From the NCBI GenBank assembly GCA_026168605.1, contig JAPFDX010000034.1, positions 76,887 to 140,886 on the forward strand: a stretch of DNA of 64,000 nt. The letters run 5' to 3'. Of this stretch, positions 1 through 64,000 are shown piece by piece; position 1 is the stretch's first letter; each line of letters begins with the position of its first letter. The translations under genes and the position numbers were made by a program. Under the pieces are notes generated by a model that had not been told where the DNA came from, searched no databases, and saw only the letters and a list, made by a program, of their open reading frames with translations. Source of the stretch: Roseburia sp. Lineage in GTDB: Bacteria; Bacillota; Clostridia; Lachnospirales; Lachnospiraceae.

Positions 1-96
1 TGCCATTTCTTTCGATAGAATCTCCTTTTCATTATTTTCCTTAGATTCATGGCTTAACTTCTTGTCGTTCTTCTTAAATAACCCAAATAATCCCAT
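1..96 (-). CDS. 5' end of an unknown protein (partial at window edge)
   Basis: Only the first 32 codons are inside the window, reading leftward off the edge. The start is supported by a strong GGAGG about 7 nt before the ATG. The visible N-terminus begins MGLFGLFKKNDKK and continues with a charged Lys/Glu/Ser-rich stretch without a signal peptide or membrane segment. Too little is present to assign a family. Confidence 0.55.
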   Translation of the reverse strand, partial: MGLFGLFKKNDKKLSHESKENNEKEILSKEMA

Positions 97-276
97 GATT
101 TTTCCTCCTTCAAAGCTCTGATTTTCCGGTCTGCCGCTTCCACTTACACGATTCTCCCCAACATAGCCGTTACATCAGACTTTTCTATTCTTCTTTGTAA
201 AATTTTTTCATTTTTTATTCACCTTCTTTGTGAAACCGATTCATTTGGGAAACACAGTCTGCAAATAAACTGAACA

Positions 277-678
277 TTACGGTTCTCTTGAACTCAGCTC
301 ATTGGCATAATTATTAAGAGCCTCACAAGGTTCATATTTGCATTTATAACCAATACCATCAATTATAACAAATGGAGAGCATACTGTAATTTTCACTTGA
401 GAACCATCTGATAAATTCAGCATAAAAGTAACGTCTTGTCCGGCATATTCTGTATATGAATTATCCTTACTATAAATAACTACTTCGTTGAGATATGATA
501 CTAATTCCTCTGTTTCTGTTATTTGAATTGTTGTATCAGGAGGTGATAGCCAGACATTTGCCGAAATAATATCTGCTGCTTCCAAATCTTTGAATGGTCT
601 ACGACCAGAAAGAAAAATACGAATGCCGATGCCTATTAGACATATCAGCGCAATCATCAAAACTTTTTTATTCTTCAT
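277..678 (-). CDS. Small membrane-anchored protein of unknown function (DUF5301-like)
   Basis: 133 residues from the ATG that has AAGGAG 8 nt upstream; a longer reading to 705 has no better ribosome site. Residues 5-23 are a single hydrophobic segment with Lys/Asn before it, so the rest (about 110 residues) is probably outside the membrane. The exported part has the pattern F-K-x-L-x-x-x-D-I near its start and an EPCE motif near the C-terminus, resembling small DUF5301-type proteins of Clostridia; that assignment is tentative. It is A/T-rich compared with the housekeeping genes further right and stands apart from its neighbours. Confidence 0.6.
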   Translation of the reverse strand: MKNKKVLMIALICLIGIGIRIFLSGRRPFKDLEAADIISANVWLSPPDTTIQITETEELVSYLNEVVIYSKDNSYTEYAGQDVTFMLNLSDGSQVKITVCSPFVIIDGIGYKCKYEPCEALNNYANELSSREP

Positions 679-824
679 TCGATTGTCTCCTTTGTCAATT
701 TCCAACTTTTGCTTCTCTCAAATCTCCGATCAATGGGAGGTTATATTCCATTCAAACCCATTTACCACTGATTTTTGAAATTGAAAATTTTTAACGCTAA
801 GTTGTGGATGCTTTTCGTAATCTA

Positions 825-1406
825 CTATTTCTTCCATACATATCTTACAAATTTTCTATCGCCGACCTCATATTTTTCCTTATCTAACAATGTACAATGT
901 TTAAGTAATTCAAAATCACTATCCCGTAAAATATCTTGCTCTCTTATATTAGGATTATCCTCTGGCACATCCTCAAATCCATTCACCCATAAAATACCAC
1001 CATCATTTATCCAAGTAATCAACATCGGATATATCTCTCTTGCCATTCTATAATGGTTGACAATTACAGCATCTACTTTTACTCCTAACTTTGATACCTC
1101 ATCTTTTGATGTAATATCCATCAGTTTTATTGCAATTTCTAATCTCTCGGATGTTGCAAAAGACTTCAGTCTATTCAGTGCCTCTGTGCTAAAATCCACT
1201 GCATATACTTCATATCCTATCTTTGCCAAATAAATAGCATTTCTACCATCCCCGGATGCCAAATCAAGAATTTTGTTACTTTCCGCAAAATATTTCAAGT
1301 CTAATTTTAATTTTGCCTCTGGTGACATTAACGCATTCTCTCTACTTCTAAATCGCTCATCCCACCATGTTGCATCCCCCATATATTCCATTTTGCCTGC
1401 AAGCAT
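825..1406 (-). CDS. Class I SAM-dependent methyltransferase
   Basis: 193 residues. The SAM-binding motif I is clear near residue 46 (ILDLASGDGRN), followed by the acidic end of strand 2 (VYAVDFS) that binds the ribose, giving a Rossmann methyltransferase fold of the TehB/UbiE type. The N-terminal WWDERF motif is typical of the small stand-alone group sometimes annotated as tellurite-resistance TehB-like. A VNHYRM segment stands where motif IV residues are expected. GGAGA lies 7 nt before the ATG. The substrate cannot be read from the sequence. The gene is A/T-rich and alone, which suggests accessory origin. Confidence 0.8.
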   Translation of the reverse strand: MLAGKMEYMGDATWWDERFRSRENALMSPEAKLKLDLKYFAESNKILDLASGDGRNAIYLAKIGYEVYAVDFSTEALNRLKSFATSERLEIAIKLMDITSKDEVSKLGVKVDAVIVNHYRMAREIYPMLITWINDGGILWVNGFEDVPEDNPNIREQDILRDSDFELLKHCTLLDKEKYEVGDRKFVRYVWKK

Positions 1407-1459
1407 ATATTATTCTCCAAATTCCCATTTGTTCACAAACGCATAGATTCTATTTTTCT

Positions 1460-1765
1460 CTATGAATTTAATCTATAAGTTGCCTCTAACCGATACCAAA
1501 TGGAACGATAGATATTTTCTAAATGAATAGTTGAAAAGTGATAGACGCCTTTCCGCTTTGATAGTACAGCCCATACAAGTTCTTGACTTTCATCATCATA
1601 AATTTCAGCAATATAAGTACCACCATATTTTAGCATCCGATGGGGAATTTCATTTTCTGCAACATTGAATTTGGATAATTTCATCTCAGAAATTATCTCG
1701 CAATTTAAATTATTTATAAAATCTAATTCCTTTTCGGAATACTTTGTATCCAATGCAAATCTCAC
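1460..1765 (-). CDS. Hypothetical protein, 101 residues, GTG start
   Basis: The start codon is GTG; AAAGGA lies about 10 nt upstream, inside the last codons of the preceding gene, which ends only 6 nt before it. The two therefore probably share a transcript. The product is soluble, mixed alpha/beta in appearance, with no signal peptide, Cys cluster or recognised motif. It contains two segments rich in aromatic residues near the C-terminus. I do not recognise the family. Codon use is A/T-rich, unlike the larger gene upstream, so the pair may have different histories. Confidence 0.6.
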   Translation of the reverse strand: MRFALDTKYSEKELDFINNLNCEIISEMKLSKFNVAENEIPHRMLKYGGTYIAEIYDDESQELVWAVLSKRKGVYHFSTIHLENIYRSIWYRLEATYRLNS

Positions 1766-1771
1766 ACTTTA

Positions 1772-2869
1772 TCATTCCTTTGCTTTACAACATTTCACAA
1801 CCACCCACACCACAAGGCACAGCACCAGATAGCCACCGGACAGCCAAACCATCCGCAGATACCGCTTTTGTTGTCCTGCCACATAAGTATCCGCCGTCAG
1901 TTCTGCGTCCACGGTCATATATTTTCCGGTTTCTCTGATGGACAGCACCCGGCGATCCACACTTTCCCCTGCGGCGAGGATCTGATTTGCATAATCTTTA
2001 TCGTTGCCGGTCTCCACTTCCCATTGATAGCGCGTGCCGTCCGAAGTCTGATAATAAACCACATACACGGTTTTCGTAGGGTAGAGCCGCTTGTCCCGCC
2101 CGGTGGAGGTATTCTCCACCGAATGGGGCAGCACCCGGTAAGGGGAAAAAGTATGTATACCCATGTCCTCATAATCGGAGGCGGGACGTATCGTGGTGAT
2201 CCCCTGCACTCCCAGATACAGACTGCATACGGCAGGAATAATCCCCATGATACAGATTGTAACGACAATGCGCCTGAATCCTTCTGCCCGTACTTTCGTC
2301 TTTGCGGGACGGGCGGCAGGCGGTTCTCCATCTACGCTTCTTTGTACATCCCTGACTGCTCCTGGAAAATCAATGGTGACGTCATACCATCCGTTGAAAT
2401 CTTCGTACAGACATCCTCTGTCATAGCAGGTGAGGAACATGGAAATTCCCTGTTCTACGGAAAATATCTTCCTCAGTGCTTTCCATTGCCCGTGCAGCTT
2501 CAAAATAATCGTGACCGAGCACATTCCTTCCGGTACATACCATGTGCAAATGTCGATGCGGCATTGTTCTGTTTCAAGCAGCAAAAATGCCCAGTTTCCG
2601 GCTCGAAATTGACGGATCATCTGCTGAATATCGCCCTGGTCTGCTTCCTCATTGAGAAATTCAGTCTTTTGGTTTGAGTTCGCAGCTCCAACTTTTCGTA
2701 TGCGTGTATGTGTACCGGTACCAACACCTGGAGTTATCGTATTGGTTCGCCGAAACCGCTTCACACACAAAAAAACAAGCCCTGCAACCGCCAAGACTAC
2801 GGCAAAAGCAATGGTTACAGATAAAATGAATCCGTCCTGTAAGCCGGAAAGGTAAAATATATTTTTCAT
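1772..2869 (-). CDS. Membrane protein of unknown function with two to three TM segments
   Basis: 365 residues. The first in-frame ATG overlaps the ribosome site, so the start is taken at the fourth codon of that reading, where AAAGGAGG sits 9 nt upstream. A hydrophobic helix at about 12-35, a cytoplasmic-looking mixed region to about 195, a second helix near 200-225, an exported domain, and a final helix near 340-360 followed by Lys/Cys. The exported part looks like a DUF3592-type domain (TVYVVYYQTSDGTRYQWEVETG), known from membrane proteins of unknown role; this match is by eye. No enzyme motif is visible. Confidence 0.65.
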   Translation of the reverse strand: MKNIFYLSGLQDGFILSVTIAFAVVLAVAGLVFLCVKRFRRTNTITPGVGTGTHTRIRKVGAANSNQKTEFLNEEADQGDIQQMIRQFRAGNWAFLLLETEQCRIDICTWYVPEGMCSVTIILKLHGQWKALRKIFSVEQGISMFLTCYDRGCLYEDFNGWYDVTIDFPGAVRDVQRSVDGEPPAARPAKTKVRAEGFRRIVVTICIMGIIPAVCSLYLGVQGITTIRPASDYEDMGIHTFSPYRVLPHSVENTSTGRDKRLYPTKTVYVVYYQTSDGTRYQWEVETGNDKDYANQILAAGESVDRRVLSIRETGKYMTVDAELTADTYVAGQQKRYLRMVWLSGGYLVLCLVVWVVVKCCKAKE

Positions 2870-3131
2870 GGGCAGCATCCTCCTTTTGATGGTTTGTAAA
2901 TGGAAAATTGGAACTAAATATCTGGTCTTAATTATCAGATACCTGTAAGTCGAGATATAATTGAAATATGCCGTTTGTCGTCAATATATCCTTATGTCAT
3001 CTGGATGTTGTTTTTCCATAAATATTTTCCCATCTTATACCCCGGTTTCTCTCTCCGCTTCCGGTCGGGGCACACCCCCTTACCTTTCATCCCATGTGTG
3101 GCTGCCATTTCCCTCCCCAAAGCCAAGTCCC

Positions 3132-3578
3132 TCAATCATCCGAAATATGCGTACTGTATGCCTCGTCCTCCATGTACCGTGGCTCTTTCATTTTCAGTTC
3201 CCCCTGCTGCCGGTAGAGCAGATCCACCATCTCCTGATATTCATAGAGATACGTATTTTCAAGGTTCTCTTCTTTCCTTACTCGCAGAAAATCATGAACC
3301 AGCATTTTCTGCGAACCGCACAGAGGACAGCGAACCCGCCAGATACGGCAGGCGCGGCGGGCGGTAGGAATCTCCTCCTCCCTGCGGATCGGGATACAAT
3401 TTTTCTTAAAATAGTCTGCACTGGCATGATATCTTTCATCGCTATAAACCGGCAAAAGAAACAGCCAGGGACGCCCCTGTGCTTCCATGCGCTTTTTGCA
3501 GGTCTTGCATTTTGGCATTTTCTTCTCCTGTTCTATCAAAAAATTTCCAAACAAAATTTCCAAAAGGTCGTATACCAT
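3132..3578 (-). CDS. Small soluble protein with two Cys pairs, probably zinc-binding
   Basis: 148 residues from the ATG with GAGGA 9 nt upstream. A second possible start at 3518 (beginning MPKCKTCKKRM) also has AGGAG and would give 128 residues; I cannot decide between them. CKTCKK near residue 24 and CPLCG near residue 84 look like the two halves of a four-Cys zinc site. The rest is charged with no membrane segment. It follows the membrane protein at 3596-4183 by 17 nt, so the two probably form an operon. No family recognised. Confidence 0.6.
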   Translation of the reverse strand: MVYDLLEILFGNFLIEQEKKMPKCKTCKKRMEAQGRPWLFLLPVYSDERYHASADYFKKNCIPIRREEEIPTARRACRIWRVRCPLCGSQKMLVHDFLRVRKEENLENTYLYEYQEMVDLLYRQQGELKMKEPRYMEDEAYSTHISDD

Positions 3579-3595
3579 GATCTTCTATCCTCTTC

Positions 3596-4183
3596 TCAGT
3601 TTCTGCTCCTGTACAACAGCCTGTTCTGTCGCTCTTTCTGTGCCTGCACAACAGCCTGCACCGCCTCGCTCAGCTTGTCTGCCTTTGAAATAGCCTCCAG
3701 TACCCGCGGATGCTTCATAGCCAACTGCCCGCCGGACACCCGCAGCGTATAAATTTTCACTTTTTTGCCATCCAAAAGGAACTGGCAGCTCACCACTTCT
3801 GTCCCCCGAAGCATCTGCCCATCGTTGGTGCGGATGTCGGTAATTTTTGCCGGATCGATCATCTGCAGACGGAAAGGATTATGTTTCCATACCATTCCCA
3901 TATGACCGCCCTCCGTATCCAGATAAACGACACAGTTGTGGGCTGTAAATTTGTAATTGATATTTGGAAACTCCTGCTCCATCGCCGCCGCACGCTTCTC
4001 CATCCTTTTTTTCAGCAGTTCGGGCACGAAAATGGGAGTTGCGATCAGCAGGACAAAATCCAGCATGAGGGGAAGTTCCCATTGCACATTGAGGTTGAGA
4101 CTGACAATGAGCAACACCACCATCAGCGCGATCGGGATCCCATAACAGATAAGCATATAGATCAGATTCATTTTCTTCATCAT
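3596..4183 (-). CDS. Two-TM membrane protein of unknown function
   Basis: 195 residues. AGGGAG lies 5 nt before the first of two adjacent ATGs (4183 and 4180); the exact start is uncertain by one codon. Two hydrophobic helices (about 8-30 and 38-58) form a hairpin, and the remaining 135 residues look cytoplasmic, with a beta-rich middle reminiscent of a small PH-like domain (regularly spaced short strands such as VVYLDTEGGH and VSCQFLLDG) and a C-terminal helix rich in Gln/Arg. The next gene downstream carries paired cysteines and is probably co-transcribed. Confidence 0.65.
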   Translation of the reverse strand: MMKKMNLIYMLICYGIPIALMVVLLIVSLNLNVQWELPLMLDFVLLIATPIFVPELLKKRMEKRAAAMEQEFPNINYKFTAHNCVVYLDTEGGHMGMVWKHNPFRLQMIDPAKITDIRTNDGQMLRGTEVVSCQFLLDGKKVKIYTLRVSGGQLAMKHPRVLEAISKADKLSEAVQAVVQAQKERQNRLLYRSRN

Positions 4184-4545
4184 TTTATCTCCCTGTATTG
4201 TTGATTTTATTGCCTTGTGGGGAATCACGCAAGGTTATCAAATCTTTGTCTTTTTTATTATTCAATATATCATTATAGAGAGTGGCAATAAATCTCTCTC
4301 ATTCTTTTAAGTCAGTTGTTTTTGTTAATCATTTTGTTCTTCCTCCCATATTCTACACTCCGGATCTGTCCTCCTATTCAACACTCTGATAAAATACTAC
4401 ATTCCACAGTCCAATATCCGAATGTAATTTTATCCAGTATTGATGACCATTATAGATAATCCTGGAACCATGCATCTTGTAACAATTCGTTCCAGCAAAA
4501 CCAAACTTCATTTAACCTCCCAAGAAACCGGAAGTTGTTGCAAAT
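4184..4545. other. A/T-rich intergenic stretch without a gene
   Basis: No open frame with a ribosome site was found on either strand. Reading leftward there is a perfect TATAAT (plus coordinates about 4270-4275) that could be the -10 box of the 4183 gene, but no convincing -35 box lies 16-18 nt before it. The rest is low-complexity A/T with no clear hairpin. Confidence 0.4.
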
Positions 4546-4962
4546 CTATTCTTTAGCTAATTCAACCAGAAAATCATTTATAGTCCATTCATTATCACTT
4601 ATATAATTGTCAAGAGAAGAAAAATCTCCATTTTCTTGATGAATATAGATTCCACTCATACATTTCTTGCACACTTCATGGAGAGCATACTGTTTCATAT
4701 TTTTTTCCAAGAAATTCAATTCATCTACGTCTTTTGTTTCGTAGTAGGCTTCAACTCCATCTCGAAGTGAACAATCACGCCAATTCGACAGTTCAACAAA
4801 TAGAAAGGTATTTTCAGCTTTTGGCAAGGAACGCTTTTGACTGATTAAAAAAATGTATAGGTCAATCAACGCATTTTCTCTATCATAGGTACCTATGTTC
4901 TCTAATGCCGCTATTAAGGAATTTAACTTATCCGCCATTTCAGCCACGGCTGTTTCTTCCAT
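4546..4962 (-). CDS. Hypothetical soluble protein, possibly an immunity-type protein
   Basis: 138 residues, acidic and mostly helical in appearance, with a Cys pair (CKKC) near residue 98 and a C-terminal acidic segment (DNYISDNEWTINDFL). It follows the membrane protein at 4968-5507 by 5 nt, with GGAGAG about 12 nt before the ATG. Small acidic, A/T-rich orphan proteins like this are often immunity proteins of contact toxins, but no toxin gene is nearby, so that is only a guess. No family recognised. Confidence 0.55.
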   Translation of the reverse strand: MEETAVAEMADKLNSLIAALENIGTYDRENALIDLYIFLISQKRSLPKAENTFLFVELSNWRDCSLRDGVEAYYETKDVDELNFLEKNMKQYALHEVCKKCMSGIYIHQENGDFSSLDNYISDNEWTINDFLVELAKE

Positions 4963-4967
4963 ACATT

Positions 4968-5507
4968 CTAGCTTCTCTCCTCCCGATAGTTTTTCAGGAC
5001 AAAAATTGTGTCAAAAATATCAATCACGGAAAGAAGCTGCAATACATAGTGAACACCGGATGGCGGTTTCCGGCATTCTTTGCGCAGAAGCATGATATAA
5101 CAAATTCCCGCACAGCCACTTTGGACAATTAAGAGACAGGTAAAGATCACCGGGATCGGGACAAGAACAATCATGATCCCTCTGGACGCTCCCACCAAGA
5201 CAAACCAGACAAAAAAGCTGTAAAGAAAGTTGAGAACGTAAAATGGGATACTCCATAATTTCAACCATTTCCAGCTCTGCCGCAGTTTGTCCGCCTCATT
5301 CCGGCGATACGCTGTCACAGCAGCGACAACGCAGCCCCAGCCGGCAATATGTACCAGTGCCGCCATCGCCAGATAGAACACAAAAAGTCCGATCACCGTC
5401 ACATTCCATCCACCGTTGCCAAAATAGAGCATCCCCACGGGGACAGCGATGCTCAAAACAAGGTGCAGATACATTCCGGTCAGAAAAATCTTCGCCAACT
5501 TTTTCAA
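4968..5507 (-). CDS. Four-TM membrane protein of unknown function
   Basis: 179 residues with hydrophobic segments at about 8-30, 34-66, 83-105 and 110-145, separated by short Arg/Lys-rich loops, ending with a cytoplasmic tail. The body resembles small uncharacterised membrane proteins of Lachnospiraceae; no transporter or enzyme signature is visible. It is the first gene of a probable two-gene unit with 4546-4962. Confidence 0.65.
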   Translation of the reverse strand: MKKLAKIFLTGMYLHLVLSIAVPVGMLYFGNGGWNVTVIGLFVFYLAMAALVHIAGWGCVVAAVTAYRRNEADKLRQSWKWLKLWSIPFYVLNFLYSFFVWFVLVGASRGIMIVLVPIPVIFTCLLIVQSGCAGICYIMLLRKECRKPPSGVHYVLQLLSVIDIFDTIFVLKNYREERS

Positions 5508-5594
5508 ACCCGCGCCCTCCTTCTTATGTATTCCTTTTCCTGCATTTTACCACAGTTTCAGGAGCGTGGAAACATCTTCTTTTCCGGCGCTCCC

Positions 5595-6917
5595 CTACTG
5601 CGGCCCGGTCAGCACCTTATAGAGCACATCCGCCAGCGGAACCATCGCGTTCATCGCCTCCTGCACAGTGTTTGTCTGCGCGCCGACCTCCACCAGCAGC
5701 GTTTTCGGACAATAGTGCATATTATAGCGGTAGCCTTTGAGATAAATCCTTCTGGTAAAACCCGGATAATACTCGGCAGCCTTTAACTGCATCTGAAAGG
5801 ACATCGCCAGATTGTCGGCGATATACGAATTGGGAAGGTAATCGATGTTCCCCATTTTCGTCGTGCGGCTTAAGCCGTTAAAAAACATGACCTGCGCCAT
5901 CTGCACACCGCCGACGTCGGTCACAAGTCTTGTCGTTTCCGCCACGCCGTCCCGGTGCAGATCGATCACGACTTCTATACTTGGATTCTCCGCGAGGATC
6001 TGCTCGAGCGCCGGACCCGCCTTGGAATACGCGTGATCTCTGTCCCCTACATCGTATTCACCCTTATGGTGGATCACATTCAGTCCATACTGCTCCGTCA
6101 GAATCTTTGTGAGATAGTCACCGACCCCCACCACGGTATCGGACGGATCCCCCGGAACGGAATCGGCGTACCCCTCCTGCGAATGTGTATGGTAGATCAG
6201 AATCTGCGGTGTGGAAGCGTCATGCGACAGACGCAAATCCTTTCCAAACAGCGCGTCCGCATTGAGCTGGCTTCCGTCGATCGTCGTCGTGCTGTCCACC
6301 TGGTAAAAATTCTGCATCAGATAATCAAAATCATTCAGCTTTTCCCTCGCGTAAGTCACCTGCTTTTCCTGCGCGCCGGGTAAGCCTGTACCAGTTTGCA
6401 CGGCAGACTGCCCGCTGTCCGCTCCCCCGGACTGCTCCGCCGCGCTCTCCTGCGTCTCCGCTGTGCCTTCCTGCGCCTGCGCACTCCCCTCCTGCGCCGC
6501 GCCCGTCTCTCCCGCCACATCCGGCGTCTCCCCCGTCAGCACCACCTCTCCGGTCTCGCTGTCCACATAATTCTCATCCGCCGCCTCTCTGGCAAGGATC
6601 GCCTCATACGAAAGCTCGCTCTCCACCTGTGTATCATAGGAGGCAACCGCCGTGCTCTCCTCCCCCAGCAGAAAAAAATGGGACAGTACCTGCTCCCACA
6701 CCTTCGCGCTTTTCTCTTCCGTGCTGCCGTAAACCACCCCCGGCATATAAAATTCCAAAATCTCCTCATAACAGAGAATTTTACATTCCTCTGCAATCCG
6801 GGCAAGCTGTTCTTTTCTTCCCTGAAGCAGGAAAGCCGTGCACGCGATCCCGAGGATCCAGACAGCCGCCGCCCCATTTACTTTTTTCTTCTTTTTAGAT
6901 TGATATCGAATACGCAT
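5595..6917 (-). CDS. spoIIP: Stage II sporulation protein P (peptidoglycan hydrolase of engulfment)
   Basis: 440 residues from the ATG at 6917. A TTG at 6962 overlapping gpr would add 15 residues, but its GGAGG is about 13 nt away; neither start has a good ribosome site. A basic N-terminus (KKKKK) precedes one TM helix at about 16-34. Then comes a low-complexity Gly/Ala/Glu/Gln linker (about 120-185) and the C-terminal SpoIIP domain with ILIYHTHSQE, DLHRDG and LLVEVGAQTN, which carry the zinc-ligand and catalytic residues of this amidase/endopeptidase family. SpoIIP works with SpoIID and SpoIIM in septal thinning and engulfment. It lies directly after gpr, a common clostridial arrangement. 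Confidence 0.93.
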   Translation of the reverse strand: MRIRYQSKKKKKVNGAAAVWILGIACTAFLLQGRKEQLARIAEECKILCYEEILEFYMPGVVYGSTEEKSAKVWEQVLSHFFLLGEESTAVASYDTQVESELSYEAILAREAADENYVDSETGEVVLTGETPDVAGETGAAQEGSAQAQEGTAETQESAAEQSGGADSGQSAVQTGTGLPGAQEKQVTYAREKLNDFDYLMQNFYQVDSTTTIDGSQLNADALFGKDLRLSHDASTPQILIYHTHSQEGYADSVPGDPSDTVVGVGDYLTKILTEQYGLNVIHHKGEYDVGDRDHAYSKAGPALEQILAENPSIEVVIDLHRDGVAETTRLVTDVGGVQMAQVMFFNGLSRTTKMGNIDYLPNSYIADNLAMSFQMQLKAAEYYPGFTRRIYLKGYRYNMHYCPKTLLVEVGAQTNTVQEAMNAMVPLADVLYKVLTGPQ

Positions 6918-6945
6918 ACCTAACTTTATGCGTTTTAAGGATGCA

Positions 6946-7896
6946 TTATGCCATGTCTGCAAACGCGATATTAAGCCCCTCCGATATCGTAAAGCTCAGA
7001 CGCTTCACCGACTCGTCGATATCCTTTGGCGTCACGAACATCGTGTTTAAATTCGGGGAGAGCAGCTCGCGGATCAGCTCGTATTTCTCCCCCTCATTCA
7101 GCTCCTTTAAGGAGTCCCCCACCGCCTGAAACGCCTCGCTCTGCGTCAGCGCCGTGACGAGATTGTACATCGTATCGTTGACGATCGTCGCGGCGTCCAC
7201 CACTGTCGGGATCCCGATGGAGATCACCGGAACGCCGAGGCTTTTTTCATTCAGCCCATGCCTGTGGTTTCCGACGCCGCTCCCCGGATTGATCCCGGTG
7301 TCCGTCACCTGTATCGTGCGCCCGAGCCGCTTGGTACTGCGCGCGGCGAGCGCATCCACCGCCACGATCAGATCCGGCTTTGTCTCCTCCACGATCCCCC
7401 GGATGATCTCCAGACTCTCCATTCCCGTCTGCGCCATCACCCCCGGCACAATGCTGCTGATCCGGTTGACCTTTCCCTCGCCAAACGCGTATTTTCCATA
7501 TTCCTGAATGATGTGCCTTGTGATAAAGAGATTGTCCGCCACGCGCGGTCCGAGCGCATCCGGCGTCACCTCCCGGTTTCCGAGCCCCACGACAAGCACC
7601 GAGCTCTCCCCCTTCGCGGTCTTTACCAGTCTGCGGATGATCCTTGCAAGCTGAACGGATATTTCCCGGTGGTAATCCTCGTCCTCCTCATCCATGTTTC
7701 CCGCCTCGATCGTAATGTAGGTTCCCTTTGGTTTTCCCATCGTCTTCGCGCCATTTTCCGTCTCAATCGTCACCGTACTGACTGTCAGGTTCCTTCCCAC
7801 CTTTTCCTCCAGAAACCGGACGCCCTTAAGCTCCACATTGTCTTCCTGCATTTTCTCCTGCGTCTCTAATGCAAGGTCGGTACGAATCTGATACAT
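6946..7896 (-). CDS. gpr: Germination protease GPR
   Basis: 316 residues, start chosen at the second ATG because GGAGGG lies 5 nt before it while the first ATG overlaps that site. GPR is the aspartic-type protease that degrades small acid-soluble spore proteins on germination. The N-terminal propeptide region (YQIRTDLA, near the autoprocessing site) and the family core VVGLGNREVTPDALGPRV, ISSIVPGVMAQTGME and GINPGSGVGNHR are all present. The gene overlaps no neighbour and is followed 28 nt later by spoIIP. A sigma-F/G-like promoter candidate lies 50-80 nt upstream. Confidence 0.96.
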   Translation of the reverse strand: MYQIRTDLALETQEKMQEDNVELKGVRFLEEKVGRNLTVSTVTIETENGAKTMGKPKGTYITIEAGNMDEEDEDYHREISVQLARIIRRLVKTAKGESSVLVVGLGNREVTPDALGPRVADNLFITRHIIQEYGKYAFGEGKVNRISSIVPGVMAQTGMESLEIIRGIVEETKPDLIVAVDALAARSTKRLGRTIQVTDTGINPGSGVGNHRHGLNEKSLGVPVISIGIPTVVDAATIVNDTMYNLVTALTQSEAFQAVGDSLKELNEGEKYELIRELLSPNLNTMFVTPKDIDESVKRLSFTISEGLNIAFADMA

Positions 7897-7946
7897 ATTT
7901 CCCTCCATGATTTACGCGAACGCCGCGTGTTTTCTCTTTTTCTTCT

Positions 7947-7976
7947 TAATTTTCCCTCGCAAAAAGAAATTTATCC
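7947..7976 (-). promoter_or_regulatory. Candidate sigma-F/sigma-G promoter of gpr
   Basis: Reading leftward, GGATA (7976-7972), 15 nt, then GGGAAAATTA (7956-7947). The second block fits the forespore consensus GGnrAnAnTw at every fixed position and the first matches four of five bases of GywTA. gpr is known to be transcribed by forespore sigma factors in Bacillus. Matches were made by eye. Confidence 0.4.
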
Positions 7977-8036
7977 GCCCGCGCCGCCATTTGTACTGTT
8001 TCTGACAATTTTTCCCTCAAACTTTCGCATTTCCCC

Positions 8037-8065
8037 TTGACAGTCAACGCAGAATGTCCTATACT
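8037..8065 (+). promoter_or_regulatory. Sigma-A promoter of rpsT
   Basis: TTGACA (8037-8042), exactly 17 nt, then TATACT (8060-8065): a near-consensus vegetative promoter. Transcription would start near 8072, leaving a leader of about 88 nt before the TTG start codon of rpsT, long enough to hold a control element. Confidence 0.85.
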
Positions 8066-8159
8066 ACTCTAGTATGTTTACATTGAACTGTCCGTGTCCG
8101 GCTTTGATGTAGATTTCAATCATGAACAATAACCATTAGTAAAATTGGAGGTGTACGGA

Positions 8160-8423
8160 TTGGCTAACATTAAATCTGCTAAGAAGAGAATTTTAGTAAC
8201 AGAGATCAGAGCTGCAAGAAACAAGTCTATCAGAAGCGAAGTTAAGACTGCGATCAAGAAGGTTGAGGCTGCTGTTGCCGCTAACGACAAGGAAGCTGCA
8301 AAGACTGCACTGACATCTGCGATCTCTACCATTGAGAGCGCGTCTTCCAAGGGCGTTTACCACAAGAACAACGCTGGCCGGAAGGTTTCCCGTCTTGCAA
8401 AGCTTGTCAACACGATGGCTTAA
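8160..8423 (+). CDS. rpsT: 30S ribosomal protein S20
   Basis: 87 residues beginning at a TTG codon (MANIKSAKKRILV), with GGAGGT 8 nt upstream; the in-frame TTG at 8145 overlaps that ribosome site and is rejected. The sequence is the usual helical, Lys/Ala-rich S20 (KSAKKRILVTEI, RNKSIRSEVKTAIKK, KGVYHKNNAGRKVSRLAKLV), which binds 16S rRNA early in 30S assembly. Single-gene unit with its own promoter and a hairpin terminator. The TTG start parallels Escherichia coli rpsT, which also starts at UUG and is translationally autoregulated. Confidence 0.97.
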   Translation: MANIKSAKKRILVTEIRAARNKSIRSEVKTAIKKVEAAVAANDKEAAKTALTSAISTIESASSKGVYHKNNAGRKVSRLAKLVNTMA

Positions 8424-8442
8424 TTTAGAGATATAATATACA

Positions 8443-8475
8443 AAAAACACCAGTACCGTCATGCTGGTGTTTTTT
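8443..8475 (+). terminator. Bidirectional terminator between rpsT and the histidine kinase gene
   Basis: AAAACACCAG and CTGGTGTTTT form a stem around a short loop, with a T run on the plus strand and an equally good T run on the minus strand, so it can end rpsT and the opposing operon. Confidence 0.9.
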
Positions 8476-8504
8476 TATTGACACGCTTCGTGTGAGGATG
8501 CGCA

Positions 8505-9512
8505 CTATACCAAGCGGAAAAACAGTGAGAACGTCGTTCCGCCCTCATCCGAACTCACTTTGATATATCCGTTTTGTTTACTGATAATATCGCGGGTGAG
8601 GTACAGCCCTATCCCCACGCCGTCAATGCCGGACGAATATTTTCCTCTGTAAAACCTGCCAAATATCTTGGGCTGCTCCTCCTCCGGTATCCCGATGCCG
8701 TTGTCGGTAACATCAAGCCGCAGATAGGAGGGATATTCTGTAATGCCAAGGCGCACCATCCCGCCGTTTTGCGTGTATTTCACTGCATTATCCAGCACAT
8801 TTGTAATGGCTTCCGCCGTCCAGTTCACATCCAAAAACACCTTGTAATCCCGTTCACATTCGAACAAGATCGTAATATCCTTTGCTTTTGCCTTTGCGCA
8901 GACTGCTTTTACCGCCTGCAGGATCATATCGTTTAAACTGCACTCCCGGGGCTTTAACGCGATGATCCCGCTTTCCAGACGCGACATTTTCACCAGACTG
9001 TTGACTAAGAAGGTCAGCTTTTCCAGAGACGCCTGCAAAATGGCGATATATTCTCTGCGCTCCTCCTCCGACAAACTGTCATCATCGAGCAGTTGCACAA
9101 AGGTGTTCGCCGACGCAACGGGCGTTTTGATCTGATGGGAAATATCCGAGATCAGGGATTTGATCTGCTGCTTTTCCTTTTCCAGCATCCTGTTCTGCCG
9201 GAGCAGGATCGCGCGCAGCTTCAAAAGCTGGTGCTGCAGACGGGAGGTCAGGGTATCTTCCAGTTCAGAGAAAATATGTACTTCCTGGCTGCCCACCAGC
9301 TCTTCGATCAGAAAGGCGAGCTGCTCGAGCATATCGTCCATGTAGCGGTTATGCAGGTGATCCAGCAGGAGAAACACACAAAACAGCAGGATGACAAGTC
9401 CTGCCTTCACATAAATGCCGTCCTGCACAAAGAGCATCTCTGCGATAAGTAAAATTACAAGGAGCGCTTCCAGAGCGATCAGGAGCGCCCGGATCTGTTT
9501 CAAATGCTTCAT
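8505..9512 (-). CDS. Sensor histidine kinase of the exporter-linked two-component system
   Basis: 335 residues. Two close TM helices (about 8-28 and 34-52) with almost no extracellular loop place it in the intramembrane-sensing type, which usually takes its signal from a partner ABC transporter. HisKA domain with SDISHQIKTPVA (phospho-acceptor His126), N box NVLDNAVKYT (Asn242), G1 DNGIGIP (270-276) and G2 GVGIGLYL (298-305) are intact. GGAGA precedes the ATG, which lies 2 nt after the regulator stop. Last gene of the four-gene operon. Confidence 0.92.
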   Translation of the reverse strand: MKHLKQIRALLIALEALLVILLIAEMLFVQDGIYVKAGLVILLFCVFLLLDHLHNRYMDDMLEQLAFLIEELVGSQEVHIFSELEDTLTSRLQHQLLKLRAILLRQNRMLEKEKQQIKSLISDISHQIKTPVASANTFVQLLDDDSLSEEERREYIAILQASLEKLTFLVNSLVKMSRLESGIIALKPRECSLNDMILQAVKAVCAKAKAKDITILFECERDYKVFLDVNWTAEAITNVLDNAVKYTQNGGMVRLGITEYPSYLRLDVTDNGIGIPEEEQPKIFGRFYRGKYSSGIDGVGIGLYLTRDIISKQNGYIKVSSDEGGTTFSLFFRLV

Positions 9513-9514
9513 GT

Positions 9515-10180
9515 CTATTCTCCAAAGGTGTATCCGATACCGAAAACCGTAATAATGTATTTCTGGTCATTGTCGCCTAGTTTTTGCCGCAGCCGTTTGA
9601 TATGCACGCGCAGGGTATTGTCGTCAATAAAATTTCCATCGATATCCCACAACTTTTCCATAAGCACCGCCTTTGTGACAACCGTTCCCTTCTGCCGGAT
9701 CAGATAGCACAGCAGTCTGTATTCGGTTGCGGTGAGATGGATCTCCTCGCCCCGCAAAAACACAAGGCATTTTGCGGTGTCTATCTCCAGATCTCTGTAC
9801 TGTATCCTCGTTTGATCCACGATCGTTCTCTTTAAGACCGCTGTTACCTTTTTGCGCAGAACATCCAGAGAAAACGGCTTGGATACATAGTCGTCGCAGC
9901 CGGCGTCAAAGCCGTTTAACATATCCCCCTCCGTATCATTTGCCGTCAAAAACAGCACCGGGAACTGGGAAGTCTGTCTGATCTTTTTACAAAAATTCAT
10001 GCCGTTCCCGTCGGGCAGGTTGATGTCAAGCAGAAACAGATCATACTTTTTCTCCGCGTATCTCTGCAACGCCTCCACATACCCGTAAGCCGTTGTGACG
10101 CGATGTCCGTCTTTTTCCAGTGCGATCGAGATACCTTTGCTTAAAATGGTATCGTCCTCCAGCAAAAAAATATCCGCCAT
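9515..10180 (-). CDS. OmpR-family response regulator
   Basis: 221 residues, starting at the ATG with AAGGTGG 8 nt upstream (an in-frame GTG four codons earlier is part of that site). Receiver domain with acidic pair ED at 8-9, phospho-acceptor Asp52 (LLDINLPDG) and switch Lys in the VSKPF motif; C-terminal winged helix with LTATEYRLLCYL and DDNTLRVHIKRLRQKLG. The partner kinase is immediately downstream. Its probable target is the operon's own promoter, where two identical 9-nt direct repeats with 11-bp spacing lie over the -35 region. Confidence 0.94.
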   Translation of the reverse strand: MADIFLLEDDTILSKGISIALEKDGHRVTTAYGYVEALQRYAEKKYDLFLLDINLPDGNGMNFCKKIRQTSQFPVLFLTANDTEGDMLNGFDAGCDDYVSKPFSLDVLRKKVTAVLKRTIVDQTRIQYRDLEIDTAKCLVFLRGEEIHLTATEYRLLCYLIRQKGTVVTKAVLMEKLWDIDGNFIDDNTLRVHIKRLRQKLGDNDQKYIITVFGIGYTFGE

Positions 10181-10211
10181 CTTAAAAACCACCTTGTCCT
10201 ATCACAGATTT

Positions 10212-10241
10212 ACAGGGCAGAAGCTAAAATATCTGCCCTGT
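10212..10241. repeat. Inverted repeat between permease and regulator genes
   Basis: A perfect 10-bp inverted repeat, ACAGGGCAGA (10212-10221) and TCTGCCCTGT (10232-10241), with a 10-nt A/T loop. No T run follows on either strand, so it is probably not a simple terminator. It lies in the 71-nt gap between the exporter genes and the two-component genes, where an RNA hairpin could protect a processed end or lower downstream expression. Confidence 0.75.
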
Positions 10242-10251
10242 GTATCAAAAA

Positions 10252-12813
10252 CTAATCTCCCAGATCATGCAGGCGCTCGATCACCGTTTCTTTTGAGATC
10301 AGCCGGTAAACCACAGCCGGAACACTCAGGCATATCACAAAAATGATCAGGATCAGGCATATCACAAGCGCCACCGGATACTCAAATTTTGCATAGTCGG
10401 CAAGATGCGGAACAGCGTCTGCGACAAGCATCAGGAACACATTTCCAAGCGTCATGATCAGCAACGTGGAGACAAGGGCGTACACGCCACCCTCTAAAAC
10501 CAGCATTTTTCCGATCTGCCTCTTCGACGTTCCAATGCTTTCCATCACTGCAAATTCATTTTTTCTGGCGATCACGCTTGTCAGCATCACATTCACAAAA
10601 TTGATCAAACCCGTCATGATCAGCAGCACCGCCGCGCCGTTTCCGATCAGATTCATCGAATAATTGGTCTGGTTAAATTTTTCTAATTCTGACACCACAC
10701 TCTTATATTCCCACTCTTTTTTTGTGAGCGTTTCATTGAGCGCAAGCAGCTTCCGGTGCACCGTCTGTAACTGGCTGTCATCTTCCACATCCACGCCGAT
10801 CTGATAGATATACGGCGTCTCTGTCAGCTTTTTCATGCCGGCTTCACTCACATAGATGACGTCCGGAACAACGCCGATAAATTTACGGCGTCCCATGTCA
10901 AATCTTTTTCCAAACTCCTCATAATCGCGGTAACACAAAGCGCCGCCAACCACAAAATCGAGTTCCTGACTGCCTTGGCTGTCCGCCTTCAGATTTAATG
11001 TTTTTCCAACCAGCGTCCGGTTTGGCGCATAGTATTCCGTATCCGTTCCCAGCAGGATGATGTCCCCGCGCCGGAACGCTTCCAGATCAACCGGAGTGTC
11101 ATAACAAATAGTATTATACTTTTCTATGTAGCTTTCATCAAGAGTGGAAACATAACAGCCGTACTCTCCCTCCTCCGAGAATGCTTTTAATTCCTCCACC
11201 ATCTGCTCATAGGATTTTCCCTGGGAAGAATAGTAACCGTCCGCATAGGCAAGCTCCATAAATTGTTCAAACAACTGTTCATCAAACCGGATCTCTGCCC
11301 AGATGCTTTTCCTGACCTCGATATCCCCAACTCCCGGAATCCCGGAAATCTGTTCCACAAACTGCCCGTCAAACTGCGGCACTTCCTTTTCTGTCAGTTC
11401 TGGCTGCTGGAATTGCACATCCGTATACTGGAAATCATAGTCCGTATATTTCTTCACATAGTTTTCTCCGCTCATGCTGCCCAGCACGCCATTTACACCG
11501 AGGATCGTTACCGTTCCCATGAAAAGGGACAGAAACACGAGGATTGCCCGTTTTTTATCCCGAAAAACATTGTGGTATGCCATCACCGGAAGCTTTCCAC
11601 CGTTGGTGGAATTTCTACTTTTCGCCTTTTGGGCGGCAAAATTCTGATACCGGAGCGCTTCTACCGGCGAGATCCTTCCCGCAACTTTCGCGGGCGCGTT
11701 GCACGCAACCCAGACGGTAAGGGCAGAAAAGATCACCGACAACAGAAAGATACCCGGATGAAAGAACATCACAGCGTCCACGACCGACTTCCCCGAGTCA
11801 AACGCCTCCTTTAGGATATACGGGATCAGACCAAAGGAAACCGCTGCCGCCAGGATCATGCCAACCGGTATCCCGATACAGCCAAACGTTACAGCCTGCC
11901 TCTTCACCAGCGATCTTATCTGCTTTTCCGTTGTTCCCAGCGTTTTTATCAGTCCATAAAAGCGGGTGTCCCTGGAGATGGAAATATACAAAACATTATA
12001 GATCAACAGGTAGCCGCTGCCTATGATAAATAAAACCAGGAGAACCATCATCACATAGAGCGAACCGCTGGAGGATTTCATCGCAACCGCCCCCTGAAAG
12101 GACTGGCCTTCATTTAACGGAATATCATTTTGTATGCGGAGAAAATCATTTCCCGGGTCTTTCAGGGATAACGAAAGCGCTCCGCTGTTTTGCAGGGTAT
12201 ACCCGTTTTCTTTGCAGTAGCTCTCTGACAAAAATGCCATGCCGTTTCCCGTGTAGGATCGAAACCATCCGCTCAATATGAATGTCTCTTCCTGCTCTCC
12301 GTCCTTTCCCTGCCAGGTCAGCGGTATCTCCATGTCAGACCTGGGCTCCCGGATACCAAGCTGCAAAAGAGCATCCTCCGACAACATGATTTCCTTTTCA
12401 TTCGCCGGGTAGCTGCCGTTGATATTGCTGATCGCCTCTTTATAATGCTCCTCCCACTCTGTTTCATCATAACACTGTATCGCGATCGCAAGCTCACGTC
12501 CGGCTTCGTTTTTCCCGATAACATCCCCTATCCTGTACTGTATTCCGATCGCATCCACATAATCCAGGGAACGGATCTCCTTTTCCTGCTCCGGCGTCGG
12601 CAGGGCGAGCGATACGTCTGCACCGGAACCGACAGCCCGCACCTCCATCAGCTTCATATTTTCCTGATAATTGATGCCCAGACTAAAGACGGATGTGATC
12701 ATAAAGGTGGTGAGGGCAACCGCCAGAACAGCAAAGATATTGCGGATCCGGTTCGCCCTCATCATTCCTTTTTCCACACGTCTGAGCACCTCCCTATTTC
12801 GATTATCGTGCAT
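10252..12813 (-). CDS. FtsX-type ABC transporter permease (large extracellular domain)
   Basis: 853 residues. The start overlaps the stop of the ATPase gene by 11 nt (ATGCACGATAA) and has GGGAGG 8 nt upstream; the longer frame to 12849 is an artefact. One TM helix near 32-53, a long exported domain to about 240, an FtsX domain with three TM helices (about 255-400), a second exported domain (about 430-720) and a final FtsX three-helix set with the motif FAVMESIGTSKRQIGKML. This is the permease form found with intramembrane-sensing kinases and usually linked to peptide-antibiotic response or lipoprotein/peptide export. The substrate is not predictable. Confidence 0.9.
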   Translation of the reverse strand: MHDNRNREVLRRVEKGMMRANRIRNIFAVLAVALTTFMITSVFSLGINYQENMKLMEVRAVGSGADVSLALPTPEQEKEIRSLDYVDAIGIQYRIGDVIGKNEAGRELAIAIQCYDETEWEEHYKEAISNINGSYPANEKEIMLSEDALLQLGIREPRSDMEIPLTWQGKDGEQEETFILSGWFRSYTGNGMAFLSESYCKENGYTLQNSGALSLSLKDPGNDFLRIQNDIPLNEGQSFQGAVAMKSSSGSLYVMMVLLVLFIIGSGYLLIYNVLYISISRDTRFYGLIKTLGTTEKQIRSLVKRQAVTFGCIGIPVGMILAAAVSFGLIPYILKEAFDSGKSVVDAVMFFHPGIFLLSVIFSALTVWVACNAPAKVAGRISPVEALRYQNFAAQKAKSRNSTNGGKLPVMAYHNVFRDKKRAILVFLSLFMGTVTILGVNGVLGSMSGENYVKKYTDYDFQYTDVQFQQPELTEKEVPQFDGQFVEQISGIPGVGDIEVRKSIWAEIRFDEQLFEQFMELAYADGYYSSQGKSYEQMVEELKAFSEEGEYGCYVSTLDESYIEKYNTICYDTPVDLEAFRRGDIILLGTDTEYYAPNRTLVGKTLNLKADSQGSQELDFVVGGALCYRDYEEFGKRFDMGRRKFIGVVPDVIYVSEAGMKKLTETPYIYQIGVDVEDDSQLQTVHRKLLALNETLTKKEWEYKSVVSELEKFNQTNYSMNLIGNGAAVLLIMTGLINFVNVMLTSVIARKNEFAVMESIGTSKRQIGKMLVLEGGVYALVSTLLIMTLGNVFLMLVADAVPHLADYAKFEYPVALVICLILIIFVICLSVPAVVYRLISKETVIERLHDLGD

Positions 12814-13489
12814 AGCCCACACCTCCCGAAACAACCTTACCATCTTCAATGCGGATCACGCGGTCTGCCATCTGGGCGATCTCTTCATTGTGCGTGATCA
12901 TGATCGTCGTCTGGTTAAATTCCCTGCTGATCGACTGCATCAGCAAAATAACATCCATGCTTGTCTTGGAATCGAGGTTTCCCGTCGGCTCGTCCGCCAG
13001 AATGATCGCCGGCTTTGTCGCAAGCGCCCTTGCGATCGCCACGCGCTGCTGCTGTCCGCCGGAAAGGTTATTCGGCATATTTTTCAGCTTGCGCTCCAGA
13101 CCCAGGCTATGTACAATCTGTCTCACAAAATTTTTATCCACCCTGCTGCCGTCGATCTCGATGGGATAGACGATATTTTCATACACATTCAGAATAGGAA
13201 GCAGATTATAATTCTGGAAAACAAAACCGACATTCCTGCGCCTGAACACCGTCAGCTCTTCATCCTGCATTTTCATAAGCGCCTTTCCACGGACGATCAC
13301 ACCGCCGGAGGTGGGGCGGTCCAGACCGCCGATCATATTGAGCAACGTCGATTTTCCGCTTCCCGACGTCCCGACGATCGCCACAAATTCCCCCTCCTCC
13401 ACCGAAATGGATACGCCGTCCAAAGCGCGGACCTCATTCTCCCCCTTGCCGTATATTTTCTTCAAATTCTTTGTCTCAAGTATCGCCAT
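12803..13489 (-). CDS. ABC transporter ATP-binding protein (MacB/LolD type)
   Basis: 228 residues. Walker A GTSGSGKST, Q-loop FVFQNYNLLP, signature LSGGQQQRVAIARAL and Walker B IILADEPTGNLD are all canonical for the MacB/LolD/FtsE group, which pairs with FtsX permeases. AAGGAG lies 9 nt before the ATG. First gene of the operon ATPase-permease-regulator-kinase. The paired direct repeats at 13536-13555 lie in its promoter. Confidence 0.95.
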   Translation of the reverse strand: MAILETKNLKKIYGKGENEVRALDGVSISVEEGEFVAIVGTSGSGKSTLLNMIGGLDRPTSGGVIVRGKALMKMQDEELTVFRRRNVGFVFQNYNLLPILNVYENIVYPIEIDGSRVDKNFVRQIVHSLGLERKLKNMPNNLSGGQQQRVAIARALATKPAIILADEPTGNLDSKTSMDVILLMQSISREFNQTTIMITHNEEIAQMADRVIRIEDGKVVSGGVGYAR

Positions 13490-13535
13490 AATCAGAATCT
13501 CCTTATATCTTTTTATGATTTTAGGATAACATTCA

Positions 13536-13555
13536 CTTCTTACAATCTTCTTACA
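13536..13555 (-). promoter_or_regulatory. Tandem direct repeat, probable binding site of the operon's OmpR-type regulator, with promoter
   Basis: The 9-mer CTTCTTACA occurs twice exactly (13536-13544 and 13547-13555), 11 bp apart, one helical turn, the geometry used by OmpR-family dimers. In transcription direction the second copy (TGTAAGAAG) supplies TTGTAA as a -35 box 16 nt before TAAAAT (plus about 13518-13523). An activated promoter with the site over the -35 fits autoregulation of the exporter operon. Confidence 0.6.
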
Positions 13556-13605
13556 GCCGCACGCAATATTTTTCTTCTGCCCGAAACAAAGATTTCCGGT
13601 AACGC

Positions 13606-13635
13606 AAAACGCAGCCGGTCAACTGACCGACTGCG
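13606..13635 (-). terminator. Terminator downstream of prfA
   Basis: CGCAG-C-CGGTCA pairs with TGACCG-A-CTGCG around a 2-nt top (one internal mismatch), followed in the minus direction by TTTT. It lies just after the prfA stop and separates prfA from the exporter operon promoter. Confidence 0.7.
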
Positions 13636-13657
13636 CTGTACAGGGTACTATATTTAT

Positions 13658-14731
13658 CTAATCCTCATTCATCTTCGCCAGCTTCGCCGCCTGGTCTGCC
13701 GCAATACACGCGTCGATGATCTCCTGAATATCGCCGTTCATGATCTTATCCAGCTTATACAGCGTCAGGTTGATCCTGTGATCCGTCACGCGCCCCTGCG
13801 GAAAATTGTAGGTGCGGATCTTCTCGGAGCGGTCTCCCGTACCGATCTGGCTTCTGCGCGCCTCCGCCTCAGCGTCGTGCGCCTTCTGGCACTCCATGTC
13901 ATACAGCTTCGCGCGCAGCAGGGCAAACGCCTTCGCCTTGTTCTGAAGCTGGGACTTCTCAGTCTGGCTGTACACGACGATACCCGTCGGATAATGCGTC
14001 AGGCGCACTGCGGAGTCCGTCGTGTTGACACACTGACCTCCGTTGCCGGACGCACGCATCACGTCGATGCGGATATCCTTCTCGTCAATCTCAACCTCGA
14101 CCTCCTCCGCCTCCGGCATCACCGCCACGCTGATCGTGGAGGTATGGATACGCCCGCCGGACTCCGTCTCCGGCACGCGCTGTACACGGTGTACGCCGGA
14201 CTCATATTTCATCACGGAATACGCGCCCGTTCCGTTGATCATAAACGATACGCTCTTCATGCCGCCGATGCCCGTCTCATCGACCTCCATCAGCTCGGTC
14301 TTCCAGTTTTTGCTCTCCGCGTAATGCTGGTACATACGGTAAATTTCCGCCGCAAAAAGCGCTGCCTCGTCGCCGCCCGCACCCGCGCGGATCTCCACGA
14401 TCACATTCTTGTCATCGTTTGGATCCTTCGGAAGAAGCAGGATCTTAAGCTCCTTCTCAAGCTCCTCGACACGGTTCTTCGCATCGCTTAATTCCTCTTT
14501 TGCCAGCTCACGCATCTCCTCGTCGGACTCCTCCTCCAGCATCGCAAGGGAATCCTCGATATTCTGCTTACACTGCTTGTACTCCTTATACGCCTCAACG
14601 ATCGGGCTCAAATCGCTCTGCTCCTTCATCAGCCTGCGGAAACGCTCCGGATTGTTCGCCACATCCGGCTCGCTCAGCTCGCTCATCAGCTCCTCAAAAC
14701 GAATGATCAAATCTTCCAACTTATCAAACAT
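13658..14731 (-). CDS. prfA: Peptide chain release factor 1
   Basis: 357 residues, starting at the second ATG (MFDKLEDL) with GAGAGG 7 nt upstream. RF1 recognises UAA and UAG and releases the nascent chain. The catalytic GGQ loop is present ([20 protein letters not shown]) and the decoding-domain region around [19 protein letters not shown] fits RF1. It follows prmC, whose product methylates the GGQ glutamine, so enzyme and substrate are encoded together. Confidence 0.97.
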
Positions 14732-14770
14732 AATCATACCTCTCTTTTTCTCTCTGCCGCACGTCCCATC

Positions 14771-15601
14771 TCACTGCCACACTGCGCTGACCACCCTGTC
14801 GTTGCGCGCAAGATCCCTGATCACACGGACCTCCGTAAATCCGGCGTCCGCAAGCAGCGATGAAACCGCAGCCCCCTGGTCATATCCGATCTCAAGCAGC
14901 AGCCGTCCCCCGGACGTCAGATAGTCCTTCGCCCCAGACGCGATCTCCCGGTAGAAAAAAAGCCCGTCCTCCTTGCCGTCGAGTGCCTCCTGCGGTTCAA
15001 ACAACTGCACCTCCGGCATCAGCTTTAAAATCTCTGCCGACGCGATGTACGGCGGATTCGACACGATCACATCGTAGACACCCGCCACACGGTCAAACAG
15101 ATCGCTCTGCTCAAACATCACCTGAACGTCATTTAGCTTCGCATTCTCCCGCGCCACATTCAGCGCCTGCTTGGAAATGTCCGTCGCACAGCCATCCACC
15201 CCCGGCACGCTGTGCAGGATACTGATGATGATACAGCCCGAACCGGTGCACAGATCCAGCACCTTCATTCCCGGCTGCACCACTTTCAATGCTTCCTCCA
15301 CCAGAGTCTCCGTGTCCTGCCTTGGGATCAGCACGCTGGAATTCACTTTAAACTTAAGCCCCATAAACTCTGTCTCACCGACGATATACTGAAGCGGCAC
15401 GTGCTCCGCCCGCTTTTTCAGCGCGATCTCATACTCATCAAACTCGTCCTGCGGCACTTCCTCCTCCATGTGCAGATAGTAAAAGCTGCGCTCCATCCTG
15501 CACGCCGCAGAGAGAAGCAGCCATGCATCCGTCTTTGCGTCTGCGATGTCCCGCTCCGCCAGGATCCGCTCTCCGAGATTTAATGCTTCCCGATATGTCA
15601 T
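14771..15601 (-). CDS. prmC: Release factor glutamine N5-methyltransferase
   Basis: 276 residues. N-terminal helical substrate domain, then a Rossmann domain with VLDLCTGSGCIIISI (SAM motif I) and the catalytic NPPY motif (IVSNPPYIAS). It methylates the GGQ glutamine of release factors. GAGG is only 4 nt from the ATG, so translation may be partly coupled to the DUF1385 gene ending 6 nt upstream. The start and length fit the family. Confidence 0.95.
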   Translation of the reverse strand: MTYREALNLGERILAERDIADAKTDAWLLLSAACRMERSFYYLHMEEEVPQDEFDEYEIALKKRAEHVPLQYIVGETEFMGLKFKVNSSVLIPRQDTETLVEEALKVVQPGMKVLDLCTGSGCIIISILHSVPGVDGCATDISKQALNVARENAKLNDVQVMFEQSDLFDRVAGVYDVIVSNPPYIASAEILKLMPEVQLFEPQEALDGKEDGLFFYREIASGAKDYLTSGGRLLLEIGYDQGAAVSSLLADAGFTEVRVIRDLARNDRVVSAVWQ

Positions 15602-15607
15602 ACTGCC

Positions 15608-16522
15608 TCATGCCCTTCCTTCACGAATCTCATTGATGTAAGAACGCCAGTCAAACACTGCCTCCACAGACGCGATACCGACCTCGATCATCGCGTCGTC
15701 CGGCTCTTTTGTCGTCAGATGCTGCAGCCACATACCGGGTCTGCTCAAAAAATTGACAAGCGCGCTGTCGCTCCGACCCGCAAGGCGGATAAACTCGTAG
15801 GAAACCCCTGCGATCACCGGAATGAGCAACAGCCGCAACAACAGCCGCAAAACGCCGTTGTCCACGCGGATAAACATAAAAAATACGATGCTGACCAGCA
15901 TGACGATCAGAAGAAAACTTGTCCCACAGCGCTTGTGTTCCTTGGAACTCCCGCGCACATTCTCAACCGTCAGTTCCAGACCGTGTTCGATGCAGTTGAT
16001 GCATTTGTGTTCTGCGCCGTGATACATATATACGCGCCGGATGTCAGGCATCAGCGAGATCGCCCCGACATATCCGATAAAGATCGCCAGACGGATCACG
16101 CCCTCGATCAGGGCGAGCAGCATCTGTGACGTCACGAACCGCTCAAAAAACAGCGACAGAAAATACGGAAGCACCATAAAAATGGCAACCGCGAGCACGA
16201 CCGAAAGCGCGACCGTCCCGCCCATCATAATGTCATCCTGCCGCTTTTTCTGCGGCGTATCCTCTGTCTTTTCCTCCTCCTCAAAAAAAGAGGCGGAAAA
16301 CATCAGCGTTTTCATTCCCAGCACGAGGGAATCTATAAAATTGAACACACCGCGTATCACCGGTATATTCTTTATCTTCTTACTTATCTTAAGACCGCCG
16401 TACTTCGCGGTCTCCACCACAATCTCTCCGTCAGGCTTGCGCACGGCAACGGCGTAATCGTCCTGATTCTTCATCATCACGCCCTCCATGACAGCCTGCC
16501 CGCCTATTCCCGAATATCTCAT
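15608..16522 (-). CDS. DUF1385 membrane protein (YqhQ-like)
   Basis: 304 residues. The N-terminal signature RYSGIGGQAVMEGVMMK is diagnostic for DUF1385. TM helices at about 108-130, 140-160 and 215-250 flank the second conserved block YHGAEHKCINCIEHG and RCGTSFLL, rich in His and Cys and probably metal-binding. In Clostridia this gene is regularly found beside prmC, prfA and rpmE, as here, but its role is not established. The ribosome site is weak. Confidence 0.92.
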   Translation of the reverse strand: MRYSGIGGQAVMEGVMMKNQDDYAVAVRKPDGEIVVETAKYGGLKISKKIKNIPVIRGVFNFIDSLVLGMKTLMFSASFFEEEEKTEDTPQKKRQDDIMMGGTVALSVVLAVAIFMVLPYFLSLFFERFVTSQMLLALIEGVIRLAIFIGYVGAISLMPDIRRVYMYHGAEHKCINCIEHGLELTVENVRGSSKEHKRCGTSFLLIVMLVSIVFFMFIRVDNGVLRLLLRLLLIPVIAGVSYEFIRLAGRSDSALVNFLSRPGMWLQHLTTKEPDDAMIEVGIASVEAVFDWRSYINEIREGRA

Positions 16523-16553
16523 ATGTCTCTGCCCAAAATAGATCCCTGATTTT

Positions 16554-16584
16554 AAAAAGGTTGAGATTATAAAACCTCAACCTT
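16554..16584 (-). terminator. Terminator downstream of rpmE
   Basis: AAGGTTGAG and CTCAACCTT form a 9-bp stem with a short A/T loop, followed in the minus direction by TTTTTAAA. It lies 20 nt after the rpmE stop and ends the rpmE transcript before the DUF1385 gene. Confidence 0.85.
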
Positions 16585-16603
16585 ATCTGTAACCGTTCTT
16601 AAC

Positions 16604-16807
16604 TTACTGCTGAACACCATATTTCTTATTGAACTTGTCAATACGTCCACGAGCCTGAGCAGATTTCTGCTGGCCTGTGTAGAATGGATGGCACTTGGAG
16701 CAGATTTCAACGTGGATGTCTTCCTTTGTTGAACCTGTAACAAATGTATTGCCACAGTTACATGTAACAGTTGCCTGATGGTAATCTGGATGGATTCCTT
16801 CTCTCAT
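16604..16807 (-). CDS. rpmE: 50S ribosomal protein L31, zinc-binding (C+) form
   Basis: 67 residues from the ATG with AAGAGGTG 6 nt upstream. The four zinc-ligand cysteines are present (TCNCGNTF and [10 protein letters not shown]), so this is the zinc-containing L31 rather than the zinc-free paralogue made under zinc starvation. The typical C-terminus [13 protein letters not shown] follows. It has its own promoter just after the rho stop and an unusually long leader of about 120 nt, where L31 leader RNAs are known in Firmicutes. Confidence 0.97.
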
Positions 16808-16932
16808 AATCTTCACCTCTTTATAATCTTATCGTTATTATGATCCAACTGTTCCTGATCTCTTTGTACCCGTATACCCGATTCGCATATGATACTTACT
16901 GCAAGAGACAGTCCCGAATAAACAGCGTTGTT

Positions 16933-16961
16933 ATTGTACCATAGGATTTCCGGGAAATCAA
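16933..16961 (-). promoter_or_regulatory. Sigma-A promoter of rpmE
   Basis: In transcription direction TTGATT (16961-16956), exactly 17 nt, then TACAAT (16938-16933). The -35 box starts 7 nt after the rho stop codon, so rpmE has its own promoter. The roughly 120-nt leader contains a related pair, GGGTATAC and GGGTAC. Confidence 0.8.
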
Positions 16962-16967
16962 GTGTTT

Positions 16968-18383
16968 TTAGATTATTTTCGTCTTTTTCACCATGCCGAT
17001 ATATTCCTGGTTGTTCCTGGTGCGCGCAAACATATTTAAAATGTTCTCGACCGCCTCGTCCGTGCGCATACCGTTGATCGCCTTGCGCATGATGTCGACC
17101 GCCTCCTGCTCCTCCGGCGCAAGTAAAAGATCCTCCCGTCTGGTACCGGATTTTACAATGTCGATCGCCGGGAACACACGCTTCTCGGAAAGCTTGCGGT
17201 CAAGCACCAGCTCCATGTTGCCGGTTCCCTTGAACTCCTCGAAAATAATGTCGTCCATCTTGCTTCCGGTGTCCACGAGCGCCGTGGCGAGCACTGTCAG
17301 GCTTCCGCCCTCGCGCATATTGCGGGCAGCCCCGAAAAACCGCTTCGGCATATGGAGCGCCGCCGGATCCAGACCGCCGGATAATGTACGTCCGCTTGGC
17401 GGAACGGTGAGGTTGTACGCCCGCGCCAGTCTCGTGATACTGTCAAGCAGGATCATCACGTCCCTACCGTGCTCCACGAGGCGCTTCGCACGCTCGATCA
17501 CCATCTCGGACACACGCTTGTGGTGATCCGGAAGCTCGTCAAAGGTGGAATAGATGACCTCCACATTCTCCCCTTCGATCGCCTCCTTGATGTCGGTAAC
17601 CTCCTCCGGACGCTCGTCGATCAGCAGGATGATCAGGTGCATCTGCGGATTGCTCCTCGTCACGGACTTCGCGATCTCCTTTAACAAGGTCGTCTTACCT
17701 GCCTTCGGCTGGGACACGATCATACCGCGCTGTCCCTTGCCGACCGGGGACACCAGATCCATGATGCGCATCGCCACACTGCATCCCGGATGCTCCAGCC
17801 GGATCCTGCGGTTCGGGAAAATCGGCGTCAGATCCTCAAAGTTCTTCCTCCGCTGCGCCACGCCCGGATGGTAACCGTTGATGGTGGTCACATACAGCAG
17901 CGCAGAAAACTTCTCCTGCTGCGTCTTGACACGCGTATTTCCACAGACAATGTCGCCCGTCTTCAGATTAAATTTGCGGATCTGTGACGGGGACACATAG
18001 ACGTCGTTCTCCCCCGGCATATAATTCGCACAGCGGATAAATCCGTAGCCGTCCGGCATCACCTCCAGAATCCCGTTTGCCGTGACGCCGCTGTCTAAAT
18101 TCATCAGCGTCTCATCCGGCGCGCTGTTATCACGCGGATTCTCCCTGGCGGAATTCTCTCTGGCACCCTCGCGCGGTTCGCTCTCCTTCGCCGTCTCCCG
18201 TCCCCCGTTCTCACGTGCTCTCTCACCGGATGTCTCCTTTTTCTCCTTCGCCTGCCGCGCATCCTCCGCCAGCATCAGCTCTATCAAATCGCTTTTCTTC
18301 ATGGCGGAAACATTTTTTAATCCTCTTGCTTTTGCCAGATCTTTCAGCACAATGGCAGAAAGACTTTCATATTTCTCTCTCAT
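16968..18383 (-). CDS. rho: Transcription termination factor Rho with low-complexity insertion
   Basis: 471 residues from the ATG with AAGGAG 6 nt upstream (a TTG six codons earlier overlaps that site). N-terminal Rho_N helix bundle (1-40), then a charged Arg/Glu/Asn/Ser-rich low-complexity segment (about 41-91), the RNA-binding cold-shock-like domain ([20 protein letters not shown]), and the RecA-type ATPase with [22 protein letters not shown] and [11 protein letters not shown]. The hexameric helicase ends untranslated transcripts. The inserted segment resembles the disordered insertions known in some clostridial and Bacteroidetes Rho proteins. Confidence 0.96.
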
Positions 18384-18560
18384 CTGATACTCCTTATGCA
18401 ACTGTCGATTCTCTCACTGGGAATTCTGTCTGATGTGACAAAACGATTCTTCGATATTTGTATTATACACCACTTTTTCCGAAATAGGAAGTCCTAATTT
18501 TCTTGATTTGTCAAAATGATAATGGTATGATTGGTATATTCATCCGGAGGTACATTATTT

Positions 18561-19730
<1,170 letters not shown>

Positions 19731-19770
19731 CCTGGCTGTACTCTGACCACACATGAGGAAACCATATGTT

Positions 19771-20718
19771 ATGAATCCTGACAGGACGCCTTCTTTCTGG
19801 GGAGACAAACGCTATTTCTCTCTGGATCACTATTTAAAACAGACTTTCGGGGAAAAGGTCTACCGCCTCTCACTAAACGGCGGCATGACCTGCCCCAACC
19901 GCGACGGAACGCTCGGCTCGGGCGGCTGTATTTTTTGCAGCGCAGGCGGCTCGGGCGACTTCGCCGCCGCGCCGCAGCTCTCCGTCACGGAACAGATCGA
20001 GGCGGCAAAGAAGCGCATTATAGCAAAGGCAGACTGCCGGAAATATATCGCCTATTTTCAGGCGTATACAAATACCTACGCTCCCGTTCCTCATCTGCGG
20101 GAGATTTTTACGGAGGCGATCGCACACCCCGATATCGTGGCGCTTTCCATCGCCACCCGGTGCGACTGTCTCCCGGACGAGACACTCGATCTTCTGGAGG
20201 AATTAAACAGGAAAAAGCCCGTCTGGATCGAGCTTGGCTTACAGACCATGCACGACGATACCCTAAGACGCATCCGCAGCGGTTTTGTGCGCAGACAGTA
20301 CGAGGATGCCGTTTTTGCGCTCTCCTCCCGGGGAATCCCCGTGATCACCCACCTGATCCTGGGACTCCCCGGCGAAACCCGGGACATGATGCGCGCCTCC
20401 GTCTCCTACGTCGCCGGACTGCCCGTGCAGGGCGTGAAGCTTCAGCTTTTACACGTACTGCGCGGCACAGAGCTCGGCGCACAGTACAAAGCGGAGCCGT
20501 TTCCGCTCTTTTCACTGGAGGAATACTGTGATTTCGTCGCCGACTGTGTCGCACTTCTCCCACCGGAGATGGTGATCCACCGCTTAACGGGCGACGGCCC
20601 GCGCAGCCTCCTGCTCGCACCGCTCTGGAGCACGGACAAAAAGCGTGTCTTAAACACGATCCAGAAAAGCTTTCGGGAGCGTGATCTCTGGCAGGGAAAA
20701 TATTTTCAGAACGATTAG
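19771..20718 (+). CDS. Radical SAM protein, TIGR01212 (YtqA) family
   Basis: 315 residues from the second ATG; GAGGAAA lies inside the 5' extension, so the ATG at 19753 has no ribosome site. The cluster-binding cysteines are in the long-spaced arrangement of the Elp3/YtqA group, TCPNRDGT then GGCIFCS, that is C-x12-C-x2-C. Further blocks: HLILGLPGET and QLLHVLRGTELG. The family is linked to tRNA modification by similarity, but the reaction of YtqA-type proteins is not settled. The next gene starts 13 nt downstream. Confidence 0.9.
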   Translation: MNPDRTPSFWGDKRYFSLDHYLKQTFGEKVYRLSLNGGMTCPNRDGTLGSGGCIFCSAGGSGDFAAAPQLSVTEQIEAAKKRIIAKADCRKYIAYFQAYTNTYAPVPHLREIFTEAIAHPDIVALSIATRCDCLPDETLDLLEELNRKKPVWIELGLQTMHDDTLRRIRSGFVRRQYEDAVFALSSRGIPVITHLILGLPGETRDMMRASVSYVAGLPVQGVKLQLLHVLRGTELGAQYKAEPFPLFSLEEYCDFVADCVALLPPEMVIHRLTGDGPRSLLLAPLWSTDKKRVLNTIQKSFRERDLWQGKYFQND

Positions 20719-20731
20719 AAAGAGAGACTTT

Positions 20732-21247
20732 ATGGCTGAACCATTTACCATCTACAAGCTTACGATTTTAAATATGCTGGACAAAGTGGATTTTCCGCTG
20801 ACCAACACACAGATTTCCAACTTTTTTCTGGAGCAGGAATACACGGACTACTTCCGCGTCCAGCAGGTCTTAAACGACCTCTCCGACGCAGATCTGATCC
20901 GGTCTGAGTCCACGCACAACAATACGCAGTACACCATCACCGCCGCCGGGAGGGAGACGCTCGGCTTCTTCCGCGACAAGCTGACGGACGCCATCGAGCA
21001 CGACACGATCGCCTACTTCGAGAAAAATAAGATGGAGCTGCGCACAGTCAACTCGATTCTAGCGGACTATTATAAAACGCCAAATCAGGACTATGCCGTC
21101 CGCTGCCAGTTCCGCGAGCGCGGCACAAACCTCATCGACCTGACCCTGACCGTCAAAAAAAAGGAGCAGGCGGAGGCGATCTGCAACAACTGGAAAAAGC
21201 AGAATGAGGATGTCTACGCGTATCTGATGGATATTTTGATGAAATAA
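20732..21247 (+). CDS. DUF4364 family winged-helix protein
   Basis: 171 residues starting MAEPFTIYKLTILNMLDKV, the hallmark N-terminus of DUF4364, found almost only in Clostridia. The first 80 residues look like a winged helix of the PadR/DUF4364 kind (LTNTQISNFFLE, then VLNDLSDADLIRS, then a wing), suggesting DNA binding; the C-terminal half is a mixed domain of unknown role. The ribosome site is weak (AGAGAG). Position after the radical SAM gene suggests co-transcription from the malic enzyme promoter. Confidence 0.88.
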   Translation: MAEPFTIYKLTILNMLDKVDFPLTNTQISNFFLEQEYTDYFRVQQVLNDLSDADLIRSESTHNNTQYTITAAGRETLGFFRDKLTDAIEHDTIAYFEKNKMELRTVNSILADYYKTPNQDYAVRCQFRERGTNLIDLTLTVKKKEQAEAICNNWKKQNEDVYAYLMDILMK

Positions 21248-21263
21248 AAGTTAGGAGAATCGT

Positions 21264-21914
21264 ATGTCAAAGCAGGAATTTAAACCCGGAAATATGCTCT
21301 ACCCGCTGCCGGCAGTCATGGTAAGCTGCAGGTATCCGGCAGCGGACGACCCACAGTGCCCCAATCCGGCGCTGTCCGGCAAACCGAATATCATCACCGT
21401 GGCATGGGCGGGAACAGTCTGCACCAATCCGCCGATGCTCTCGATTTCCATCCGCCCGGAGCGCTACTCCTACCATATGATCGAAGCCTCCGGCGAATTT
21501 GTCGTGAACCTGACCACGGAGGCGCTCGTGCGCGCCACCGATTACTGCGGCGTCCGCTCCGGAAAGGACGTGGATAAATTTGCGGAACTTCATCTGACAC
21601 CGCAGGCGTCACGCGAAGTCTCAGCGCCCGGCATCGCCGAGAGTCCGGTCAATATCGAGTGCCGCGTCCGGCAGATCCTGCCGCTCGGCAGCCATCATAT
21701 GATCCTCGCCGACGTGGTCGCCGTCACCATCGACGACGAGTATATGGACGAAAGAGGTAAATTCCACCTAAACCAAACCGGTCTTGTCACCTATTCCCAC
21801 GGCGAGTATTTCCTGCTCGGCAAAAAGCTCGGCACATTCGGTTACAGCGTAAAAAAACAAAGTTCCAGAAAGAAATCCGGGGTAAAGAAAAAGCAGAATA
21901 CACCGTTGACTTAA
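21264..21914 (+). CDS. Flavin reductase family protein with basic C-terminal tail
   Basis: 216 residues, AGGAG 6 nt before the ATG. The FMN-binding split-barrel core includes NIITVAWAGTVCTNPPMLSI, SGEFVVNLTTE and DYCGVRSGKDVDKF, and the C-terminal GEYFLLGKKLGTFGYSV. Related proteins bind FMN and act as flavin reductases or electron carriers. A 20-residue Lys/Ser-rich tail extends past the family's usual end and may bind nucleic acid or be only disordered. Last gene of the plus-strand run; a terminator overlaps its stop. Confidence 0.9.
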   Translation: MSKQEFKPGNMLYPLPAVMVSCRYPAADDPQCPNPALSGKPNIITVAWAGTVCTNPPMLSISIRPERYSYHMIEASGEFVVNLTTEALVRATDYCGVRSGKDVDKFAELHLTPQASREVSAPGIAESPVNIECRVRQILPLGSHHMILADVVAVTIDDEYMDERGKFHLNQTGLVTYSHGEYFLLGKKLGTFGYSVKKQSSRKKSGVKKKQNTPLT

Positions 21915-21953
21915 AAAAGAGCGAGATGCCTTAAAAACATCTCACTCTTTTTT
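21913..21953. terminator. Bidirectional terminator between the flavin reductase gene and GH31 gene
   Basis: AAAAAAGAG-c-GAGATG pairs with CATCTC-a-CTCTTTTTT around a 10-nt loop. T runs are present in both directions. It also forms the right-hand border of the sugar-utilisation island, the GH31 stop codon lying inside the T run. Confidence 0.88.
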
Positions 21954-24327
21954 AATCTGCAATCAACAATTCCATCACAGACTCCCTGACTCCATCAGGA
22001 AGATCCATCGCCAAAAGTTCCGCAACGGCATCGACCACTCTTTTTTTCTCGCATACAGAACGAAACAGCTTTTCTTTCTGCTCATATGCGATTCTCATGG
22101 GTTCTAAACGCTCAAAAATTTTCTGCTCAATCGGATTTTTTGCAAGAACCAACCCTTCTCCAAAGCGTATCCTTATCTCATTCTCAGTTTTGTCCGCAGC
22201 CAGTTCCACCGATAAGCGGTTACAATTTTTATCATAATTTTTTTTGACTATTTTCTGACCCGTACACACCAGAATATCATCCGTCTCTTTTACTCCAATC
22301 ATAGTAATGCAGAATCTGCGTTTATCTGGCAGTTCCGGACAACTTCCTTTTTCCATCCGAATCACCAACTCAGACCCCCCATCTTTTTCCCACTCAAACA
22401 AAAATCTCGTCTCTGCTATTTCACCCTTTTGATACGCAGTTCCCTCTCCACTATCCTCACAAAGCAAGAACTCACCACTTTCTCCTGCAAAAACAAGAAT
22501 CTCCATATATTCCGGAAGATCTGTTCCGTTTTTCTCCGCTTCCTCCTTTCCCGCCAGAGGAATAATAGCTCCTTCCTTTACAAAAACAGGTATCTGTTTC
22601 ATTGGACGGTACGCAGAAATTTTTCTTCCTCCACGATACCGCATCCCCGTGAAAAAATCATAATAGTTTTTTTCCTCCGGAAGCCAGACATTTACGCGTC
22701 CCAGTTTCAATTTTCCATCCTCTGGTTCCGTTACCGGACAAACAATCATTTCCGTTCCAAACAGATACTGGTTTCTCAGGTCATACGCTTTTTCGTTCTC
22801 CGGATAAGCCAAATACATAGGTCTTACAAGCGCAAGATTTTCAAAATGACATTTCCAGTTCATGGTATATAAATAGGGAATCAGGCGATGCCTAAAGCGC
22901 AGATAATCCTTTAATATCTCTTCTGCCTCCCTTCCATATTTCCACGGCTCTTTCCCATTAAACAGATTCGATGTGCTGTGCAGCCTCATAATCGGGGAAA
23001 ACACGCCAAACTGAACCCATCTCACCATCAATTCCTCATCCCGCACGCCAGCACAATGCCCTCCAATATCATGGCTCCACCATCCATAGCCGATATTGGA
23101 AGCCGTGGCGGTAAAATACGGCTGAAATTTCAACGATGCCCAGCTAATAATACTGTCTCCCGAAAATCCAATTGGATATCTATGGCTTCCCGGACCTGCA
23201 TATCTTGAAAATGTGACCGGTCTTTTTCCCTCTCTTCCATGATTCCAGAAATGATAGTAGTTTAAAAGCCACAGCGGATCAGCACCACAAGCCCCTGTTT
23301 TATCTCCCTGCTGCCAGTCTACCCACCACAAATCACAGCCTTCTTCTTCCAGAGGGTGTAACATGACCTCGAAATACATTTTTACGAAATCCGTGTCATT
23401 AAAATCAAACGGAATCGGCAGATGTTCCCCCACCGCTCTCCCAACAGCAGCACACGCCTTTTCGTAGCGCTCTTCGTGAGGCTGGATCCCCTCAGCCGGG
23501 TGAAGATTCAAAGATGTCTTTAGCTTACGGCGATGAAGCTCACTCAAAAACTTCTCCGGATCAGGAAAAAGTGTTCTGTTCCATGTAAACCCAGTCCATC
23601 CCTTTCCACTTTCTGGCGACAGTTCTGTCACATGCCAGTCCATATCCAAAACCGCCACACTCAGAGGGATCTTTTCCTGCTCAAAACGATCCATAAGCTC
23701 TAAATAAGATTTTTCACTATATTTATAAAATCTACTCCACCAGTTTCCAAGTGTCCATCTTGGCAGAAGCGGCACCTTTCCTGACAGTTTAAAAAAATCG
23801 TTCAGACATTCCTGATAATCCAGACCATAGCCAAAGAAATACAGATCCTCTTCTCTGTGTTCGCGTAAAACCAATCTGCCGCTCTCTGAGATAACCAGAG
23901 ATTCACTGTCATCCAATACACTAAATCCCTGCAGCCTTGAGTTGACCCCATTTTCCACAGGAATTTCCCCATCTGCCTGATCCAGCGTTCTCGCCGTTCC
24001 TCCAAGATTTTCCTCCAGCTTATCCCCATAATGCCACGTGCTGTAAATTCCATGTGTACGGCTTAGCACCTTGATGGACAGACCCCCGGAAGAAAACTCT
24101 TCCTCATCATAATACACACTCAAAAATCCTGTATGTAATTCTATATGACCATTTTTCCTCAGCACTTTGTAGTCTGCGGGAGGAAATTCACGGTTTATGG
24201 CAAACACCGTCGGCATATCCTCAAATATTCCGCGTTCTGAATATTCCAGCCGCAACAGTCGTTCTGTGAGAACAGTGATTCTGTAATTTCCGCGCGTAAC
24301 CATGCCAGACTCTCTCTTTTTTGTCAT
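21952..24327 (-). CDS. Glycoside hydrolase family 31 (alpha-glucosidase-like) with unusual active-site motif
   Basis: 791 residues, ATGA overlap with the GH13 gene and GAAGGA 8 nt upstream. N-terminal beta domain (to about 185), catalytic barrel (about 190-520) and C-terminal beta domains. The nucleophile Asp337 sits in WWVDWQQG rather than the common WxDMNE form, and the acid/base is Asp391 in FSGDSIISW. No signal peptide, so it probably acts in the cytoplasm on imported oligosaccharides. The motif marks a GH31 branch whose substrate (alpha-glucoside, alpha-xyloside or another alpha-glycoside) I cannot fix. Confidence 0.9.
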   Translation of the reverse strand: MTKKRESGMVTRGNYRITVLTERLLRLEYSERGIFEDMPTVFAINREFPPADYKVLRKNGHIELHTGFLSVYYDEEEFSSGGLSIKVLSRTHGIYSTWHYGDKLEENLGGTARTLDQADGEIPVENGVNSRLQGFSVLDDSESLVISESGRLVLREHREEDLYFFGYGLDYQECLNDFFKLSGKVPLLPRWTLGNWWSRFYKYSEKSYLELMDRFEQEKIPLSVAVLDMDWHVTELSPESGKGWTGFTWNRTLFPDPEKFLSELHRRKLKTSLNLHPAEGIQPHEERYEKACAAVGRAVGEHLPIPFDFNDTDFVKMYFEVMLHPLEEEGCDLWWVDWQQGDKTGACGADPLWLLNYYHFWNHGREGKRPVTFSRYAGPGSHRYPIGFSGDSIISWASLKFQPYFTATASNIGYGWWSHDIGGHCAGVRDEELMVRWVQFGVFSPIMRLHSTSNLFNGKEPWKYGREAEEILKDYLRFRHRLIPYLYTMNWKCHFENLALVRPMYLAYPENEKAYDLRNQYLFGTEMIVCPVTEPEDGKLKLGRVNVWLPEEKNYYDFFTGMRYRGGRKISAYRPMKQIPVFVKEGAIIPLAGKEEAEKNGTDLPEYMEILVFAGESGEFLLCEDSGEGTAYQKGEIAETRFLFEWEKDGGSELVIRMEKGSCPELPDKRRFCITMIGVKETDDILVCTGQKIVKKNYDKNCNRLSVELAADKTENEIRIRFGEGLVLAKNPIEQKIFERLEPMRIAYEQKEKLFRSVCEKKRVVDAVAELLAMDLPDGVRESVMELLIAD

Positions 24328-25622
24328 ACGCCTCTTCCTTCTGTAAACTCAAATATAATAGGTGTTCCATCACAGCAGACCTTACCCCTGTGTACTTCAA
24401 TCTGCTTCTGTGTAAGCAGATTTGTGTAAACCCCCTCTGCAACATCAACAGCCACCAGAGATGCTCTGCCTCCCACACTAAAAATTCCAATCATTTTAGA
24501 CTCATTCTTTTCATGCACTGCACACAAAACATCATTTGGCTTTGCCTCAACTCTGTAGGTGCTGTCCGTCATCAGCGGATTCTTTTTCAATTTGTAAAGT
24601 CCGGCAAGAAATGCCGAAAAATCAGTGTCTGTGTTCCATTCTATCGTATCCCGTTCAAACAGACTCGGCAGATGACTGATACCGAATTCCTCCCCTGCAT
24701 AAAGAAGTGTCATCCCTTTCTGGAAATAATTAAACGCAATCCAGTTTTTTAACTTCTGTTCTCCCTGCACAAGAAATCCAGCCCTGGAATTATCGTGGTT
24801 CTCAAGGAAACGCAGTTTCACATAATTGTCCGGGTAAATTGATTCCTGCGCCTGAATACGCGCGGCATATTCCGCAAGCGTATTTTCGCCCGTCAGATAT
24901 CCAACAAACCATGCATACACGTCATATTCATAGCAGATGTCAAAAGCCTGATATATTTCTGAATCCGAAAGACTTATCATACCTCTCGCACGGTTATCTA
25001 CCGTAAAAACAGGTTCCACAGACTCACTCAGCCAGATACAGTCCTTCCGGACCTTCGCCACCTCCCGCCTAGCCCGCAGCCAGAATTCCAGCGGGATAAG
25101 GGGTGCTACGTCACACCGGAAACCATCCACGATCTTTGCCCACTGCTTTAGAGTCTCAATCTGATAATCCCACAGCGCCTCCTTTGTGTAATCCAGATCA
25201 ATCACATCCTGCCACTCTCCCACTTTATTTCCGAACGATCCGTCCGGTTTACGGTAAAACCATTCCGGATGGTTCTCCGCCAGCCATGAATCAGGAGAAG
25301 TATGGTTATAAACCACGTCAATGATACATTTCATGCCACGATCATGAATCTCTTGCACCAGCCTCTTAAAATCCTCCAGTGTTCCATATTCCGGATTAAC
25401 CGCTCTGTAATCAGAAATCGCATATGGAGACCCAAGTTCCCCTTTTCTTTTTTCTTTGCCAACCGGATGAATGGGCAAAAACCATATAATATCCACACCC
25501 AATTTCTGAATCCGGTCCAAATCCTTACGCACTCCCTCAAAATTTCCTTCTTCACTGTGATTGCGCACAAAAACGGAATACATCACCTGATTCCGCAACT
25601 CTTTTCTGGTATCTCTTGCCAT
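24324..25622 (-). CDS. Cytoplasmic glycoside hydrolase family 13 (alpha-amylase-like)
   Basis: 432 residues, shorter than most amylases. Conserved regions: DVVYNHTS, GFRCDVAPLIP (nucleophile Asp171), WLSESVEP (acid/base Glu200) and FLENHDN (Asp277). Domain B is short and the C-terminal domain small. No signal peptide, so it hydrolyses imported alpha-glucans or isomalto-type oligosaccharides inside the cell. Lies between the second permease gene and GH31. Confidence 0.92.
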   Translation of the reverse strand: MARDTRKELRNQVMYSVFVRNHSEEGNFEGVRKDLDRIQKLGVDIIWFLPIHPVGKEKRKGELGSPYAISDYRAVNPEYGTLEDFKRLVQEIHDRGMKCIIDVVYNHTSPDSWLAENHPEWFYRKPDGSFGNKVGEWQDVIDLDYTKEALWDYQIETLKQWAKIVDGFRCDVAPLIPLEFWLRARREVAKVRKDCIWLSESVEPVFTVDNRARGMISLSDSEIYQAFDICYEYDVYAWFVGYLTGENTLAEYAARIQAQESIYPDNYVKLRFLENHDNSRAGFLVQGEQKLKNWIAFNYFQKGMTLLYAGEEFGISHLPSLFERDTIEWNTDTDFSAFLAGLYKLKKNPLMTDSTYRVEAKPNDVLCAVHEKNESKMIGIFSVGGRASLVAVDVAEGVYTNLLTQKQIEVHRGKVCCDGTPIIFEFTEGRGV

Positions 25623-25638
25623 ACAAAACCTCCAAATA

Positions 25639-26481
25639 TCATCCTTTTACTGCCGATGCAGACACACCTTCTATAAACCGTTTTTGAAAAATAAGGTAAA
25701 ATACAATAACCGGAACGATCGCTATAGCCGTAGCTGCAAACAATCCTGCATAGTCCGTGGAATATCTGCCACTAAACAAATTTAACGCCACCGAAAGAAG
25801 CTGTTTATCCTCCGTACGTATCACCAAATAAGGCCAAAGATAATCGTCCCACGCCCACAAAAACTGAAAAATAGCAATACTCACGACGGAATTGTGAAGC
25901 TGTGGAAATACAATCCCATGAAAGACCCTCGCTTCCCCCGCGCCGTCAATGCGCGCCGCATCCAGCATTTCATCCGGTATCGACATACACGCCTGACGCA
26001 TCAAAAATATTCCAAAAGCCGTAAACATACTGGGCAATACAAGCGCTTTATACGTATCAAGCCATCCAAGGGTCTGCATCATCGTATATCTTGGAATAAT
26101 TGTCACCACTCCAGGCACCATCATTGTCAGCAGAATAAATGCAAACAAGAGCCGCCTCCCACGGAACTGATATTTTGCCAGAACAAAGCCCGATATCGCA
26201 CTTGTATAAATCGTAATTGCGGTAATCACAAGTGCATAAATCAGACTGTTCATAAAATATTTTAAAAATTCAAACCGTTCCAATACCTGAATATAATTGT
26301 CAAAGTTCAGGCTCTGCGGAAAAAAAGTCTGTGTCAGCGAACTGATTTCCGCATTTGTCTTAAATGACGAACAAACCATCCACACAAATGGCAAAATCGT
26401 CAGAATACTAAAGAAAATAAGAACAAGATTCAGCACAAGTGCAGCCGGCTTTTCCCTGTGCATTTTCCCTGCATTTTGCAT
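25639..26481 (-). CDS. Sugar ABC transporter permease (MalG/CUT1 type)
   Basis: 280 residues, starting at the ATG with GAGGAGG 6 nt upstream (the longer frame to 26526 overlaps the preceding gene without a site). Six TM helices, with the cytoplasmic EAA loop EMLDAARIDGAGEARVFHGI that contacts the ATPase. Carbohydrate-uptake type 1 inner-membrane subunit working with the MalF-type partner just upstream. No ATPase is encoded in the operon. Confidence 0.94.
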   Translation of the reverse strand: MQNAGKMHREKPAALVLNLVLIFFSILTILPFVWMVCSSFKTNAEISSLTQTFFPQSLNFDNYIQVLERFEFLKYFMNSLIYALVITAITIYTSAISGFVLAKYQFRGRRLLFAFILLTMMVPGVVTIIPRYTMMQTLGWLDTYKALVLPSMFTAFGIFLMRQACMSIPDEMLDAARIDGAGEARVFHGIVFPQLHNSVVSIAIFQFLWAWDDYLWPYLVIRTEDKQLLSVALNLFSGRYSTDYAGLFAATAIAIVPVIVFYLIFQKRFIEGVSASAVKG

Positions 26482-26492
26482 ACCAATCCTCC

Positions 26493-27353
26493 TCAATCCG
26501 TCTGTACATTTCCGGAAATTTTCCATGAAAGGGCTGTCATAACCGCAATAAACAAAAACAACACAAAGGACAACGCCGACGCATATCCAAAATTATATTT
26601 TGAAAACGCTTCATCAAAAATCAGATACGACGACAAATATGTAGATGTCCCAGGACCTCCCTCCGTGAGCACCATCACCGGAATATATGTCTGGAAATAA
26701 GAAATCAACGATGTAATCACAATAAACAGCACTGTAGGCTTTAACAGTGGGAAAGTGATCCATCGGAACCGTTGCCATGCACATGCGCCATCCACTTCTG
26801 CTGCTTCATAACATTCTCTGGGCAGAGAATAAAGTCCGCCCAGAAAAATAATGACCGCATAACCAAAATCCTTCCAGATTGTCAGAATCAAAATCGCCAC
26901 CATCGCATAGCGACTGTCAAAGAGCCAGTTGATATCCGTTCCAAGCATCTTATTCAAAAGACCAATCTGCGGATCAAAAATAAACTTCCATACAAATGTC
27001 ACAGCCACAAGCGGAGTGATTGTCGGCAGATAATAAAGAACCCTGTAAACGGATTTATATTTTATCAGCCTTGAATACAGAGCATTGGAGAGCGCAAGTC
27101 CAAGCATAACCCTGAAAAAGGTGGCAACTGCTGCAAAAAGCACTGTGTTTCCCATAGATGTCCAAAACAATTCACTGCCAAATACCTTCTTCCAGTTCTC
27201 CAGTCCAAGGAACTTAAACTCCCCCTTTAACGGATTCCACTGATGAAAACTTCCTATAAAAACAACAATAATCGGAACCACTACAAAAACTGTAAAAAAC
27301 AGAACCAGACAGCATACCACAATATTCTTTAGCGCTCCCCCTCTTCTCCTCAT
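26493..27353 (-). CDS. Sugar ABC transporter permease (MalF/CUT1 type)
   Basis: 286 residues with six TM helices and the EAA loop ECYEAAEVDGACAWQRFRWI. The N-terminal helix pair seen in the Escherichia coli MalF is absent, as is usual in Gram-positive CUT1 permeases. Forms the channel with the MalG-type subunit encoded 11 nt downstream. GGAGG lies about 12 nt before the ATG, at the long end of the usual range. Confidence 0.93.
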   Translation of the reverse strand: MRRRGGALKNIVVCCLVLFFTVFVVVPIIVVFIGSFHQWNPLKGEFKFLGLENWKKVFGSELFWTSMGNTVLFAAVATFFRVMLGLALSNALYSRLIKYKSVYRVLYYLPTITPLVAVTFVWKFIFDPQIGLLNKMLGTDINWLFDSRYAMVAILILTIWKDFGYAVIIFLGGLYSLPRECYEAAEVDGACAWQRFRWITFPLLKPTVLFIVITSLISYFQTYIPVMVLTEGGPGTSTYLSSYLIFDEAFSKYNFGYASALSFVLFLFIAVMTALSWKISGNVQTD

Positions 27354-27392
27354 CCCTTTATAAAGCCTCCTTCCAGCGTCTTTTGTACACTA

Positions 27393-28784
27393 TCATTCCT
27401 CTGTGGCATACTTGTACTTCGATTCCATAGATTCAAATCCAGAATCTTTCAAATCCTCGTTAATACTCTCTTCCGCATCCTTCAGCGCCTGCGTCACATC
27501 CTTGCCGTTATAAAAAATATCCTCCAGCATGATTTTTACATTTGTCTCAACTGTGCTTGGCATTGCTCCAGGCCATATATAACGATCAATGTGTTCCGCC
27601 AGAACAGCAATACTCGGAATCGCTAAGAGGTCACTGTCCGACTGCAGACTAAGTTTTGCCGGAAACAAAGAATTTGCCAGGCAAAATTCCTTTTGTATAG
27701 AGTCGTTTGCCATAAAAAATTTTACAATGTCCTGCGCAACTTCCTGCTCATCTTCCGGTGCATTTTTATTGATTCCGAATGTGGATTCTCCATTATACCT
27801 ATGATATGCATAAGGTACATCCTCCGTCGGTGCCGGGATCTCAAAACAGTCAAAATTCGTATCCGGGAAATTCTGTTTCAAAAGATTTGTCATAAAGCCC
27901 CATCCCAAAAACATCGCAACTGTTCCCTGCCCAAAATTGTCTCCCGAATTATTGCCAAAATTATAATCACAGACACCGTCTTTTACATACAGATCTCTCA
28001 GGCGATTCACGACCTCTTTCATCGCATCATTATTTAGTGTCACCTGATTATCCTCTGTAAAAAGGTTCTGTCCGTACTGATACTGCATACCGATCACATC
28101 ACCCTGAATTCCTCCATTGTAACTGAACCCTGCCTGCACCAGATTTCCATCCTCATCCCTGATTGTAAGCTTTTTGGCAACCTCACGAAACTCATCCCAC
28201 GTTGTCGGTATATCTGCTTCCGTCAGCCCTGCAGCCTCCCACATATCAGTATTGTAATAGACAGTTGCTGTCATCAGTCCATAATCGGTATAATAAATCT
28301 CCCCATCTATCACATGACCGGAAGCTCCTGTAAATTCCGCCTCAATATCTTCCAATGGAATATCATAAGGCGCCATATAATCAATCATCATATCGTGATA
28401 GCTGTTATGCATATTAAAGATTGCCGGTCCGTCATTACCCTGCAGTGCCAGAGGAAGCTTCGTCCAGTAATCCTCCGACGGATTTTCAACAAGCATAATA
28501 TTTACATTTGGATGATATTCCATATACTGATCCGCCAAAGATTCAAACAGATTGGATGCCCCGGTCCAGTACCAGAGTTCAATGTCGATTTCCTCTCCAT
28601 TATTCACTGGTACATTTGGATCATATTTAATGACCTCCCCAAAAGTCTCATAATTTGGAGCACTTGTTCCCCCCATTTCTGTTCCATCTTGTTTCTCTGT
28701 AGAATTTTCATCCACACCCCCACATGCCGCAAGACCCAGAGTCATTGAAACAACAAGTAACATAGATACTACTTTTTTCTTCAT
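27393..28784 (-). CDS. Sugar ABC transporter solute-binding lipoprotein
   Basis: 463 residues. Signal peptide with lipobox LAAC; Cys21 is the lipidated residue. The mature protein is a cluster-1 sugar-binding protein (FNMHNSYHDMMIDYMAPYD, WGFMTNLLKQNFPDTNFD). It anchors outside the membrane, delivering substrate to the two permeases. First gene of the operon, AAGGAGG 7 nt before the ATG, under a near-consensus promoter with an operator-like site at the start point. Confidence 0.94.
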   Translation of the reverse strand: MKKKVVSMLLVVSMTLGLAACGGVDENSTEKQDGTEMGGTSAPNYETFGEVIKYDPNVPVNNGEEIDIELWYWTGASNLFESLADQYMEYHPNVNIMLVENPSEDYWTKLPLALQGNDGPAIFNMHNSYHDMMIDYMAPYDIPLEDIEAEFTGASGHVIDGEIYYTDYGLMTATVYYNTDMWEAAGLTEADIPTTWDEFREVAKKLTIRDEDGNLVQAGFSYNGGIQGDVIGMQYQYGQNLFTEDNQVTLNNDAMKEVVNRLRDLYVKDGVCDYNFGNNSGDNFGQGTVAMFLGWGFMTNLLKQNFPDTNFDCFEIPAPTEDVPYAYHRYNGESTFGINKNAPEDEQEVAQDIVKFFMANDSIQKEFCLANSLFPAKLSLQSDSDLLAIPSIAVLAEHIDRYIWPGAMPSTVETNVKIMLEDIFYNGKDVTQALKDAEESINEDLKDSGFESMESKYKYATEE

Positions 28785-28807
28785 ACCTCTTCCTCCTTAA
28801 ATTGGTA

Positions 28808-28819
28808 TATCGTTAAACT
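28808..28819. promoter_or_regulatory. Operator-like site 1 of the LacI-type regulator
   Basis: The 12-mer TATCGTTAAACT occurs here and again at 28939-28950. This copy begins right at the expected transcription start of the binding-lipoprotein promoter, a position where a bound repressor would block initiation. It shares TTAAAC with the palindrome at 29064-29078. Confidence 0.5.
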
Positions 28820-28826
28820 TTATTAT

Positions 28827-28855
28827 ATTGTATATATTATCTTTTTATATGTCAA
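28827..28855 (-). promoter_or_regulatory. Promoter of the sugar operon
   Basis: In transcription direction TTGACA (28855-28850), exactly 17 nt, then TACAAT (28832-28827). Start would be near 28820, about 35 nt before the lipoprotein start codon. Confidence 0.85.
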
Positions 28856-28938
28856 CACTCTATTTATTTTTTATTTATATTGTATAATTTTATTACTTAT
28901 TTTTGTTTATTTTTTAATCTATACAGTATTTTTACAAT

Positions 28939-28950
28939 TATCGTTAAACT
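28939..28950. promoter_or_regulatory. Operator-like site 2 (second copy of the 12-mer)
   Basis: Exact second copy of TATCGTTAAACT, 131 bp from the first, about 12.5 helical turns. It lies between the divergent promoters, as expected for an auxiliary site allowing looping by a LacI-family protein. The region between the sites is extremely A/T-rich. Confidence 0.45.
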
Positions 28951-29032
28951 ATATTTTTAAATTGATTTTTACAAAAATATCCATAATTCAATCTATATCA
29001 CTTAATATCAAGCATATTGGTAAAAATTTTTC

Positions 29033-29061
29033 TTGAAAAACAGTTTAATTATTAGTATAAT
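29033..29061 (+). promoter_or_regulatory. Promoter of the LacI-type regulator gene
   Basis: TTGAAA (29033-29038), exactly 17 nt, then TATAAT (29056-29061). The palindrome at 29064-29078 covers the expected start point. Confidence 0.85.
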
Positions 29062-29063
29062 AA

Positions 29064-29078
29064 GGTTTATATTAAACC
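29064..29078. promoter_or_regulatory. Palindromic operator-like site over the regulator start point
   Basis: GGTTTA-TAT-TAAACC, a perfect 6-bp inverted repeat with a 3-nt centre, 3 bp after the -10 box. Position predicts negative autoregulation of the divergent lacI-type gene. Confidence 0.55.
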
Positions 29079-29100
29079 AAATGTTTGGGAGAAATTATAT

Positions 29101-30114
29101 ATGCCTACTTTAAAAGATATCGCCACGGAAGCCGGTGTCAGTGTTATGACAGTTTCCAATGTCGTAAATGGAAATTTTTCAAAAGTTTCCCCACAGACTA
29201 CTGCCCGCATTCAGGAAATCATTAAACGCCTAAACTACGTTCCAAATTTTTCAGCTCGAAGCCTTGTAAAAAACAACTCGCATATCATCTCTGTCATACT
29301 GCGGGGAGAAAAAAATCAAAATCCGTTAAAAAATCCGTATAACGCCATACTGCTTGGAACGATCATCTCAAAAATTCAGCAGCAAGGATATTACGCCATG
29401 ATCAACATCATGAAGTCTGCAACGGATATCTCCAAAAATCTCCATACATGGAATGCCGAAGGGGCAATTTTGCTCGGTATGTTTGATGATGAAATCGAAA
29501 AAATATGTTCGGTTTCCGATATCCCTATTGTTTTTATCGACAGTTACAGTAATTTCCGGCAACTGTCCAATGTCGGCATAGACGATTACAAGGGAGGACA
29601 ACTGGCTGCAAGACATTTTATTGAAAAAGGGCACCGGTCTCTGGCATTTATCGGTCCCCCCTCCTCTCATACCAGCGTCATCCAACAGCGCTTTGAAGGA
29701 TTTTGTGATGAACTGGAGACTCACGGAATCCCATTTGATACCCGTTTCCGATTTTCTTTAAAATCTGATGTAGACCATCAGGAAATGAAAGTTCTTGCCA
29801 AAACGATCACAGAACACAAAAATGAATTTACTGGCGCCTTTGTTACGAGTGACCAGACTGCTTCTCTTCTCATGAATCTGCTGCGCCAAAACGGTATACT
29901 CATCCCCGATGACCTATCGCTTATCAGCTTTGATAATCTTGAAATCTGCGAGCAGGTTACCCCACAGCTTACCACCATTGCGCAGGATCTGTCTCAAAAA
30001 GCCGAGCTTTCTGTAGATATCCTATTCCGACGTCTGCTCACTCCTAACGCTCCTGTCGAATCTATGGTTCTTGACGTTTCACTAATCGAAAGAAATTCTG
30101 TAAAAACACTATAA
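29101..30114 (+). CDS. LacI-family transcriptional regulator of the sugar island
   Basis: 337 residues. N-terminal helix-turn-helix TLKDIATEAGVSVMTVSNVVNG and hinge region (RLNYVPNFSARSLVKNNS), then a periplasmic-binding-protein-like effector domain (FIGPPSSHTSVIQQRFEGF, LSLISFDNLEICE). Divergent from the sugar operon with about 316 bp between them, holding both promoters and three operator-like sites, so it probably represses the operon until an oligosaccharide binds. GGGAGA 8 nt before the ATG. Confidence 0.94.
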   Translation: MPTLKDIATEAGVSVMTVSNVVNGNFSKVSPQTTARIQEIIKRLNYVPNFSARSLVKNNSHIISVILRGEKNQNPLKNPYNAILLGTIISKIQQQGYYAMINIMKSATDISKNLHTWNAEGAILLGMFDDEIEKICSVSDIPIVFIDSYSNFRQLSNVGIDDYKGGQLAARHFIEKGHRSLAFIGPPSSHTSVIQQRFEGFCDELETHGIPFDTRFRFSLKSDVDHQEMKVLAKTITEHKNEFTGAFVTSDQTASLLMNLLRQNGILIPDDLSLISFDNLEICEQVTPQLTTIAQDLSQKAELSVDILFRRLLTPNAPVESMVLDVSLIERNSVKTL

Positions 30115-30123
30115 AAACAGATG

Positions 30124-30166
30124 AAAAAGAGAGGGAAATGCCCAAAACGCATTTCCCTCTCTTTTT
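30124..30166. terminator. Bidirectional terminator at the left-hand border of the sugar island
   Basis: An 18-bp arm beginning AAAAAGAGAGGG pairs completely with its partner ending CCCTCTCTTTTT around a 7-nt loop. Both strands have a T run, so it ends the regulator transcript and the opposing 30173-30484 gene. Confidence 0.92.
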
Positions 30167-30172
30167 CATATC

Positions 30173-30484
30173 TTATCTCCCAAACAGCCCGCCCAGCCAT
30201 TCATCAAATTCCTGCACGCTCGCGGTCACCTCGTCGATCGCCACCGAGAGTTCATCCGCGCTTCCAAGCACCTCCTGCGTGCCGGAAATCGTCTCGTTGA
30301 TCGCCTCGACATCGATATCCGAAAGCTTCTCTGCCGCCTCACGCACATCTGCGGTCATCTGCTTGACCTGACCGGCAAACGCCGCGCCCGCTGCGAGCAG
30401 CGCGATCAAAAGCGCCGCAAGCAGCGCGGTGATGATCTTTTGAAAACGAAGCTGTTTTTTGGTAAGCTCTATCAGTTCCTCCAT
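30173..30484 (-). CDS. Small single-TM protein with periplasmic coiled coil
   Basis: 103 residues from the ATG preceded by GGAAAGAG (a GTG six codons earlier is the alternative). A short amphipathic N-terminus, one TM helix at about 17-38 rich in Ala/Leu, then a helical segment with heptad-like spacing (VKQMTADVREAAEKLSDI, LGSADELSVAIDEVTASV), ending in WLGGLFGR. It resembles small helical membrane proteins next to metabolic genes in Lachnospiraceae. It follows the oligoendopeptidase gene by 32 nt; function unknown. Confidence 0.7.
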   Translation of the reverse strand: MEELIELTKKQLRFQKIITALLAALLIALLAAGAAFAGQVKQMTADVREAAEKLSDIDVEAINETISGTQEVLGSADELSVAIDEVTASVQEFDEWLGGLFGR

Positions 30485-30516
30485 CGGCTCTTTCCTTTCC
30501 ACCCATTCCTGCTGTT

Positions 30517-32226
30517 TTAATTTTCCTGCATATATTTGCTTGCAAACAGTTCATCCTTTGCCACACTGATCGCATTTTTCACACTGCCCGCCTCGAACGG
30601 ATTGTGTACGTTCGCATGGCGCAGCGTCTCAAGATAGCTCATGCTGCCGCCGCATTTGCAGAGCTTTAAGTAGTCCTCCCAAGCCGCTTCGTGATTCTCG
30701 TAGTTCTTTTTCTTGAACTCCATCGCGCCCATTGTCGTCAGCGTGTAGTTGATGTAATAGAACGGATATAAATAAATATGCAGCTTGTGATACCAGTATC
30801 CGCCGCGGTCAAAGAAATCGTCCGCATCGTACTTTCTCCACGGCATATACTTCTCCTCCAGCTTCTTCCACTCGAGCGTGCGCTCCTTCGGCGTCAGGGA
30901 CGGATTTGCATAGCAGATATGCTGGAACTCATCGACTGCCACGCCAAACGGCACAAAGGTGATCGCCTCCTGCAGATGCGCAAAGCGGAACTTATCCGCA
31001 TCCTCCCCGAAGAACTGCTCCGCATAAGGATAAGCAAACTGCTCCATCGACATAGAATGGATCTCCGCAATATCGGTAGACTCGGAATAGTACTCCATCA
31101 CAGGCTGGTGGCGCATCGCCATGTATCCGGCAAACGCATGGCCAAGCTCATGTGTGAGCACCTGCATATCAAAGATCGTCTGGTTAAAGCAGGAGAACAC
31201 AAACGGGGACTGGTAACGCGCCAGATACGTCATATATCCGGTCGACGCCTTGCCCGGCTTGTTTTTCAGATCCATCATCTCATGATCGATCATAAAGTCG
31301 ATAAACTCCCCTGTCTCCGGGCTGATCTCATGGTACATCTTTCTCGCCTGCTCCACCATAAAATCATCGTCGCCCGCCGGGACTGCATTGCCGTCCGCAA
31401 ACACGCGCGACTCATCATAGAACATCAGTGTGTCAATGCCCAGACGCTTCTTCTGCGCCTCGTACAGTTTCTCACAGAGCGGCACGATCTCCGTGCGTAC
31501 CTGCTCGCGGAAGGACTCGACCTCCTTCTGTCCATAGTCCGTACGTCCCTGCTGCATATAGCCGACCGGAATGAAGTTCTCATAGCCAAGATTTCTGCCC
31601 ATCTCATTGCGGATTTTGATCAGTTCATCCCAGATCTCCTCCAGACGCTCCTCATTCTTATGGTAAAAATCAGAATACGCCTTCACCGCCGCTGCACGGA
31701 CGCTTCTGTCCTCATGCTCAAAATACTTCTGCACGCCATAGAGGTTTAACGTCTTTCCTTCAAACGGGATCTCCGCTGTCGCCATCATCTTCTGGTATTC
31801 GCTTGTCAGCTTCGCCTCCTGCTGCATCAGCGGTATATTCTCCTCGCAGAATGTCTTTTTTTCCAGCTCCTTCTGCACGAAATACTGCTTTCCGTATTCC
31901 CTCTCAATATCTGCCCGGAACGGACTGTTCAAAAGCGCCTCATCAACCGCCAGAAGCTTCGGTGTCAGCATCGGCATCTGCTCGTCAATGTACTCCTGCT
32001 CCTTCTCATAAAACTCGTCTCTGGTGTCCAAGGTGTTGCGGATGGATGCGATCACGCACATCGTAGAGAAGTCCTTGGACGCCTCCTCGCTCTCCTTCAT
32101 CAGTGCCTTTAATTCCTCATAAGAGCCCGCCTGCTTCATCCGCTCCGCCATCTGCTCCGCAAATGCCCCCACTGCCGCAAAATCCGGTCTCTGATACTCT
32201 AATGTACTAAATGTAAAATCACTCAT
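30517..32226 (-). CDS. pepF: M3 family oligoendopeptidase F
   Basis: 569 residues. Zinc motif HELGH at 359-363 (LTHELGHAFAGY) with a third ligand Glu about 25 residues later in the ESTDIAEIHSMS block: the M3B PepF signature. Cytoplasmic metallopeptidase that cuts short peptides. AGGAGGT 5 nt before the ATG. The palindromic repeat (copy 1) lies only 42 bp upstream of the start, so its end may have replaced part of the original promoter. Confidence 0.94.
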   Translation of the reverse strand: MSDFTFSTLEYQRPDFAAVGAFAEQMAERMKQAGSYEELKALMKESEEASKDFSTMCVIASIRNTLDTRDEFYEKEQEYIDEQMPMLTPKLLAVDEALLNSPFRADIEREYGKQYFVQKELEKKTFCEENIPLMQQEAKLTSEYQKMMATAEIPFEGKTLNLYGVQKYFEHEDRSVRAAAVKAYSDFYHKNEERLEEIWDELIKIRNEMGRNLGYENFIPVGYMQQGRTDYGQKEVESFREQVRTEIVPLCEKLYEAQKKRLGIDTLMFYDESRVFADGNAVPAGDDDFMVEQARKMYHEISPETGEFIDFMIDHEMMDLKNKPGKASTGYMTYLARYQSPFVFSCFNQTIFDMQVLTHELGHAFAGYMAMRHQPVMEYYSESTDIAEIHSMSMEQFAYPYAEQFFGEDADKFRFAHLQEAITFVPFGVAVDEFQHICYANPSLTPKERTLEWKKLEEKYMPWRKYDADDFFDRGGYWYHKLHIYLYPFYYINYTLTTMGAMEFKKKNYENHEAAWEDYLKLCKCGGSMSYLETLRHANVHNPFEAGSVKNAISVAKDELFASKYMQEN

Positions 32227-32268
32227 ACCTTACCTCCTGCTTTCTTATACTTGTATGTATGATACGGT

Positions 32269-32476
32269 TAGGGTGTCAAAAGGGATTTTTCAAAATGAGA
32301 TTGACAAAATGCACAAATGGTATTCTGATTTGTGAATATGGAGAAGCTTAGAACTTCTTAATGTTCTGCCAAGTTCCAGCAATTTGACGGCAAGGATGCC
32401 GGCGAAAGCCCGACCTGCGCTATGGATTTGTGCATTTTGCCAGCCTCAATCTGTAAAAACCCCTTTTGACACCCTA
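32269..32476. repeat. Palindromic interspersed repeat, copy 1 (208 nt, internally deleted)
   Basis: The ends GGGTGTCAAAAGGG and CCCCTTTTGACACCC are perfect inverted repeats. The left arm, including AATGGTATTCT and GAGAAGCTTAGAACTTCTTA, and the central GAAA hairpin (GGCGAAAGCC) match copies 2 and 3. About 105 nt are missing between CTATGGA and TTTGTGCATTTTGCC, removing the inner right arm. It lies between oligoendopeptidase F and the C39-like gene, in the same orientation as the other copies and opposite to the genes. Confidence 0.9.
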
Positions 32477-32516
32477 CTCATTATACAGAAAAAATTTCAG
32501 CTTTACAATCCTTACC

Positions 32517-33527
32517 TTATCCCTGCTTTCCAAGCGCCCAGACCTGTTTGATCTGTCCGCCGATCTGCTCAAACGTCCAGCTCCTGCGGCTGCGCGCCAC
32601 ACAGTTGGGATCATTGACAAGAAACCCATCCCTATTGTAATCATAGATCACGATAAAGTGTCCCGCTGCGGTAAAATCACCCGGGCGCATCGCGCAGATC
32701 AGCACCTGCCCACGATCCAGACACTCCTTCATTGCCACCTCACTCAATCCCGGATGCTCCACGCTAACACCATACTGTCCCGGCACATCCTCTATCAGCG
32801 CCCAGAGCGTCCCCGTTCCGGACATATAGTAGCCGTTTTCCATGCTATATTCCGCGATCACATCGGGCGTTAAAGAGGCGTCCCCCGTCAGCTCATAGAG
32901 CGCCATCGACAGACACGTCGGTCCACAGCCCGCCAGTCCGACATTGCTGTCATCCCCGTAGGAGACGTAGCCCCAGCGCGGATCCCACTGCAAAAACAGC
33001 GGATGTTCCTCGGCGAGCTCCCGGTCGGTCAGTCCGCCCTGCACACTGCCGTCCGCCTTTAAATAGCCCGCCACAAAATCCGCCATCTCCGGATTGTTTG
33101 CAAGCGCCTCCAGCATATTAGGCGGGTAGCTCTCCTGCTGATTAAGAATCGCACGGATCTCTGCACTCTCCTGCGCCAGTTCCTCCAGATATGCCAGCAC
33201 CTCCTCCTCGGAGCGTTTCACGGGCCTGTCCACAGAAGCAAGCCCGACCTTCTGCGCATAATCGCCGCTTTCCATCCCGTCCTGCCCGGAGGATCTGCTC
33301 ATCCCCGTCTCATTCGGCACAACCTCTGCCTCCCCGGCAAAAACCTCTTTATTTTTTCCGATCTCTTCCTTGATATCCCAGAGCAGGAACACGATCGCCC
33401 CGATGATCACACACTGCAGACCCAGAAATGCCAGACGCCTTCTTCGCGCCCGCTTTTTCCGCAGTTTCCGCTGCTCCATCCGGCGTCTTTTTTCCTCACG
33501 TGTCATCTCTCTCCTGCTGTTTTCCAT
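32517..33527 (-). CDS. Membrane-anchored C39-like cysteine peptidase
   Basis: 336 residues from the ATG with GGGAGA/GAGAGG a few nt upstream; the frame continues to 33629 without a site. A very basic N-terminus (about residues 8-32) precedes one TM helix (about 33-52), then a linker and a C39_2-type papain-fold domain. The catalytic Cys is in LAGCGPTCLSMAL, the His in AAGHFIVIYDY and the third residue in LVNDPN. The exported domain could process peptides or cut peptidoglycan-linked peptides. It is not fused to an ABC exporter. Confidence 0.88.
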   Translation of the reverse strand: MENSRREMTREEKRRRMEQRKLRKKRARRRRLAFLGLQCVIIGAIVFLLWDIKEEIGKNKEVFAGEAEVVPNETGMSRSSGQDGMESGDYAQKVGLASVDRPVKRSEEEVLAYLEELAQESAEIRAILNQQESYPPNMLEALANNPEMADFVAGYLKADGSVQGGLTDRELAEEHPLFLQWDPRWGYVSYGDDSNVGLAGCGPTCLSMALYELTGDASLTPDVIAEYSMENGYYMSGTGTLWALIEDVPGQYGVSVEHPGLSEVAMKECLDRGQVLICAMRPGDFTAAGHFIVIYDYNRDGFLVNDPNCVARSRRSWTFEQIGGQIKQVWALGKQG

Positions 33528-33649
33528 AACCCTCTCTCCCACATTTTCATACTCTGTCCAGATCATCCCATACGGCAAAATGGACGCTGTCTCCACTATA
33601 AACAGCATCCATTTCAAAAGTATAGCCATTCTCTTAAGGTTTTCTTAAA

Positions 33650-34513
33650 TTACCGTTTCGTAAACAAGGCGTCCTCCGCGCCCGCCATATCGACCGCGTC
33701 GTAGCTGTCCCCGGTGTAAAATCCCATGTAATTCGTGTCGTAGGGCTCCGTCACCTGCTCTTCCCCATCCCGGATGACCGACTCATTGTGGAGCACCAGG
33801 CAGGTGAAGTTTTCCTCCGCAGAACCCTCGTCGCCCGCATTGCTCTGATAAAGATCTGCAAGCTCATCCTCCGTGACCCCGTACTCTCCGAGATAGGTCA
33901 CGATATACGACTCTGCGAGCTCCGCGCGGTACACGTCATAAGTTCCCATCGCATAGTTATCCTCATGCACCGCATCGTCATCATACCAGATAAAATCTCC
34001 GTTTTCCTCAAAATAAACCACCGAGCCGTCTGTGAGCGCATAAGCATTTCCGCCAAACGGATTCTCCTCATCCTCTTCCGCCGCGCCATCCATGACGCCT
34101 GCCTCCTCCGTTCCCGCAGGAACGCTCTCATTCCCCGGCTTTTGCTCCGGCTCGCCCAGCACCGCGCCGTAGAGCTCCTCCTGCATCCGCGTATAAGCCT
34201 CCTCGCTGATACCCATTCCAAACTGAAATGTCATGACAATCGCCATCAGCATCATGATGCCATAGACAAGCCCGAAGGCAGAGGTGATGATACCCGCGAT
34301 TGCCATCCCCATTTTGCTCTCATGCTTCACCAGAGAGACGATCCCCAGGATCAGCCCCGGAATCCCAAATAAAAGTCCGCCGTATAAACAGCAGAGCACC
34401 AGCGATAAAATCCCAAGCACCAGCGAAGCGATGGCAAAGCCCTTCCGCTCCGGCTCATGCCAGCCATAAGGCTGCTGGTAAGGCGGCTGTCCGTTCCAGT
34501 TATTTTCCTGCAT
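33650..34513 (-). CDS. DUF4190 domain membrane protein
   Basis: 287 residues from the ATG with AGGAGG about 6 nt upstream; it overlaps the end of the CPBP gene by 14 nt. A Pro/Gln/Tyr-rich cytoplasmic start (PPYQQPYGW), then the DUF4190 pair of helices (about 26-53 and 63-87, FAIASLVLGILSLVLCC, GIPGLILGIVSLVKH), and a 190-residue acidic exported domain without cysteines. Proteins of this design are common in Clostridia and their role is unknown. Confidence 0.85.
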   Translation of the reverse strand: MQENNWNGQPPYQQPYGWHEPERKGFAIASLVLGILSLVLCCLYGGLLFGIPGLILGIVSLVKHESKMGMAIAGIITSAFGLVYGIMMLMAIVMTFQFGMGISEEAYTRMQEELYGAVLGEPEQKPGNESVPAGTEEAGVMDGAAEEDEENPFGGNAYALTDGSVVYFEENGDFIWYDDDAVHEDNYAMGTYDVYRAELAESYIVTYLGEYGVTEDELADLYQSNAGDEGSAEENFTCLVLHNESVIRDGEEQVTEPYDTNYMGFYTGDSYDAVDMAGAEDALFTKR

Positions 34514-35306
34514 GGTTTTCCTCCTTCTTTCCCTCACAGATTCTGTGGTGCTGCCAGAGCAGCACGCCCGACGCCACAAGCAGCAGAACGGAACATCCGA
34601 TCCCCGCCGCTGTCGGCCGGTAAGCAAAATCAAGCCATCCCGTCTCCTGACGTACCACCGCCGCAGTGTTCGCCGCAATATGCGCCAGAATGGGAGCGTA
34701 CAGCTTTCCCGTCGTCTGCATCAGATACGCCAGGAGCAGACCGAGAATTCCCGCATACAAAAACTGCACGAGATTCGCGTGCACTGCGCCGAAAATGACC
34801 GCGGACACCACCAGCGCCGCAGCATTTCCAAAATACATCCGCAGACGCTTCCACACAACGCCCCGGTACAAGAGCTCTTCCGCTGCCGGGATCACCAGAC
34901 AGGATCCGAGCAGCTCATACAATATCCCACCGGCAAAAAAAGAGGTGTTTGCCTCATCAAAGCCCGGTGAGAGCCTGATCATCGGCGTCATTGCGATCAG
35001 ATTGTTGACGGCAATGCCTGTCATCGCCCCCGCTGCCACCGCACAAAAAATATTCCAGAACGTCCGGCTGCCTGCAGGCTTCTCATTCTCCCCATAGACC
35101 ACCGTCTCAAGCTGTCTGTCCTGCCGGTAAAAGGACAGGATGAACGGTATCGTAAACGCTCCGCAGACCATCTGGCGCAGCATATACGTCTCCGTCTCCG
35201 CTCCAAACATCATTGTCAGGCAAAAGTATACCACACTGGAAACAACATAGTAAATCCCAATCGGATAAACAATCTGCCAGAATCTATAAATTCCCGTCTT
35301 CTTCAA
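34500..35306 (-). CDS. CPBP-family intramembrane metalloprotease (Abi/CAAX protease)
   Basis: 268 residues from a TTG with GGAGA 6 nt upstream; an upstream ATG at 35387 would overlap the phosphatase gene by 100 nt and is less likely. About eight TM helices. The three family motifs are present: AAEELLYRGV (EExxxR), FGAVHANLVQF (FxxxH) and LAHIAANTAAV (HxxxN-type), the zinc and catalytic residues of the Rce1/Abi group. Functions in Gram-positive bacteria include bacteriocin self-immunity and processing; no bacteriocin gene is seen nearby. Confidence 0.88.
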   Translation of the reverse strand: MKKTGIYRFWQIVYPIGIYYVVSSVVYFCLTMMFGAETETYMLRQMVCGAFTIPFILSFYRQDRQLETVVYGENEKPAGSRTFWNIFCAVAAGAMTGIAVNNLIAMTPMIRLSPGFDEANTSFFAGGILYELLGSCLVIPAAEELLYRGVVWKRLRMYFGNAAALVVSAVIFGAVHANLVQFLYAGILGLLLAYLMQTTGKLYAPILAHIAANTAAVVRQETGWLDFAYRPTAAGIGCSVLLLVASGVLLWQHHRICEGKKEENHAGK

Positions 35307-35949
35307 TGTATCTCTCCACTTCCCCGATCCGGTCAAATACTGCCGCAGCCCCCGCCGCAAGCAGCTCCTCCCTCGTTCCAAAACCATAACTCACACCGAT
35401 GCAGCGCACGCCAAATGCCTTCGCGCCCTCCGCGTCATACTTTGTATCGCCGATCAGGCACATCTCCTCTCTGGAAATCTGCATATGCTCCATTCTGCGC
35501 CCCAGTTCCTCCAGCACCTCCTGCTTCGTGCTGATCCTGCCGTCCAGCGTGGAGCCGACGATCTCCATAAAATACGGCGTCAGGTCAAAATGCTCCAGGA
35601 TCCGTCTGCACGCAGGCTCGGGCTTTGAGGACGCCAGCGCCAGCACATATCCCTTTTTGCTGAGAGAACGGATCGTCTGTGCCACGCCGTCATACAGACT
35701 GCACTCGAAAATTCCCTTCACGTCAAACCGTTCCCTGTATTTTTCTACCGCCTGCCATGCCTCCTGCCCCGTCATGCCGTAGCGCTCGCGGAACACCGGA
35801 TCCAGCGGAGGTCCGATAAAGCACCGGAGTTTTTTCAGATCCGGCTCGTCGATCCCATACGCCGCAAGGGCATACTGCACACATCTGGTGATGCCCTCCT
35901 CGGAGTTGATGATCGTTCCGTCCAGATCAAATAAAATTGCCTTCATCAT
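35284..35949 (-). CDS. HAD-family hydrolase, phosphoglycolate phosphatase-like
   Basis: 221 residues. Motif I FDLDGTI (nucleophile and acid/base Asp), motif II LASSKP, motif III Lys in RISTKQEVL and motif IV LIGDTKYDAEGA. The helical cap (about 17-85) is the type seen in Gph/PhnX relatives, so a small phosphorylated metabolite is the likely substrate. It overlaps the topoisomerase stop by 4 nt (ATGA) with AAGGGG 8 nt upstream, so translation is probably coupled. Confidence 0.9.
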   Translation of the reverse strand: MMKAILFDLDGTIINSEEGITRCVQYALAAYGIDEPDLKKLRCFIGPPLDPVFRERYGMTGQEAWQAVEKYRERFDVKGIFECSLYDGVAQTIRSLSKKGYVLALASSKPEPACRRILEHFDLTPYFMEIVGSTLDGRISTKQEVLEELGRRMEHMQISREEMCLIGDTKYDAEGAKAFGVRCIGVSYGFGTREELLAAGAAAVFDRIGEVERYIEEDGNL

Positions 35950-38183
35950 CGCTTTGTCCCCTTCGTATCACGGTTACCGGTGTGCAGCCGGTTTAACGCA
36001 CATTCCTTACCTTTCACTTCCACGGAACGGCTCTCACCCTCCGCCAGCAGATAGACCGCCACAAGGGCGTCCCCCGCGCCGAGCTTCATTCCGCGCACGC
36101 CCGCCGCGCCTTTTTTCTTCTCCGGCACACTGTCTGCCTCGATGCGCAGGAAAAAGTCCTTCTCCGACTGCATGACAATCGTCTCGTTTTCTCCCAGACG
36201 CTCCACAAACAGAAGCTCGTCGCCCTCGTTCAGCTTCGTCGCCGCCGTGGTGCGCTTCGACACGTCAAACTCCGCGCCATTCACCACCTTGAGCATTGAC
36301 GCCTTCGTGCCAAACAGCAGCCTCGCCTCGCGGATTGCGCCGAGATTTGTAATGAACACGAGATTCTCCTCGCCGCTGTTATAATTGCTGATATTGTCCA
36401 CCGGCGTTCCCTTGTCGCGGAACTTTCCAAACGGCAGGTCAAGCACCTTTAACAGGTGCATCTGTCCCCGGTTTGTAAAAATACAGATCTTGTCGGTATT
36501 TTTGCAGGTTATGACACAGCGGTTCTCCGCATCCGCCGCCTCCTTATTTCTCTCATAGGTCTGCACGTCGATCGTTCTGGCATAGCCGAAGCGGTCCATC
36601 AGAAAGACGACGTCCGTCTCCTCGATCTTTTTCTCCTCGAGGACGATCTCCTCCAGATTCGCGATCACCGTCCTGCGCGGCGCGCCGTATTCCCTCTTGT
36701 AGCTCTGGAGTTCACGGATGATCACCTTCGCCATCACCGCGCGGTTGTTTAAGATCTCCTCATACTCCGCGATATTGGCGAGCGTCTTTTCATGCTCCTT
36801 CATCAGGGCTTCGATCTCCAGTCCGATCAGCTTGTACAAACGCATCTCCAAAATCGCGTCCGCCTGACGCTCCGTAAACTTAAGCTGCGCAGCGTCCTTT
36901 TCTGACTGGGCGGATTTAAACCGGATGCCGTCCGTCACACCCGCCGTCAGACAAGCCCGCGCCTCCTTCACATTCGTGCTTCCGCGCAGGATCTCGATGA
37001 TCAGATCGATCACATCGCACGCGCGGATCAGACCCTCCTGGATCTCCCTGCGGTCGCGCTCCTTCGCCAGCAGGGTGGTATATTTGCGCGTCGCAAGCTC
37101 ATACTGGAAGTCCACATGATGGCGGATGATCGGCACGATCCCCATCGTCTCCGGTCTGCCGTCCGCCACGGCGAGCATATTCACACCGAAGGTGTCCTCC
37201 AGCTTTGTCTTTTTGTAGAGAAGCTTCTTTAGATTCTCCGCATCCGCGCCCTTGCGCATCTCGATGACAATGCGGATGCCCTCCTTCGACGACTGGTTCG
37301 TGATATCCACAATATCGTTCGTCTTTTTCGTCTCCACCAGACTGTACACATCATTTAAAAACTTGCCGATATTCGCCCCGATCATCGTGTAGGGGATCTC
37401 GGTGATCACAAGGCGGTCCTTACCGCCCTTACCGTGCTCCACCTCCACCTTTCCGCGTACCTTGATCTTGCCCGTCCCGGTCGAGTAGATGGAGAGCAGA
37501 TCGTCCTGGTTTGCCACGATGCCTCCGGTCGGGAAGTCCGGTCCCGGAATATACTTCATCATCTGCTCCGTGTTGATGTCGGGATCCTTCATATAGGCGA
37601 TCACGCCGTCGATGACCTCCGTGAAATTGTGCGGCGGAATACTCGTCGTCATGCCGACCGCGATGCCCTCCGCCCCGTTGAGCAGGAGGTTTGGAACTTT
37701 CACCGGAAGCACCGCAGGCTCCTTCTCCGTCTCGTCAAAGTTCGGCACAAAATCGACCACATCCTTGTCAAGATCGGCGAGATATGCCTCCTGCGTGATC
37801 TTCTTTAGCCGCGCCTCCGTGTATCGCATCGCCGCCGCGCCGTCGCCCTCGATCGAGCCGAAATTGCCGTGCCCGTCCACGAGCGGCAGCCCCATCTTAA
37901 ACTCCTGCGCCATCACAACGAGCGCCCCGTAGATCGAGCTGTCGCCGTGCGGGTGGTATTTACCCATCGTATCGCCGACGATACGGGCGCTCTTGCGGTA
38001 CGGCTTATCGTAACGGATACCAAGCTCATACATATCGTAGAGGGTACGCCTCTGCACCGGCTTTAGTCCGTCCCGGACATCCGGCAGCGCGCGCGCCACG
38101 ATCACGCTCATCGCATAATCAATATATGATTTCTGCATCAGCTCAGAATATTCCGTGCGAATAATCTGTTCGTCCTGTCTCAT
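35946..38183 (-). CDS. parC: DNA topoisomerase IV-like subunit A
   Basis: 745 residues. N-terminal winged helix/tower with [16 protein letters not shown], catalytic Tyr121 in [11 protein letters not shown], and a C-terminal beta-pinwheel. The GyrA box (QRRGGKG) that lets gyrase wrap DNA is missing; the corresponding region reads [13 protein letters not shown]. It should therefore decatenate rather than supercoil, making parC more fitting than gyrA, although such clostridial pairs are often labelled gyrase. Partner parE is 35 nt upstream. The ATG has AAGGAAA upstream. Confidence 0.88.
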
Positions 38184-38218
38184 AGTTTTCTTTCCTTCCT
38201 GTTCCGCCCCGCGCCATG

Positions 38219-40141
38219 CTATACGTCAAGCTGCGCGTCCGTCGCGTGTTCATAGATAAATGTCTTTCTCGGCGGCACGTCGTTGCCCATCAAAAGCTCC
38301 GTGATATCCGACGCCATGCGCCCGTCCTCGATCTCGATCCGCTTTAGCATACGGCTCTTCGGATCGAGCGTCGTCTCCCAGAGCTGCTCGGCGTCCATCT
38401 CGCCGAGACCCTTATAGCGCTGTAAGGTAAAGTTCCCCTTATGTGTGCGGCGGTAGCGCTCCAGCGCCGCGTCGTCGTAGAGATACTCCTCCTCGCCCCG
38501 GCTTGGGATCGCCTTGTAGAGCGGCGGCATCGCCACATAGACATGACCCTCGTAGATCAGCTCCGGCATAAAGCGGTAAAACAGCGTCAGAAGCAGCGTG
38601 GAAATATGCGCGCCGTCGACGTCGGCATCCGCCATAATGATGATCTTGTCATAACGGAGCTTTGTGATGTCAAAGTCATTGCCGTACCCCTCCGAGAATC
38701 CGCAGCCAAACGCATTGATCATCGTCTTGATCTCCGCGTTGGCGAGAACCTTGTCGATGCTCGCCTTCTCCACGTTCAAAATCTTTCCGCGGATCGGAAG
38801 GATCGCCTGGAAACTCCTGTCTCTCGCCGTCTTGGCAGAGCCGCCCGCCGAATCTCCCTCGACGATAAAGATCTCGCAGACTGACGCGTCCCGGCTCTCA
38901 CAGTTTGCCAGCTTGCCGTTGGAGTCAAACGAAAACTTCTGCTTCGTCAGAAGATTCGTCTTCGCCTTCTCCTCCGTCCTGCGGATCTTCGCCGCCTTCT
39001 CGGCGCAGGAGATCACCGTCTTTAAGGTCTCTAAATTCTTGTCAAAATAGAGCTGTATCTCGTCCCCCGTGACCTTCGCCGTCACCCTCGACGCGTCCTG
39101 ATTGTCCAGCTTCGTCTTGGTCTGACCCTCAAACCTCGGATCCGGATGCTTGATGGAGACAACCGCCGTCATGCCGTTTCTGACGTCCGCCCCCGTAAAA
39201 TTCGTGTCCTTTTCCTTTAAAATGCCAAGCTCTCTCGCGTAGGAGTTGATGACGGTCGTAAACACGGTCTTAAAGCCCGTGATGTGCGTACCGCCCTCGG
39301 CGTTAAAAATATTATTGCAGAAACCGAGGATATTCTCGTGAAATTCGTTGGTGTACTGGAACGCCGCCTCCACGGTGATCCCCTCTGCCTCCCCCTTAAA
39401 ATAGATGACGTCGTGCAGGACTTCGGAATTTTTATTGACGTCCTTGACGAATCCCCGGATGCCCTCCTCCTCGTGGTAGACCACCTGCTCCGGCTGCTCG
39501 CCCCGGCGGTCCTCATAGACAATCGTCAGCGCCGGATTTAAGTAGGCAGTCTCGTGCAGACGGCTCTTGACCTCGTCCTCCTTAAATCTCGTCTTTTCAA
39601 AAATCTCCGGATCGGGGAGAAAATTCACCTTTGTTCCCGTCTTTTTCGTCTTTGCGATCTTTGGCAGCAGCCCGTTTTCCAGCTCCACCACGGGCACGCC
39701 GCGCTCATAGCGGTCATGGTGTACATAGCCCTCCCTGCTGATCTGCACATCCATGTAAGTGGAGAGCGCGTTGACCACGGAGGAGCCCACGCCGTGCAGA
39801 CCGCCGCTCGTCTTGTACACGGAATCATCAAACTTTCCGCCTGCATGAAGCGTCGTGTAGACGATGCGGGCTGCCGAAACACCCTTCGCGTGCATCCCGA
39901 CCGGAACGCCGCGCCCGTTGTCCTCCACGGTGCAGGAGCCGTCTGCCTCCAGCGTCACACAGATCGTATCGCAGGCGCCCGCCAGATGCTCGTCCACCGC
40001 GTTGTCCACGATCTCATAGATCAGATGGTTCAGTCCCTTTCTGGACACGCTTCCGATGTACATACCGGGTCTTTTTCTTACGGCTTCGAGTCCTTCCAGT
40101 ACGGAAATACTGCTCTCGTCATAAGCTGCTGTATTCGCCAT
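38219..40141 (-). CDS. parE: DNA topoisomerase IV-like subunit B
   Basis: 640 residues. GHKL ATPase with EIVDNAVDEH, DNGRGVPV and GGLHGVGSSVVNALS; transducer; TOPRIM domain with EGDSAGGSAK and the metal site IIIMADADVDGAHI; C-terminal QRYKGLGEMDAEQL. Lacks the long GyrB insert of proteobacteria. With parC it forms a two-subunit type IIA enzyme. GAGGT lies 8 nt before the ATG. Confidence 0.92.
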   Translation of the reverse strand: MANTAAYDESSISVLEGLEAVRKRPGMYIGSVSRKGLNHLIYEIVDNAVDEHLAGACDTICVTLEADGSCTVEDNGRGVPVGMHAKGVSAARIVYTTLHAGGKFDDSVYKTSGGLHGVGSSVVNALSTYMDVQISREGYVHHDRYERGVPVVELENGLLPKIAKTKKTGTKVNFLPDPEIFEKTRFKEDEVKSRLHETAYLNPALTIVYEDRRGEQPEQVVYHEEEGIRGFVKDVNKNSEVLHDVIYFKGEAEGITVEAAFQYTNEFHENILGFCNNIFNAEGGTHITGFKTVFTTVINSYARELGILKEKDTNFTGADVRNGMTAVVSIKHPDPRFEGQTKTKLDNQDASRVTAKVTGDEIQLYFDKNLETLKTVISCAEKAAKIRRTEEKAKTNLLTKQKFSFDSNGKLANCESRDASVCEIFIVEGDSAGGSAKTARDRSFQAILPIRGKILNVEKASIDKVLANAEIKTMINAFGCGFSEGYGNDFDITKLRYDKIIIMADADVDGAHISTLLLTLFYRFMPELIYEGHVYVAMPPLYKAIPSRGEEEYLYDDAALERYRRTHKGNFTLQRYKGLGEMDAEQLWETTLDPKSRMLKRIEIEDGRMASDITELLMGNDVPPRKTFIYEHATDAQLDV

Positions 40142-40305
40142 TTCTTAAAACCTCATCTTTCTGCTCAAAATGCGTCTTTTGCTACTATACCATACTTTTC
40201 CACAACTATGCAAGCAGTTCAGAACATATGTTTTGCCCCGCACAGAAAAAAGTACGCGAAAGAGAATATTTCCTGCCTCTTCCACGCACTTTTCCTCTGT
40301 ACCCC

Positions 40306-42240
40306 TTATAATTCTGTGATCTCCTGTATCTTTACCTGCAGCTCGTTGGAAATCCCCGCCAGCACATCTGCGGACGCGGCGATCTCCTCCGTGCTTGCCG
40401 CAAGGTTCGTCATGCGCTCATTGACCTCGTCGATGACCTCGGTCAGATGGTTCGCCTCATCCGTGAGGATCTCCATCGCCTGACGGATATCATCCTTGTT
40501 GCAGTTGCTGTCGCCCGCCGTCGTCCGGCTGTTCTCCGCCAGCGTCTTGATCTCGTCCGCGACGACGGCAAAGCCCCTGCCTGCCTCCCCGGCTCTCGCC
40601 GCCTCGATCGAAGCGTTCAGCGCCAGAAGATTGGTCTGGTTCGCCACACTTGTAATATTGTTGTTATTCTGCTCAAGCTTCTCCAACAGTCCCCGGATCT
40701 CCCCGAAAGAATGGTGTAGCTGTTCGCAGAAATCAAGCACATTTTTCATCAGTGCCGTGATCGCCGTGCTCTCGCCCGCATTGCTGCTGTTGCCCTGGGC
40801 AAGCTGCTGTAAGGACAGATTCATATCCTGAAAATCTGCGTGCAAGCCCTCCACAACACCGGAGATCAGCTCATTGCGTCGCTTCTCGTGCACTCTCGCC
40901 TGCTCGATCTCCGCCGCCTCCTGCTCTGCCAGCCTGCCGCGCTCCTCCACCTCATTTTTCACAAAATGGATGCAGGAACTCTCCGTGTTGCACTGGTTGT
41001 AGATGGCGGACGCCATCTGGCGGCAGGAGTCATATCCGCACGCCCCACAGTTGATGGAACGGTCCTCCTTCGTCCGCTTGTTCAACCTCCCAAAAATCTC
41101 CTCAAGCTCCGCTTCACCCGGCTCGTGGATGCGGTGCTCCGCTGACCGGTCGGTATAGTGACGGATAAAATCTGACGGATCCAGCTTTGCGAACTGGCGG
41201 TTCAACTGCGCGAAACGCTTTTTCGGGGAGTTTCCCTCTGCCCACGCTCCATGCCCGCCTTTGTGCCGGGCTTTGATATCCCCCATCGCATAGAGCGTAT
41301 CGTCGCCCGCCGCACGGTCGCTCTCGACGCCCGTGCCGTAGAGACAGCCCTGGCTGCAATTTAAGGCGTCAACCATGAACGGCAGTCTCTTCCCCGCCTC
41401 CGCGCGCTTTTTGTATTCCTCCAGAAATTCATAGACGTGCTTCTCGCCCTCGATCTGACGCACAAGAACATCCTCCCCGCAGAACCACGCCACGTTTTCC
41501 TTCAGCCCTCCCGGCATCGGGTAGACCGCGCCAAGCCCGTGCGGCGTCTCCTCTCGCACCGTGGCACCGCTCACTTTATGCTGGCGGACGTAGCGCATCA
41601 GCCCGTCAAAGGTGACGTTGTAGGAGACAAGACCATTCGTGTTCGGATCCTCGATCTCGTTCTTCTTGGCGATACACGGACTGATAAATGCCAGACTGTC
41701 CGTGATCCCCATATATTTCTTCGCATAGATCGCCGCACACATCATCGGGCTGTGTACCGGCATCAGATATCTGATCAGCTCCGGTCTGTAATTCTCGATG
41801 TAGTTGACAACCGCCGGGCACGGCTGTGAAATGCCGCCGTAAAATTTATTTTTCTGAATGTAGTTGATGTACGCCCATGTGGTAATGTCCGCGCCAAAAC
41901 CGACGCTGATGATATGTCTGACTCCGAGCGATTTCAGACCGCCGAGCACCCGCTCGTACTCCCCCGGATAGTTCGCCTCAAATGCAGGCGCAACCAGAAC
42001 GGAGATCGGTTTTCCCGCCTTTAAATCCGCAAAAAAACGCTCCGTATCATCTGAAAACTCCCGCGCACCGTGTTCGCAGGCGTCGATGCAGGAACCGCAG
42101 TTGATGCACTGTCCGCTGTTTACCTCGATCCGCTGTACTCCATTCTCCTCCACCGCCACATTCGCCGTCAAGACCGGGCACACGGAGATACACTTGTTAC
42201 ACCCCACACATTTATCATTGATATAAACAAATCCTCCCAT
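40306..42240 (-). CDS. Sensory [FeFe]-hydrogenase fused to a chemoreceptor signalling domain
   Basis: 644 residues, no signal peptide or TM helix. In order: two [4Fe-4S] ferredoxin motifs (Cys11/14/17/21 and Cys45/48/51/55); H-cluster domain with reduced motifs QPCPAVVNY (Cys141), SPCIAKKNE (Cys189) and CSQGCLYG (Cys295, Cys299), as in group C sensory hydrogenases; a further Fe-S domain [14 protein letters not shown] (Cys398/401/406/417); a linker helix; then the methyl-accepting hairpin with tip [34 protein letters not shown] (split here: [19 protein letters not shown] then [15 protein letters not shown]). Probably a soluble H2 or redox sensor signalling to CheA/CheW. Follows a PucR-type regulator by 8 nt. 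Confidence 0.88.
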
Positions 42241-42248
42241 AGCTCACA

Positions 42249-43331
42249 CTACTCCTTCTCCTTCACGTACTGCATATGCGAAATGACCATCATTGCGATC
42301 TTAAAGGTCATCGCATCGTCAAATCTGCGGATGTCAAGACCGATCGTCTTTTGCAAACGCTCCAGGCGGTAGACCAGCGTATTTCTGTGTACATAGAGCT
42401 GTCTCGCCGTCTCCGAAATATTCAGATTATTCTCAAAAAACTTCTGGATCGTGGTTGTCGTCTCCTCGTTGAATACGTCCGGTATCTCATCCCCAAACAC
42501 CTCGTGAATAAACATCTCGCACAGAGACATCGGCAACTGGTAGATCAGACGCCCGATCCCCAGATAGCGGTATGCGATCGTCTCCTTCTCCGCATAAAAG
42601 ATCCTGCCAACCTCAAGCGCCATCTTCGCTTCCTGATAGGACTTTGCGATGTCCTGAAGATTTGTCACACGGTTACCGTAGCCGACACGCGCGCGCACCA
42701 TCGCCTCCGTGTGCATATTGTCCACGATCACCGACGCCAGGGAAGCCAGCGCCGTATCGTCCGGAAGATCCCGCGCATCCTTGATCAGGATGATGCTCTG
42801 CTCGTCCACCTCCGTGACAAAATCCTTTGTCCTTGTCATAAACAGATTCTTGACCAGCTCCATCGCCGCAGAATCCTTGTGTCCTTCCAGATCGATCACA
42901 AAAACCACGCGCTCCGTCTGCTCAATGTGCAGCTTCTGCGCTTTATTGTACATATCCACCACGAGCATATTGCCGAGCAGGATATTCTGCATAAAATTGT
43001 TGCGGTCAAACTGCTCCATATACGCCGCCGCCAGATTGCGGATCTGGCAGACTGCCAGACGCCCCACCATGTAGGCGTCCTCCGCGGAAGATCTCGTCAG
43101 AAGGACATACTCTAACTCCCCGTCCACCATCACCTTGAAAAAATGACAGCCGGACAGCATCTGACTCTCCGCCATGGAGTCCGCAAAAGAAACAACCGCG
43201 TCCTCCATATCAAACTCCGGCTGGAAGGTCGCCGCCACCTGCTTTCCCTTTTCCGTGTAAACCGCCAGATCAATCTTGGAAATCTCCTGTATTTCTTCCA
43301 GCGCCGCCTGGATCTTATGGTTTGATATCAT
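42249..43331 (-). CDS. PucR/CdaR-type transcriptional regulator
   Basis: 360 residues. N-terminal sensory region (about 1-135, beginning with a helical Ile/Glu-rich segment), a central GGDEF-like/CdaR segment, and a C-terminal PucR helix-turn-helix (FFENNLNISETARQLYVHRNTLVYRLERLQKTIGLDIR: seen as NNLNISETARQLYVHRNTL then VYRLERLQKTIGLDI). Such regulators respond to small metabolites. It sits 8 nt before the hydrogenase-chemoreceptor gene, so the two are co-transcribed and possibly functionally linked. AAAGGGG 5 nt before the ATG. Confidence 0.88.
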   Translation of the reverse strand: MISNHKIQAALEEIQEISKIDLAVYTEKGKQVAATFQPEFDMEDAVVSFADSMAESQMLSGCHFFKVMVDGELEYVLLTRSSAEDAYMVGRLAVCQIRNLAAAYMEQFDRNNFMQNILLGNMLVVDMYNKAQKLHIEQTERVVFVIDLEGHKDSAAMELVKNLFMTRTKDFVTEVDEQSIILIKDARDLPDDTALASLASVIVDNMHTEAMVRARVGYGNRVTNLQDIAKSYQEAKMALEVGRIFYAEKETIAYRYLGIGRLIYQLPMSLCEMFIHEVFGDEIPDVFNEETTTTIQKFFENNLNISETARQLYVHRNTLVYRLERLQKTIGLDIRRFDDAMTFKIAMMVISHMQYVKEKE

Positions 43332-43363
43332 GTCTGCCCCTTTCCGCTCTGCATGGAACGCAT

Positions 43364-43396
43364 AAAAACTGGGTACAAGTTTCGCACCCAGTTTTA
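43364..43396 (-). terminator. Terminator downstream of the MsmX-like ATPase gene
   Basis: AAAACTGGGT pairs with ACCCAGTTTT around an 11-nt loop, followed by a T run in the minus direction. It separates the ATPase from the PucR/hydrogenase pair. Confidence 0.88.
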
Positions 43397-43423
43397 TGTA
43401 TGTGTCTGTCTTATTCTGTCAGA

Positions 43424-44536
43424 TTAGTTTGTAATCGTCAACTCTGTTTCTTTGTCAAACACATGAATCTTCTCCGGATCCATTGCCAGTCTGATATGAT
43501 CTCCCATACGCGCTGTTGTTCTGGAGTCAACCTTTGCAGTCATAGCGCCGCCTGCCACATTGAAGTATAAGAGAACCTCAGAACCTAAAAGCTCATAACC
43601 TGTTACCTCTGTCTCAAAGGAAGCGTCCTTGTGTGCTTCAATCTCAATCTGGGAATCGCCGATATCCTCCGGTCTGATACCCATCACAACCGTCTTGCCG
43701 TCGTAGCCGCCGTCTGCCACCTTCTTAGCCTTTGCAGGCGGAAGTGTGATCGTTGTATTCTCAAAGGAAAGTGTAACCTTCTCTCCCTCTACCTTACATA
43801 CGGCATCAACAAAGTTCATCTGCGGAGAACCGATGAATCCGGCAACGAATAAGTTGTTCGGCTCATTGTATAACTTCTGCGGGGAATCTACCTGCATGAT
43901 CACGCCGTCCTTCAATACGACGAGTCTCGTACCTAAGGTCATAGCCTCGGTCTGGTCATGTGTAACGTAGATAATGGTAGCTTTCAGTCTGTTGTGCAGG
44001 GAAGCGATCTCGGAACGCATCTGTACACGCAGCTTTGCATCCAGGTTGGACAGCGGCTCATCCATCAGGAATACCTTAGGATTACGAACGATCGCACGTC
44101 CCATCGCAACACGCTGTCTCTGTCCGCCGGAGAGAGCCTTCGGCTTGCGGTCTAACAATTTCTCAAGGTCAAGGATCTTTGCAGCCTCCTCAACTTTTTT
44201 CCTGATCTCATCCTTCGGAACTTTTCTGAGCTTCAGTCCGAATGCCATGTTGTCAAATACAGTCATATGTGGATAGAGCGCGTAGTTCTGGAATACCATC
44301 GCGATATCTCTGTCCTTCGGCTCAACGTCGTTCATCAGCTTGCCGTCAATGTAGAACTCACCGGAAGAAATCTCCTCCAGACCTGCGATCATACGGAGTG
44401 TGGTGGACTTACCACATCCGGACGGTCCTACGAAAATGATGAACTCCTGATCCTCAACCTCAAGGTTAAAATTCTTTACAGCCTCAAAGCCGTTTGGATA
44501 AACCTTGCAGATATTTTTCATTGATAAACTTGCCAT
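43424..44536 (-). CDS. Sugar ABC transporter ATPase (MsmX/UgpC type), shared energy subunit
   Basis: 370 residues. Walker A GPSGCGKST, signature LSGGQRQRVAMGRAI, Walker B VFLMDEPLSNLD, and the C-terminal TOBE/MalK regulatory domain. It stands alone with its own terminator. The sugar operon at 22-29 kb has no ATPase, and in Firmicutes one MsmX-type ATPase serves many CUT1 importers, so it probably powers that system too. AGGAGGT 10 nt before the ATG. Confidence 0.93.
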   Translation of the reverse strand: MASLSMKNICKVYPNGFEAVKNFNLEVEDQEFIIFVGPSGCGKSTTLRMIAGLEEISSGEFYIDGKLMNDVEPKDRDIAMVFQNYALYPHMTVFDNMAFGLKLRKVPKDEIRKKVEEAAKILDLEKLLDRKPKALSGGQRQRVAMGRAIVRNPKVFLMDEPLSNLDAKLRVQMRSEIASLHNRLKATIIYVTHDQTEAMTLGTRLVVLKDGVIMQVDSPQKLYNEPNNLFVAGFIGSPQMNFVDAVCKVEGEKVTLSFENTTITLPPAKAKKVADGGYDGKTVVMGIRPEDIGDSQIEIEAHKDASFETEVTGYELLGSEVLLYFNVAGGAMTAKVDSRTTARMGDHIRLAMDPEKIHVFDKETELTITN

Positions 44537-44745
44537 TGGTCTATGTACCTCCTAAAAATCGATTACATTTTTCTGTTGTAATTACTATACAAAAAAAATG
44601 GGAAAAACACCATAGACCAGCTACACAAAAAATTTGCATTTTCCTGTGAAATCTCACAGTCATATAGGTACTTTTGCTCGCTCTTCGTCAAAATGACAGC
44701 TTTTGTCGAAAAAAGCAGGCAGGTTGACGAAAAGGGGATGGTGCT

Positions 44746-45159
44746 TTATAATTCCAGATAATCTTTTGGCGTAACTGCCTTCACTTCCGATGTAACATAA
44801 TCCAAAACATTTCTCGTAACGATATACTCTGCTCCGAATGATCGGGCACATTCCATTTGCAGGCAGTCTTCAAAGTCTGAAAAATCCTCATTTGCAAGTC
44901 CCGACAACAATTTCGCCCGGTCAATTCCCTCCACTTCAAAAATTTTGCAGAGATGCGATAATATTTCCCTGCGCTCTTTCGCAGTATAATGTTTTCTCAA
45001 TACAAAGAACATATTAGGAATCGAATGGGCTGCGATACACCCTTTTATCCTCTCGTCTGTACAGGATAAAATAACTTCTTTTGCATCCTCAAAGAACGGT
45101 TCACGTTCCAAAAGATAATCGAGCAACACATTTGTATCTATCAGAATCCTATTTGCCAT
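44746..45159 (-). CDS. PIN-domain toxin (VapC-like ribonuclease)
   Basis: 137 residues. Catalytic acidic residues of the PIN fold: Asp8 in ILIDTNVLLDYL, an acidic block DFSDFEDCLQ, and the IVTRNVLDY segment near the C-terminus. PIN toxins cut RNA. Starts 11 nt before the stop of its small partner, the usual antitoxin-first arrangement. The roughly 209 nt between it and the MsmX-like gene holds no other gene. Confidence 0.88.
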   Translation of the reverse strand: MANRILIDTNVLLDYLLEREPFFEDAKEVILSCTDERIKGCIAAHSIPNMFFVLRKHYTAKERREILSHLCKIFEVEGIDRAKLLSGLANEDFSDFEDCLQMECARSFGAEYIVTRNVLDYVTSEVKAVTPKDYLEL

Positions 45160-45373
45160 ACTTTTCTTCCCTGTAAGAAGACAACTCTAAATCATCGTCT
45201 GTCACAGTTCCCTTTCTGCGCAACTGCTCCAGTCTTGCAAACGCCTCTTTCCTTTCTGATTTTGTATCCTTATATAAACCGTTCACTCCCTGCATAATCT
45301 GTATGATAAATCCCAACTTATCTTCCGGTAACTTTTCCAGTTCCATAATCGCACTCTGTCTCAAAGCCGTCAT
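45149..45373 (-). CDS. Antitoxin partner of the PIN toxin
   Basis: 74 residues from the ATG with GGGAGGT 7 nt upstream; the frame continues to 45451 without a site. A helical N-terminal part (ALRQSAIMELEKLPEDKL) is followed by a charged tail (RKEAFARLEQLRRKG) and an acidic C-terminus (DDDLELSSYREEKYGK) typical of antitoxins that wrap the toxin. The N-terminal half resembles DUF2281-type antitoxins. Overlap with the toxin gene ensures coupled translation. Confidence 0.8.
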   Translation of the reverse strand: MTALRQSAIMELEKLPEDKLGFIIQIMQGVNGLYKDTKSERKEAFARLEQLRRKGTVTDDDLELSSYREEKYGK

Positions 45374-45491
45374 AGACGATACCTCCCTTCTGTCCGCATA
45401 ACTTCCTTTTATGTATATTATACCACTCCTTCCCCCTTTTTCAATCAGCACTACCGAAAGTTTTTGGCAGTGCCGCCTCCCTCATACAAAA

Positions 45492-45535
45492 ATAAGTCCG
45501 TTACCAGTCGTATTCTCCACTGGTAACGGACTTAT
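45492..45535 (-). terminator. Terminator of the tmRNA gene
   Basis: A perfect 17-bp stem, ATAAGTCCGTTACCAGT with its complement, around a 10-nt loop, then TTATTTTT in the minus direction. Lies 20 nt after the mature 3' end of ssrA. Confidence 0.92.
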
Positions 45536-45554
45536 CCGTGCTATGAAATTTTAG

Positions 45555-45891
45555 TGGACCTGAGGGGAATCGAACCCCTGTCCAAAAGCCAGTCCCCTAT
45601 CCTTCTACGAGCGTAGCCTGTGTTTTGACATTCCCTCCGCCGGACCTGCATAGGCACAGTTCCGGTTTCAGTAGCTTCATCGTACGCCTGCAGGCTCAAA
45701 GCTTTGCCCGCATCGTTTCTCACATAGTCGAAGCCTGGATCCTAAAGTGTGAGTGCTCTAGGTCAGACTGCTACCCTTAGGCAGCGTATGCTAAATTATC
45801 TTCAGCGTTTAATTTTAATTTTGGAATTTGACGCATCCCGTGCGGCTCGCTTCTCCAGCTTCATGACCCCTGTCGAAACCTTTACAAGCCC
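45555..45891 (-). ncRNA. ssrA: Transfer-messenger RNA (tmRNA)
   Basis: About 337 nt. The 5' GGGCTTG pairs with the 3' CAGGTCC to make the acceptor stem, and the T arm GGTTCGATTCCCC is clear at the 3' end; CCA is not encoded. The tag reading frame ends AEDNLAYAA before TAA; I could not fix the resume codon from sequence alone. tmRNA frees ribosomes stalled on broken mRNAs. smpB, its protein partner, starts upstream on the same strand. Confidence 0.93.
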
Positions 45892-45927
45892 ATAATATGT
45901 TCTGTCAATCACTATATCGGTGATTTT

Positions 45928-46395
45928 TCACAGATTCCTTACCTTAAATTCGCGCTGCGCCTCCCGCCGCATATCCTTCTTCGCGATGTCCTGGCGTTTA
46001 TCGTAGAGCTTTTTGCCCTTTGCAAGCGCGATCTCCACCTTCACGAGACTCCCCTTCAGGTAGACCTCCACCGGAACAAGCGTATATCCCTGCTCGGACA
46101 GCTTGCCGGTCAGTTTCCGGATCTCCGCCTTGTGCATCAGAAGCTTCTTCGGGCGGAGCGGATCCTTGTTGAAAATATTTCCCTTCTCATAAGGACTGAT
46201 GTGCATCCCGTAGACGATCACCTCACCGTGCTCGATGCGGATGAACGCCTCCTTGATACTGCACTTGCCCATGCGCATGGACTTCACTTCCGTCCCATGC
46301 AGCTCGATGCCCGCCTCGTAGCGCTCCTCCAGAAAATAATCATGGTAGGCTTTTTTGTTGTTTGCAATTAGTTTTTTTCCTGTGTTCGCCGCCAT
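45928..46395 (-). CDS. smpB: SsrA-binding protein SmpB
   Basis: 155 residues from the ATG with AAAGGAG upstream; a longer frame overlapping rnr is artefact. Starts with [29 protein letters not shown] and ends with the basic tail [14 protein letters not shown]; both are family signatures. SmpB brings tmRNA to the stalled ribosome and fills the decoding site. Gene order rnr-smpB-ssrA is conserved in Firmicutes. Confidence 0.97.
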
Positions 46396-46454
46396 GTTCT
46401 CTCCTTTCGCGCTGTTACAGTATAACGCAGAATCACCGATTCTGCAAGGGAATT

Positions 46455-48587
46455 TTACTGACCGGATGCGACACAAAAATCAATCGTGCGCATAAGCCTG
46501 TCCGCTCCGGTCACCACCACCTCGATGCGCTGCCCGAGCTTGTAGCTCATCCCCGTCGCCTCCCCGACAAGCTCATAGGTGTCCTCATGGTAGCGGAAAT
46601 AATCGCCCGCAAGCGTCGTCACGTGCACCAGACCCTCGACGGTATTCGGAAGTTCCACATAAAAGCCCCACTCCGTCACGCCGGAGATCACCCCAGTGTA
46701 AATCTCACCGATGTGTTTTTCCATATACTCCACTTTCTTTAGCTTTTCCGTCTCACGCTCCGCCTCGTCCGCGCGCCGCTCCATCTCGCTCGAATGTTTC
46801 GCCACCTCCGGCAGGATCTTGTCGTAGTGCGCAAGCTTTTTTTCATTCATCCTGCCGCGCAGATTGTCCTTGATGATCCGGTGGATCTGCAAATCCGGAT
46901 AACGGCGGATGGGGGAGGTAAAATGACAGTAATACGGCGTCGCCAGACCAAAATGTCCCGTGCTCACCGTCGCGTATTTCGCCTGCTTCATCGAGCGCAG
47001 CGTCAGCCGGGCGATCAACGCCTCCTCCGGCGTCCCTGCGATCTTTGTCAGCAGCTTCTGCACCTCTTTCGGGTGGATCTCCTCCTGCCCGGCTTTGATG
47101 GTGTACCCGAAATTATTGATAAAGGTGGAGAGCTTGCGGATTTTCTCCGTATCGGGATTGTCGTGCGTGCGGTAGACAAACGGGATCTCCTGCCAGAAAT
47201 AATCCTGCGCCACCGTCTCGTTGGCGATCAGCATGAAATCCTCAATGATCTTCGTCGCGACATTTCTCTCGTAGGGTCTGATCTCAACCGGAGTTCCCTG
47301 CTCATTTAAAATGATCTTCGTCTCCGGGAAATCAAAGTCGATCGACCCCCGCTTCATACGCCGCCTGCGCAGGATCGCCGCGAGTTCCTCCATCCGCTCG
47401 AACATCGGCACAAGCTCTGCGTACTCGCGGCGCTCCGTCTCGTCGTGATCCTCCAGTATCTTTTTCACACTCGTGTAGCTCATACGGCGGTCCACCCGTA
47501 TCACGGTCTCCGCGATCACATGGTCTGTCACGTTGCCTTTTTCGTCTATGGTCATGATGCAGCTTAACGCGAGACGCTTCTCCCCGGCGTTCAGCGAGCA
47601 GATGCCGTTGGAAAGCGCATGGGGCAGCATCGGTATCACGCGGTCCACCAGATAGACGGAGGTGCCGCGCTTTAACGCTTCCACATCAAGCGCGCTGTGC
47701 TCCTGCACATAATTCGTCACATCGGCGATGTGAACCCCAAGCTTATATTTCCCGTTCTCTTTCGTCAGCGTGATCGCATCATCCAGATCCTTCGCGTCCT
47801 CGCCGTCGATCGTCACGGTCTGCCAGTCGCGCAGATCCATGCGCCCCGCCATATCGGCGTCACTCACCTCGCTGGAGACGCGCTCCACCTGGTTCATGAT
47901 GCGCTCCGAAAATTCCACGGGCAGCTCATAGGCTCTGACGATGGAGAGAATATCCGTCCCCGGGTCGTTGCTGTGCCCCAGAATCTCCACGACCTTTCCC
48001 TCCGGCTTTTTGCCGTTTCCGCCAAAATCCGTGAGCTCCACGACCACCTTGTGCCCGGTGACCGCTCCTTTTGAGCGCTCCTGCGCCACAAAAATATCCT
48101 TTCCGAACTTCGGGTCGTCCGGCACGGCAAAGCCAAACGTCTTACTTTTCTCATACGTGCAGACGATCCGGTTTACGCCCCGGCTGACGATCTTCGTGAC
48201 CGCGCCCTCCCGGCGTCTCCCACGCGACGCGCCGCTCTGCAACGCAACCTGTACCGTATCCCTGTGGAACGCACCGTTGACCTGCGACTCCGGAATAAAG
48301 ATGTCCTCATCCATCCCCTCGACCTTCACAAATCCAAAGCCCCTCGGATGCGCCGTAAACTCCCCGGTGAGAAATCTGCTCTCCGACTTGCTGTACTTCC
48401 CCTTTGCCGACACCTCGATCCTGCCTTCCGCAAGGAGCGCCGCCAACACCTCGGCGAGATCGCCGCGCTGCGCCTTGGGCACATTTAACACCGCCGCGAT
48501 CTCCTTCGCCTTCATCGGCACATAGAGCTCGTCGCAGATAAATTCGTATATGACTTTTTTTCTCTCTTCTAAAACTTCCGGTCTCAT
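46455..48587 (-). CDS. rnr: Ribonuclease R
   Basis: 710 residues. N-terminal winged helix, two cold-shock domains ([19 protein letters not shown]), the RNB catalytic domain with [14 protein letters not shown] (the Mg-binding acidic residues) and [13 protein letters not shown], and a C-terminal S1 domain ([18 protein letters not shown]). A 3' to 5' exonuclease for structured RNA and partner of the tmRNA/SmpB quality-control path. GAGGAG 5 nt before the ATG. Confidence 0.96.
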
Positions 48588-48611
48588 TCCTGCTCCTCTT
48601 ATTTGTCATGT

Positions 48612-48638
48612 AAAAAGGCTGCCGCAGATGCGACAGCC
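48612..48638 (-). terminator. Terminator downstream of secG
   Basis: GGCTGTCGCA pairs with TGCGGCAGCC (one mismatch) around a 2-nt top, followed by TTTTT in the minus direction, 10 nt after the secG stop. It may only partly block transcription, since rnr starts at 48587. Confidence 0.75.
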
Positions 48639-48648
48639 CGGTGTTCCC

Positions 48649-48888
48649 TTAAAAAATTCCCAGATTCAGAACCATGGAGAGAAGAATAAACAGTACGACA
48701 AGAATTGTCGTCACCTTCTTCTTCATGCCCTCCGCGGAGCGTCCTTTATTCTTGCTCCAGTATGTGTCCGAAGAACCTGCCAGTGCGCCAAGCCCTGCGG
48801 ACTTGCCCTCCTGTGCCAGAATGATGACTGTCAGCAGCACGCTGATCAATATGAAAACAACGGTCAAAATCGTCTTTAAGATTTCCAA
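48649..48888 (-). CDS. secG: Preprotein translocase subunit SecG
   Basis: 79 residues beginning at a TTG with AGGAGGG 7 nt upstream. Two TM helices (about 5-25 and 58-77) around the family motif QEGKSAGLGALAGSSDTYWSKNKGRSAEG. SecG assists the SecYEG channel. Before rnr, smpB and ssrA, as in many Firmicutes. Confidence 0.95.
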   Translation of the reverse strand: MEILKTILTVVFILISVLLTVIILAQEGKSAGLGALAGSSDTYWSKNKGRSAEGMKKKVTTILVVLFILLSMVLNLGIF

Positions 48889-48982
48889 AATTATTCCCTC
48901 CTACGGTATCAACTCATAACTTTTAGTATTATAGCACAAGCTTTTCCCGTTTTCAACCGTTTTTCACCGAATTTTTATGACC

Positions 48983-50380
<1,398 letters not shown>

Positions 50381-50424
50381 TTATCCAGTATGCCACGGAA
50401 AAAGAATTTCTATACCAGCCCCTT

Positions 50425-51435
50425 CTATTCGAGCGCGATTCCTTTTGTTTTCAGGAAATCCACCCATATGTTGTACTTTGAGCCGTATAAGTGGAGATTG
50501 TCAAAGGTCAGCTCCGCCTTCAGGTTGCCCTGATTGTCGCACACGACCTCATTGACATCGATATAAAACACCCGGACATTGTCGGCAAGCTGGCGGATGC
50601 GGTCATTCCGCACCTGGATCCCCGGATTGTTGAAGATCGGATCGGAATCCGACTTCGCCTTTGCCACACGCATGATGCCCTGCACGTAGATAATGGCATC
50701 CGGCTGGAGCTGCTTGAATTTCTCTACCGAATCCGTATACGCCTGCATAAACGTATCCACCGTTCCGCGTCCCATCTCATTGATACCGATCTGGAAATAG
50801 ACCTTTTTAAACTGCTTGCGGCTCAGCGCCTCCTCAAGCGTCATTTTCACTCCGTCCACCTCGCAAAACTTCTGTGTCCACATATCATAGACATTCAGCC
50901 CCGTAGACGCATAGAACGTCGCCTTATCCAATCCGCCGTAATCGCGGAGTCCCACGGTTCTCGAATCGCCGATAAACACCGCATCGTCAAAATAGTCGTC
51001 GCCCACCGCAATAAACTCTTTTGTCTGCGGCGCCTCCGGCTCTGCCGGCGCCACAACCTCGCCCTCCACGCCGCCGTCTGCCGGCGGCTGTGGCTGTGCG
51101 GTCTCCGTGTTCTCCACAGTTTCCGGCGGCTGCGGCTGTGCGGTTTCCGTGCCCTCCACATTTTCCGGCGGTTGCGCCTCCGAACCGGAATTGTCTGCCG
51201 TTCCGCCCCCGGGCAGATTTTCCCAGGGATTTCCGCCGATGTCCGTCCGTCCGAGCTGCCACGGGTAAATCCCGTCGTGGATCCCCTCAAAAACAAGCAC
51301 GAAATACGGCGTCTTTTTTATGTCTTCCGTATAACCACGGTAAATATTGTCTTTTCCCATATAACCGATCGCAGAGAGACTGACCCAAAGCAATGCCAGA
51401 AAAATCGTCACCCTGCACTTTAAAAATTTTCTCAA
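50425..51435 (-). CDS. SGNH-family protein with repeated Pro/Gln linker (O-acylation partner)
   Basis: 336 residues. Starts at a TTG with weak spacing to GAGAGG, so the start is uncertain. N-terminal TM helix (about 8-25), a linker with two near-identical ETAQPQPP blocks, and an SGNH domain: FIGDSRTVG (Ser), GINEMG (Asn block) and DNLHLYG (Asp-x-x-His). Follows the MBOAT gene by 16 nt. MBOAT/SGNH pairs move acyl groups from the cytoplasm to exported polymers; this protein is the probable extracellular transferase. Confidence 0.85.
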   Translation of the reverse strand: MRKFLKCRVTIFLALLWVSLSAIGYMGKDNIYRGYTEDIKKTPYFVLVFEGIHDGIYPWQLGRTDIGGNPWENLPGGGTADNSGSEAQPPENVEGTETAQPQPPETVENTETAQPQPPADGGVEGEVVAPAEPEAPQTKEFIAVGDDYFDDAVFIGDSRTVGLRDYGGLDKATFYASTGLNVYDMWTQKFCEVDGVKMTLEEALSRKQFKKVYFQIGINEMGRGTVDTFMQAYTDSVEKFKQLQPDAIIYVQGIMRVAKAKSDSDPIFNNPGIQVRNDRIRQLADNVRVFYIDVNEVVCDNQGNLKAELTFDNLHLYGSKYNIWVDFLKTKGIALE

Positions 51436-51451
51436 ATCCTCTCACCACGCC

Positions 51452-52807
51452 TTAAAAATTAAAGTAAAGAAACGGGTTATTCGTTGAAATTGCCAGATAA
51501 TAGATACTGAGCACCAGTATCACTGCCACCGCAATACTGCCGACCCACTTTTTGCCAAATTTCTTATAGAGCATGGTCGGTACCGGTGTCGAAAAAATAA
51601 TACCAAGCGCAAACAGCGGCCAGTAGTCTGCCATATATTTCACGTAATCCAGTTCACGCACCACGCCATCCGCCGCCTGCGGCAGAAACGGAAACAGCCT
51701 TGTAAAATAAACGCCAAGCTGTCCGACGTCACTGATCGCAAATGCCATCCACGTAAGCGGCACGACAAACAGAAGATACACATGGCCGATCACATGGCTT
51801 TTCTCCAGCCATTTCCCAAAAAACAGCTTTTCTAGCGCGAGCAGCACAAGCAGCGACGCGCCCCAGATCAGGAAATTGTAATCTGCGCCGTGCCACAAGG
51901 CCGTCAGGATCCATACGACTGCGAGATTGAAAAATGTGCGTGCCTTACCCCCTCGGTTTCCCCCGAGCGGAATGTAGACATACTCGCGGAACCAGCGCCC
52001 GAGCGTGATATGCCAGCGCCGCCAGAATTCTGACACCGACTTGGACATATACGGCTGTCTGAAGTTGACCGGGATCTCAAAGCCGAGCATACGTCCCAGC
52101 CCCATCGCCATCAGTGAGTACCCCGCAAAATCGAAATACAACTGGATCGAATAGGCAAATGCGCCCATCCACGCGAGCGGCGTCGAGATACTGGAAAATC
52201 CGACCATCTGTATCGAATTCCACAACATTCCAATCCGGTCGGCGATGATGATCTTCGCGCCGAGCCCGAGGATCAGGGTTTTTAAGCCCTCCTCAAAATC
52301 AGCCAGTCTGACCGTCCTTCTTCGGAGCGCCGTCCGCACCTCGGAATAGTTGATGATGGGTCCCGCGATCAACTGCGGGAACATCGTCAGATACGTGCCG
52401 AGGTTGACAAGCGAACGCTCCGCCGGAACAGCCCCGCGATACACATCGATCATGTACGCCGCGATCTGGAACGTATAGAAGCTGATGCCAAGCGGCAGCG
52501 AATCCGTAAGCCCGCTGTATTTATAGAGAAACAGCACGCCAAAGTCATAGACGAGCGCAAGCGTCAGCAGGAACTTCTGTCTGCCGCCGCGTCCCTCCAT
52601 CGCGTTCCGGTACATCAGGCATCCCAGTATATAGTTGAGCACCAGACACGCCAGCAGAAGCAGCACATACTTCGCCTCTCCGAACGCATAAAAAAGGATA
52701 CTGCCCCCAAACAGAACCAGGTTCTTAAATTTTCGCGGTACGATATAATATATAATCAAAAAAACCGGCAAAAACCGAAATAAAAATTCAAAGCTGCTAA
52801 ATACCAT
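51452..52807 (-). CDS. MBOAT family O-acyltransferase (DltB/AlgI-like)
   Basis: 451 residues, about 10 TM helices. Conserved blocks: LPLGISFYTFQIAAYMIDVYRG, FPQLIAGPIINY and the histidine motif TALWHGADYNFLIWG, which forms the catalytic site. It would carry an acyl group across the membrane for O-acylation of a cell-wall polymer or exopolysaccharide. No dltA or dltC is near, so lipoteichoic-acid D-alanylation is not supported; acetylation is more likely. Confidence 0.9.
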   Translation of the reverse strand: MVFSSFEFLFRFLPVFLIIYYIVPRKFKNLVLFGGSILFYAFGEAKYVLLLLACLVLNYILGCLMYRNAMEGRGGRQKFLLTLALVYDFGVLFLYKYSGLTDSLPLGISFYTFQIAAYMIDVYRGAVPAERSLVNLGTYLTMFPQLIAGPIINYSEVRTALRRRTVRLADFEEGLKTLILGLGAKIIIADRIGMLWNSIQMVGFSSISTPLAWMGAFAYSIQLYFDFAGYSLMAMGLGRMLGFEIPVNFRQPYMSKSVSEFWRRWHITLGRWFREYVYIPLGGNRGGKARTFFNLAVVWILTALWHGADYNFLIWGASLLVLLALEKLFFGKWLEKSHVIGHVYLLFVVPLTWMAFAISDVGQLGVYFTRLFPFLPQAADGVVRELDYVKYMADYWPLFALGIIFSTPVPTMLYKKFGKKWVGSIAVAVILVLSIYYLAISTNNPFLYFNF

Positions 52808-52862
52808 CTTACGTCTCTTTTCTGATCAAATGTCATCTATATGTTTATTCTGCTCATTCTAA

Positions 52863-52891
52863 ATTATAAGGAAGCACTCTCACATAATCAA
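52863..52891 (-). promoter_or_regulatory. Promoter of the MBOAT/SGNH pair
   Basis: In transcription direction TTGATT (52891-52886), exactly 17 nt, then TATAAT (52868-52863), about 55 nt before the MBOAT start codon. Confidence 0.85.
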
Positions 52892-52973
52892 CAATATTAC
52901 AGTCCCTTCATTGTTATTTAATAATTAGACCACAAAGCCGTAAAAAAAGTTGCATAAACTTTATTAAGATTCC

Positions 52974-54275
52974 TTAATATTTTTGAAAGAGAGCTTCGAT
53001 CTCACCGATAAAATAAAGGGAGCCGAAAGCAACCGTCTTATGCGCCGCATTCTCTGCCTGTGCCAGACAGGTCTGCAAGTCCGCAGACGCCACTGCAGGC
53101 ACACCCATGCCGCGGATATGCGCAGCGAGCGTCTCTGCCGCAAGCGCGCGCTCCGAGAGCACCGTCACCGTCGTAAAATCTGCGGCAAGCGGCAGCAGCT
53201 CCTCCACCATCTTCGCATAGTCCTTGTCCGCCATAACGCCCATGACAAAGTGGAACTTCTCACCCGGAAACAGCGCGGTAAGACTCTCCTTTAGCGCAGC
53301 CACACCATTTCCATTGTGCGCGCCGTCCACCATGAAAAACGGATGTTTCCGCAGAATCTCCATCCTTCCCTGCCAGCGCGCCGCACGGATTCCCCGCTGC
53401 ACACATTTTTTGATCCACTGTCTCTTATCTTCTCCTGCGTTTCCATTCTCTATACGTTCCGAAAATTTTCCATTTTTTAAAAATTCCTGCGCTGCCTCCA
53501 CGGCTGCCGCCGCATTTTCATACTGGTGCACGCCCAGCATCTGCATCGAAAGTGTCCCGTAATCACCATAGACAAAGCTCTGTATCCCGTTCTCATAGCG
53601 GCACTGCAAAAATTCCTCCGGCGCGATCACGCGGCACGCGCGCGCACCCACCGCCTCCGCCGCCGCAAGCAGCACGGCAAGGATCTCCGGCGTCTGGCTC
53701 TCCGTCACGACCACCGTGCCCCGTTTGATGATCCCCGCCTTCTCGGTGGCAATCTCCTCCAGCGTATCCCCCAGAATCTCCATGTGGTCATACCCGATTT
53801 TCGTGATGACGGAAACCTCGGGCGTCCCGACCGCATTCGTGGAGTCGAGCCTGCCGCCAAGCCCCGTTTCAAGGATCAGAACGTCGCACTGCTGCTCCCT
53901 GAAATACAAAAGCGCCATCACAAGACAGTAGTCGAACATGGCGGGTTCTTCCTCAAACGGTTCATTTAACAGACGCGTTCCGATCCGCGCCACCGCCTCT
54001 TTTTCAATCATCCTGCCATTGATGCAGATGCGCTCCCGAAAATCGACCAGATGCGGGGAGGTGAACACACCCACGCGAAGCCCCGCTTCCTTTAAAATAC
54101 TGCACAAAAAAGCAGAGACGGAGCCTTTGCCGTTCGTCCCTGCTATATGGATCAGCCGCATACCCTCCTGGGGATTCCCCAGAGTCTGTAACATTTTCCC
54201 TGTCACCTCCACCCCGGAAAGTCTGCCGAATCTCCTGCTATGTTCTATTTTTTCTACTACCTTTTCGTATGTCAT
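52974..54275 (-). CDS. folC: Folylpolyglutamate synthase / dihydrofolate synthase
   Basis: 433 residues. Mur-ligase fold: ATP site HIAGTNGKGSVSA, VFTSPHLVDFRERI, ETGLGGRLDSTN and FMVDGAHNGNGV. Adds glutamate to folates. GGAGG 4 nt before the ATG; starts 18 nt after the DegV stop, so the two genes are probably co-transcribed. Confidence 0.94.
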   Translation of the reverse strand: MTYEKVVEKIEHSRRFGRLSGVEVTGKMLQTLGNPQEGMRLIHIAGTNGKGSVSAFLCSILKEAGLRVGVFTSPHLVDFRERICINGRMIEKEAVARIGTRLLNEPFEEEPAMFDYCLVMALLYFREQQCDVLILETGLGGRLDSTNAVGTPEVSVITKIGYDHMEILGDTLEEIATEKAGIIKRGTVVVTESQTPEILAVLLAAAEAVGARACRVIAPEEFLQCRYENGIQSFVYGDYGTLSMQMLGVHQYENAAAAVEAAQEFLKNGKFSERIENGNAGEDKRQWIKKCVQRGIRAARWQGRMEILRKHPFFMVDGAHNGNGVAALKESLTALFPGEKFHFVMGVMADKDYAKMVEELLPLAADFTTVTVLSERALAAETLAAHIRGMGVPAVASADLQTCLAQAENAAHKTVAFGSLYFIGEIEALFQKY

Positions 54276-54292
54276 GTATCCTCCGACGTTTT

Positions 54293-55135
54293 CTATACTA
54301 CCATGATCACTCCGCCGTCGTTTGCATACATACTGCTCACACCGGCAGTATTTATGATAATGATTTTTTTGAATTTTGCAAGTGTTTCAATCTTCTTTCG
54401 GACAAGTTCCGCGCGCTCCGGACAGTTACAGTGGGAAATGGCAAGGATCTTCTCCTGCGTATCCTTCGCCTTCGCCGCCATCATCTCCACCATCTTATCC
54501 AGCGCCCGGTTGACGCCGCGCGCCTGCCCGAGCTGACAGATCGTTCCCTCGTCCGTAGAGCCCATGACCGGCTTGATATTGAGCGTGTTTGCGATCAGCG
54601 CCTTTAAATTCGTCAGGCGACCCGATTTGCGCAGAGTCTCAAGCGTCTCAAGCACGAAATAGGTCTGCTGGGAATCAATGTAGCGCTCCGTCTGCTCCAC
54701 GACCTCCGCAAAGGAAAACCCCTGCTCCTCCAACTCCTGTATCTTCAGCGCGATCAGGGTCTCCCCCACCGACGCGCTCCTTGAATCGAATACATGAATC
54801 TGCTTTTTTGTATCCTCATTCTCCTCAAAAAAGAGATTCCTGCCGAGCACCGCACTGTTGTATGAGCCGCTCAGTTTCGAGGAGAGCGTCACCACATAGA
54901 CATGCTCCGCCTCGCCCATGCACGCTTCCATGTACTGCTCCGGTGACGGGCAGGAGGACTTCGGACTGACCGGACTCTCCTTCACCCTGCGCAAAAAATC
55001 CTGCTGGTCAAACGTCTCGTCATCGCGGATCCGGTATCCGTCCACCTCCAGTTCCAGCGACACCGTCTGAAAATGACCGTCCTGCTTCTGCTCCTCGGGA
55101 AGTTCCCCGCAACTGTCAACTATAATTTTATACAT
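54293..55135 (-). CDS. DegV family fatty-acid-binding protein
   Basis: 280 residues from the ATG with GGAGGT 6 nt upstream; a longer frame has no ribosome site. Typical start YKIIVDSCGELP, the lipid-binding Ser/Thr block TLSSKLSGSYNSA and a C-terminal domain with NTAGVSSMYANDGGVI. In Firmicutes, DegV-fold proteins (FakB) present exogenous fatty acids to a kinase. No fakA is seen here. Confidence 0.92.
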   Translation of the reverse strand: MYKIIVDSCGELPEEQKQDGHFQTVSLELEVDGYRIRDDETFDQQDFLRRVKESPVSPKSSCPSPEQYMEACMGEAEHVYVVTLSSKLSGSYNSAVLGRNLFFEENEDTKKQIHVFDSRSASVGETLIALKIQELEEQGFSFAEVVEQTERYIDSQQTYFVLETLETLRKSGRLTNLKALIANTLNIKPVMGSTDEGTICQLGQARGVNRALDKMVEMMAAKAKDTQEKILAISHCNCPERAELVRKKIETLAKFKKIIIINTAGVSSMYANDGGVIMVV

Positions 55136-55226
55136 TGTCTTACCTCCATACAAATTGATCCGGCTGTCATCCGTTCGATTCACCCATATATTATTGTATT
55201 CTGCTATATATGGTTTTTATTACTAC

Positions 55227-55239
55227 ATGATATTATCAT
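55227..55239. promoter_or_regulatory. Perfect palindrome in the DegV promoter region
   Basis: ATGATA-T-TATCAT, a 6-1-6 perfect inverted repeat about 92 bp before the DegV start. The core TGATAnTATCA resembles half of a Fur-type box, but no established regulator can be named from it. Confidence 0.3.
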
Positions 55240-55285
55240 AAATACCGCAACTTGTATAGAGGTGACTGCATTTCTTTTCCTTATA

Positions 55286-55596
55286 GGATTCAGGTGTCAA
55301 AAGGGAATCTTCAAAAATAAGATTTGCAAAACGCACCAATGGTATTCTGGTTTGTGAGTATGGAGAAGCTTAGAACTTCTTAATGTTCTGCCAATTTCCA
55401 GCAATTCGGCGGCAGGGATGCCGACGAAAGCCCGAATTGCACCACGGATGGCGTATAGAGGGCGGTTGTGTTCCTATACATTACCGATACACAAAACATT
55501 TAGAAGTTCTTGGCTTCGGAATCCTGAACAAAAAAGAATACCATCGGTGCATTTTGCAGTCGCAATTTGTAAAAACCACTTTTGACATCCGAATCC
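55286..55596. repeat. Palindromic interspersed repeat, copy 2 (311 nt, full length)
   Basis: Ends GGATTCAGGTGTCAAAA and TTTTGACATCCGAATCC are inverted repeats; GCACCAATGGTATTCT pairs with AGAATACCATCGGTGC, and the GAAGCTTAGAACTTCT region pairs with GAAGTTCTTGGCTTC. The centre has GCAATTCGG...CCGAATTGC enclosing a GAAA hairpin, and GTATAG...CTATAC. The right end touches the stop codon of the M18 peptidase gene (55597-55599). Confidence 0.92.
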
Positions 55597-56901
55597 TTAC
55601 AGCGAAAAATATGCCTCAGTCAGATCCTTTAACGCTTGCTGATCCGCCGTTCCCATCAACTCGCGCGCCGAGTGCATGGCGAGCAGCGGAATCCCGATAT
55701 CCACAGTCCGCACCGGGAGAAGCGCCGACGCGATCGAGCCGAGCGTACCGCCTCCCGGCATATCGGAACGGTTGACAAACTTCTGGTAAGGGATGTGCTT
55801 CGCCTCACAGATCTGCTGGATAATGGCAACCGCCTCGCAGTCGGTCGCATACGACTGGGAGCTCGCCTCCTTGATACAGAAACCCTTTCCGAGCACCGGC
55901 TTGTTTGTAATGTCCATCTTTCCCGCATAATTCGGATGCAGTCCGTGCGCGACGTCCACCGAAAGGATCATGCTCTGGTAAATGTCGCTCTCCGCCGTTT
56001 TCTCCCTGCCGAGCTCCTTTAAAATGCGGAGCAACATATCATGGAGCAGAATCGATGCAGCGCCCTGCTTCGAGCGGCTTCCGATCTCCTCGTGGTCAAA
56101 CAACGCGATCAGGTTCAGCCCCTCCGCACGCGTCCCGTCCAAAAGCGCAGAGACAAGCGCCGCGCAGGAAGTCAGATTGTCAAGCCGGGGGCTGGAAATG
56201 AAATCGTCTGCCAGTCCGATATACTCTGGCTCCTCCTTACAGAATACCGTCAGTTCAAAGTCCAGGATATCCTCTTTGACAACGCCAAGCTCGTCCGCCA
56301 AAAAACTTAAAAAGTAATCCGTCCTACGCTGCTCTGCCGGAAGAATCTCATCTGCCGCAAGCCCGAGCACCGGAAGCATCTGGGTCTGCTTGTTCAGCTC
56401 CACGCCCTTATTGACCTCGCGGTTCATGTGAATCGCAAGGTTCGGGATCGTGAGCAGACTCTTCTCTGAGACAAACTCGCGGATGATAGGAGCAAATACA
56501 TCGTCGCTTTTGACCGCGACACGTCCGGCAACCCCGAGCGGGCGGTCGAGCCAGGTATTTAAGATCGCCCCGCCGTACACCTCCACGTTCACCTGCGCAT
56601 ATCCGCCGTTTCTCACATCCGCAGACGGCTTGATGCGCAGACACGGGAAGTCCGTGTGCGCCGCCGCAATGCGGATCTGCGGCGCAAGGCTCTCGCCCCA
56701 CTCTTTTCCCACCGTAAATGCAAACAGCGTCGTGTCGTGATGGTTCACATAATAGTTGCCACCCGCACGAAGCGTCCACTCCTCCTTGTATTCCAGGCGC
56801 TCAAATCCCGCGTGTTCCAGACGCTCCTCGCACGCGCTGACCGCCTGCACCGGAGATACGCCTTTTTTCAGTAAGTCAAATAAAATCTCTGTCTCTGTCA
56901 T
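55597..56901 (-). CDS. M18 family aminopeptidase
   Basis: 434 residues. Two-zinc site: His in AAHTDFP, bridging Asp in SSPRLDNLTS, Glu pair in FDHEEIGS, Asp in SVDVAHG and His in LAMHSARE; all ligands are intact. Cytoplasmic aminopeptidase acting on N-terminal acidic or other residues. GGGAGG upstream of the ATG; a promoter lies at 56967-56995. Its stop codon directly borders repeat copy 2. Confidence 0.94.
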   Translation of the reverse strand: MTETEILFDLLKKGVSPVQAVSACEERLEHAGFERLEYKEEWTLRAGGNYYVNHHDTTLFAFTVGKEWGESLAPQIRIAAAHTDFPCLRIKPSADVRNGGYAQVNVEVYGGAILNTWLDRPLGVAGRVAVKSDDVFAPIIREFVSEKSLLTIPNLAIHMNREVNKGVELNKQTQMLPVLGLAADEILPAEQRRTDYFLSFLADELGVVKEDILDFELTVFCKEEPEYIGLADDFISSPRLDNLTSCAALVSALLDGTRAEGLNLIALFDHEEIGSRSKQGAASILLHDMLLRILKELGREKTAESDIYQSMILSVDVAHGLHPNYAGKMDITNKPVLGKGFCIKEASSQSYATDCEAVAIIQQICEAKHIPYQKFVNRSDMPGGGTLGSIASALLPVRTVDIGIPLLAMHSARELMGTADQQALKDLTEAYFSL

Positions 56902-56966
56902 AATGTTTCCTCCCCTATTTTTTCGTCGTCAGCCGACGGACGTTTTTACTCTCTTTGTCGCTTGTC

Positions 56967-56995
56967 ATTGTAACATGATGACTTCCGTTCAGCAA
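56967..56995 (-). promoter_or_regulatory. Probable promoter of the M18 aminopeptidase gene
   Basis: In transcription direction TTGCTG (56995-56990), exactly 17 nt, then TACAAT (56972-56967), about 65 nt before the start codon. Confidence 0.65.
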
Positions 56996-57081
56996 GCATA
57001 TGTGTGAAACAGCGAGCGACACGTTTCGCGACATAATTCTATTCCGCCGCAGTGCGATCCCCCGGAGAGTTTTGCTTTATA

Positions 57082-57393
57082 GGATTCGGGTGTCAAAAGA
57101 GGACTTCAAAAATGGGATTGGCAAAATACACAAATGGTATTCTGATTTGTGAATATGGAGAAGCTTAGAACTTCTTAATGTTCTTCCAGTTTCCAGCAAT
57201 TCGACGGCAAGGATGCCGGCGAAAGCCCGACTTGCGCTATGGATGGCGCATGGAGGGCGGTTGCGTTCCTGCACGTTACCGATATGTAAGAACATTTTAG
57301 AAGTTCTTAGCTTCGGAATCCTGAACAAAAAAGAATACCATTTGTGTATTTTGCCAACCGCAATCTGTAAAATCCCCTTTTGACGCCAAATCT
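57082..57393. repeat. Palindromic interspersed repeat, copy 3 (about 312 nt, full length)
   Basis: Left arm GGATTCGGGTGTCAAAAG pairs with CTTTTGACGCCAAATCT; ACACAAATGGTATTCT pairs perfectly with AGAATACCATTTGTGT; GAAGCTTAGAACTTCT pairs with AGAAGTTCTTAGCTTC. Inner part contains GGCGAAAGCC (GAAA tetraloop) and a second imperfect hairpin. Where copy 2 has C or G changes, both arms change together. Lies between the exporter operon terminator and the M18 promoter, same orientation as copies 1 and 2. A 130-codon open frame runs through it and I take it to be non-coding. Confidence 0.92.
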
Positions 57394-57402
57394 TGATAAA
57401 GT

Positions 57403-57451
57403 AAAAAAGGAACGGGAATGCAGTGTGCCTGCTATTTCCCATTCCTTTTTT
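57403..57451 (-). terminator. Terminator of the tripartite exporter operon
   Basis: AAAAAAGGAA-c-GGGAA pairs with TTCCC-a-TTCCTTTTTT around a 17-nt loop that can itself fold (GCAG/CTGC); both directions end in a T run. Lies 37 nt after the permease stop. Confidence 0.88.
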
Positions 57452-57487
57452 GACATAAGGACATCTCACAAAGCGTGATGACCGTTG

Positions 57488-58816
57488 TTATTCATATCTG
57501 AGTGCGTCGATAACCTCCATCTTCGCAGCCTTATTCGCCGGATAGTATCCGAAGAACACGCCCGTGAGCATGGAGAAGAACAGTGACAACGTGATCGCCA
57601 TTCCGGACGGATGCACTTCCATAATAATGTAGTTCGCATATTCGGAATACATATTCTGGATGACGAAGCCCGCCACCTGTCCGAGCAGAGCTCCAATGCC
57701 AATGCCAAGCAAAATACCGATCGTACCGCCGATCAGACAGAGCATGATCGCCTCGATGACAAACTGCTGCCGGATCGTTTTACGCTTCGCTCCAAGCGCC
57801 ATGCGCACACCGATCTCCCTCGTACGCTCCGTGATCGACACCAGCATGATGTTCATAACGCCGACGCCGCCGACGATCAGCGAGATTGCCGCAATACCGG
57901 ACACGGCAAGCGTGATGACATTGATCACAGTGTTGATCATCCCCATATCCGACTGCATATTGTACGCATAGATATGGAAATCCTCATTGTCCGCATAGAC
58001 CTCCTCAAAATATGCTGTGATATCCAGGGTCGCCTGCTCGACATCCGCAAGCGGCGTGAGAAGGATATTGAAATACTCATATCCTGTCTGCTCCGTACCC
58101 TGGAGCTTAAAAGAAGTCTGGATCGGAATCATCATCTCCGTGACACGGTCCTTTTCCGGGATCGAGGTATCCACCTTTCCAAACAGCGCCTGATTGTACT
58201 CGTACACACCGACAACCACAAGATCAAAAATGTTGCCATCCGAGGTTGTCACGGAAAGCTTTTCCCCGATCGGGTTCTCCCCGTTAAAATACCGCTCCGC
58301 CATCGTGTCCGCGATCAGGCAGACCTTCTTCTGACCTACGTTGTCCGCATCCGTCAGATTTCGTCCGGCATAGAGCTCCAGCTTCATATATTCAAGCATC
58401 TCCGGTGTGACACCGTTGAGATTGACATTCGCATAATTGTCGGAATCCGCCACATCCTTGACCTGACCGCTCCCCAGATAGGATGACGCAGCCACGCCCT
58501 TCACCTCGTCCGGGTATGCCTCGATCAGACCGTCGATCATCTCCTGGGTGACGTAATCATCCGCCTCCAGCGTCGGATAGACCCAGGTTTCCCAGTCCTC
58601 TTCATTCTCCGGATAGCGCGCCTCCACATAGGTCGATACGGTATTGCCTCCCATAGAGTTTAAAGTCGCTGTCAGCGTGCTCTGGATCGAGCCGCCGATG
58701 GTCGTGATGATGATCACCGAGCTGATACCGATGATAATTCCGAGCATCGTTAAGAGCGAGCGCATCTTATTGGAAAAAATGCTGGTAATTGCCTCTTTGA
58801 TATTTTCAAAAAACAT
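57488..58816 (-). CDS. MacB-type ABC transporter permease
   Basis: 442 residues. N-terminal TM helix (about 18-40), exported MacB periplasmic-core domain (about 41-290) and three C-terminal helices with the FtsX motif RTREIGVRMALGAKRKTIRQQ. In Gram-positive bacteria such permeases act with an adaptor and ATPase (YknXYZ type) to expel peptides or toxins. Start overlaps the ATPase stop (TGATG), GGAGGTGA upstream. Confidence 0.92.
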   Translation of the reverse strand: MFFENIKEAITSIFSNKMRSLLTMLGIIIGISSVIIITTIGGSIQSTLTATLNSMGGNTVSTYVEARYPENEEDWETWVYPTLEADDYVTQEMIDGLIEAYPDEVKGVAASSYLGSGQVKDVADSDNYANVNLNGVTPEMLEYMKLELYAGRNLTDADNVGQKKVCLIADTMAERYFNGENPIGEKLSVTTSDGNIFDLVVVGVYEYNQALFGKVDTSIPEKDRVTEMMIPIQTSFKLQGTEQTGYEYFNILLTPLADVEQATLDITAYFEEVYADNEDFHIYAYNMQSDMGMINTVINVITLAVSGIAAISLIVGGVGVMNIMLVSITERTREIGVRMALGAKRKTIRQQFVIEAIMLCLIGGTIGILLGIGIGALLGQVAGFVIQNMYSEYANYIIMEVHPSGMAITLSLFFSMLTGVFFGYYPANKAAKMEVIDALRYE

Positions 58817-59514
58817 CAGTGCTCACCTCCCCGTTCTGCCACGATCTCTCCGTCTAGGATGGTTACGATCCTCTGCGTCTCCGCCGCAAGCTCCTGGGAA
58901 TGTGTGATCAGCACGATCGTCTTGCCCTGCTCCTCGTGGAGTTTGTGGAAGAGATCCATCACCATATGTCCCGTTTTGGAGTCAAGCGCTCCGGTCGGCT
59001 CGTCGGCAAGAATGATCGCCGGATCATTGATCATGGCTCTCGCGATCGCCACACGCTGCTTCTGACCACCGGAGAGTTCATTCGGGCGGTGCATTGCACG
59101 CTCCTCCATGCCAACCATCGCCAGCATCTCCATCGCGCGCTCCTTTTGCGTTTTTACGCGCGTCTGCCCGTACATCAGCGGAACCATCACATTTTTCAGC
59201 GCATTCGCACGCGGAAGCAGGTTAAAGTTCTGAAACACAAAACCAATCCTCTGGTTGCGGACAGCGCTGCGCACCTCATCCGTCATACTGTTGACATCCT
59301 GCCCCTCCAAGTAGTAATTTCCTGACGTCTGTCTGTCCAGCACCCCGATGATATTCATCAATGTACTTTTTCCGGAACCGGACTCACCGACGATGGAAAC
59401 AAATTCACCCTGATTCACCACAAGGTCAATGCCGTGCAAAATCTCTAATTCATTCGGCTTACCCTGATAATATGTCTTAACTATTTTTTCCATTCGGATT
59501 ACTGGTTCACTCAC
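58816..59514 (-). CDS. MacB-type ABC transporter ATP-binding protein
   Basis: 232 residues starting with GTG that overlaps the adaptor stop, with GGAGGT about 9 nt upstream. Walker A GESGSGKST, signature LSGGQKQRVAIARAM, Walker B IILADEPTGALD. Energises the permease encoded next. Translation of the three genes is coupled. Confidence 0.94.
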   Translation of the reverse strand: MSEPVIRMEKIVKTYYQGKPNELEILHGIDLVVNQGEFVSIVGESGSGKSTLMNIIGVLDRQTSGNYYLEGQDVNSMTDEVRSAVRNQRIGFVFQNFNLLPRANALKNVMVPLMYGQTRVKTQKERAMEMLAMVGMEERAMHRPNELSGGQKQRVAIARAMINDPAIILADEPTGALDSKTGHMVMDLFHKLHEEQGKTIVLITHSQELAAETQRIVTILDGEIVAERGGEH

Positions 59515-60959
59515 TATTCTGCAACCTCCATGCCTGTCGCTGCGGGAGCTGCCGATGCTCCTGCTTCCGCTCCGTCACCTGTTCCCATCATCTGATTGGA
59601 ATACATCTGCTCCGGTGCAAAGCTCTGTCCTTCTGTTACTGAGAATGTATAGTCGTAGATCAGCATATCGCCTTCTTTTAAATCGCCGCCTGTGATCTCC
59701 GTATAGTAGTCGACTTCCTCACCCACTTCGATATTCTTTCTGACTGCCACTGCAGAACCGTCATCGTTTGGCTCCGCCACAAGCACAAATGCGCCGCCGT
59801 TTTCATCATACTGGATCAGGTCGTAAGGCACTGCGAGCACCTCTCCCTTCTCCTTAAGCATCACCTTTGCCTTGGCAGCCATACCAACCAGAAGTTCATT
59901 GCTGTCAATGCTGATCTCCACGGAATAGCCGCCTGCTGCCGCCGGTGCCCCTTCCGCACCGCCGCCGGACTGGCTCTTCACACGAACCACACGCGTCACG
60001 GTTCCCGACAGTTCCTCCTCGCCGGTCGCATCCGCTGTCACAGACGCCTTCATGCCTTCCTGGATCTTTAAGATATCAGCCTCCGCAACCGTTGCGACAA
60101 GCTTTAAGCTGTTGGTATCCTCGATCGTTAAGATCGTCGTCTTCTCCCCGTTGATGTCTCCGACGCGTACATTGACAGATGTCACGACACCGTCGCACGG
60201 AGCTTTGATCTCACAGTCCGCAAGCTGCTCTCTCAAACTTTTGAGCGTATCCTGCGCATCGGAACCGGAATCTTTGTATTTCTCAAGCTCCGCCGTGATC
60301 TTTGCATTCTCCACCGCACGGTTTGTCGTCTCCAGCGTCGTCTCGTATGCCGTCTCCGCCGTCTCTAACGCGCTCTTTGCCGCATGGTATTCCTGAAACG
60401 GTATCTGTCCGCCTTCATACTGCATCTCCGCCCAGTCAAAAGCGCCCTGCGCATCGTCCACCGCCTTCTGCGCCGCCTCAAGCTGCGTCTGCTGGTCCTC
60501 CAGCGCCTGCTCGATCGCAGTCTGCGTCTGCTGGCTGTTGATATCGCTGACCGCCTGGGCATTGGAAACGTTCTTCTCAAGGTCTGCCAGCTTCTCCTCG
60601 ATGGATGCGGAATCCAGTGTGCAGAGCAGATCGCCCTCCTTCACCATATCGCCGGCCTGCACGTTCATCGTCGTGATCTCGGCGATCGCCTTGGAGGTGA
60701 CGTTCGTGCTGCTCGCACCCGCGATCGTTCCCTTTAAGGAAATGGTATCCGAAAGATCGCGAAGCTGTACCGGCTCCACCTCCACGGTGTTCGCCACTGT
60801 CTCGATCGTCTTTGTCATATTATGTACCGCCGTACCGATCACCACCGCCAAAAGCGCCACGATCACCAGCACAATGATCAAAACCTTCTTTTTCTTCTTC
60901 CCGGACTGCACAACCACCACAGTCCCATTCTGTTCATTTTTTGCCTTTTTGTCCTTCAT
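59514..60959 (-). CDS. Exporter adaptor protein (HlyD/RND membrane-fusion type)
   Basis: 481 residues. Basic cytoplasmic start (KKKKK), one TM helix at about 27-48, then the membrane-fusion architecture: lipoyl/barrel halves (IAEITTMNVQAGDMVKEGDLL and IKAPCDGVVTSVNVRVGD, each in pieces under 20 residues in the family pattern) around a coiled-coil hairpin (about 120-225), beta-barrel, and an Ala/Gly-rich tail. First gene of the operon adaptor-ATPase-permease. GGGAGA 7 nt before the ATG. No adjacent outer-membrane component, as expected for a monoderm. Confidence 0.92.
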   Translation of the reverse strand: MKDKKAKNEQNGTVVVVQSGKKKKKVLIIVLVIVALLAVVIGTAVHNMTKTIETVANTVEVEPVQLRDLSDTISLKGTIAGASSTNVTSKAIAEITTMNVQAGDMVKEGDLLCTLDSASIEEKLADLEKNVSNAQAVSDINSQQTQTAIEQALEDQQTQLEAAQKAVDDAQGAFDWAEMQYEGGQIPFQEYHAAKSALETAETAYETTLETTNRAVENAKITAELEKYKDSGSDAQDTLKSLREQLADCEIKAPCDGVVTSVNVRVGDINGEKTTILTIEDTNSLKLVATVAEADILKIQEGMKASVTADATGEEELSGTVTRVVRVKSQSGGGAEGAPAAAGGYSVEISIDSNELLVGMAAKAKVMLKEKGEVLAVPYDLIQYDENGGAFVLVAEPNDDGSAVAVRKNIEVGEEVDYYTEITGGDLKEGDMLIYDYTFSVTEGQSFAPEQMYSNQMMGTGDGAEAGASAAPAATGMEVAE

Positions 60960-61137
60960 TCTCGTCTCTCCCTTATTTGTTTTTACAATTTATGGTGATT
61001 GTACCACACCTTTTTTGTGAAAAAAACGTACTTAAATGAATCTTAAGAAATCTTTAGAATTCCATCCGTTTTCCTTTCACTTTTCATTTGTGTTATTGTA
61101 ATAATACAAAAGTTTTTCATGAATGTCAATCACAAAA

Positions 61138-62688
61138 TCACGAAAGTTTTTTCAGTCCGGTTTCCGTCAGCTCATACACGGTACCGCACACCTCGTCTAT
61201 ATATTTTCTGTCATGGGAAATGCTGATGACCGCGCCTGCGTACTCCCGCAGCAGCCCACGGATCACCGGGTTTGACAGCGGGGAAAAATTCCGCGTCGGC
61301 TCATCTAAGATCAGGACGTTGCAGCCCGCCATGCTCATTTTCAAAAGCAGAAGCTTCGCCTTCTGTCCGCCGGAGAGCTCCGCCGCCGGATGCGCCATCT
61401 CCTCCACCGTGTACTTCATACTGCCAAGATAGGTGCGCACGCGGCTGATCTCGTCTTTACTCCCCTCCCCGCACAAAAACTCCACCGGGGTCTGTTCCAG
61501 ATCCAACAGCTCCTCATAATTCTGCGGCATATAGTATGCCTTCACATCCTCCCGCGCCAGAAGTTCTCCGGCAATCTCCCGAAGCAGCGTCGTCTTTCCC
61601 ACGCCGTTTTTCCCGATGATGCAGACGTGTTCCCGTCCTGTGACCGCGAGACGGACGTCCCGCGCCAAAAGTTTCCCCTCCACAGAGTTCTCCTGCGGCG
61701 CCCGAAGCTCACTCCTCGAAAAATCCAGCACACGCTTGGACTGCGGCAAGGAAACCTTCTCGCCAAACTTAATAAAAATCGCATCCTCCGTCTCCGGCAG
61801 CTCCGTCATCCGGCTGTGATCCTTTTCAAAACGCCGCTCCAGCGACTTGACCGCGTGCATTTTCTTTTTCAGCAGCCTGCCCCCGTGCGGATCCTGCCTG
61901 GAGATGGCGCTCTGCTGATGCTCGACCTTCTGCTGGATCTTTCGAAAACGCTCCTGCTGTTTCTCATACTCGCTGCGCTCCTTGCGCGTAACCTGCTCCT
62001 GATGCAAAAAAGCGCCCGCCCGTTCGCTGACATAGGTGCGGTAATCCACCGCCGCGACCGTCCAGCGGCTCGTTGTCCTTCGCCTTAACTGCTCCATGTG
62101 GATGATCTTGTTTGCCGTCCGCTCAAGAAGCGTCTCGTCGTGCGAGATAAAGAGCACCGGAACAGACACTCTGCTGATAAAACGCTCCAGCCACTCGAGC
62201 GTCTCAATGTCGATGTCGTTGGACGGCTCATCCAGAAACAGAGCGTCCGGCTGCTCCATCAGAAGCCTTGCAAGCTGCAGCTTGACCTTCTCCCCACCGG
62301 AAAGCTGTCCCATCCGCTGGTCCGCATAAAAAATGTCCGCGGCAAGCCCAAGCTGCCCCGCGATCGCCGCAAGCTCCCTCGGCGACTGCTCATAAAACAC
62401 ATCGCTCTGTGCACAAAATTCGTAGACACTTTCCGCCTTCTGCTCCTCTGTCAGTTCCTGCGCCAGATAGCCGATGCGCGCATGATTTTTGATGATCTCT
62501 CCGCTGTACTCCGCATAATCCTCCACCAGCCGCTCATCGTACAAAAGCTTTAACAGCGTAGACTTGCCGTTTCCCTCCTCGCCGATCAGCGCCGCCTTGT
62601 CGCCGTCGTTTAACACCATCGAAAAATTTTCCAGTATCACCCGCATATCCTTGCGGTGTGTGATCGTCAGATTTTTTACCTGTATCAT
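61138..62688 (-). CDS. ABC-F family protein of the ribosome-protection type
   Basis: 516 residues from the ATG with GGAGGAG upstream; longer frames run into the leader terminator. Two ABC cassettes without TM domains: first Walker A GEEGNGKSTLL and signature LSGGEKVKLQLARLL; second GKNGVGKTTLL, LSGGQKAKLLLLKMS and a Walker B variant LDEPTRNFSPLSNP. The basic helical linker (about 240-330) is the antibiotic-resistance domain. Such proteins displace drugs from the ribosome, but some are housekeeping. Preceded by a 330-nt leader with uORF and terminator and by an MFS_3 exporter gene. Confidence 0.9.
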   Translation of the reverse strand: MIQVKNLTITHRKDMRVILENFSMVLNDGDKAALIGEEGNGKSTLLKLLYDERLVEDYAEYSGEIIKNHARIGYLAQELTEEQKAESVYEFCAQSDVFYEQSPRELAAIAGQLGLAADIFYADQRMGQLSGGEKVKLQLARLLMEQPDALFLDEPSNDIDIETLEWLERFISRVSVPVLFISHDETLLERTANKIIHMEQLRRRTTSRWTVAAVDYRTYVSERAGAFLHQEQVTRKERSEYEKQQERFRKIQQKVEHQQSAISRQDPHGGRLLKKKMHAVKSLERRFEKDHSRMTELPETEDAIFIKFGEKVSLPQSKRVLDFSRSELRAPQENSVEGKLLARDVRLAVTGREHVCIIGKNGVGKTTLLREIAGELLAREDVKAYYMPQNYEELLDLEQTPVEFLCGEGSKDEISRVRTYLGSMKYTVEEMAHPAAELSGGQKAKLLLLKMSMAGCNVLILDEPTRNFSPLSNPVIRGLLREYAGAVISISHDRKYIDEVCGTVYELTETGLKKLS

Positions 62689-62764
62689 AAACTCCTCCGT
62701 TTCCGGCAGTGTATGTATTTTGCGGAGCGTTTTTCTTTCCGGGGAACGAAGTTTCCTGGAAAGC

Positions 62765-62795
62765 AAAAAAGGATGCAAGTCTCCTCACATCCTTT
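62765..62795 (-). terminator. Leader terminator (attenuator) of the ABC-F gene
   Basis: In transcription direction AAAGGATG, a 12-nt loop, then CATCCTTTTTT: an intrinsic terminator 76 nt before the ABC-F start codon. Its position inside the leader suggests that expression depends on read-through. Confidence 0.75.
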
Positions 62796-62945
62796 CGCCT
62801 CTTCCGGTGCAGTCCGAGCCTGCACATAAGTTTTCTATCAATGAAAAGATATTCGTTTCCTGCAAAACACATACCAAAAGAAACATCCCGAAGGACGCCG
62901 CTTTACTTCCTGCCTCTCTCTTTTGATATGACTATTTACTTCGTT

Positions 62946-62969
62946 TTATTTGCAGAAAAACCGATACAT
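62946..62969 (-). CDS. Leader peptide MYRFFCK upstream of the ABC-F gene
   Basis: Seven codons and TAA, with AAAGGAG 5 nt before the ATG, about 50 nt after the predicted transcription start. Drug-sensing leaders of erm and ABC-F genes carry similar short open frames whose stalled ribosome opens the downstream terminator. Too short for protein-family evidence; supported by ribosome site, position and context. Confidence 0.6.
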   Translation of the reverse strand: MYRFFCK

Positions 62970-63025
62970 CTTTTCTCCTTTCTCACCTATAATCCGACGC
63001 CTGCCACTAAGCCGCGTCTATCATT

Positions 63026-63054
63026 ATTCTACATGAGATCCCCTAAAAATACAA
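63026..63054 (-). promoter_or_regulatory. Promoter of the ABC-F leader transcript
   Basis: In transcription direction TTGTAT (63054-63049), exactly 17 nt, then TAGAAT (63031-63026). The -35 box begins 4 nt after the MFS stop, so the ABC-F gene can be transcribed independently. The leader is about 330 nt long and holds the uORF and attenuator. Confidence 0.65.
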
Positions 63055-63057
63055 GCC

Positions 63058-64000
63058 CTATTCTTCCACGGCGGCAGAATTTATTTCCTCCGGCTCCGCC
63101 TCCAGTCTGATCCGCAGGATTCCTGCCCCGGCAAATACCACCACACAGAGCACGCCACAGATAAGGAAGATCACAGACACCGACACCTTTAACAGCAGCG
63201 CGCTGATCAAAAAGGACATCACCGGCATCACCGCATAAGCCCCCGCGCTGAAAATGGACGCGGCACGCGCCAGATACTGCTCCTCCACGACCTTCATAAA
63301 CTGTACGTTTAGTGTTCCGATCACAAAGCTCACAGAAGCACCCATCCCAAAGACTGTCACCGCACACAGCATGGCGGACAGCAGGAGATCTCCGTAGGTA
63401 AATCTGCTGAGCAGGATCATGGAGACATAGACAATGCCAAGAAAAATGCCGGATACCGACACGAGGGGAAGCGGCTTAAACTTCTGTATCAGATATGGAA
63501 ATACCACCGTTCCGATTCCCAGTCCCACGGTTGACGCCACACCGAACACGCTGAGCAGCTCACTGCCCACGCCAAAGATCTCAACGGTCATTGCCGACTG
63601 TAAAGAATTTAACGGCACGAGCGTTGCATTCGCAAACGCGGCAAGAATACAGAAATTCATCACCGCCTGCTTGTTCTTCACATAGCGGAAACCGTCCTTT
63701 AACGTGCCGAAATATGCCTTCACGCCCGCATTGATGTCCTCTTTCTGGCGCTTTTCCTCCACCTTTACAAGCATCGTGATGATACCTGAAATAAAAAACG
63801 TCGCGCAGTCAATGAGGATCGCTGCACCAACACCAAGCGCCGCGATCAGCACTCCCGCCAGCCCCATGCCGATCAATTCTGTGATCCTGCTCGCCGTAGA
63901 ATTTAAGGAGGTGCCGAAGGCATAGTACTCTTTGTCAAGAATCTTGGGGACGAGCGCCGTGCTCGCCGGCATACAGAAAGCCTCCACCGAGGAGATCGTC
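63058..64000 (-). CDS. MFS transporter of the MFS_3 type (5' end outside the window)
   Basis: About 313 C-terminal codons are present. Visible blocks: FCMPASTALVPKILDKE, TASRITELIGMGLAGVLIAALGVG, and an ASIFSAGAYAVMPVMSFLISA segment, giving about eight TM helices. This is the H+ antiporter group that includes macrolide exporters of the Mef type. The frame is open to the edge; an internal GTG at 63987 is not taken as start. Its stop lies 4 nt before the -35 box of the ABC-F promoter. Confidence 0.88.
   Translation of the reverse strand, partial: TISSVEAFCMPASTALVPKILDKEYYAFGTSLNSTASRITELIGMGLAGVLIAALGVGAAILIDCATFFISGIITMLVKVEEKRQKEDINAGVKAYFGTLKDGFRYVKNKQAVMNFCILAAFANATLVPLNSLQSAMTVEIFGVGSELLSVFGVASTVGLGIGTVVFPYLIQKFKPLPLVSVSGIFLGIVYVSMILLSRFTYGDLLLSAMLCAVTVFGMGASVSFVIGTLNVQFMKVVEEQYLARAASIFSAGAYAVMPVMSFLISALLLKVSVSVIFLICGVLCVVVFAGAGILRIRLEAEPEEINSAAVEE

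Follow-up and report, generated by a model that had tools for sequence, protein, structure and literature searches.

TwoAYGGAY (Rfam RF01731) is an RNA class that has remained an orphan since 2010, published as an RNA of unknown function in the accounts consulted and listed, in the relevant part of Weinberg 2010 (PMC2864571), as a probable RNA that is probably not cis-regulatory, as is the Clostridiales-1 RNA. From motif matches, a passage in Gardner and colleagues 2014 (PMC4333381) proposes that TwoAYGGAY binds CsrA, with validation pending, and presents the CsrA dimer as binding paired GGA hairpins. Rfam assigns RF01731 to clan CL00106; when E. coli csrB, the CsrA-sequestering RNA of the CsrB/RsmB type, is scanned, the clan is the same. 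The passages on TwoAYGGAY retrieved by full-text search, which left subscription papers mostly outside its scope, nowhere mention mobility, and no paper linking CsrA with inverted-repeat transposable elements was found in the literature passages searched. Confusion between mobile elements and RNA families has a parallel in a passage of the Rfam 12 article (PMC4383904), according to which MITEs were confused with microRNAs.

The window (the whole stretch of 64,000 nucleotides that was analysed) contains the three related intergenic segments that an earlier note had picked out, where it had placed them, and their exact ends could be refined through their terminal repeats. Copy C is a full-length element of 310 bp on the plus strand (57083-57392), whose left terminal inverted repeat, GATTCGGGTGTCAAAAGA, occupies 57083-57100 on the plus strand (G000:C10:133969-133986) and whose right end is CTTTTGACGCCAAATC; its left target-site duplication, TTTATAG (57076-57082), matches the right partner TTGATAA (57393-57399) at 5 of 7 positions. 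Copy B, also full-length with terminal repeats (309 bp, 55287-55595, plus strand), lies between CTTATAG (55280-55286) and CTTACAG (55596-55602), which match at 6 of 7 positions. Copy A is an internally deleted element (214 bp, 32266-32479, plus strand) that keeps both terminal repeats and has lost the second half of its core; it is flanked by ATGATAC (32259-32265) and ATTATAC (32480-32486), again matching at 6/7. By chance, random pairs of 7-mers from the window match at six or more positions in 0.23% of cases and at five or more in 1.8%. The reverse-complementary halves and central hairpins described in the earlier note were borne out by folding: the 312-nt RNA folds at -142.4 kcal/mol, versus -77.8 +/- 5.6 for 100 shuffles (z -11.6), and a full-length copy forms a single long, imperfect hairpin whose tip carries short hairpins. 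An ordinary tmRNA gene also lies in the window (45552-45891, minus strand).

Copies C and B match RF01731 over the whole model, with a core of 168 nt at 57154-57321 in copy C (plus strand, 109.9 bits) and a core at 55359-55524 in copy B (plus strand, 104.0 bits), far above the cut-off of 43; copy A, with only the first half of its core, matches no Rfam family at E<=1. The model does not cover the element's outer arms, its terminal repeats or its target duplications. The earlier note could place the repeat in no known repeat or RNA family, and had named a match of this kind beforehand as the observation that would speak against it; an unassigned repeat is ruled out by the RF01731 match. Its choice between a MITE-like element and a structured RNA turned out well in both of its terms, the element being both at once. 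The genome to which the window belongs (G000, 2.73 Mb) contains 39 RF01731 matches and 40 same-strand BLAST places of the element, out of 74 BLAST matches in total, the remainder being mostly the other strand of the palindrome. At least one RF01731 match is present in 25 of 62 genomes of the genus and, at E<=0.001, in 60 of 396 genomes of the family sample, 58 of them above the Rfam cut-off, the filters used in this family scan losing some weak matches.

The repeat is almost certainly a small non-autonomous transposon that occurs dispersed among gut bacteria and carries a structured RNA as cargo. Its ends are inverted GATTCGGGTGTCAAAAGG sequences, and an exact 18-mer scan of genome contigs for them returned at least 113 stretches, which, among the matches listed, are mostly labelled Lachnospiraceae, Roseburia or Clostridia, with a few metagenome-assembled genomes labelled otherwise (e.g., Muribaculum, Chitinophaga). 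Within these stretches, 60 inverted end pairs spanning 38-375 bp, with and without the RF01731 core, could be compared: the 7-bp flanks are identical in 23 and differ by at most one mismatch in 36, against no identical pair (0/60) when the comparison is shifted 20 bp further out, and alternative duplication widths of 5, 6, 8 and 9 bp give 1, 2, 0 and 0 identical pairs. Of 18 stretches selected because they hold an end pair spanning 244-375 bp, RF01731 lies within the pair in 17. Copies in the sister genome G054 have the termini GATTCGGGTGTCAAAAGGC and its complement, with 7-bp repeats on either side (by eye). Copy B, flanked by a DegV-family gene and an M18 aminopeptidase gene, has an empty site in five relatives (G003, G033, G010, G054, and G035), where the intergenic region is ~200-310 bp shorter and the element is absent; the gene neighbourhood of copy C is not conserved among the closest relatives. 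Copies B and C are 1.8 kb apart, on either side of that same M18 aminopeptidase gene, and are 86% identical, so that they are not recent duplicates. The earlier note had taken two copies within 2 kb as a sign of mobility or duplication; mobility is upheld by the target duplications and empty sites, and the spacing itself has no value as evidence of recent movement. Spread via plasmids or phages was rejected, as the two plasmid and phage collections searched gave no element match and the viral contigs no exact 18-mer.

These features are those of bacterial MITEs: the element is short and multi-copy, has terminal inverted repeats (also in other genera), a target duplication of fixed length and, for copy B, empty sites, contains no internal transposase, and shares its ends with transposase-bearing elements. 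It differs from them in its cargo, a conserved structured RNA whose sequence is constrained on one strand. REP/BIME elements with their RAYT are 20-40 nt hairpins moved by a Y1 transposase. The present element does not belong with these, being ~310 bp long with inverted ends and 7-bp duplications. Many copies adjoin terminator-like T-runs (by eye), and several G054 contigs end inside palindromic elements (L191-L199), so that copy numbers in draft genomes are probably underestimates.

Some further peculiarities concern the arrangement of copies. TwoAYGGAY copies less than 1 kb apart are divergent (minus then plus) in 11/11 cases, versus 13/60 at 1-50 kb, among the matches listed (240 rows). Such close divergent pairs were seen in G005, G007, G008, G024, G028, and G043 (L040-L048, L124), and in G005 their flanks look alike by eye, as if a composite unit had moved. 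Half-elements with one end only (L207, L272, and L282) lie just upstream of ORF starts, and another short dispersed palindrome, resembling CTTTATAGGAAACG..CGTTTCCTATAAAG, seems by eye to be adjacent to the element in the flanks of L006, L015, L033, and L022.

The earlier note saw no transposase within or beside the repeat, and we agree: the neighbouring ORFs, inspected by eye, include none, and a tblastn search of the window with the partner transposase found none. The elements that do bear a transposase carry GATTAGGGTGTCAAAAGG ends and occur in four other genomes. In G309, a truncated transposase frame lies in a 1049-bp element that has both ends and is flanked by a perfect TTAATAG duplication; longer copies in G255 and G296 are broken over three frames, and their right end was not found. 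The left end is found at six contig ends of G199, in two cases immediately behind a terminator-like T-run, and one G199 contig extends into a transposase frame that has 79% identity to the G309 one. Each of these elements is truncated, decayed or interrupted by the end of a contig, and no complete copy of an intact transposase with both ends was found among the Lachnospiraceae elements examined. The transposase pieces match the DUF772, DDE_Tnp_1_6, IS1182, and IS5 models (NF033551, NF033578, PF05598, and PF13751), which relates them to IS1182 and IS5-like DUF772 insertion sequences, but they differ from these in being truncated and fall below the NCBIfam full-length cut-offs; for NF033551 (IS1182), the pieces, none of them full-length, score 36, 34.2, and 72.8 bits against a cut-off of 270. 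IS1272 is placed in the IS1182 family. It is reported, in the part of the source relevant here, to transpose by replacing inverted repeats (PMC5678879), whereas our element makes 7-bp duplications. No transposase was found between the ends in the end pairs of the at least 113 stretches (longest 375 bp), near 18 single ends (by eye) or at G054 contig ends, and a PF01609 search of the window's own genome and G054 gave 0 matches. The DDE_Tnp_1 transposases of relatives were rejected as partners because none of their 10 loci has a pair of these ends; one locus (G024, L333) has 44-51% identity to the partner transposase.

The same ends also enclose other cargo. The genome G366, which has no CsrA hit, contains 20 end matches; of 10 listed places nine were fetched (L335-L343), and 9/9 are elements of 193-194 bp that match the Clostridiales-1 RNA (RF01699) with 126.5-128 bits, the match beginning one base outside the terminal repeat. 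In 6/9 of them the 7-bp flanks are identical. Clostridiales-1 thus lies between the same ends as TwoAYGGAY and with the same 7-bp duplications, but has another fold. In the literature passages found on this RNA, no link to mobile elements appears. Still other cores, without RF01731 match at E<=0.01, occur in L264 (Clostridium sp. chh4-2), in L243 and in a class of 130-bp elements (scanned in L224). One transposon lineage may have captured at least two structured RNAs, TwoAYGGAY and Clostridiales-1, and several orphan RNA families may be transposon cargo.

The outer arms differ across genera, yet they are complementary within a copy: when equal windows were used for own and swapped arms, the own arm was the best partner in 36/40 cross-genus copies and in 13/14 copies of G032, and in 15/39 of G000, where the arms are alike. 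Compared with two copies of the same genome, L275 (5674-6048) has ~30 extra bases on both arms, and their complementary form suggests arm-to-arm copying. This one case suggests that arms are copied from each other, beside or instead of base-by-base compensation. The appearance of a core inverted relative to its arms was dismissed, as it came from loci that were not strand-oriented.

The features of the core that bear on CsrA are its GGA loops. Copy C has two hexaloops of the CsrA type (ANGGA), AAGGAT closed by C-G (57209-57214, plus strand) and ATGGAT closed by T.G within CGCT...GGCG (57239-57244, plus strand); copy B has a single strict ANGGAN hairpin. Folding predicts GGA in at least one hairpin loop in 39/39 copies of the window's genome, 37/40 copies from other genera and 37/40 from the sister species (G043, G054, and G032), and in two or more loops in 26/39, 27/40, and 23/40, respectively, these being raw counts with no chance level attached. 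Strict ANGGAN hexaloops on four-pair stems occur at least once in 38/39 own copies, 28/40 copies from other genera and 38/40 from the sister species, and at least twice in 30/39, 9/40, and 6/40, with means per copy of 1.74, 0.93, and 1.10, versus 0.00-0.03 on the antisense strand, 0.02 in shuffled sequences and 0.00-0.09 for permuted motifs. Against a role in CsrA binding, two GGA loops are missing in 13/40 other-genera and 17/40 sister-species copies, and the strict hairpin in 12/40 other-genera copies. The copies of some lineages carry ACGAY pentaloops. On balance, the TwoAYGGAY cargo RNA probably binds CsrA.

The distribution of the RNA across genomes points in the same direction. In the 396 genomes of the family sample, each at least 90% complete, CsrA is present in 57/60 RNA-bearing genomes versus 143/336 others (Fisher p 1e-15, a value that, like those below, ignores phylogeny) and in 55/58 of those with RNA above the Rfam cut-off. 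Flagellin shows an association as strong or stronger (59/60 versus 147/336). CsrA and flagellin occur together in 198 genomes, and one without the other in 2 and 8; since they nearly coincide, the effect of CsrA is not separable from that of a motile lineage, and the co-occurrence is support, not proof. Three RNA-bearing genomes have no CsrA hit, namely G202 and G358, where flagellin is present and CsrA is perhaps missing because of assembly gaps, and G327, which has neither. When genomes are sorted by the transposon ends (at most one mismatch), CsrA is found in 12/12 genomes that have the ends as well as the RNA and in 13/23 with ends alone (p 0.007). All genomes with ends have CsrA in 25/35 cases versus 175/361 (p 0.012), an overall enrichment due to the 12 that also carry the RNA. 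In a non-exhaustive count over genera sampled twice, we noticed that the RNA-bearing species of genera g42 and g79 is the one with CsrA, and that in g34 and g142 one of two RNA-bearing species has no CsrA hit. Five CsrA matches were found in the window's genome, several of them close to contig ends. At G000:C38:2556-3306 and C47:2527-3364, divergent CsrA-domain frames precede flagellin frames by ~200-275 bp. Extra divergent CsrA copies were considered as partners of the RNA and rejected, their presence not following the RNA across the genus (by eye).

The same data could be read as those of a plain MITE whose core is only a structural scaffold, e.g., a DNA hairpin aiding transposition or surviving read-through, with a CsrA correlation derived from motile host lineages. 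The inseparability of CsrA from flagellin fits this explanation, as do the other cores found between the same ends (L264, L243, the 130-bp elements) and the inconsistent orientation of most copies. Indeed, the 39 RF01731 copies of the window's genome comprise 12 of a GAATC variant and 27 of an AAGC variant, and the latter have no orientation preference, with the right-hand gene in sense in 13/25; elsewhere this is the case in 10/14 copies of G032, 3/13 of G054, 2/13 of G043, and 38 other-genera copies include 13. A mere scaffold does not account well for GGA loops conserved on a single strand amid arms that turn over, nor for a CsrA enrichment that is not significant with ends alone (13/23, p 0.19 versus genomes with neither) and complete when the RNA is present. 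We consider a plain MITE unlikely.

A true CsrB-like small-RNA gene family, multiplied by ordinary duplication and with the terminal palindrome as its outer stem, is far less probable still. It would agree with the clan common to CsrB and TwoAYGGAY, and the arms that stay complementary within a copy while their sequence differs between genera could be those of an outer stem; it is contradicted by the exact 7-bp duplications and empty sites, and by the fact that transposase-bearing elements and unrelated cores have these ends too. Compared with RNAs of the CsrB/RsmB type, whose several GGA-loop hairpins it shares, this RNA has about two sites per copy, versus many in one RNA, and occurs as tens of mobile dispersed copies whose CsrA binding is predicted.

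The 12 GAATC copies behave as a distinct subfamily, in that 11/12 are in sense orientation relative to the next gene. A promoter-like score of at least 9 is found upstream of 8/12 of them (3/12 in an opposite-side control) and of 3/27 AAGC copies, and in 10/12 a score of at least 8 is accompanied by an RBS-like motif plus start codon within 120 nt of the core, using a loose RBS pattern and no control. We counted nine of the 12 as leader-like (L001, L004, L008, L011, L012, L018, L024, L030, and L037), leaving out L003 since no ORF follows it; the SecA (L002) and purine (L019) genes are further from the element and may have their own promoters. In the GAATC leader copies the ends are diverged (GATG...CATC). 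G003 has no RF01731 match, and there the gene homologous to the one following L037 has an element-free leader. The genes after the 12 copies, named by best hits and partly fragments, include those for DNA polymerase IV, PcrA, GreA, RsmF, and an AraC-type regulator. That the RNA is simply a cis-regulatory leader or riboswitch, as its Rfam label Cis-reg would have it and as the nine copies set between promoter-like sequence and RBS plus ATG could suggest, is hardly credible, because no common pathway is evident among these downstream genes, a leader arrangement is lacking in the other 27 copies and in most copies of other species, and the pertinent passage of the 2010 description (PMC2864571) lists the motif as probably not cis-regulatory.

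The repeat is thus best read as a mobile CsrA-binding RNA, partly domesticated, and we hold with fair confidence that it is a MITE mobilised in trans whose CsrA-binding TwoAYGGAY cargo would act as decoys or leader sites, expression and binding both being predicted from sequence. An IS1182-like (DUF772) transposase, supplied in trans, would recognise the GATTCGGGTGTCAAAAGG ends and insert the element at AT-rich sites resembling CTATAAG, often immediately beyond a terminator T-run (a site preference judged by eye), with duplication of 7 bp. The sense-strand transcript would then expose two ANGGA hexaloops ~30 nt apart, the paired arrangement used by the CsrA dimer, which could bind there. The ~39 copies would act as dispersed decoys lowering free CsrA, and the subfamily located between promoter and start codon would equip gene leaders with CsrA sites and so tie the genes to CsrA. 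More tentatively, the element could be a selfish MITE specialised on the CsrA network, which titrates or exploits CsrA, spreads only in hosts that have CsrA and, wherever it lands between promoter and start codon, draws genes into the CsrA regulon; the capture of at least two structured RNAs by its lineage would form part of this picture, with several orphan families as possible cargo.

The location of TwoAYGGAY inside a transposon explains the copy number, the scatter and the poorly conserved outer stem of this RNA, and its co-occurrence with CsrA turns the motif-based proposal of 2014 into a sharp test outside Gammaproteobacteria. The case of Clostridiales-1 is a warning that other candidate RNA families may be cargo of mobile elements. 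If CsrA binding is true, the target site of a global regulator would have been spread by transposition, which would amount to regulon rewiring in common gut bacteria.
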